Shown one piece after another: positions 1-32,216 of a DNA stretch of 32,216 nucleotides. The notes beneath the pieces were generated by a model. The model had not been told where the DNA came from. It saw only the letters and a program-made list of their open reading frames with translations, and did not search any database. Made by a program: the position numbers and the translations under genes. The stretch covers positions 1 through 32,216 of the forward strand of contig JAGOHT010000003.1 in assembly GCA_017996055.1 (NCBI GenBank). The letters are read 5' to 3'. Origin of the DNA: Alphaproteobacteria bacterium (GTDB taxonomy: Bacteria > Pseudomonadota > Alphaproteobacteria > UBA9219 > RFNS01). How positions within the stretch are numbered: position 1 is the stretch's first letter; each line of letters begins with the position of its first letter.

Positions 1-789
1 CACCAGCAGACGTGCGGGGCGGTCAAGCGTCGTGAGAGGGGCTAGCGTTGCCGCGTCACAGAGCGCGAGATAATCAAGCTTGCAACCTGCCGCCACAATC
101 GCGGCACGCCCCGAATCCATAAGAGCAGCTAAATCTGTTGCCCTTGGCGCGATGCTAGCAAGGCGTTGCAACGTCGTTGGCAAGATGAGCGCTTGCGCAC
201 GTTCAGCGGCGGAGAGATAGGCGTTACGGCTGGAGAGTGCCAACCCATCTTCGGCGCGCACGGTCGGAACGCCCTCAATGACGAAAGGCAGCGCCAAGTC
301 GCGCACGATTTGTTTGATGACGAACAGTTGCTGATAATCTTTCTCGCCGAACAAGGCGATGTGGGGCGCGACGAGTTGTAAGAGCCGCGTGACGACGGTA
401 GCGACGCCGACAAAATGGCCAGGCCGCACGGCACCTTCCAGCACCGTCGCCAAAGGACCAGGATCGACACTGGTAGCGAAGCCCGGCGGATAAATCGTTT
501 CGACCGTCGGTGCAAAGAGCGCGTTGCAACCCACTTCACGCAACAGCGCCTCATCCTGCGCCAACTGACGCGGATAGCGGCTGAAGTCTTCATGTGGGGC
601 AAACTGCTTCGGATTGACGAAGATCGAGACGACAACACGATCGGCATACTTACAAGCTTGTGTCACCAGCGCAGCGTGGCCGGCATGAAGCGCACCCATG
701 GTGGGCACAAACGCCACGCGCGCACCGGCGCTCCGCCAGTCCGAGACTTGGGTGCGGAGTGCGTCGGCATCCGTCAGGGTAAAGCTCAT
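1..789 (-). CDS. panC: Pantothenate synthetase (pantoate--beta-alanine ligase), 3' end outside window
   Basis: Makes pantothenate from pantoate, beta-alanine and ATP in the cytoplasm, the last step of vitamin B5 synthesis before coenzyme A. The reading frame is open from an ATG at 789 to the window edge (263 codons, against about 280 for the family), so only the last few residues and the stop are missing. Visible family motifs are PTMGALHAGH near residue 30 (the HIGH-type ATP site, here HAGH), VNPKQF, RPGHFVGVATVV, GEKDYQQ and the SSRN loop. The start codon overlaps the accC stop by 4 bases (ATGA), so it is translationally coupled as the distal gene of the aroQ-accB-accC cluster. Identification is secure from the motifs. 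The link with acetyl-CoA carboxylase is plausible since both feed CoA and acyl metabolism, but that is inference. Confidence 0.93.
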   Translation of the reverse strand, partial: MSFTLTDADALRTQVSDWRSAGARVAFVPTMGALHAGHAALVTQACKYADRVVVSIFVNPKQFAPHEDFSRYPRQLAQDEALLREVGCNALFAPTVETIYPPGFATSVDPGPLATVLEGAVRPGHFVGVATVVTRLLQLVAPHIALFGEKDYQQLFVIKQIVRDLALPFVIEGVPTVRAEDGLALSSRNAYLSAAERAQALILPTTLQRLASIAPRATDLAALMDSGRAAIVAAGCKLDYLALCDAATLAPLTTLDRPARLLV

Positions 790-2135
790 GCGTCCTGCTG
801 CCGGAGCAAGAATTTCTCCAGCCAGTGAATATCGTAATCGCCGTTGATAAACTCGGCCTGAGCGATGATTTGCTGATGCAGCGGCAGCGTCGTCTCAATG
901 CCGCCGATGACGAACTCGTCGAGCGCGCGCTTGAGCCGCAGCAGGCATTCGTTGCGCGATGTGCCATGCACCACCAGCTTGGCAATCATGCTGTCGTAAT
1001 GCGGCGGGATTTTATAGCCGTCGTAAAGCGCGCTATCGACGCGGACGCCAAGACCGCCCGGCGCATGGTAGCCAACGATTTTTCCCGGTGATGGAATGAA
1101 GGTCTTCGGGTTCTCAGCGTTAACGCGGCATTCGATGGCGTGGCCGTTAAAGCGGATATCGCTTTGCTTATAGCTGAGCGGCACACCGGCTGCGACGCGA
1201 ATTTGCTCGCGCACCAAATCGATGCCCGTAATCATTTCGGTAATTGTGTGTTCGATTTGCAAGCGCGTGTTCATTTCGATGAAATAGAATTTCCCGTTCT
1301 CGAACAGGAATTCCATCGTTCCGACGCCGCGATAGCCTAGCTTGCGGATAACATCGGCCGCAAGCTCGCCGATATAGGTGCGTTGCTCCAAGTTCAGTGC
1401 TGGTGAGGGCGCTTCCTCAACGACCTTCTGGTGGCGCCGCTGAATAGAGCAATCGCGCTCACCGAAATGCACGGCATTGCCATGCTGATCGCCCAGCAGC
1501 TGCACTTCGATATGACGTGGATGGACCAGGTATTTCTCCATATAGACTTCGTCATTGCCGAAGGCTGCACGCGCTTCGCCGCGCGCCAACTGATAGGCTT
1601 CACGCAATTCATCGTCGCTAAAAGCGACCTTCATACCCTTGCCGCCACCACCCGCCGCCGCCTTAATGAGTACCGGATAGCCAATAGAGCGGGCAGTTTC
1701 CTGCGCCGTTTCGAGTGTCGGCAATGCTCCGGCCGAACCAGGAACCGTCGGCAGGCCCAAATCCATCACCGTCTTTTTGGCGGTGACCTTGTCGCCCATA
1801 ATGCGAATATGCTCCGGTGTCGGACCGATAAAGGCGAAGCCGTGCTCTTCCACCATCGCGGCAAATTTTTCATTCTCCGACATAAACCCGATGCCGGGAT
1901 GGATGGCATCCGCACCCGTTACCGCAGCAGCGGTCAGAATGGCTGGAATGTTCAGATAACTTTCACGCGCGCTGGGCGGGCCGATGCAGACGCTTTCATC
2001 GGCAAAGCGGACATGCATAGCGCTCTCATCGGCTGTCGAGTGGACAGCGACAGTCCGGATGCCCATTTCGCGGCAGGCGCGCACTATGCGAAGAGCGATT
2101 TCGCCGCGGTTGGCAATGAGGATTTTTTCAAACAC
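786..2135 (-). CDS. accC: Biotin carboxylase subunit of acetyl-CoA carboxylase
   Basis: ATP-dependent carboxylation of biotin on AccB, the first half-reaction in making malonyl-CoA for fatty acids. Length is 449 residues, the normal size. The N-terminal domain opens MFEKILIANRGEIALRI, followed by the HPGIGFMSEN segment. The ATP-grasp domain carries the glycine-rich loop AAAGGGGKGMK, the lysine-bearing VEEAPSP region, and the catalytic strand FIEMNTRLQIEH. The last is usually written MNTRLQVEHPVTE; here it is IEHTITE, a conservative variant. It follows accB by 9 bases and runs into panC with a 4-base overlap, so the three are one transcription unit. The start is chosen because the family begins exactly at this methionine. 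Confidence 0.97.
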   Translation of the reverse strand: MFEKILIANRGEIALRIVRACREMGIRTVAVHSTADESAMHVRFADESVCIGPPSARESYLNIPAILTAAAVTGADAIHPGIGFMSENEKFAAMVEEHGFAFIGPTPEHIRIMGDKVTAKKTVMDLGLPTVPGSAGALPTLETAQETARSIGYPVLIKAAAGGGGKGMKVAFSDDELREAYQLARGEARAAFGNDEVYMEKYLVHPRHIEVQLLGDQHGNAVHFGERDCSIQRRHQKVVEEAPSPALNLEQRTYIGELAADVIRKLGYRGVGTMEFLFENGKFYFIEMNTRLQIEHTITEMITGIDLVREQIRVAAGVPLSYKQSDIRFNGHAIECRVNAENPKTFIPSPGKIVGYHAPGGLGVRVDSALYDGYKIPPHYDSMIAKLVVHGTSRNECLLRLKRALDEFVIGGIETTLPLHQQIIAQAEFINGDYDIHWLEKFLLRQQDA

Positions 2136-2144
2136 GGCTTGACC

Positions 2145-2618
2145 CTATGCCACTATCATCAAGGCTTCACCGAATTCGACCGGTTTACCGTCGCGAATGA
2201 GAATTTCTTTCACTACGCCACCAGTGGTCGCCTTGATGGGGTTCATCACCTTCATCGCCTCGATAATCAGCAATGTGTCGCCTGGCTTGACGGTATCTCC
2301 GACACTGACAAACGGCCTCGCACCCGGCTCGGACGACAGATAGGCTGTGCCAACCATAGGCGATGTCACCGCATTGGCATGGGCATTACCAACTGATTCC
2401 GGCGCGTTCGCTGGCTGTGCAGCAATTGCCGCTGGGGCAGCTCCGACCATCGTGGTATGGGGCATTTGCATAATGCTTTGTGTCATGACCGGCGGCGCGC
2501 GATGGAGCCGGATGCGTTTTTCGCCCTCGGCATATTCAATCTCATTCAAGCCGGTCTCTTGCAGCAGCAAAGCAAGCTTTCGAACCATGTCGGCATCAAT
2601 ATCGAACTTCGTCGTCAT
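2145..2618 (-). CDS. accB: Biotin carboxyl carrier protein of acetyl-CoA carboxylase
   Basis: Carries biotin between the biotin carboxylase and carboxyltransferase subunits. The 157-residue protein has the usual layout: an N-terminal segment MTTKFDIDADMVRKLA, an Ala/Pro-rich mobile linker at about residues 45-85, and a C-terminal biotinyl domain with the target lysine in EAMKVMNPI (Lys123). The longer open frame upstream (to 2705) is rejected because ATG 2618 has a good Shine-Dalgarno (AGGAA, about 6 bases before) and matches family N-termini. It lies 14 bases after aroQ and 9 bases before accC, the common alphaproteobacterial order aroQ-accB-accC. Confidence 0.96.
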   Translation of the reverse strand: MTTKFDIDADMVRKLALLLQETGLNEIEYAEGEKRIRLHRAPPVMTQSIMQMPHTTMVGAAPAAIAAQPANAPESVGNAHANAVTSPMVGTAYLSSEPGARPFVSVGDTVKPGDTLLIIEAMKVMNPIKATTGGVVKEILIRDGKPVEFGEALMIVA

Positions 2619-2632
2619 TGTCGGTTCCTGTT

Positions 2633-3067
2633 TTAGGCTTTTGTTTGGAGATTTTGCGCCACAGCGCGCAGCGCCAGCGTATAGCCAGCTGCGCCAAGAC
2701 CACAAATCACGCCAGTTGCGGCGTAGGAAATATAGGAATGGTGCCGGAAACTTTCACGGCGGAAAATATTGCTGAGATGCACTTCATAGATGGGCAATTC
2801 GGTCAGCATCAGCGCATCCATCAACGCCACGGAGGTATGGGTGTAGCCACCGGCATTGATGATGATCGCGCGGAAAGCGCCACGCGACTGCTGCACCCAA
2901 TTAATAAGCTCGCTCTCGCTGTTGCTTTGGCAGAATTCAATTGAGAGCTTTAACTCCTTGGCCACTGCCAGACAATCCAGCTCAATGTCGGCCAGCGTCG
3001 TCTTACCGTAAATATTGGTTTCGCGTACGCCCAAGAGATTGAGATTGGGGCCGGAGAGAATCAGCAC
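2633..3067 (-). CDS. aroQ: Type II 3-dehydroquinate dehydratase
   Basis: Dehydrates 3-dehydroquinate to 3-dehydroshikimate in the shikimate pathway. Family motifs are clear: GPNLNLLG at the N terminus, the catalytic tyrosine in RETNIYG, QSNSESELI, NAGGYTHTSVAL, and EVHLSNIFRRESFRHHSYIS. I place the start at GTG 3067, giving 144 residues and the normal N terminus (five residues before GPNLNLLG). An ATG at 3142 in the same frame would add 25 non-family residues and overlap the preceding thiol oxidoreductase gene. No clear Shine-Dalgarno precedes the GTG beyond GGCGG, and a GC-rich hairpin ends only two bases upstream, so initiation may be controlled or coupled. The start is the uncertain part; the product is not. 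Confidence 0.92.
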   Translation of the reverse strand: MLILSGPNLNLLGVRETNIYGKTTLADIELDCLAVAKELKLSIEFCQSNSESELINWVQQSRGAFRAIIINAGGYTHTSVALMDALMLTELPIYEVHLSNIFRRESFRHHSYISYAATGVICGLGAAGYTLALRAVAQNLQTKA

Positions 3068-3069
3068 AT

Positions 3070-3095
3070 CGCCGCCGCGCTGTGGCGCGGCGGCG
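3070..3095. promoter_or_regulatory. GC-rich hairpin directly before the aroQ start
   Basis: A perfect 11-bp inverted repeat (CGCCGCCGCGC / GCGCGGCGGCG) with a 4-base loop TGTG lies in the 52-base gap between the dsbA-like gene and aroQ. No T-tract follows it in the direction of transcription, so it is not a standard intrinsic terminator. It would cover the ribosome landing site of the GTG start. It may act as an RNA processing or stabilising element, or limit aroQ translation. If the upstream ATG 3142 were used it would lie inside the coding sequence. Confidence 0.55.
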
Positions 3096-3119
3096 GATTT
3101 AGCTGACGCTCCGCACAGA

Positions 3120-3863
3120 TTACTTTTTTGCGGCGCGGGCATCGGCAACAGCCTTCTTGAGACCCTCGGCGTCCATTGCGCCCGGAGTGACCGCGTCGCC
3201 GATGATGAACATCGGGGTACCGCGGACGCCAAGGTCATTACCCAACTTGCGGTTTGTCGCAATGATATCGTCGATGGATTTATCGTTCATATCGCGCTTA
3301 AGCTGGGCGGCATCAAGCCCCGCACGTTGTGCGATATCAGCTATGGCGGCATCGTTGATCTGGCCGCGAAAGCCCATCAAGGTGCTATGGAATTTCTCAA
3401 ACTTCTTCTGTTTGACGCTGGCGAGTGCCGCGCGCGCGCCGAGCACAGACCCTTCTCCAAGAATTGGGAACTCTTTGGCGATGAAACGAATATTTTTATC
3501 AGACTTAAGCAGCTCTTCGACAATCGGTTGCGCCATTTTGCAATAGCCACAGGCATAATCGTAGAACTCGACGATTGTGACATCACCCTTTGGATTGCCC
3601 AATACCGGCGAACTCGGCTCGTCATAAATCCGGTCTTTGTGCTTCGCGACGGCTTCTTTAGCGATAGCCATTTGCTGCTGCTGGTCACGCTGCTTCAAGA
3701 CTTCAACCGCCTTCATGACGGTCTCAGGTTCCTTTTCAATCAGGAACTGTCGGATGATGGTTTCTACTTCTGACTTTTGCGCGGCGGTCAGTCCCTCGTC
3801 AGCGGCTTGCACTGGCAGCGCCAGGAAAAAGCCACAGGCGGCAAGGGTCAGCATTTTTTTCAT
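3120..3863 (-). CDS. Periplasmic DsbA/ScsC-like thiol:disulfide oxidoreductase
   Basis: A 247-residue exported thioredoxin-fold protein. A signal peptide occupies residues 1-20 (MKKMLTLAACGFFLALPVQA, cleavage after AQA-like VQA). Residues 25-80 form a charged helical segment like the N-terminal oligomerisation part of ScsC-type isomerases. The thioredoxin domain has the active site YACGYCK (Cys105, Cys108) and the cis-proline loop GVRGTPMF (Thr216-Pro217). CGYC and Thr before the cis-proline fit DsbA/BdbD/ScsC relatives rather than classical E. coli DsbA (CPHC). It probably oxidises or isomerises disulfides of envelope proteins. A strong Shine-Dalgarno TAGGAG precedes the ATG. It lies between the M48 peptidase and aroQ, an arrangement I know from other alphaproteobacteria. 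Confidence 0.88.
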   Translation of the reverse strand: MKKMLTLAACGFFLALPVQAADEGLTAAQKSEVETIIRQFLIEKEPETVMKAVEVLKQRDQQQQMAIAKEAVAKHKDRIYDEPSSPVLGNPKGDVTIVEFYDYACGYCKMAQPIVEELLKSDKNIRFIAKEFPILGEGSVLGARAALASVKQKKFEKFHSTLMGFRGQINDAAIADIAQRAGLDAAQLKRDMNDKSIDDIIATNRKLGNDLGVRGTPMFIIGDAVTPGAMDAEGLKKAVADARAAKK

Positions 3864-3963
3864 CGTCGGGCTCCTAAAAGGTTAAGAGATATTGGCTTGA
3901 CTTATATCATCATTTAACAAACGACCTAACAGAAAATTGGGTTAAAAGTCTGCAAAGGCTCGT

Positions 3964-5364
3964 CTATTCAGCATTGTCTTTAACCAGACGCATATCCTGG
4001 ACGCGCATCCGGTAAGGGGATCGTGGTGAAAGGTTTTTCAGGGCGCGGTCCGCGAGTTGTTGCGCCAATTTTGTATTGCCGCTGGTCATCGCTTCTTCCG
4101 CCAAAGCGTAATCGGCCATGCCGCGCGACTCCTTATCATCAGCATCACGGCCCCAGGCCGTTGCCAGCGCGCGCCAGGTCGCCGGTGCTTGCGGCTCAAG
4201 CCGCGCCGATTCCTGCAGATGCTTGAGGGCGTCACGCGTTGCTGCCTTGCTGTTGCTTTGCAGTAGAGCATTGCCGAGTGCGCCTTGTAAGAGCGCAGAG
4301 CCTGGCAACAAGCGCACGGCGCTGCGATAGGCCGCGATGGATTCGTCAACACGGCCATTCTCATAAAGCATTTGCCCGCGCAGCTCTAAAAAGAACGGAT
4401 CTTTGGGCTCGGCAGCTATTAGCTTGTCGGTGAGGGCTAGCGCCGCTTCCAGTTTATTCGTGCGATAAAGCGCGATTGCGCGGCTGTAACGGGCGGTTAA
4501 ATCTATGTCGTTGTCTGTGGTGCGAAGCAGCGCATGTTCGGGCTGTAGAAAACCAATGAGCTTTGCCTTGATGCGCGCGTGCATCAAGGCATAAACGCTG
4601 GGCAAGACATTGTCTTTAAGCGGCGACGTCTCGACATGGTGCTGCACGGCAGCGACACGATCCTGTGTCAGCGGATGGGTGCGGACATACTCTGTCTGGC
4701 GGCTGTTAGGCAAATAGTCCTGCGTTTCCAGCTTTTGCATGAAAGCCAAAAAGCCTTGCGCTGACCAACCGGTAGTATCGAGGAAACGGAGCGCTGCGGC
4801 GTCAGCCGAGCCTTCCTGCGCGCGGCTAAAGCTGAAATAGTTGCGCTGCGCCAGCTCCTGCATCCCGCCGATGGCGGCCATCCCAGCTTCCGAGTTTTTC
4901 GCCAACACACCGGCAGCGACGCCCGCGACCATGCCGAGAATTGTCTCGATGGAGGCGTTCCGCATTGCTTCCGTGCCGCGCACCAAATGGCCGCCTGCGA
5001 CGTGACCGAGTTCATGCGCTAGCACGCCAATCAGTTGGTCGGCATTGTCGGTTTTCTGAATAAGGCCGGTATTGACAAAAACATTCATGCCGCCGGCCAC
5101 AAAGGCGTTGATGGCGTTGTCCTGTACCAGAACAAAGTTCACGGCATCGGGGTCGAGCCCGGCGACCCGCATGATGGGTGTCATCATCGCGCGTAGATCA
5201 TATTCGATTTCGGCGTCACGAATATAATTGAGGCGTGGTGGTGCCGCTTCTTGTCGGGCATTGAGCCTCGGGCAAGGAAACAGCAGCGCCACACCAAGGG
5301 CAACAATTCCCAGACAGCAGCGCGCGCGCGCGGACAAACTTACGACCGCACTGCGCGGCAGCAT
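3964..5364 (-). CDS. BepA-like M48 metallopeptidase with C-terminal TPR repeats
   Basis: A periplasmic zinc peptidase/chaperone, by family involved in outer-membrane protein quality control. I start it at ATG 5364, whose A is shared with the rne stop codon (TAATG), giving 466 residues; an earlier in-frame ATG at 5391 lies inside rne and adds nothing recognisable. A signal sequence with a hydrophobic core is at about residues 17-30. The peptidase domain has the zinc motif HELGH (117-121) and the third ligand in EGSAD (Glu184). Residues from about 290 on form TPR-like helices (a FLELRGQMLYENGRVDESIAAYRSA-type repeat). Translational coupling to rne is suggested by the shared base. Activity and target are inferred from BepA/YfgC relatives. 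Confidence 0.9.
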   Translation of the reverse strand: MLPRSAVVSLSARARCCLGIVALGVALLFPCPRLNARQEAAPPRLNYIRDAEIEYDLRAMMTPIMRVAGLDPDAVNFVLVQDNAINAFVAGGMNVFVNTGLIQKTDNADQLIGVLAHELGHVAGGHLVRGTEAMRNASIETILGMVAGVAAGVLAKNSEAGMAAIGGMQELAQRNYFSFSRAQEGSADAAALRFLDTTGWSAQGFLAFMQKLETQDYLPNSRQTEYVRTHPLTQDRVAAVQHHVETSPLKDNVLPSVYALMHARIKAKLIGFLQPEHALLRTTDNDIDLTARYSRAIALYRTNKLEAALALTDKLIAAEPKDPFFLELRGQMLYENGRVDESIAAYRSAVRLLPGSALLQGALGNALLQSNSKAATRDALKHLQESARLEPQAPATWRALATAWGRDADDKESRGMADYALAEEAMTSGNTKLAQQLADRALKNLSPRSPYRMRVQDMRLVKDNAE

Positions 5365-7946
5365 TACTGCTGCCCGGTGAGCCGACGCCACCAGCCACCC
5401 TTCGGCTTATCCGGCGATTCGTTGACGACCTCATAGGGAGCCGACATGCGCGGTGCGCGATCTTCCTTAGGCGTGGTGTCCAACTCGTGAATGGTGCGGG
5501 GTATGTCGCGAACCTGTGGTTGCACTGCTCCAGCACCATTTTCATGCGCGATAATCGGTGCCTGTAAATCAGCCGCATAAGCCTCTGCTGGCGCAGACCC
5601 ATTCTCGACGCGTGTGGCGCGCTCGCCGCGTTCATTACCTTCGCCACGGCCACCACGACGGCGACCCCCGCGTCGACCGCGCCGACGTGGACGCTGATCG
5701 TCACCAGCGGCCGCTTGAATATTATCGTCGCCAGCCTCACCAAAGCGACTCGCGCTCGGCTCGTTATCTTGAACCGCCGCTTCAGCCGTATCAGCCGGCG
5801 GGCTAGATTCACGCGGCGGACGGGGGGGGCGTCCACCACGGTTGCGGCCACGGTCACCACCGCGTTCGCCACGGTCACCACCGCGTTCGCGACGTTGGCC
5901 ATCGCGGCCACCTTCGCGCACACCGCTGCTTTCGCTCACCGTATGGGCATGGACGGGGAAGGCCATTTCATCTGGCGTATCATCGGACGACGCCATGATC
6001 GCGTCCAAATCAACGGCGGGACCACCATCCACATCATCACGGCTGCGCGCCTTAGCCTTTTCCAGGCTGAAAGTCGAGGGCGGGAGCTCGTCATCAGCGT
6101 CGAAACTCGCTGACAGGCCATAACGCTGCTGGATATTAAGGAGCGCGGCGCGCTTATTATTTAAAATGTAGAGCGCAATCTTGGACGGCAGCTTGACGCG
6201 ATAATCGCCGCCACGATTCTTTATGCCTTCTTGCTCCAGCGCACGCAGCACGGAGAGTGCCGCAGTATCGGTGGCGCGGACATAGCCGAGACCAGCACAA
6301 TGCGGGCATTTCTCGAAGCTGGTTTCGAGCAGACTGGGCCGCAGCCGCTGGCGTGAAAGTTCCATCAGGCCGAAATGCGATATGCGGCCGATTTGCAGGC
6401 GAGCACGGTCAGAGCGCATGGATTCTTTAAGACGTCGTTCAACAGCGGCATTGTTCCGCCCGTCTTCCATGTCGATAAAGTCGATGACCACGAGTCCGGC
6501 GAGGTCGCGCAGGCGCAGCTGCCGCCCGACTTCTTCCGCCGCTTCAAGGTTTGTCTTCAGCGCGGTCTCTTCAATATGCCGTTCGCGCGTGGCGCGGCCG
6601 GAATTGACGTCGATGGAAACTAGAGCCTCAGTCGGGTTGATGACCAGATAACCGCCAGAGCGTAGTTGCACGATAGGACTATGCAGCGCATCAACCTGCT
6701 CTTCGACCTGATAGCGGAAGAAGAGGGGGATGGTCTGGTCTTCGTAGGAACGAATCTGATCCACCGCGTCTGGAATCATCATTTGCATGAAATCGCGGGC
6801 GCGATCATAGCCTTCGCGACCAGACACCAGAATTTCGCTAATCTCTTTGCTGTAAAGATCACGCAAAGTGCGCTTGATGAGATTGGCCTCTTCGTAAATC
6901 AGCGCCGGGGCACTCGATTGCAGCGTTTGTTCACGGATATTATTCCAGAGCCGCAGGAGGTAATCGAGATCGCGCTGGATATCGGCGATTTCCTGCTCCA
7001 TGCCCGCTGTGCGCAAAATCAGCGCCATGCCTTCCGGCACTTCAAGCTGATCGAGGATTTCCTTCATCCGGCGACGGTCTTGGTGGTTGGTGATTTTGCG
7101 CGAAACCCCGCCACCATGGGCGGTGTTTGGCATCAGGACACAATAGCGGCCAGCCAGCGACAGATAAGTAGTCAGCGCCGCGCCTTTATTGCCGCGCTCT
7201 TCCTTGACTACCTGCACCAGCATGACCTGACGGCGCTTGATAACTTCTTGAATCTTATAATGTGGGCGACGCGGGCGGACAAAACGCTCCGGTGCCGTGT
7301 CAGCGGCTTCACCGCCAACGGTCTCAAAACTCGTTTCCGTTGTCTGGGCGGCTTCATCTGCTGGCGCGCTTTCGCCGCCTTCAGTCAAAAGTGACGCTTC
7401 GCTGACGACCGGTTGGCTGAAATCACGGATAAGAGAGTCATTATTATCGAGCGCAAAGCCAGGGATAAGGTCGGCCACTGTGCCGGAGCCAGGTTCGTCG
7501 GACCAGGTCGGTTGTGGCACCGCGCCACCATCGCGCGCGGCCGAGACGTCGGTCACCTGCTCGGCGTTTTCGCTATTATCTTCATTCTCACGGCTGTCTT
7601 CATCGCTATAGGCGAGTTTGCCAGGACCTTCCGTAATGATGGGGGCGCCAGCAAGATCGTCATCCTCATCAGCAGTGGACTCTTCGGGCCGGTCACCGAC
7701 GGGGATGCGGTAATAATCTGGGTGGATTTCCGAGAAGGCCAGGAAGCCATGGCGGTTGCCGCCATACTCGACAAAGGCTGCCTGGAGTGACGGCTCAATT
7801 CGGATCACTTTTGCTAAATAAATGTTGCCTTTCAGCATCTTGCGATTGGCAACTTCGAAATCCAAATCATCGAGACGGTTGCCGTCTACGATAGCCACAC
7901 GCGTTTCTTCAGGGTGCGTGGCGTCAACAAGCATACGCTTGGCCAT
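5364..7946 (-). CDS. rne: Ribonuclease E/G family endoribonuclease
   Basis: Single-strand-specific endoribonuclease that starts mRNA decay and matures rRNA/tRNA. The 860-residue protein has the S1 domain at about 36-85 plus its continuation after an acidic, low-complexity insert (about 85-225). The catalytic metal aspartates are in SIDVNSG (Asp446) and VIDFIDMEDGRNN (Asp489); their 43-residue spacing equals that of E. coli Asp303/Asp346. The zinc-link is CPHCAGLG (Cys547, Cys550). The C-terminal third is disordered, with an RGG-rich basic stretch (RERGGDRGERGGDRG region and RRGRRGGRRRGGRG) expected to bind RNA or partners. A GGGAGA Shine-Dalgarno lies 7 bases before the ATG. It heads the leftward gene group. 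Confidence 0.97.
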   Translation of the reverse strand: MAKRMLVDATHPEETRVAIVDGNRLDDLDFEVANRKMLKGNIYLAKVIRIEPSLQAAFVEYGGNRHGFLAFSEIHPDYYRIPVGDRPEESTADEDDDLAGAPIITEGPGKLAYSDEDSRENEDNSENAEQVTDVSAARDGGAVPQPTWSDEPGSGTVADLIPGFALDNNDSLIRDFSQPVVSEASLLTEGGESAPADEAAQTTETSFETVGGEAADTAPERFVRPRRPHYKIQEVIKRRQVMLVQVVKEERGNKGAALTTYLSLAGRYCVLMPNTAHGGGVSRKITNHQDRRRMKEILDQLEVPEGMALILRTAGMEQEIADIQRDLDYLLRLWNNIREQTLQSSAPALIYEEANLIKRTLRDLYSKEISEILVSGREGYDRARDFMQMMIPDAVDQIRSYEDQTIPLFFRYQVEEQVDALHSPIVQLRSGGYLVINPTEALVSIDVNSGRATRERHIEETALKTNLEAAEEVGRQLRLRDLAGLVVIDFIDMEDGRNNAAVERRLKESMRSDRARLQIGRISHFGLMELSRQRLRPSLLETSFEKCPHCAGLGYVRATDTAALSVLRALEQEGIKNRGGDYRVKLPSKIALYILNNKRAALLNIQQRYGLSASFDADDELPPSTFSLEKAKARSRDDVDGGPAVDLDAIMASSDDTPDEMAFPVHAHTVSESSGVREGGRDGQRRERGGDRGERGGDRGRNRGGRPPRPPRESSPPADTAEAAVQDNEPSASRFGEAGDDNIQAAAGDDQRPRRRGRRGGRRRGGRGEGNERGERATRVENGSAPAEAYAADLQAPIIAHENGAGAVQPQVRDIPRTIHELDTTPKEDRAPRMSAPYEVVNESPDKPKGGWWRRLTGQQ
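5848..5889. repeat. Two tandem 21-base repeats inside rne
   Basis: Two identical adjacent 21-base units (CCACGGTCACCACCGCGTTCG, truncated in writing to its ends CCACGG...GTTCG) at 5848-5868 and 5869-5889. They encode, on the minus strand, a repeated GERGGDR unit of the Arg/Gly-rich RNA-binding tail. The length is a multiple of three, so copy-number change by slippage would keep the frame. Confidence 0.8.
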
Positions 7947-8337
7947 TTTATCTCTCCCGCCAGACTGTCGCCACCAAGCGCTTTTACAAGCTGCGATGCG
8001 GCGCCATGACCGGCAAATCTATGCGTCGCGGGAACAATTCCCTCGACTGGTCAAAATCCATCGCCCGAGGGCGACACAACTCATGTAAGCGATTATCGCA
8101 GTGGCATTTTTTACGCTAAAGCGTCATTTTGCCGCGTCTGCGGAAGGTGGCTACGCAATATTAAGCCGCGCAATCACTTCCCTCACATGAGCGCGCATCA
8201 TAGGCGCATTAAAGACGTGCTGACAATCAAAGATTTTTCCCATTGAATTTGCTCATTATTTTTCATCGCATAAAAGACTCAATCTTGAGGCAATTTTCGT
8301 TTATCTATCGCCTCTCACTTATGTGGTGGCCTGCGTC
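7947..8337. other. Divergent intergenic region between rne and mrcA (391 bases)
   Basis: No convincing gene is seen. It must hold the divergent promoters of rne and mrcA and the rne leader. A short inverted repeat ACGCT-AA-AGCGT lies near 8112, and the last 150 bases are AT-richer. In several alphaproteobacteria an N-acetylmuramoyl-L-alanine amidase gene lies here; no trace of it is visible. Confidence 0.5.
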
Positions 8338-10974
8338 ATGCGGTTTTTCCAATATCTCGCTTCGATAGCCCTTATTCTATTAGTGGTTGGCCTTGGTGCG
8401 GGTTTTTACCTGTTTTCGGTCTTCAGTCGCGACCTGCCTGACCATGCGGTTCTGAAAGATTATCGGCCACCGATTCTCTCACGCGTTTATGCCGGTGATG
8501 GGCGTCTGCTTTCCACAATAGCGGCGGAGCAGCGCGTCTTTGTCCCGATAGCCTCCGTGCCCAAGCGGGTGATTAACGCCTTCATTTCTGCCGAGGACAA
8601 AGATTTTTACACCCACATCGGTATCGATCCGGAGGGGATTGCCCGCGCGGGGCTCAATTATTTCCGCAAGGTCAAGGAAGGCAAGCGGGCAGGCGGCGCT
8701 TCAACCATCACCCAGCAGGTCGCCAAAAACTTCCTGCTTGGCGACGAATACAGCTTCTCTCGCAAAATCCGGGAGGCGATTCTGGCTGTGCGGATTGAGC
8801 GCGCGCTCAGCAAAAACCGCATTCTTGAGCTTTACCTCAACCAGATTTTTCTCGGTAACCGCTCTTATGGCGTGGCCGCCGCCGCACAGAACTATTTCGC
8901 CAAGGCGCTTGATGAGTTGACGATTGCCGAGGCCGCTTATCTCGCTGCTTTGCCAAAAGCGCCCAACAACTACCATCCAGTGCGAAATCACGATAAAGCT
9001 ACGGAGCGCCGCAACTGGGTCATTGGCCGAATGCTGGAAGACGGGCGTATAACGGCTGAGGAAGCCAAGGCGGCGCAGGCCGAGCCAATTACCATGCACA
9101 CGCGCGACGTCGAGGCAATGGTCACGGCGGATTATTATGCCGAGGAAGTGCGCCGTGACTTAATCGACCGCTTTGGCGAGCAAACCGTGCTGGAAGGTGG
9201 GCTTGTCGTTCGAACCAGCTTAGACCCAGCCTTGCAAAGTGCGGCGACAAAAGCGCTGCGAGACGGTCTGACCGACTTTGACCGGCGGGTGCGGGGCTAT
9301 CGCGGGCCAGTCGCACATTTGAAAAATATGCAAAACTGGCGCGCCGAGCTAGCAGCTATTGCGATACCGGCGGGGGGGGAGGATTGGGAGCTTGCCGTCG
9401 TGCTGCGTATTTTGGCTGATAAGGTAGAGATTGGCCTACGCGATGGCCATGGGGCGCAGATTCCATGGGCAGAGATGCGCTGGGCGCGTAAGGAGCTGGC
9501 TAGGGGGTTTGGTCCGGCCGTAAACAAGCCGTCGGATGTTTTGAGTGTCGGCGATGTCGTGCTGGCGGAGGCGCTGAGCGACGATCGCACCCGTTTCGCC
9601 TTACGCCAAGTGCCGAAAGTCTCCGGCGCCATCGTGGCGATGAACCCGCATACGGGGCGCGTCTATGCCATGACCGGCGGCTTCAGCACGAAAATGAGCC
9701 AGTTCAATCGGGCGACCCAGGCGCAGCGCCAACCGGGCTCCTCTTTCAAACCGTTCGTCTATCTGGCGGCTCTTGATAACGGCTTTACGCCGTCGAGCCT
9801 CGTGATGGATGCACCTTTTGCCTATAGTCAGGGGCCGGGGTTGCCGCTCTGGCGGCCAGAAAATTATTCGCAACAGTTTTACGGCCCCACGCCGCTACGC
9901 GTTGGCCTTGAAAAATCACGTAACGTCATGACCGTGCGGCTGGCCAACAAGGTCGGCATGAACACGATTGTCGATTACGCCAAGAAATTCGGTATTGCCG
10001 ATACTATGCCAACTTTCTTATCTTTCGCGCTCGGTTCGAAAGAGACCACGGTGCTGCGACTGACCACCGCTTACGCCATGCTTGATAATGGCGGCAAGAA
10101 AATCAGCCCGACATTGATTGACCGCGTGCAGGACCGCGATGGTCGCACGATTTGGCGGCGCGATGCGACACAGTGTCCGACTTGTCAGGTGTCGGATGAC
10201 CAGACCTCGAATTTTGTCGCGCCGGAAATTTCCGATACGCGCGAACAAATTTCTGATCCGCGCACGGTCTACCAGCTGGTGACAATGATGCAGGGCGTTT
10301 GCGAGCGTGGCACCGCGGCAGCCTTGCGGGCGCTGGGTAAACCGGTCGCTGGGAAAACCGGCACGACGAATGACAGCAAGGACGTCTGGTTTATCGGCTT
10401 CACGCCTGACCTGGTGGCGGGAGTCTTCGTCGGTTACGACAATCCGGAGCCACTTGGCTCACATGAGACCGGCGCCAGCATCGCTGTACCGGTGTTCGAG
10501 AGCTTTATGCATGCCGCGCTGAAAGACCAACCGGCCACGCCATTCCGAGTGCCTCCTGGCTTGCGTCAGGTACGCATTGATGCGTCAACCGGACGCCCGG
10601 CTGGTGAAGAAACCAAACTGGCGATTTGGGAAGCTTTCTTGCCAGGGACAGAGCCTGGCGATGCGCCGCCGCCTATCCTTGATGGTAGCGCCGGAGAAGT
10701 TGGCTATGTGCCACCTGACCAACGCGTGGAGACGCCCGACGGTGTCAACCCTGAAGGCAGCGAGCCCCTTATGCAAGGACCAAACGGCGCTTATCCCTGG
10801 CCTCCGACCGATGACGCCGCAAACCCCGGTATGATCGCGCCGCAAACGGCACAGCCAGGCACATATCCCGCAAGCGTGAACGGAGCTATGCAGGGGATGC
10901 CCGATCCGCGCGCCATTATTCAGAACAGTGGGACTCCACCGACTCCAGCGCCCCAGCCAGGCGGCTTATACTAA
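8338..10974 (+). CDS. mrcA: Penicillin-binding protein 1A, bifunctional peptidoglycan synthase
   Basis: Polymerises glycan strands and cross-links peptides in the periplasm, anchored in the inner membrane. From ATG 8338 the protein has 878 residues and begins MRFFQYLASIALILLVVGLG, a typical PBP1A anchor; a GTG five codons earlier is the only upstream alternative. The glycosyltransferase domain shows AEDKDFYTHIGID (catalytic Glu86), GGASTITQQVAKN, RKIREAILAVRIE and LELYLNQIFLG. The transpeptidase domain has SSFK (Ser468-Lys471), SRN (527-529) and KTG (673-675). After about residue 760 comes a Pro/Gly-rich low-complexity tail of about 115 residues that lacks known domains. It converges on folKP with stop codons directly abutting. 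Confidence 0.97.
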   Translation: MRFFQYLASIALILLVVGLGAGFYLFSVFSRDLPDHAVLKDYRPPILSRVYAGDGRLLSTIAAEQRVFVPIASVPKRVINAFISAEDKDFYTHIGIDPEGIARAGLNYFRKVKEGKRAGGASTITQQVAKNFLLGDEYSFSRKIREAILAVRIERALSKNRILELYLNQIFLGNRSYGVAAAAQNYFAKALDELTIAEAAYLAALPKAPNNYHPVRNHDKATERRNWVIGRMLEDGRITAEEAKAAQAEPITMHTRDVEAMVTADYYAEEVRRDLIDRFGEQTVLEGGLVVRTSLDPALQSAATKALRDGLTDFDRRVRGYRGPVAHLKNMQNWRAELAAIAIPAGGEDWELAVVLRILADKVEIGLRDGHGAQIPWAEMRWARKELARGFGPAVNKPSDVLSVGDVVLAEALSDDRTRFALRQVPKVSGAIVAMNPHTGRVYAMTGGFSTKMSQFNRATQAQRQPGSSFKPFVYLAALDNGFTPSSLVMDAPFAYSQGPGLPLWRPENYSQQFYGPTPLRVGLEKSRNVMTVRLANKVGMNTIVDYAKKFGIADTMPTFLSFALGSKETTVLRLTTAYAMLDNGGKKISPTLIDRVQDRDGRTIWRRDATQCPTCQVSDDQTSNFVAPEISDTREQISDPRTVYQLVTMMQGVCERGTAAALRALGKPVAGKTGTTNDSKDVWFIGFTPDLVAGVFVGYDNPEPLGSHETGASIAVPVFESFMHAALKDQPATPFRVPPGLRQVRIDASTGRPAGEETKLAIWEAFLPGTEPGDAPPPILDGSAGEVGYVPPDQRVETPDGVNPEGSEPLMQGPNGAYPWPPTDDAANPGMIAPQTAQPGTYPASVNGAMQGMPDPRAIIQNSGTPPTPAPQPGGLY

Positions 10975-12255
10975 TTAGACCTGTTGCGTGATGTGCGCGA
11001 CAGCCAGCCATGCTGCGATGTGGCGTTCCGGTGCATGAACGCGTAGCACATCGACTCCGCGGCGGCAGAGCTCAAGCGAAACGCCCATACCGGCATCGTC
11101 ACGGTTTGCGGCGGACGCCGCGGTCCACAGCTGCATAAAAGATTTGCGCGAATGACCAATGAGCAGACGCACTGGCAAATCCTGCAATTCCTGACAACGC
11201 TGCAACAGCGTGAGCGATTGCTGTGGTGTTTTACCAAAGCCGATACCCGGGTCGAGTAGCACACGGCTGAGCGCGATGCCCTGGCGGTCGAGCAATGCCA
11301 GTTTCTCGAGCGCCCAGTCGCGCACGGTCGCGACCGGATCGCAGGCTCCTTCAAGAACCTTCGTGCGGTCGGCGGGTATAGAAAGACTGTGCATTAAGAC
11401 ATAATCACAGGCGCTATTCTTAAGTAGCGGCAGCATGGCGGGATCGGTCAGGCCGCTCACATCGTTGATGATATCCGCCCCAAGTGCGAGTGCCTTTTCC
11501 GCCGTGCTGGCGCGGTAGGTATCGATGCTGAGGTGGGGGCGGAAGAACTGCCCATGATAACGCTGCTTGATGAGGCGCAACATCGGCTCAAGCCTTTGCC
11601 ACTCTTCGCCTGCCGTGAGTGGCAGCGCGCCTGGGCGGGTTGATTCTGCGCCGAGGTCCAATATTTGTACACCCGCACGGTCATAGGTCTCCAGCCGCTC
11701 CGAACATTGTTCCGGCGTGGCCAGCGCACCACCGTCGGAGAATGAGTCCGGCGTCAGATTGAGAATACCCATCCAAAGTGGGGCGTGGGTTGGTAAGCGA
11801 CGTGCTGCGCTCAGAACTAATTGGCCGTTCGGTAGGGTTAAATCGGGCGCGCAATGGAGCAGCGGGTCGAGGGCGAAGCTGCGTTCATAAAGTCCGTAAT
11901 GAGGGATTTGCAGATTGGGCTCAGCGATAGCATCATTTCCGAACAGCAGGATGTCGAGATCGATGACACGCGGAGCCCAGCGCTCCGCCGCGACACGACC
12001 GAGCATATTCTCAATATTCTTGAGCGCTGCCAACAACGCCTGCGGTGTTCCAAGCCAGTTGAGCCCAAGCACACTATTGAGATAAGGGATATTCCAACCG
12101 TCGGGCGCATTCGGCGGCAGGAGAGCCGGTGTCATGAATACCGGCCCGGCCTTTAGGGGCTTGGCATCCGGATGAGCGAACAAAGCCCGACCGGCGGCCT
12201 CAAGATTCGCACGCCGGTCGCCAAGATTGCTGCCAAGACCGATATAACACTGCAT
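10975..12255 (-). CDS. folKP: Fused HPPK-DHPS: bifunctional folate synthesis enzyme (FolK-FolP)
   Basis: Pyrophosphorylates 6-hydroxymethyl-dihydropterin and then condenses it with p-aminobenzoate to dihydropteroate. The 426-residue protein is a true fusion without an internal stop. Residues 1 to about 158 are HPPK (IGLGSNLGDRRANL at the N terminus, RWAPRVIDLDILLFG, IPHYGLYERSFAL). Residues about 160-426 are DHPS (MGILNLTPDSFSDGG, GAESTRPGA, LSIDTYRA, ADIINDVSG, LDPGIGFGKT, LIGHSRKSF, VLRVHAP). Separate genes are more usual in free-living proteobacteria; fusions are known in Chlamydiae, Rickettsia and some others. It starts 21 bases after the CADD-family gene on the same strand, so pABA supply and pABA use are encoded side by side. 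No clear Shine-Dalgarno is seen, which suggests coupling to the upstream gene. Confidence 0.95.
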   Translation of the reverse strand: MQCYIGLGSNLGDRRANLEAAGRALFAHPDAKPLKAGPVFMTPALLPPNAPDGWNIPYLNSVLGLNWLGTPQALLAALKNIENMLGRVAAERWAPRVIDLDILLFGNDAIAEPNLQIPHYGLYERSFALDPLLHCAPDLTLPNGQLVLSAARRLPTHAPLWMGILNLTPDSFSDGGALATPEQCSERLETYDRAGVQILDLGAESTRPGALPLTAGEEWQRLEPMLRLIKQRYHGQFFRPHLSIDTYRASTAEKALALGADIINDVSGLTDPAMLPLLKNSACDYVLMHSLSIPADRTKVLEGACDPVATVRDWALEKLALLDRQGIALSRVLLDPGIGFGKTPQQSLTLLQRCQELQDLPVRLLIGHSRKSFMQLWTAASAANRDDAGMGVSLELCRRGVDVLRVHAPERHIAAWLAVAHITQQV

Positions 12256-12276
12256 GAAGTAGAGCGGCGAAACGCC

Positions 12277-12945
12277 TTAAGCGGCGCAGCGCTGCCCGTC
12301 ACAGCCATGCACTTCGCTCAAGAAGTCCCAGAGTGCGGTCGCTGCGCGTTCTGCAGCTTGGGCAGCCTCCTGCTTTTTATCTTCCGGCAGAGTGTCAAGA
12401 ATATCCTTAAGCACTTGCCGGTGCTCCACATCCGCCGTCTTGTGCACTTCAAAGAACTGCAAAGTCGCGGCATCGTTGATGCCATACTGCGTCTTCAGAC
12501 CTGTGATTTTGGAATCAGCAATTTCTGGCACTTGCGATTCATAGGCGTAAAGCGCCCCTAGCCCTACGTGATACGAAGAATGGGCGGCGTCGAAGAAGGT
12601 CTTTATCACCTTTTGTATGGCCGGGCGTGGCACACTGGATTTGACGGAATCTTCATCAGCGCCAACACCAGCGGCGAACTGCAGCCACAATTCGGGGTGC
12701 GACTTATCGTAGCCGACGCCTTCTTCATCGTTAAGATTTTCAAGGATAGCACGGCGCTGTGTTGCGTCTTCACACTGAGAGTGAATGGCGCCCAGGTAGC
12801 GCGGGAACGCCGCAACGTGATGATAATATTGCGCCGCATAGTCCTTGAGCTGCTCGGGGGTGATTTTACCCTGCATCCAATCCATATAGAATGGGTGCTG
12901 CAACAAGTGCAAAGGTGCGAGTTTGGCGGCGAAAGTATCGATCAT
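12277..12945 (-). CDS. CADD-family protein, probable self-sacrificing p-aminobenzoate synthase
   Basis: A 222-residue all-helical heme-oxygenase-like (TenA/PqqC fold) di-metal protein of the CADD folate-related family. From known Chlamydia trachomatis CADD, the di-metal ligands map here to Glu74, His83, Glu136, His168, Asp172 and His175 (HKTADVEH). The tyrosine that becomes pABA maps to Tyr20 (HPFYMDW), the second tyrosine of the radical relay to Tyr36, and the amino-donor lysine to Lys146 (ESQVPEIADSK, 10 residues after Glu136 as in CADD). CADD makes pABA from its own side chain, bypassing PabA/B/C. Mapping uses my memory of the CADD sequence. ATG 12945 is chosen over an upstream TTG. It ends in a Cys-containing tail (GCDGQRCAA). 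It is directly upstream of folKP, the pABA user. pABA synthesis is inferred, not shown. A generic oxygenase or thiaminase is less likely. Confidence 0.86.
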   Translation of the reverse strand: MIDTFAAKLAPLHLLQHPFYMDWMQGKITPEQLKDYAAQYYHHVAAFPRYLGAIHSQCEDATQRRAILENLNDEEGVGYDKSHPELWLQFAAGVGADEDSVKSSVPRPAIQKVIKTFFDAAHSSYHVGLGALYAYESQVPEIADSKITGLKTQYGINDAATLQFFEVHKTADVEHRQVLKDILDTLPEDKKQEAAQAAERAATALWDFLSEVHGCDGQRCAA

Positions 12946-13026
12946 GGCGGCTTCTTTCGTTAGAGGGCAAGGCAAATAACCTATGTCATCTTTTCGGCAG
13001 AAGCAACGCGCGCGTTCGATAAAAGC

Positions 13027-13066
13027 TTGAAATCAGCTAGTGCAATGAGCATAACTCTTCGAGTTA
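13027..13066 (+). promoter_or_regulatory. Candidate prfB promoter overlapped by a palindrome
   Basis: TTGAAA (13027-13032), 17 bases, then CATAAC (13050-13055) resembles a housekeeping promoter and lies 38 bases before the prfB ATG. A perfect palindrome TAACTC-TTC-GAGTTA (13052-13066) begins inside the -10 element, where a repressor could act. It lies in the 147-base divergent gap between the CADD gene and prfB. Seen by eye only. Confidence 0.4.
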
Positions 13067-13092
13067 CGTCACTTTACGGACTTAGGACAATT

Positions 13093-14209
13093 ATGCGTGC
13101 TGAAATTTTAGCGGTTGTTGCGGCGGTTGAAAAATCGCTGTCCCTGCTGAGGAGGCATCTTTGACTACGAAAAGTCGTGTGCCCGCCTTGAGGAGCTGAA
13201 CGCTCTCGCCGAGAATCCCCAGTTATGGAATGATTCAAAAAACGCGCAGGAAGTGATGCGTGAACGCACCAAGCTAGACCAGGCTTTGGGTGTCTATCGC
13301 AGCCTGGCGGCTGAGTTGGCGAACGGCATCGGCCTTTTGGAAATGGCTGAGGCGGAAGCCGACGCCGAACTCGTCGCGGAAGCCGAGCAGTCGCTCTTCC
13401 AGTTACAGGCAAAAGCGGCACAACGCGAGCTTGAAAGCCTGTTGTCCGGTGAAGCGGACGGTAATGATTGCTACCTTGAAGTCAATGCAGGCGCAGGCGG
13501 AACGGAAGCCCAGGATTGGGCACAGATGCTGCTACGCATGTATTCTCGCTGGGCGGAACAGCATGGCTACAAAATTGAGCTGCTGGATGAGAGCGGCGGT
13601 GAAGAGGCGGGAATTAAGTCCGCAACAATTCAGATAACCGGCCACAACGCCTATGGCTGGCTCAAGACGGAGTCAGGCGTCCACCGCCTGGTGCGGATTA
13701 GCCCTTATGATTCAAATGCGCGACGTCATACCAGTTTCTCCAGCGTCGCGGTCACGCCTGTAATCGATGACACCATCGATATCGTGGTCAACGAGGCGGA
13801 TCTCAAGATTGATACTTATCGGGCATCTGGCGCGGGTGGTCAGCATGTAAATAAAACCGAAAGCGCCGTCCGCTTCACCCATTTACCGACCGGCATTATC
13901 GTTGCCTGTCAGCAGGAACGGTCGCAGCATAAGAACCGCGAAAAGGCAATGAAGATGCTGAAAGCGCGGCTTTATGAATTGGAGCTGAAAAAGCGCGAGG
14001 CCGCCGCGGATGCCGTGGAAGCGCAGAAAACCGATATCGGTTGGGGACACCAGATCCGTTCCTATGTCTTGCAACCCTATCAGATGGTCAAGGATCAGCG
14101 TACTTCTGTCGAGAACACGCAGGCGCAAGCCGTGCTCGATGGTGATATCGATATGTTCCTGCAGGCTTCCTTGGCATCGCGCATCAAAGGACGCGAAGCG
14201 GAGGCTTAA
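13093..14209 (+). CDS. prfB: Peptide chain release factor 2, made through a +1 programmed frameshift
   Basis: Recognises UGA and UAA and releases the nascent peptide. Reading starts at ATG 13093 and runs 23 codons ([23 protein letters not shown]), then meets an in-frame TGA at 13162-13164. A +1 shift on CTT continues as [15 protein letters not shown] to TAA 14207, giving about 371 residues, the normal RF2 length. The GGQ peptidyl-hydrolysis motif is at 248-250 (E. coli 250-252). The stop-recognition tripeptide is SPY (203-205) rather than SPF, in [13 protein letters not shown], a variant I recall from other alphaproteobacteria. Annotating only the downstream frame would lose the N terminus. 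The stop codon overlaps the convergent rcnA-like stop by three bases. Confidence 0.95.
13150..13165 (+). promoter_or_regulatory. prfB autoregulatory +1 frameshift site
   Basis: AGGAGGCATCTTTGAC contains the three known elements: an internal Shine-Dalgarno AGGAGG three bases before the slippery CTT, the CTT codon itself, and TGA followed by C, a weak termination context. When RF2 is scarce the ribosome slips +1 and full RF2 is made; when plentiful, it stops. In E. coli the equivalent is AGGGGGTATCTTTGAC. Confidence 0.95.
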
Positions 14210-15030
14210 TCCTTCGCCGGATGCAACAGGCTGGTCACGCCATGATAGGCGAGTATGACAGCAACCAGCAGTATAAGCGCGCAAGAGATATAAGGGGCGT
14301 AGCGCGTCAGGCTTAGCAAACTAGGCCAGCGACGATGTGCATGACGTAAACTCAGCGCAGCGATGATGCCAGAGAGTACCAGCGTCAAGGCCAAGCCGAT
14401 GCTAAAGCAAAGCACGAGGCCTAAGCCCAAACTTACAGCCTTAATCTGCAGGCAGAGCAACAGAACAGTAATGGCGGCCGGGCAGGGCAGTAAACCGCCG
14501 GTTAGGCCGAACATGATGACCTGAGCATCGGTGGCTTGGCCATTGCCGAATTGTTTTTGTATTGCGGCGGCGTGGGCAGCTGCGTGAACATCAACTGCAC
14601 CCACTGGTTCTTTGTCATGATGGTGGTCATGACTGTGATGCTCATGATCGTGGTGATCATGATGATGGGTGTGATCATGCGCTATGGAAACGCGCCGGAG
14701 ACGATAAAGCATCCAAAGCGCTACACCGCCCATTATGACCGCGGAGAGTAACTGGAAATAAGGCTCTGTTGTCCCGGCGTTCCAGTGGCTACCGAAGCTA
14801 AGCCCGATATACGCGACCAGCCAGACCACCGCCGTATGTGAGAGTGTCGCTGCGACGCCGAGCATAACGGCCTGGCGTACGGTGCCGTTAATGGCGATGA
14901 TAAAGGCTGCCATCATGCTCTTGGAATGGCCAGGTTCGAGCCCATGCAAAGCACCTAAGAGGATGGCGCTGGGGATGAACATCCAGGCTTGTGCAGCGCC
15001 CTGCTGCAAGAGTGCGGAAAATTCCGGCAT
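14206..15030 (-). CDS. RcnA-type nickel/cobalt efflux permease
   Basis: Inner-membrane exporter of Ni2+/Co2+ in the NicO/RcnA family. The 274-residue protein has the family signature [17 protein letters not shown] near residue 28, [15 protein letters not shown], and a second conserved segment [18 protein letters not shown]. Six or so hydrophobic segments can be seen. A long His/Asp-rich loop at about residues 118-142 (over a dozen His) is the expected metal-binding stretch. ATG 15030 is chosen: it has AAGGAAC/AAAGGG upstream and begins the family homology, whereas the longer open frame runs back inside the acyl-CoA dehydrogenase gene. It is 29 bases after that gene, so probably co-transcribed. 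No RcnR-type regulator is nearby. Confidence 0.9.
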
Positions 15031-15059
15031 ACCCTTTGTTCCTTTGCACAGGTCGCGGC

Positions 15060-16871
15060 TTAGAAGTAGTCTTTCGGCACGTCTTTGATGATGGCGTGAC
15101 CGCTCATGGCCATGCGCAAGCTCGTCGTATGCGGCATGATATGCTCGGCGTAGTAGCGCGCGGTAAGAAGTTTGTCGCGCAGGTAACGCTCGCTGAAGTC
15201 CGTGCCACCGGTGGTGCGCTGATAGAGTGCTTGCACGGTCGCGTGCGCCAGATACATGCCGCCGAGCGCAATGCCACACAGGCGTAGGTAGTTGCTGGCG
15301 CAGGCTGCTGCAGCAGGCTTGTTATTTCGAATAAGTTCCAGCATTTCTTGCGTCGCGGTTTCAAGATCCGTGCGCGCGAAAGCCAGCTGATAGCGAATGC
15401 TGCGGGCATCGTCGCCGCCGTCGAAGCGAACGATTTCATGCTCAACGCGCTTTATCTCGGAACAGATTTCATACATAGCCGCGCCGCTGTCACGCGAGAG
15501 CTTGCGGAAGACTAAGTCACCAGCCTGAATGCCGTTGGTGCCTTCGTAAATTGCCAACACCCTTGCATCGCGGTAATGCTGCGCGAGTCCGGTTTCCTCA
15601 ATATAGCCCATGCCGCCGCAGACCTGAATGGCAAGGCTGGTGACCTCGTTCGCCATATCGGTGAGCCAGGCCTTGACGATTGGCATATAGAGATTGTGCC
15701 GGATATGCGATTTGACATCACCCTTCATCCTTGCGCGATCGGCCATATAGCCGGTGGCGATGGCCAGGGCGCGACCGGCTTCAATCTGCGCCCGCATCGT
15801 CATCAACATGCGTTTGACGTCGGGATGTTCAATGATGGCGACGTCTGTAGGCTCGGCTTCTTCGATTTGCGGCTCTTCGTCCGGTCGCGGCTGCGTGATG
15901 ACGCGGCCTTGGATGCGGGTCTTGGCGTAGGCCAGAGCGTCTTGGTAGGCGCGCTCTGCAATGCCGAGACCCTGTATGCCGACGCCGATGCGCGCATTGT
16001 TCATCATGGTGAACATCGCGGCCATGCCCCCATCGATCTCGCCAATGAGATAGCCAATAGCGCCGTCATTATCGCCGTAGGCTAAGACGCAGGTTGGGCT
16101 GGCGTGGAGGCCGAGCTTATGCTCAAGCGACACTACGCGAATATCATTCTGTTTGCCGAGTGTGCCGTCTGGTTTGACCAGAATTTTCGGCACCAGAAAA
16201 AGCGAAAGACCTTTACTCCCCGCAGGCGCATCCGGTAAACGGGCTAGCACGAAATGCACGATATTCTCGGTCATATCGTGATCGCCGTAGCTGATAAAAA
16301 TTTTCTGCCCACGGATACGGAAGAATCCGCCATCTGGCGTAGCCGTGGTACGAATGGCGCCGACATCCGTCCCGGCCTGCGACTCTGTGAGGTTCATCGT
16401 GCCGCACCATTCGCCACTGACCAACTTGGGCAAATAGACCGACTTTATCTCAGGAGCACCATGCTGGGACAGAAGCTCTATCGCACCCTGGTTCAGCAGG
16501 GTTGCGAGCGCCAGCGAAAGGTTCGCCGACTGGAACATTTCCTGCACAGCATAAGCCAGGCACCAAGGTAGTCCCATTCCGTCAATCGCTGTCGGGAACG
16601 CGACATTATTCCAGCCACCAGCGACAAACCCGTCATAAGCCGCCTTAAAGCCTGGTGGTGTTTCTACCTTGCCATCTTTTAGCTGCGCGCCTGTTTTGTC
16701 GCCAGTGCGGTTGATTGGCGCGAAGCTGCCAGCCGCCAGAGCACCTGCACCATCGAGGACGCTGTCAATGAGCTCGGATGAAATCTCATGGCCAAGTCCC
16801 TGAAGATTCTGCACCCCGACTAGGTGCTTTAGGAGAAAGGCCAAATCGATAATGGGGGGTGTATAGGTCAT
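15060..16871 (-). CDS. Acyl-CoA dehydrogenase, DmdC-like long form
   Basis: FAD-dependent acyl-CoA dehydrogenase of 603 residues, longer than the 380-residue classic type. The N terminus (YTPPIIDLAFLLKHLVG) resembles the extension of 3-methylmercaptopropionyl-CoA dehydrogenase (DmdC) relatives. Middle domain motifs are MNLTESQAGTDVGAI, RIRGQKIFISYGDHD, and HASPTCVLAYGD. The catalytic-base region is YEGTNGIQ (Glu443). A further helical C-terminal domain (about 470-595) matches the acetyl-CoA dehydrogenase-like C-terminal extension. Substrate cannot be told from sequence: long or branched acyl-CoA or methylmercaptopropionyl-CoA are options. It stands alone apart from the downstream exporter, with no DMSP-pathway neighbours, so a DMSP role is not supported. 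Confidence 0.9.
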   Translation of the reverse strand: MTYTPPIIDLAFLLKHLVGVQNLQGLGHEISSELIDSVLDGAGALAAGSFAPINRTGDKTGAQLKDGKVETPPGFKAAYDGFVAGGWNNVAFPTAIDGMGLPWCLAYAVQEMFQSANLSLALATLLNQGAIELLSQHGAPEIKSVYLPKLVSGEWCGTMNLTESQAGTDVGAIRTTATPDGGFFRIRGQKIFISYGDHDMTENIVHFVLARLPDAPAGSKGLSLFLVPKILVKPDGTLGKQNDIRVVSLEHKLGLHASPTCVLAYGDNDGAIGYLIGEIDGGMAAMFTMMNNARIGVGIQGLGIAERAYQDALAYAKTRIQGRVITQPRPDEEPQIEEAEPTDVAIIEHPDVKRMLMTMRAQIEAGRALAIATGYMADRARMKGDVKSHIRHNLYMPIVKAWLTDMANEVTSLAIQVCGGMGYIEETGLAQHYRDARVLAIYEGTNGIQAGDLVFRKLSRDSGAAMYEICSEIKRVEHEIVRFDGGDDARSIRYQLAFARTDLETATQEMLELIRNNKPAAAACASNYLRLCGIALGGMYLAHATVQALYQRTTGGTDFSERYLRDKLLTARYYAEHIMPHTTSLRMAMSGHAIIKDVPKDYF

Positions 16872-17001
16872 CGCCTTATATTGGTGAACGGAGGGAGAAG
16901 AATCAACCGCATCGTGAAGTGACTACTCTATAGGCCAACCATTAGAAATTGCGTAATGCAGAATTGGCACGGGCTTTGCAAGTCATGCGTAGGAGGAAGC
17001 C

Positions 17002-17967
17002 ATGACCATAACAGCGATTGCCAGCATAGCAAAAGAGATTGAAGAAAAACAAAGCGTTGCTGCAGGCTCGCTGGGGCGTGTGCTGACAGCGATAAAAGCG
17101 GCAAGCAAAGAATCAGGGGTAGATTTTGCCTATCTAGTCAATAAGGCGGCGCAAGAGAGCGGTTTTCGTACCGATGTGAAGGCTTCTACCAGTTCGGCGA
17201 CGGGGCTCTATCAGTTCACAGAACAAACCTGGCTGCAGATGGTGCGTGAGAATGGCAGCAAATATGGTCTTGATGCGCTGGCGGCCAAAATCGTCGCCCG
17301 TCCAGATGGCAGCCTGAACGTTAAAGACCGCGCGTTGCGGCATCAGATTATGGAGCTACGCAAGAATCCGGAAATGTCTGCCGCAATGGCCGCGGAGCTG
17401 GCGCAAGACAATAAAACCTATCTGCAGAACAATGTCGGCGGCAAGATAGGCAATACTGAGCTTTATCTGGCGCATTTTCTGGGGGCAGGCGGCGCAGCGG
17501 ATTTTCTAACCGCCATGCGGGGGAATCCGCAGGTGAAAGCTGCTGGTTTATTGCCCGATGCCGCTGCGGCCAATCGCAGCGTATTCTATGACGCGAATGG
17601 TGCGCCGAAGTCAGTGACCTCCATTTATGACCACTTCGCGCTCAAAATGGAGGGGAAGGGGATTGATATTCCGGTCGATACGGTTGCCCCTTCTACCATG
17701 TTGGCCAGTTTGGGCAGCGTTCTCAATCAACTCCCCAATCTTAAGCTTAAAGCCGCAGAAACCACGAGTCTGGCAAGCGCTGCACCGGTTGGTCAGGTGG
17801 GCTCGATTGGTTTAGCCGGGGGCGCTACGGCGGCCGCACTGTTCTCGACCATGATCTTGTCCCAGGTTGATGCTTTCTCGGCTGCCAGCTTAAGTAGCCT
17901 GAATGGCACAAAAGACAACCATTACGGGCAAAGTCAGGCAACGCACGATTGGGTACAGGTCGCCTAA
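17002..17967 (+). CDS. Lytic-transglycosylase-fold protein without signal peptide
   Basis: A 321-residue protein with an SLT/lysozyme-like domain at about residues 25-215: the catalytic glutamate in NKAAQESGF (Glu52), GLYQFTEQTWL (68-78), and the late helix ELYLAHFLGAGGAADFL. It would cleave peptidoglycan beta-1,4 links. There is no N-terminal signal peptide; the N terminus is charged and helical. A Gly/Ala-rich hydrophobic stretch lies near the C terminus (about 265-297). This resembles muramidases of flagellar or phage type, which leave the cytoplasm by special routes. The ATG has a perfect TAGGAGG. It is divergent from the acyl-CoA dehydrogenase gene and monocistronic. Enzyme fold confident, cellular role not. 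Confidence 0.75.
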   Translation: MTITAIASIAKEIEEKQSVAAGSLGRVLTAIKAASKESGVDFAYLVNKAAQESGFRTDVKASTSSATGLYQFTEQTWLQMVRENGSKYGLDALAAKIVARPDGSLNVKDRALRHQIMELRKNPEMSAAMAAELAQDNKTYLQNNVGGKIGNTELYLAHFLGAGGAADFLTAMRGNPQVKAAGLLPDAAAANRSVFYDANGAPKSVTSIYDHFALKMEGKGIDIPVDTVAPSTMLASLGSVLNQLPNLKLKAAETTSLASAAPVGQVGSIGLAGGATAAALFSTMILSQVDAFSAASLSSLNGTKDNHYGQSQATHDWVQVA

Positions 17968-18019
17968 ACACCTCTATCTGACCACTCCTAGCTCCATAGG
18001 TTGTATACGCGAATATGCG

Positions 18020-18059
18020 TCGCAAAATGCAAAACGCATGTGATTTTCGCATTTTGCGA
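18020..18059. repeat. 11-bp inverted repeat in an AT-rich leader
   Basis: TCGCAAAATGC (18020-18030) and its exact complement GCATTTTGCGA (18049-18059) are separated by 18 bases. The sequence between also contains AAAACGCATG, a partial copy. No T-tract follows, so it is not an intrinsic terminator. It lies between the transglycosylase stop and the small gene at 18165 and could be an operator or an RNA structure. Confidence 0.5.
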
Positions 18060-18164
18060 TTGAAGACACACATATAACTAATTGAATTATAAAGAAAAAT
18101 AATCGTAATTCGCCTGGCATGCCCCATGCACCTCTTCCTGCATCAACAGCAGATGAGGTTCGCT

Positions 18165-18326
18165 ATGATAGACAGCGCCCGGGAATTAAATGATCAGGAG
18201 TTTATGTTCCAGCTTGAAGAGCTGATCGCTTTAGTAAGCGAAGCACGCGAACTTCTTGGTCGCCTCGATCTGAATACAAGCGATGCGGAATCATTGGTCC
18301 CACAGCCAGCGTCTCGGCGGCATTAA
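18165..18326 (+). CDS. Small acidic helical protein, 53 residues, unknown
   Basis: Not recognised. From ATG 18165 (Shine-Dalgarno GAGG 7 bases before) it encodes a 53-residue protein beginning MIDSARELNDQEF, with a strongly amphipathic helix at about residues 12-38 (QLEELIALVSEARELLGRL) and a polar tail. The preceding AT-rich 200 bases with an inverted repeat and the strong terminator 64 bases after the stop mark it off as an independent transcription unit, which supports its being real. It has no signal peptide or membrane segment. A longer frame from 18126 lacks a ribosome site. Confidence 0.5.
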   Translation: MIDSARELNDQEFMFQLEELIALVSEARELLGRLDLNTSDAESLVPQPASRRH

Positions 18327-18389
18327 AGAGCCTCTCTAGGCTGCACCAGAGCGTTTCCTCCCCCGGCACACGCCACTGTGCCATACCTT

Positions 18390-18422
18390 GGAGCCGATGC
18401 CCCACATCGGCTCCATTTTTTT
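18390..18422 (+). terminator. Intrinsic terminator after the small gene
   Basis: A perfect 10-bp stem GGAGCCGATG / CATCGGCTCC with a 5-base loop is followed by A and seven T. It faces the plus strand and would end transcripts from the small gene at 18165, separating them from the atp genes. Confidence 0.92.
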
Positions 18423-18612
18423 ATGACCAGACGGAGGGGCAGGGCAGCCATTGACATTTTCTGCGCTGCTCTTGTCCCAATGGCGAGAGGATTGTCTCAT
18501 CAGGTTGGGCGGGTGCGGTGCCGGGCCTCAAAGGACCTGTAACGGTTCTCAAGCCTCCAGCATGCGCTGCATCGGGCTTTGCTGCTTTCGTCTGCCTGTC
18601 TCCGTCAGTCAC
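18421..18612 (-). CDS. Possible small protein, 63 residues (doubtful)
   Basis: An open frame starting at GTG 18612 with a good Shine-Dalgarno (GAGGAAA, about 4 bases before). It encodes a Pro/Ala-rich soluble peptide beginning MTDGDRQTKAAKP, with two Cys near the end (KCQWLPCP). No family is recognised. It occupies an otherwise empty 394-base gap and is the only frame there with a ribosome site. It could equally be chance. Confidence 0.25.
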   Translation of the reverse strand: MTDGDRQTKAAKPDAAHAGGLRTVTGPLRPGTAPAQPDETILSPLGQEQRRKCQWLPCPSVWS

Positions 18613-18654
18613 TATTTCCTCGTTTAAATGCTGAATTGGAAGCCAAAACTATGA

Positions 18655-18681
18655 AATTTTCTGCCCTTTTGGCAGAAAATT
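18655..18681. other. Perfect stem-loop upstream of atpG
   Basis: AATTTTCTGCC / GGCAGAAAATT, 11 bp with loop CTTTT, is flanked by a further ATGAA...TTCAT pairing (18651-18655 with 18693-18697). It lies 136 bases before atpG in the 394-base gap. It has no following T-tract. It may be a leader structure, a protein site, or part of a small RNA. Confidence 0.5.
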
Positions 18682-18816
18682 CGCCGGCAAATAGTTTCAT
18701 GCCAATGCGCTGTCTTGGTAGAGTTTTCGCTTATTCGTTGCCAGCCTGCTTTTTAGCTTGACCTTGCCGGACGAGTCGGGGAAAAGGAGCCACCAAAACG
18801 GTGTCATGAACGGGCC

Positions 18817-19704
18817 ATGCCGAGCTTAAAAGACCTCAAAAATCGCATTGTCAGCGTAAAATCGACGCGCAAAATCACTTCCGCCATGAAAATGGTGGCG
18901 GCGAGCAAGCTTCGACGCGCGCAGGAACAGGCAGAAGCTGCCCGCCCATACGCTCAAGCGATGGCGAGGATGCTGCAATCACTGTCAGCCAATCTGGTGC
19001 TCGACAGCAATAGCTCGCCGTTAATTGCCGGAACCGGCAAGCAGGATACGGTTTTGCTACTGGTTATTACCTCGGATCGTGGTCTGTGCGGGGGCTTCAA
19101 CGGCACTGTGGTGCGCGAGGCGCGCAAGCAGATTAAGAGCCTGCAGCAGGAAGGCAAACAAGTCCGGCTCTTCTGTGTTGGCCGCAAGGGGCGCGATTTG
19201 CTCAAGCGCGAATATGCTGCGCTAATGCTGGCTTCACTAGATGATGTCGGTAAAAAGAAGCTCGATTATGCCGATGCCGAGAAGATTGTCGCGCAGTTGC
19301 TGGCCTTGCTGGCCGAAGGCAAATTCGATGTCTGCCGTATGGTCTATAACCGTTTCAAGTCCGTAATTTCTCAAATTGTGACGACGGCGCAAATAGTGCC
19401 AGTGGCACCGCCGCCCGCCAACGAGAATGCCAAGAACGAAGGCGCGCAGGCGCTGATGTTGTTTGAGCCGGATGAAGAAGCCATTTTAAACCAACTGTTG
19501 CCACAAAATCTGGCAGTGCAGGTTTATGGCGCGCTGCTGGAAAGTCTGGCGGGCGAAATGGGCGCGCGAATGACCGCGATGGATAATGCCACGCGTAATG
19601 CTGGTGACATGATTAATCGCCTCACACTGCAATATAACCGCAGCCGTCAGGCCTATATCACCAAGGAACTCATTGAAATCATTTCAGGCGCGGAGGCGGT
19701 ATGA
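18817..19704 (+). CDS. atpG: F1-ATP synthase gamma subunit
   Basis: Central rotor shaft of F1 on the cytoplasmic face of the membrane. The 295-residue protein has both conserved ends: [36 protein letters not shown] at the N terminus (listed in two parts: [11 protein letters not shown] and [13 protein letters not shown]) and [15 protein letters not shown] plus [18 protein letters not shown] at the C terminus. No in-frame upstream start exists, and the Shine-Dalgarno is poor. An overlapping 7-codon frame (ATG 18806 to TAA 18829) has a purine-rich AAGGAG further upstream. Normally atpA precedes atpG; here a gap with a terminator does, so atpG starts the operon. The stop overlaps the next ORF by four bases. 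Confidence 0.97.
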
Positions 19705-19991
19705 TGCTGCTGCGTATCCTTGTGCTCACGCTCTTGTTGTGTTCGCCGGTCGTGATGGCAGCCGATGCCGCTCTTGATGCGCTGAACCAGCAGATTGCAG
19801 CGAACCCGCAGGATAAGGCGGCGTTGAACAAGCGCAGCCAGCTGCAGCATAAAGCTGGGCATCATGCCGAAGCACTGGCCGATCTTGAATCGAGCTGCAA
19901 GCTTGAGCCCGATGCCCAGATTCAAGAACTCTGTATGATGGAAGTTACGGAGTACGCAAAAGTCTACAGCCTGCCGCGCGCGTCGCGCTGA
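19701..19991 (+). CDS. Small exported TPR-like protein inside the atp operon
   Basis: A 96-residue protein with a signal peptide ([21 protein letters not shown], cleavage near residue 21) and then one or two TPR-like helices ([37 protein letters not shown]). Two Cys near the C terminus ([15 protein letters not shown]) could form a disulfide in the periplasm. Start ATG overlaps the atpG stop (ATGA), so it is translationally coupled to atpG. TPR domains bind other proteins, but no partner is known. It is not a standard ATP synthase subunit and I know no function for it. Confidence 0.7.
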
Positions 19992-21877
<1,886 letters not shown>

Positions 21878-21886
21878 GAGCTTTTC

Positions 21887-22282
21887 ATGGCCGAAAAGAT
21901 TGCATTTGAACTGGTCTCGCCGGTCAAGAAATTGCTTGGTAAGCCAGTCGCTATGGTAAGTATGCCAGGTACGGAAGGCGATTTCGCGGTACTGCCAGGC
22001 CACGCGCCGCTCATCGCCACGCTGCGCCCAGGCGTGATTGAAACCTATGAGGCCGACAAGGTCAGTGACCGCATTTTCGTCGGGGGTGGTTTTGTCGAAG
22101 TGACGGCGGAGCGTTGCACGGTTTTGGCGCAGGAAGCTCTGCCAGTAGCTGACATTGATCGCGCGGCCCTAAACAGCACGATCAAAGAATTGGAAAATGC
22201 GCTCACTGCCGCCAATGACGCCGATCGTCCTGTCATCATGACACAGCTTGCGGTTGCCCAGGCTAAGCGCGACGCTGCCTAG
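21887..22282 (+). CDS. atpC: F1-ATP synthase epsilon subunit
   Basis: Rotor subunit and inhibitor of ATP hydrolysis. The 131-residue protein has the N-terminal beta-sandwich (FELVSPVKKLL, PGTEGDFAVLPGHAPLIATLRPGV, GGGFVEVTAERCTVLAQEA) and the C-terminal helical region (about 85-131). TAGGAG lies 7 bases before the ATG. It ends the atp group; a bidirectional hairpin follows. Confidence 0.96.
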   Translation: MAEKIAFELVSPVKKLLGKPVAMVSMPGTEGDFAVLPGHAPLIATLRPGVIETYEADKVSDRIFVGGGFVEVTAERCTVLAQEALPVADIDRAALNSTIKELENALTAANDADRPVIMTQLAVAQAKRDAA

Positions 22283-22324
22283 AGCCCCCTAACGCGCAGA
22301 ACTGCTGCGCTCTTCAATTAAGGC

Positions 22325-22362
22325 AAACAAAAAAGCCCCGCTATCTTGCGATAGCGGGGCTT
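22325..22362 (-). terminator. Convergent hairpin terminator (atpC / TraT-like gene)
   Basis: A 13-bp perfect stem AAGCCCCGCTATC / GATAGCGGGGCTT with a 4-base loop. Read leftward it is followed by a run of six T (complement of 22329-22334) then GTTT, so it ends the minus-strand lipoprotein transcript; read rightward it follows atpC but with a poor T-tract (GCTGCTTCTT). Probably used in both directions, best on minus. Confidence 0.92.
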
Positions 22363-22377
22363 GCTGCTTCTTAGCGC

Positions 22378-23184
22378 CTATTCCATCAAGTTGCTGATGG
22401 AAGAGGTCAGCTTCGCGGTCAGCGGTTGAATCGCCTCCTCGAACTTCAGGTTGACCTGCTCGGCATAGGCAACAGTGCGGACGTTATATTCCTTAAAGTC
22501 CTTGCTCTCGTTGACATATTGTGACTTCGTGCGGCCATTGTTGCTGCTATGTGTGACGCTACCGCCCATGGTTGCCAGATTATCCTGCGAGCGTGAGCCG
22601 CTTTCGTTACTGGTCGTGGTGGTGGTTTGCACCTTTTGCCCCTTGAGCGGACGCTCGGAGAGCTGGATGTCCACGGTGATAGCATAGGTAACGTTCTGGA
22701 TCATTTCGTTTGCCAGGAACGAAACGGCAGCGACGCCCAGACCAGCACCTGCCATTGCGGCGGTATTGCCGCCCAGCGCACCCGCCAGAGCGGCGGTGCC
22801 AGCACCTGCGAGCAACGGCTCACCATAGCTACCCATTAGCAGTTTTTCCTGCGAGTCCTTGTCAAGCTTACCAGCCTGCAACACGTTGGCGCGGAGCATG
22901 AAATGCGCCTTGTTTGGGTCGGTCACGATGCGATAACCACGCGCCTGGATGGCTTGCAACAGCGGGCCACGCAAATCTAGCTGCGGGTAATCAGAGGTGT
23001 TGCGTGCCGTTACAAAAACGGTTTTGGCGGCTTCCGGCACTGGGTCGAGGAAGATGCTCTCGCTCATATGCGTCTTCACTTGAAGGTCGCTGTGCTGAAT
23101 AACATTATGTGCCGCCTGGCAAGCGCCGAGGCTGCCTGCAACGACCGCCAGGGCCGCAACGCGACCAATCCGGTTCATGACCAT
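22378..23184 (-). CDS. TraT-family outer-membrane lipoprotein
   Basis: TraT-like surface lipoprotein, 268 residues. The signal peptide ends in a lipobox SLGAC (Cys22), followed by QAAHNVIQHSDLQVKTHMSESIFLDP, which is the TraT-like start (given in pieces: IQHSDLQVKTHM, SESIFLDP). Central Gly/Ala-rich hydrophobic segments (about 120-160, LLAGAGTAALAGALGG) are the putative membrane-interacting region. Plasmid TraT gives surface exclusion and serum resistance; the role of chromosomal relatives is unknown. ATG 23184 is chosen because GGGAG lies 7 bases before; the frame extends further upstream but without a ribosome site. It is flanked by a leftward terminator and stands alone, with no conjugation genes nearby. 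Confidence 0.85.
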   Translation of the reverse strand: MVMNRIGRVAALAVVAGSLGACQAAHNVIQHSDLQVKTHMSESIFLDPVPEAAKTVFVTARNTSDYPQLDLRGPLLQAIQARGYRIVTDPNKAHFMLRANVLQAGKLDKDSQEKLLMGSYGEPLLAGAGTAALAGALGGNTAAMAGAGLGVAAVSFLANEMIQNVTYAITVDIQLSERPLKGQKVQTTTTTSNESGSRSQDNLATMGGSVTHSSNNGRTKSQYVNESKDFKEYNVRTVAYAEQVNLKFEEAIQPLTAKLTSSISNLME

Positions 23185-23271
23185 AAATCTTCTCCCGCAA
23201 AGTTGGTTTGGAATGCATAGGGACAAAACCCATAGCGCAGACCGCCCCGTTAGGCAATCCCGCCCGCTGGT

Positions 23272-24117
23272 TTAGGTTACGCTGCTGGAGCGAAGAGGCT
23301 GGGTGGCTAGCTGCTGGTGCGGTGCGCAGAGCCGCATTAGGACGAAAATGGCGGCTAGCGTGGCGGCATAGGCCAGAACCTGCGCCTGGCTGGGGTGGTC
23401 GGTATAGCCGATGAGGGCATGGAGCAATGTACCAAGCACGGAGTCTTGCTTGATGAAACTACTGCTGTTCCAGGCGGTATCGGCAAGCACAGTGACGATA
23501 TCGGCCTGTTGCAGAAAGCCGATGGCGCTCGATGCCATACCGGCGGCGAGCAGGGCGATCAGCAGACTGGTTACGGCGAAGAGGTGGCGTGTTGGAACCT
23601 TCAACAAACCGCGATATGTCAGAAAACCTAGCATGACGCCGAGCGTCAAGCCGGAGAGTCCGCCGAGCAACATACTGCTGGCCGATTGTGTGGCCGAGAG
23701 GGCAATGCCGTAGAGAAATAAGACCACCTCAGCACCTTCGCGCAGCACAGCGATGCCAACAACCAAAGCGAGCGCCATCAAGGTGCGGTCACCGCTTGCA
23801 ACGGCGCTACCCAATGCTTTGAATTGCTGGCTCAGCGCGCGGCCATGGCGTGCCATCCAGGCATTGTGCCAGGCGAGAAGCGCGACAGCGACGCCGAGGA
23901 TGCTGGCGTTAAAAATCTCTTGGCCACGGCCAGAAAAGCTATCAGCAAGTGAGCCGGCAAAAATGGCAAGCGCTAGGGCTCCGGCAATCCCAACCCCTAC
24001 GCCTCCGGCGATCCAGCGACCGCGACCCGTTACACTGCGCGTTGCAGCCAGCACGATGCCAACCACCAGGCCAGCTTCTAGCACTTCGCGAAAGACAATC
24101 AACAAGGCAGCAAGCAT
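23272..24117 (-). CDS. FTR1-family iron permease
   Basis: High-affinity iron permease of the FTR1/EfeU type. The 281-residue polytopic protein has both REXXE iron-binding motifs: REVLE (10-14) in the first helix and REGAE (126-130), with about seven hydrophobic segments. Iron probably enters as Fe3+ after oxidation of Fe2+ in other systems; no multicopper oxidase, EfeO, or EfeB is adjacent, so the partner is missing locally. ATG 24117 is preferred to the upstream ATG 24174 because it starts the family homology and has GGAAA before it. Another REXXE family, lead permease PbrT, is an alternative substrate reading. A candidate iron-regulator site lies 58 bases upstream. Confidence 0.9.
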   Translation of the reverse strand: MLAALLIVFREVLEAGLVVGIVLAATRSVTGRGRWIAGGVGVGIAGALALAIFAGSLADSFSGRGQEIFNASILGVAVALLAWHNAWMARHGRALSQQFKALGSAVASGDRTLMALALVVGIAVLREGAEVVLFLYGIALSATQSASSMLLGGLSGLTLGVMLGFLTYRGLLKVPTRHLFAVTSLLIALLAAGMASSAIGFLQQADIVTVLADTAWNSSSFIKQDSVLGTLLHALIGYTDHPSQAQVLAYAATLAAIFVLMRLCAPHQQLATQPLRSSSVT

Positions 24118-24174
24118 AGCGTTTCCGGCACAAGGGGGCTTCGGGTGCTTTACAATAGCATCTGAATACATCAA

Positions 24175-24191
24175 ATAAGAATTATTCGCAA
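24175..24191. promoter_or_regulatory. Candidate Irr/ICE-type operator upstream of the FTR1 gene
   Basis: ATAAGAATTATTCGCAA matches 13 of 17 positions of the ICE consensus TTTRGAAYNRTTCYAAA, with the ten-base core RGAAYNRTTC complete. It lies in the divergent space between the FTR1 gene and the small exported protein at 24278, 58 bases before the permease ATG, where an iron-responsive regulator would act. A chance match is possible, and Irr presence in this genome is unknown. Confidence 0.4.
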
Positions 24192-24277
24192 GTAAAGACT
24201 CATGCGCGAACGCTACGTTAAGTCATAGCCAAGCCATTGTTTGCGCGTTATTTTGCCGCAGTCACACGGAGATAAAA

Positions 24278-24700
24278 ATGAAAGTATTCTTGTTATGCCT
24301 CTTGGCGATTGGCTTAACGCTCATGTTGGCGTTTGCCTTAGGTGGACGCAATCTTGGTAATGAACCGCCGATTGTGCCGCAAAAGCTGGTAGCTCTGCAG
24401 CAAGGCCTTCGATCGACCTTGGCTACCGGCCAAGCCGAGGCCGAGAGCCCGGCCACACAAATCGCGGCCTATCGCTGCAGCGGGGTGCTGGAATCTTTAC
24501 AAAAACAGCTGCCGATTGAGGAGGAGCTGCGGTGGCTTGAAGGCTATGTCGTGGCGCGGAATGATAATCAGGCGATTGCTGCTGCAAAACTCGAGCGCGA
24601 CAATTTGCGCACCGTTCTTCTTGCGGTTTGTGCAGAACATCCCGAAGAGTTGCTGACGCAGGCGGCGGAGCGGGTTATAGGGAAGTTGCGCCAACCGTAA
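24278..24700 (+). CDS. Small exported protein with an HdeA-like pattern
   Basis: A 140-residue protein with an N-terminal signal or anchor (residues 3-22, VFLLCLLAIGLTLMLAFALG). The mature part has two Cys (YRCSGV and AVCAEHPEELL), a WLEGYVVARND segment between them, and ends in a helix (LTQAAERVIGKL). That order (Cys, W-x-x-GY, Cys-x-x-(x)P, terminal helix) resembles the small acid-stress chaperones HdeA/HdeB. This is a pattern similarity only. GGAG lies 7 bases before the ATG. It is 68 bases before the nucleotide-sugar dehydrogenase gene and divergent from the FTR1 gene. Confidence 0.6.
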   Translation: MKVFLLCLLAIGLTLMLAFALGGRNLGNEPPIVPQKLVALQQGLRSTLATGQAEAESPATQIAAYRCSGVLESLQKQLPIEEELRWLEGYVVARNDNQAIAAAKLERDNLRTVLLAVCAEHPEELLTQAAERVIGKLRQP

Positions 24701-24768
24701 AGGTGGAGCGGTTGCAAGAATGCAGGTTCCGTGCTTTTTCGTAGCCAGAACGAGTGAACAGGTGAGTT

Positions 24769-26064
24769 ATGTCGGAAAAAATTGCTGTTATCGGTTTGGG
24801 CTATGTCGGGCTACCGCTCCTCGTGGCACTCTCAAAGTATTTCGGTGATGTTGTCGGCTTCGATATCGACAAACGCCGTGTCGCCGCGCTCTCGGAGGCG
24901 CACGACTGGACCGGCGAGATGGAGGCTGCCGAACTGAAGGGGCTGCGTGCAACGTTGACCGCCGACCCGGCGCAGCTTTCCGACCGCACCTTTTTTATCG
25001 TCACAGTGCCAACGCCGATTGACAGCGCCAAGCGGCCAGACCTTACGCCTGTGCTCGGCGCTTGCGACACCATCGGACAAGCTTTGCGCGCGCCGCGCGC
25101 TGCGGGCCCAAAGCCGCTCATTGTTTTTGAATCGACGGTCTATCCCGGTCTAACCGAAGAAATCTGCGGCCCACGCATTGCGGCACAGTCAGGCCGCATG
25201 GCGGGGCAGGATTTCACGCTGGGCTACTCACCGGAGCGCATTAATCCAGGTGATAAGCTGCATCGGCTGGAGACCATCACGAAGGTTGTGGCCGCCGAGA
25301 ATGCTGATGGTCTGGAGCGTATGGAGAAAATTTACGGCACGGTGGTGACGGCGGGGCTGCACAAAGCTCCGAGCATCGCCGTGGCGGAAGCCGCCAAAGT
25401 CCTGGAAAACACGCAGCGTGATTTGAACGTCGCCCTGATGAATGAACTTGCGCTCATTTGCGACCGGCTGAATATCCGCACCACTGATGTTTTGGCGGCG
25501 GCAGGCACGAAGTGGAATTTCCTGAAATTCACGCCTGGCCTCGTCGGTGGCCACTGTATCGGCGTTGACCCTTATTATCTCACGACACGGGCGGAGGCTT
25601 TGGGCTATCACCCGCAGGTTATTCTCGCAGGGCGGCGCATCAACGACAATATGCCGAATTTTATCGCCGAGAAACTCATCAAGCTGCTAGTAGCGGGCGG
25701 GAATTTTCGCGCTGAGGCGCGTGTCGGTATTCTAGGTTTAGCATTTAAGGAAAATGTCCGCGACTTGCGCAATAGCCGCGTACCGGAAATTATTACCGCC
25801 CTGCGCGGCTATGGCTGTGATGTGCGGATCTACGACCCCTTGGCTGATGCGGCACACGCAAAGCATGAATATGGCCTGACACTTGCTGAAGCGGATGATT
25901 TGACGGCGCTTGATGCGCTGGTGCTTGCCGTGCCGCATCAGCAGATTTTGGCGGAATGGCCGGAATGGCAAATGCGCGTGCATAGCGGCGGCGTCATCGT
26001 CGATGTAAAATCGGTGCTTGATCCCGCTAAGGTTCCGTCAAACCTCCGTTATTGGAGTTTATAG
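24769..26064 (+). CDS. UDP-sugar 6-dehydrogenase (TviB/WbpO-type)
   Basis: NAD-dependent double oxidation of a UDP-sugar C6 to a uronic acid, for surface polysaccharide. The 431-residue protein has the Rossmann motif GLGYVGLP (9-16), VTVPTPID, FESTVYPG, YSPERINPGDK, EAAKVLENTQRDLNVALMNELA (central helix), and the catalytic Cys263 in VGGHCIGVDPYYL. Motifs such as NPGDKLH and GGHCIGVDPYYL fit the UDP-GlcNAc/GalNAc dehydrogenases of the TviB group more than UDP-glucose dehydrogenase. The next gene, an epimerase, is four bases away, so they act in one pathway. The exact sugar is inferred. Confidence 0.92.
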   Translation: MSEKIAVIGLGYVGLPLLVALSKYFGDVVGFDIDKRRVAALSEAHDWTGEMEAAELKGLRATLTADPAQLSDRTFFIVTVPTPIDSAKRPDLTPVLGACDTIGQALRAPRAAGPKPLIVFESTVYPGLTEEICGPRIAAQSGRMAGQDFTLGYSPERINPGDKLHRLETITKVVAAENADGLERMEKIYGTVVTAGLHKAPSIAVAEAAKVLENTQRDLNVALMNELALICDRLNIRTTDVLAAAGTKWNFLKFTPGLVGGHCIGVDPYYLTTRAEALGYHPQVILAGRRINDNMPNFIAEKLIKLLVAGGNFRAEARVGILGLAFKENVRDLRNSRVPEIITALRGYGCDVRIYDPLADAAHAKHEYGLTLAEADDLTALDALVLAVPHQQILAEWPEWQMRVHSGGVIVDVKSVLDPAKVPSNLRYWSL

Positions 26065-26068
26065 GCGT

Positions 26069-27067
26069 ATGACGATTATCGTCACCGGTGTCGCAGGTTT
26101 TATCGGATCGCATGTTGCCACCCGTCTGCTGGCGGAGCGGCATGAGGTTATTGGCCTCGACGTCGTCAACGACTATTACGATGTTCGTTTGAAAGAGGCA
26201 CGCCTGGCGCGGTTGCAGGCGCTGCCGGGGTTTCAGTTTCATCGCGTCAATCTTGCTGATAATGACGCGGTAAATAAACTTCTGGGACCAGTCAGTGATA
26301 GCATTACAGAAGTCGTGCACCTCGCGGCGCAAGCCGGTGTGCGCTATTCGCTCATCAATCCTTACGCCTATGTCGAGTCCAACATCACGGCGCAGATAGT
26401 GCTCTTGGAAGCAGCGCGGCGGATGCCCAATCTCCGCCATATGGTCTATGCCAGCTCGTCATCGGTCTATGGCGGCAACACCAAAATTCCCTTTTCGGTT
26501 GATGACTCAGTCGACCAGCCCATTTCATTATATGCAGCAACCAAACGCGCCGACGAGTTGTTCGGCTATACTTACGCGCACTTGCATAAGATACCGCTGA
26601 CCGGTTTGCGTTTTTTCAGCGTCTATGGCCCTTGGGGGCGTCCCGATATGGCAGCCTACATTTTCACGGATGCCATCTTGAACGGCAAGACTATCCAGCT
26701 GTTCAATAACGGCAAGATGAAGCGCGACTTCACCTATATTGATGATATTGTGAATGGGGTCCTCGCTGCTTTGCGCCGTGTCCCTCAGGCGAAAGACGGA
26801 CAGCCTGCTCACGCGGTTTATAATCTCGGCAATGCGCGCTCTGAAGTTCTGGCTGATTTTGTTTCCATTCTGGAAAACCTGTTAGGTAAAAAGGCCATCA
26901 CCGCCCTCGCGCCGATGCAGCCAGGCGATGTGCCAGAGTCATTCGCCGATATTGCCGCCAGCACACGCGACCTGGGCTACAGCCCCAGGGTCAGCATCGA
27001 CAAGGGGCTGGCGCATTTTGTTGATTGGTATCGCGAATACCACAAGCTTAGCGTGAAGGCGGATTGA
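26069..27067 (+). CDS. NAD-dependent UDP-uronate 4-epimerase (short-chain reductase fold)
   Basis: 332-residue extended short-chain dehydrogenase. The NAD motif GVAGFIGSH is at 7-15; NDYYDVRLKEARLARL is typical of CapI-type UDP-glucuronate 4-epimerases; the catalytic YAATK (with SSSVYG upstream) is in the middle; and RFFSVYGPWGRPDMAAY and KRDFTYIDDIV complete the family pattern. It would interconvert a UDP-uronate such as glucuronate/galacturonate. ATG 26069 is chosen over a longer frame from 26018 that overlaps the dehydrogenase gene. Together the two genes supply an acidic sugar for capsule or LPS. No glycosyltransferases are in the window. Confidence 0.9.
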   Translation: MTIIVTGVAGFIGSHVATRLLAERHEVIGLDVVNDYYDVRLKEARLARLQALPGFQFHRVNLADNDAVNKLLGPVSDSITEVVHLAAQAGVRYSLINPYAYVESNITAQIVLLEAARRMPNLRHMVYASSSSVYGGNTKIPFSVDDSVDQPISLYAATKRADELFGYTYAHLHKIPLTGLRFFSVYGPWGRPDMAAYIFTDAILNGKTIQLFNNGKMKRDFTYIDDIVNGVLAALRRVPQAKDGQPAHAVYNLGNARSEVLADFVSILENLLGKKAITALAPMQPGDVPESFADIAASTRDLGYSPRVSIDKGLAHFVDWYREYHKLSVKAD

Positions 27068-27123
27068 CCTTATCGGTCAAGCCGTTATGATGCGCCGCGC
27101 AATATTGAGATAAGGAAATCGCC

Positions 27124-28362
27124 ATGAATGTTCAGGACCTAAAGGGCCAAACTATCGCCTTCGCCGCTTCAGGCGGGCTTGACAGCTGCACCATCACCCA
27201 CTGGCTGACCAGCCAGGGGGTCAAGGTTGTCGCCATGACGGCAGATTTGGCGCAGCCGGATGAGAGTGATTTTAGCGCCGTTGAGAAACGGATGCGCGCG
27301 TCGGGCGCGGTCGACTATGTCGCGGTCAATCTGCATAAGCAAATTGCGCAGGCGGGTATCGATGTCATGCAGGCGCAGGCGAGCTACGAAGGCCGCTATT
27401 GGAATACCACGGGCATCGCGCGGCATGTGACGGTCAGCGGTCTGCTGCCGGAAGTGAAGAAGCGCGGCATTAAAATTTGGAGCCATGGAGCGACTGGTCG
27501 CGGCAATGACCAAGTCCGTTTCCAGCTCATCACCAACATGCTGATGCCGGAGATGGAAGTTTACGCGCCCTGGCGCGACCAGGCTTTCCTCGACCGCTTT
27601 GGGGGGCGTCAGCAGATGATTACTTACTGTGAACAGCACGGCATCCCGATTACCGCGACGCGTGATAAGCCTTATTCAACCGACGCTAATCTACTCGGCC
27701 TGACGCATGAAGGCGGCCAGCTGGAGTCCCTGATGACGGGAGCGCATCTGGTTGCGCCGGGTATGGGCGTATGGCCGGAACAAGCGACGGATAAGGCGGA
27801 GCAGGTCACGCTGCGTTTTGAAGCGGGTGTGCCGGTGGCAATTAACGGCAAGCCGGTTGATGTCTTCGCCGCCGTCTCGCAGGCTAACCAGATTGGCGGA
27901 CGGCATGGAATCGGCATTGGCCTCCATCTGGTCGAAAACCGGTTTGTCGGTGTAAAATCGCGCGGGGTCTATGAGGCGCCAGGCATGGAGCTGCTCTGCA
28001 CCAGCTTTGCTTTCCTTCTACAATTGGTAGCGGACCGCCGTACGCGTGAGCTTTATGACCAAATGAGCCTGACCATCGGCAAGCAAATCTACCAGGGCTA
28101 CTGGAACGATGTTTGTACCAGCATGGCACGTGCGGCTATTGCGCCGCTTGTCAAGCTCATCACTGGCACTGTAACGGTTTCGCTCTATAGGGGCGGCATC
28201 ACCTTCGTGTCGGCGCAAGACGCGCCTGCTTCGCTGTTCAGCAATGACGGATCAATGGAGCAGGAAGGCAGCTTCGACCACAAGGACTCGGAAGGTTTCC
28301 TGCGCGTGCTTGCGGTGAATGCGCGTGCTCTGGCGCGTACCGGTCAGGTGAAGCGACTCTGA
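27124..28362 (+). CDS. argG: Argininosuccinate synthase
   Basis: Joins citrulline and aspartate with ATP, giving argininosuccinate for arginine. The 412-residue protein has the PP-loop SGGLDS (16-21) and SHGATGRGNDQVRF, DKPYSTDANLLG, and GVKSRGVYEAPGMELL. It diverges from the common form at the start (AFAASGGLDSCTITHWL rather than LAYSGGLDTS), resembling the less common ArgG subtype. AAGGA lies 8 bases before the ATG. It stands apart from other arg genes, 56 bases after the epimerase. Confidence 0.93.
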   Translation: MNVQDLKGQTIAFAASGGLDSCTITHWLTSQGVKVVAMTADLAQPDESDFSAVEKRMRASGAVDYVAVNLHKQIAQAGIDVMQAQASYEGRYWNTTGIARHVTVSGLLPEVKKRGIKIWSHGATGRGNDQVRFQLITNMLMPEMEVYAPWRDQAFLDRFGGRQQMITYCEQHGIPITATRDKPYSTDANLLGLTHEGGQLESLMTGAHLVAPGMGVWPEQATDKAEQVTLRFEAGVPVAINGKPVDVFAAVSQANQIGGRHGIGIGLHLVENRFVGVKSRGVYEAPGMELLCTSFAFLLQLVADRRTRELYDQMSLTIGKQIYQGYWNDVCTSMARAAIAPLVKLITGTVTVSLYRGGITFVSAQDAPASLFSNDGSMEQEGSFDHKDSEGFLRVLAVNARALARTGQVKRL

Positions 28363-28635
28363 GCATCGTGATGCCTTTATCCATTTTGGGTAAGCGCGGC
28401 GCGAGTCATGGTTAATATCCCCTAATATCCACAGTTCTATGCGGATAAATTCGTGTGCGGAAAGAGTTCGCGCATTGCTTGTGCTTGAGCAAATCTGTAT
28501 AAGACTTGGCGCGCTGAAGGCCTGCTCGATTCGTCGGTTTCGTCCTTACGGAAAGAATAACCGCACAAGAAAAGTTGGGACTGCCGGTCAACGCATAAAC
28601 AGAACCGTAAAATTATTTTTGATTTTAGGTGTGGT

Positions 28636-29649
28636 ATGCAGACGCTTCAGCAGTTCCGTTTTTACGACCTTGGCGCCAAACTCGCCGGTATCTTCAATGT
28701 GCATCACCATGCGCGAGTGGGGGACATGTTTGGCCCGCTCACCGATGCCCAAAAGTCGCTCGATGCGCTTATCAAGGGCGATCCCATCGCCTTGAAGTTT
28801 GCCAAGCCGGAAGCGACGCGGCTTCTGGCGCAGATTAGCGCGCTGTTTGACAAATATTTCATCGACCAGGCGAGCCATCAGCTCCGTTTTCCGGCACAGG
28901 AAGCCAAGGTTGATCCGCAGGAGTTGGCGCTGGTGGAACTCGCGCTGCAAAAGTTTGAAAGCGCGCTGGCAGCTGAGTTAAGCCGGATGCTGGTGTTTCC
29001 CGCGACGCAACGCGGCATATATAATGCGGTCGATTTACTGGAAAACGCGCATCGCGCCGTACCTGATGAGCTTCATGACTATGTGCCACTCACGGCGCGT
29101 GGTGAACTCGATGCGGCGGGCAGGGCGCTCAGCTTCGATCTCGGCACAGCTGCGGCCTTGCATACGCTGCGTGCGCTGGAAATTGTTGTCGCAGCCTATT
29201 ACGAGCTTTATGCAGCACCGCTCACGGCGCGCACCGAGCGAAATCTGGCAACCTATCTGCGCAAGCTCAACACGCTGGCCGAAGATGAGACCACGAAGGT
29301 GCGACCGGATTACCGCCTGGTGCAATTCCTGACTCAGATTAAAGAAAGCTATCGTAACCCGATGGTGCAGGCCGAGACGGTGATTGCGACCGGTTCAGCT
29401 TCGACATTGTTCGGATTGGTCACGGGAGCGATTACGCAACTCGCGGAGCATATAGCTGCGCAGAAGCTGCAGCAGGGTAAGACTGCTCCCGCGACGAATA
29501 GCCCATCGCCGAAATCTAGCGCTGCTGAAAGCACCGTCGTCGGGCCGATTGAAGGCAGCGATGAAGAAGACGCCATCAACACGGCGGATGACGACGATGA
29601 TGATGAAGACGAGGGGGTTTATGACTTCCGCGTCTCGCAGGCCAGCTAA
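28636..29649 (+). CDS. HEPN-like protein with an acidic C-terminal tail, unknown role
   Basis: 337 residues, unknown. The middle section (RGIYNAVDLLENA, GELDAAGRALSFDLGTAAALHTLRALEIVVAAYYEL) and the later IKESYRNPMVQAE followed by a hydrophobic helix (STLFGLVTGAITQLAEHI) resemble helical HEPN/DUF4145-like proteins, which often end YRNPxxH. Here the His is Gln (RNPMVQ), so an RNase-type R-x4-6-H motif is not intact. The C-terminal 60 residues are Ser/Pro-rich then very acidic (a run of seven Asp with Glu). No signal peptide is seen. AGGTG lies 6 bases before ATG 28636. Function is not assignable. Confidence 0.65.
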   Translation: MQTLQQFRFYDLGAKLAGIFNVHHHARVGDMFGPLTDAQKSLDALIKGDPIALKFAKPEATRLLAQISALFDKYFIDQASHQLRFPAQEAKVDPQELALVELALQKFESALAAELSRMLVFPATQRGIYNAVDLLENAHRAVPDELHDYVPLTARGELDAAGRALSFDLGTAAALHTLRALEIVVAAYYELYAAPLTARTERNLATYLRKLNTLAEDETTKVRPDYRLVQFLTQIKESYRNPMVQAETVIATGSASTLFGLVTGAITQLAEHIAAQKLQQGKTAPATNSPSPKSSAAESTVVGPIEGSDEEDAINTADDDDDDEDEGVYDFRVSQAS

Positions 29650-29876
29650 GACAATCTCCTAGCCTCATCAAACGCAGCGTTTTTTTGCTGTTACAGCCGC
29701 GTGCTTTTTAAAATTGTTGTTGCTTGACAAAGTGCGTCCGAGGCCTCACAACACAACCTCTGTTATGCATCGTTGTGCAGAGCGGCGCGGCATAGCCCGC
29801 AGTAAATGCTTTAGCATAGATGACTTATGATGCACCGGGTCGCTCTTCGCTCAGCTGCTCGGAAATGTTTTGGTGA

Positions 29877-29955
<79 letters not shown>

Positions 29956-30241
29956 CTTTCAATGGATTATATTTTTTCGCTAAAAGCAGATAATTATTCT
30001 GTTCTTCACTCGTGCTGCAAATTTCACTGTCTTTAAGCGTGAGTCTTCGATACGAACCCTTCGATGTCTGGATGGTCACTTGCCGGATGGGCCAGGTTAG
30101 CAGCTATGCCTATGGCCGGATAAAGCGACTATTCGATATCTACATCCAGGGACGACCAGATTGCCAATACTTAGGCCCACGGCATGGGCGAGAGTGCTCA
30201 GCGAAAACTACATAAAAGTGAAGAGCCTCGTCTTGTTACCA

Positions 30242-30619
30242 CTAGGAACTCTTGTCTGTGCGAACTTCTCGCCTTAGTAGCCCATCAAGAAAAGCGTCGG
30301 TAATCCCTGAAAGTTGTTCCGGCAGCATAGATCTCATATTCGGCGGACTTCGAGTTGAAGCCATTTGGCAAAGTTTCTTTATTCTGTATGCAGTAGCCCA
30401 AAGCAGAGCTGCACTAAAAAAAGCTAGTCCAGCAGCGACAACTGCAACCACTTCACTTGTTTGCATGCCATGGTCAATCAGATAGCTGTATACGCAGAAT
30501 AAGCCACACATCGTTAAAGCCGAAAGAAAGTTGCTGCTATGAGCATGCACATGACGAGACAAATATCGTAAAGCCATGCTCTCGGAATGATTTTCTTCCG
30601 AACTGATAGGCTGTCCCAT
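30242..30619 (-). CDS. Small two-helix membrane protein, unknown
   Basis: 125 residues, or 111 if the internal ATG at 30577 (preceded by GAGAG) is the start. Two hydrophobic helices (about 32-50 SALTMCGLFCVYSYLI and 55-77 EVVAVVAAGLAFFSAALLWATAY) lie between charged ends (ALRYLSRHVHAH and RREVRTDKSS). This hairpin layout is seen in small stress or phage-holin-like membrane proteins, but no family is recognised. The first ATG lacks a Shine-Dalgarno. It lies in the AT-rich segment beyond the tRNA. Confidence 0.45.
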   Translation of the reverse strand: MGQPISSEENHSESMALRYLSRHVHAHSSNFLSALTMCGLFCVYSYLIDHGMQTSEVVAVVAAGLAFFSAALLWATAYRIKKLCQMASTRSPPNMRSMLPEQLSGITDAFLDGLLRREVRTDKSS

Positions 30620-31031
30620 ATGGCAAGCAAATTTATAAGTTTATCAATTGGTGGCATCAGTCATTTCTTAGGTTGCACCTGTGGGAACTAAATAGACCTT
30701 CCATAAATAATCGAATGCCTACACGGCTTGAGCCATTCGATTAATACAAGCTTTGTCTATATCCGTAGCGAATAGCTTGCATGATTTCCCTCAGTAAAAT
30801 GCCCTGTTATACAATTCCATATGAACAACTAAGTTGTTGTCTGCGAGACATATTCAAACAGGGCAGCAATTTAACGGCTGTCGTCGATTGTGACAATTGT
30901 AGCAAGGTCTTGAGCGCATGTTGCTGTAGAATATACGCATCATTCTATAGCTTAATGCATAAACCATGCATGCACTTAACCTTGCTCACAAAGAATCGTT
31001 TTGGCAAAACAAAGAGCTGAGCTTTGTGGTG
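30620..31031. other. AT-rich gap of 412 bases
   Basis: No convincing gene. A Cys-rich 79-codon frame (30781-31020, plus) lacks a ribosome site and family features. A perfect palindrome AACAACT-A-AGTTGTT (30824-30838) may be a regulator site. Confidence 0.4.
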
Positions 31032-31310
31032 TTATCTGCGCAGTAATGCGCCTATAATTACACCTGCTCCTAAGGCCATCATGGATGTCTGGACGGGGTT
31101 TGTCCGAACATAACTAAGCACATCATGAGTCGTATGGGATGTCGCTGAAACTACTTTGTCTGCCGCGTCACGAACAGCGCTGCCAGCTTGAGAGGCAGCC
31201 TGCTTCATATCAGCAGCCACTCCTTCAACACCATGCTTTATATCGCCTATGTCGCCGTGAGCCTCGTGGTTAGAATGGTTCAGGGAAGCTTTATCTGTGT
31301 TGTTTAACAT
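31032..31310 (-). CDS. YqjD/ElaB-like (DUF883) membrane-anchored stress protein
   Basis: 92 residues. Charged, amphipathic helix at about residues 20-62 (KHGVEGVAADMKQAASQAGSAVRDAADKV, given in two pieces: KHGVEGVAADMK, QAGSAVRDAADKV), then a C-terminal segment RTNPVQTSMMALGAGVIIGALLRR-type anchor (RTNPVQTSMMALG, AGVIIGALLRR). That C-terminal pattern, NP then a Gly-rich membrane helix ending RR, is typical of DUF883 proteins, which in E. coli bind ribosomes at the membrane in stationary phase. TGGAGA lies before ATG 31310. It is downstream of the membrane protein gene at 31423, same strand, 112 bases apart. Confidence 0.75.
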   Translation of the reverse strand: MLNNTDKASLNHSNHEAHGDIGDIKHGVEGVAADMKQAASQAGSAVRDAADKVVSATSHTTHDVLSYVRTNPVQTSMMALGAGVIIGALLRR

Positions 31311-31422
31311 GTGGTTATCTCCAGGTTGTGAAATTTAGAGGGTGCAGTAATTTCCAAAGGAAAATTACCTTAGGCAGATACAGTTATTTCGAAAAGGATA
31401 GGTCATCGGACGAGTAGCGTAT

Positions 31423-32216
31423 TTAGTAACGATCGCGGTGCTGCCCACCAAGTCCTGCGGCAGTAGATGCAGTAAATGCCCCAATCAAGATGGATAAGAA
31501 CGTATAGATAGAGATATGCATGGTGTTAATTCGTGCAGTTTCTATTTCTTTCATTGTTCTATCTTTGACGGTGGTAAGCTTGGAAATCACATCGTCCACC
31601 CGTTTAGTAGCATCTGCTTGGCTTAATCCCGTGTGCATCGATACGAGCTGCGCTAGATAGGCTTTATCAGCGTCCGCGACATTGCCATTACTGATACCCG
31701 AGATAAGAATGCGTGTGGTTTCGCCGCGCAGAGTGCCCTCTGCCAACATCGTGTGTTCGGAACGAAATAGGCTATCGATAATATAAGTCGTTGGATCTCC
31801 TGTGGAATCGTTGAAATATAACGTTGCATCATGGTCTGCGCTTCTTGATGCGCTTGACAAAACAGCAGTTGTAACATTGCCCCCACCACTTATGATGAAA
31901 GATATAGCTGAGGAAAGAAATGCAGCTGTAATGATAGTGGCTAGAGCCCACGCAAGAAATCCATGTGCAGTATCACGGAAGAAAACCTCATCTGTGTGCA
32001 TTTGCATCATCTTGCTGCGCAGCCTACCGGTGAGATACCCACCCAAACCGGAAGAAATCCATTGCATGATGATTAGCCAAATTGCAGTAGCAACGGTGAA
32101 GGTAGCAACTGTTGTACCGGAGTGAGACCACGGTGACGCGGTCGCCAATCCTAACCCTGATCCTAATAATAAAAGAATAAGTGACACTGTTGCTGATGTA
32201 AAAGCCCCGGCAATGA
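31423..32216 (-). CDS. Polytopic membrane protein, 5' end outside window
   Basis: The frame stays open to the window edge. A GTG at 32187 is possible, but the residues before it (IAGAFTSAT) continue the first membrane helix, so the true start is probably beyond 32216. Hydrophobic helices are at the N-terminal end (SLILLLLGSGLGLATASPW), TVATAIWLIIMQWISSGLGGYLTG, AWALATIITAAFLSSAISFIIS, and MHISIYTFLSILIGAFTAS at the C terminus. Between helices is a soluble helical region of about 100 residues. The segment GGYLTGRLR followed by EVFFRDTAHGFLAWALAT is one I know from uncharacterised alphaproteobacterial membrane proteins near stress genes. No function is known. Confidence 0.7.
   Translation of the reverse strand, partial: IAGAFTSATVSLILLLLGSGLGLATASPWSHSGTTVATFTVATAIWLIIMQWISSGLGGYLTGRLRSKMMQMHTDEVFFRDTAHGFLAWALATIITAAFLSSAISFIISGGGNVTTAVLSSASRSADHDATLYFNDSTGDPTTYIIDSLFRSEHTMLAEGTLRGETTRILISGISNGNVADADKAYLAQLVSMHTGLSQADATKRVDDVISKLTTVKDRTMKEIETARINTMHISIYTFLSILIGAFTASTAAGLGGQHRDRY

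Follow-up and report, generated by a model that had tools for sequence, protein, structure and literature searches.

The CADD protein of Chlamydia trachomatis (CtCADD, CT610) sacrifices two of its own residues, Tyr27 and Lys152, to make pABA, and NePabS of Nitrosomonas europaea has been proven biochemically to do likewise with its Tyr25 and Lys159; its gene, ne1434, complements an E. coli deltapabABC mutant (PMC11965152). Putative members of the family have been listed in Wolbachia, Rickettsia, Sphingomonas and Chloroflexi (PMC11965152), and homologues of CT610 clustered with folABKP were already described in Chlamydia and Wolbachia in 2007 (PMC1971073). A pABA route outside Chlamydia and a CADD-folKP neighbourhood in an alphaproteobacterium (Wolbachia) are therefore already known. 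Our scan of GTDB genomes recovered 311 confirmed relatives from several phyla, and the 80 that were kept came from Bdellovibrionota, Myxococcota, Acidobacteriota, Armatimonadota, SAR11, Sphingomonas, Hyphomonadaceae, Rickettsiales, Coxiellaceae and others.

The window, the whole stretch of 32,216 nucleotides of alphaproteobacterial DNA, carries a CADD-family gene directly in front of a fused folate gene. A sequence-only reading of this DNA had proposed a chorismate-independent pABA route outside Chlamydia. The pairing of a CADD-type synthase with its user in an alphaproteobacterium, in a genome in which no PabB was found, stands, but the route is not novel in view of the proven NePabS, the Wolbachia clusters (PMC1971073) and the 311 relatives; the enzyme type was known before, and the window pair is a clear fresh example of it. 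We regard with good confidence the two genes as a pABA-to-dihydropteroate unit, most likely acquired whole from Bdellovibrionota-like bacteria, inserted between mrcA and prfB and replacing a native stand-alone FolP.

Gene pair and predicted active site

The predicted self-sacrificing pABA synthase gene (pabS, 12277..12945, minus strand) encodes 222 aa from an ATG start, and folKP (10975..12255, minus strand) encodes a fused HPPK-dihydropteroate synthase of 426 aa, the user of pABA, whose HPPK and DHPS domains both scored above cut-off (TIGR01498, 96 bits; TIGR01496, 238 bits). The 21 nt that separate the pabS stop from the folKP start (12256..12276), the distance given in the sequence-only reading, suggest that the two genes are likely co-transcribed. 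By its position, the divergent intergenic region between pabS and prfB (12946..13092) is the presumed promoter region of the pair, and a convincing consensus promoter was not found in it. The left border is formed by mrcA (PBP1A-type; 8323..10974, plus strand), the stop of which abuts that of folKP, and the right border by prfB (RF2; 13093..14209, plus strand), assigned from synteny, its leader and its frameshift site. The prfB gene starts at the ATG at 13093 and contains an in-frame TGA at 13159 within AGGAGG-CAT-CTT-TGA-C (13093-13170), the classic RF2 programmed +1 frameshift, and the listed open reading frame from 13253 covers only part of the gene. Elsewhere on the contig, which looks chromosomal, a TraT-family outer-membrane lipoprotein is encoded at 22378-23226 on the minus strand (PF05818, 203 bits).

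The match of the pabS product to TIGR04305 (276.2 bits against a cut-off of 200; E 1.6e-82) is not one of chance. In a HMMER alignment to 1RCW (CtCADD), with offsets counted, the six dimetal ligands E81, H88, E142, H174, D178 and H181 are all present, as E74, H83, E136, H168, D172 and H175, and the sacrificial Tyr27 and Lys152 and the essential Tyr43 are found as Y20, K146 and Y36; in addition, Y40, Y135 and F164 occupy the positions of Y47, Y141 and Y170. The family assignment, the homology of Tyr20 and Lys146 to their CtCADD counterparts and the identical spacing of Glu136-His168-Asp172-His175 and CADD 142-174-178-181, all put forward in the sequence-only reading, are thus borne out; 8va9 and 9pj4 were aligned as well. 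The catalytic positions are conserved in 85/85 homologue rows, where Y20 falls in a search pattern and K146 lies outside it; two further residues, Y40 and W87, do not vary. The structure predicted with AlphaFold from 34 sequences (pLDDT 94.5, pTM 0.90) has a CtCADD-like, seven-helix heme-oxygenase-like fold; its best structural matches are the CtCADD crystals (TM 0.90-0.91, rmsd 1.4-1.5), followed by PqqC (0.83).

By homology, the window protein very probably synthesises pABA from its own amino acids. By analogy with CtCADD and NePabS, O2 would be activated at the dimetal site and a radical transferred through aromatic residues (Y40, W87), after which the side chain of Tyr20 would be lost, oxidation with O2 would follow, Lys146 would donate the amine, and FolKP would couple the pABA to pterin pyrophosphate.

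We consider it very improbable that the protein is an oxidase of the CADD fold that acts on some other substrate or serves in regulation, and that it stands beside folKP by chance. Members of the HDO superfamily catalyse diverse reactions (PMC13108848), and a moonlighting role in apoptosis signalling has been attributed to CtCADD (PMC11965152), but here the two sacrificial residues, the second essential Tyr and every metal ligand are conserved, none of the 50 CADD genomes examined passes the PabB cut-off, and the linkage of CADD to folate genes recurs in separate lineages (Bdellovibrionales, Rickettsiaceae). Scores for PqqC (TIGR02111, 57.7 bits; cut-off 240) and BesC lie far below cut-off, and TenA was likewise rejected by cut-offs and scores; the active site had been reported as not conserved between PqqC and CT610 (PMC1971073).

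Origin of the pair at the mrcA-prfB junction

G003, which belongs to the same family but to another genus, has CADD-folKP at the position that it occupies in the window, with prfB on one side and mrcA on the other, although extra genes are present there too; the two CADD proteins share about 70% identity. In two genomes that lack the pair at this site, one of the same family (G002) and one of the same order (G005), prfB, mrcA and rne are directly adjacent, and the pair therefore looks inserted at a conserved mrcA-prfB junction. In the CADD tree, the window and G003 grouped with a member of the Bdellovibrionales (L018; 100/97); three further Bdellovibrionota complete a six-row clade (100/96), which lies apart from the sequences of Sphingomonas, Hyphomonadaceae, SAR11 and Rickettsiales. 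A separate DHPS tree was concordant, placing the FolKP of the window and of G003 with that of Bdellovibrionota (100/99), while two genomes of the same family (G001, G002) carry a stand-alone FolP in a far clade. Both trees are unrooted and contain no Chlamydia CADD, and the direction of transfer rests on nesting.

The gene order CADD-folB-folKP was found in Bdellovibrionales (L019 and L041, and L020 as far as the contig end), and folB-folKP-folA-CADD in Rickettsiaceae (L057, L065), with folB and folA identified by visual inspection of the N-terminal sequences. L018 was rejected as a further CADD-folKP pair truncated by its contig end: a helicase-like frame follows CADD, and folB-folKP of that genome lies on another contig.

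Taken together, from its sequence relationships the pair seems to have been acquired horizontally, as a unit, from a Bdellovibrionota-like donor; folB would have been lost or not carried over, and the direction is inferred. No sign of foreign origin was found in base composition or GC3. Vertical inheritance, or a source in Rickettsiales or Chlamydiae rather than Bdellovibrionota, is in our judgement quite improbable. Rickettsiaceae are themselves Alphaproteobacteria with a CADD-folKP cluster, and a topology uniting all CADDs of the order in one clade was not rejected (AU p 0.065). Against this, a grouping of the window and G003 with Rickettsiales CADD was rejected (AU p 8.6e-6), CADD and FolKP both fall inside Bdellovibrionota with strong support, the stand-alone FolP of the same-family genomes is unrelated, and CADD comes first in the window and last in Rickettsiaceae. 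Acquisition from Bdellovibrionota-like bacteria points to a cross-phylum horizontal transfer of the CADD route in which the native DHPS was displaced.

Further members of the order (G005, G012, G028) have a CADD of a second type, which falls close to L020 of the Bdellovibrionales (94/85); as the one-clade topology stands at AU p 0.065, two independent acquisitions in the order could not be demonstrated. A different FolKP was seen in G011, an order member with neither CADD nor a PF00425 locus: its fused protein (L130, 993-2324) groups with Rickettsiales FolKP (98/94) and is followed by a DHFR-looking open frame.

Sources of pABA and chorismate

The window's genome comprises 2.07 Mb in 218 contigs and is 93.5% complete, and each single absence from it is weak. 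The search for pabB and pabC suggested by the sequence-only reading gave no match to PF00425, the chorismate-binding family of PabB, TrpE and isochorismate synthase (controls 14/14 positive), and two Aminotran_4 proteins, one an IlvE above cut-off and the other below every PabC and IlvE cut-off. Within these searches, pabS is the only recognisable pABA source in the genome. The presence of aroQ, a type II 3-dehydroquinate dehydratase gene in the window and outside the module (2636..3124, minus strand), was confirmed (TIGR01088, 189 bits; cut-off 170). The supposition drawn from it, that chorismate is probably made, did not hold up: aroQ alone is no proof of chorismate synthesis, and since neither chorismate synthase (AroC; controls 14/14 positive) nor a chorismate-binding enzyme was found in this 93.5%-complete genome, chorismate production is doubtful. 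Possible explanations are that aroQ is a remnant or that a gap in the assembly hides aroC.

Neither AroC nor PF00425 was found in G005, a CADD-bearing member of the same order rated 100% complete. G003, which carries the same pair, retains aroC and an odd TrpEG/PhzE-like chorismate-binding/GATase gene, and loss of the chorismate branch is thus no strict companion of the pair. The G003 fusion gene is apparently split across two frames of the assembly (L137, 721-1386 and 1331-2599) and scores below the listed NCBIfam cut-offs; it is either a decaying gene or an assembly error.

Among 50 CADD-bearing genomes, PF00425 loci were absent from 20, single in 29 and double in one, where the two loci look like pieces of one split trpE; the best models for the single loci of the scanned named genomes were TrpE or isochorismate synthase. 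The PabB cut-off was passed by 0/50 of these genomes and by 18/59 relatives, all of them CADD-negative; this cut-off is strict, only 4/14 controls passing it, so that counting PF00425 loci is more informative. At least two PF00425 loci occurred in 1/50 CADD-positive genomes versus 23/53 CADD-negative relatives (Fisher p 2e-7, kinship uncorrected and the sets differing in kinship). One class-level genome (G057) encodes six weak TIGR04305-like proteins (L009, L013-L017; 32-71 bits, all under cut-off), which may represent an expansion of different HDO-type proteins.

Two order members (G007, G011) have DHPS and neither PabB nor CADD, so that pABA is probably scavenged in the order. In CADD-less members, chorismate-binding/GATase fusions of 620-670 aa (L155, 546-2402; L156, 545-2542), below the listed NCBIfam cut-offs, could be ADC synthases of unassigned type.

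These observations bear on the alternative that the pABA synthase gene is dispensable: the cell would obtain pABA or folate from a host or from prey, and the gene pair would be a relic or backup. The absence of TrpE and AroC from the window's genome suggests a nutrient-dependent life, and G007 and G011 manage with DHPS and neither pABA enzyme. We nevertheless think this alternative rather unlikely: in two genera with about 70% CADD identity the genes remain side by side at the same site, both intact and with all catalytic residues conserved, and folKP would be useless without a pABA source. A functional pair of this kind, a natural and tightly linked pABA synthase and user in a genome apparently without chorismate, would offer a clean setting for testing self-sacrifice as the sole pABA source.

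Metal-site residues and comparison with described systems

The residues F148/F177 of NePabS and Y141/Y170 of CtCADD tune the preference for Fe/Fe against Mn/Fe, and the engineered NePabS F148Y functions about equally with both and was termed 'cambialistic' (PMC11965152). The corresponding pair in the window protein is Tyr135/Phe164, the mixed state of NePabS F148Y. Tyr/Phe occurred in 72/85 homologue rows, Tyr/Tyr in 13/85 and Phe/Phe in 0/85; these rows are the window and its nearest relatives, some near-identical, and are no census of the family. Neither characterised wild-type enzyme, CtCADD or NePabS, has the Tyr/Phe state; the metal-site state most frequent in nature among the sampled sequences thus seems to differ from those of the wild-type enzymes characterised in the cited work. 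By analogy, the window enzyme, and likewise the natural Tyr/Phe majority, may work with either Fe/Fe or Mn/Fe.

We give even chances to a joint reading of these results, in which CADD-(folB)-folKP would be a transferable, chorismate-independent unit for the aromatic part of folate that passed from Bdellovibrionota to this alphaproteobacterial order and displaced the native FolP, after which PabB, TrpE and chorismate synthase were lost, the enzyme perhaps working with Fe/Fe or Mn/Fe.

Compared with the described systems, CtCADD (1RCW, 8VA9) shares with the window protein its fold (TM 0.90), the six ligands, the equivalents of Tyr27, Lys152 and Tyr43 and a folate-gene neighbourhood. However, the two are 36% identical in the structure alignment, position 170 is Tyr in CtCADD, which prefers Mn/Fe, and Phe in the window protein, and, unlike in Chlamydia, CADD directly precedes folKP in the window. 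NePabS (NE1434; close PDB relative 9pj4), likewise from a non-chlamydial bacterium, shares the sacrificial residues and the Phe at position 177, but has Phe at 148 (Tyr135 in the window) and an extra loop, and ne1434 stands apart from the other genes of folate synthesis (PMC11965152). PqqC has the heme-oxygenase-like fold at about 20% identity. The Wolbachia CT610 homologues and the Rickettsiaceae clusters L057 and L065 also combine CADD with folKP in Alphaproteobacteria; the latter differ in their gene order (folB-folKP-folA-CADD) and in the clades to which their CADD and FolKP belong. In the Bdellovibrionota clusters (L019, L041, L020), CADD lies upstream of folKP on the same strand, as in the window, and is among the sequences closest to it (50-54% identity), but folB sits between the two genes. 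The closest named relative, with 58% CADD identity (L018), differs in carrying folB-folKP on a separate contig.
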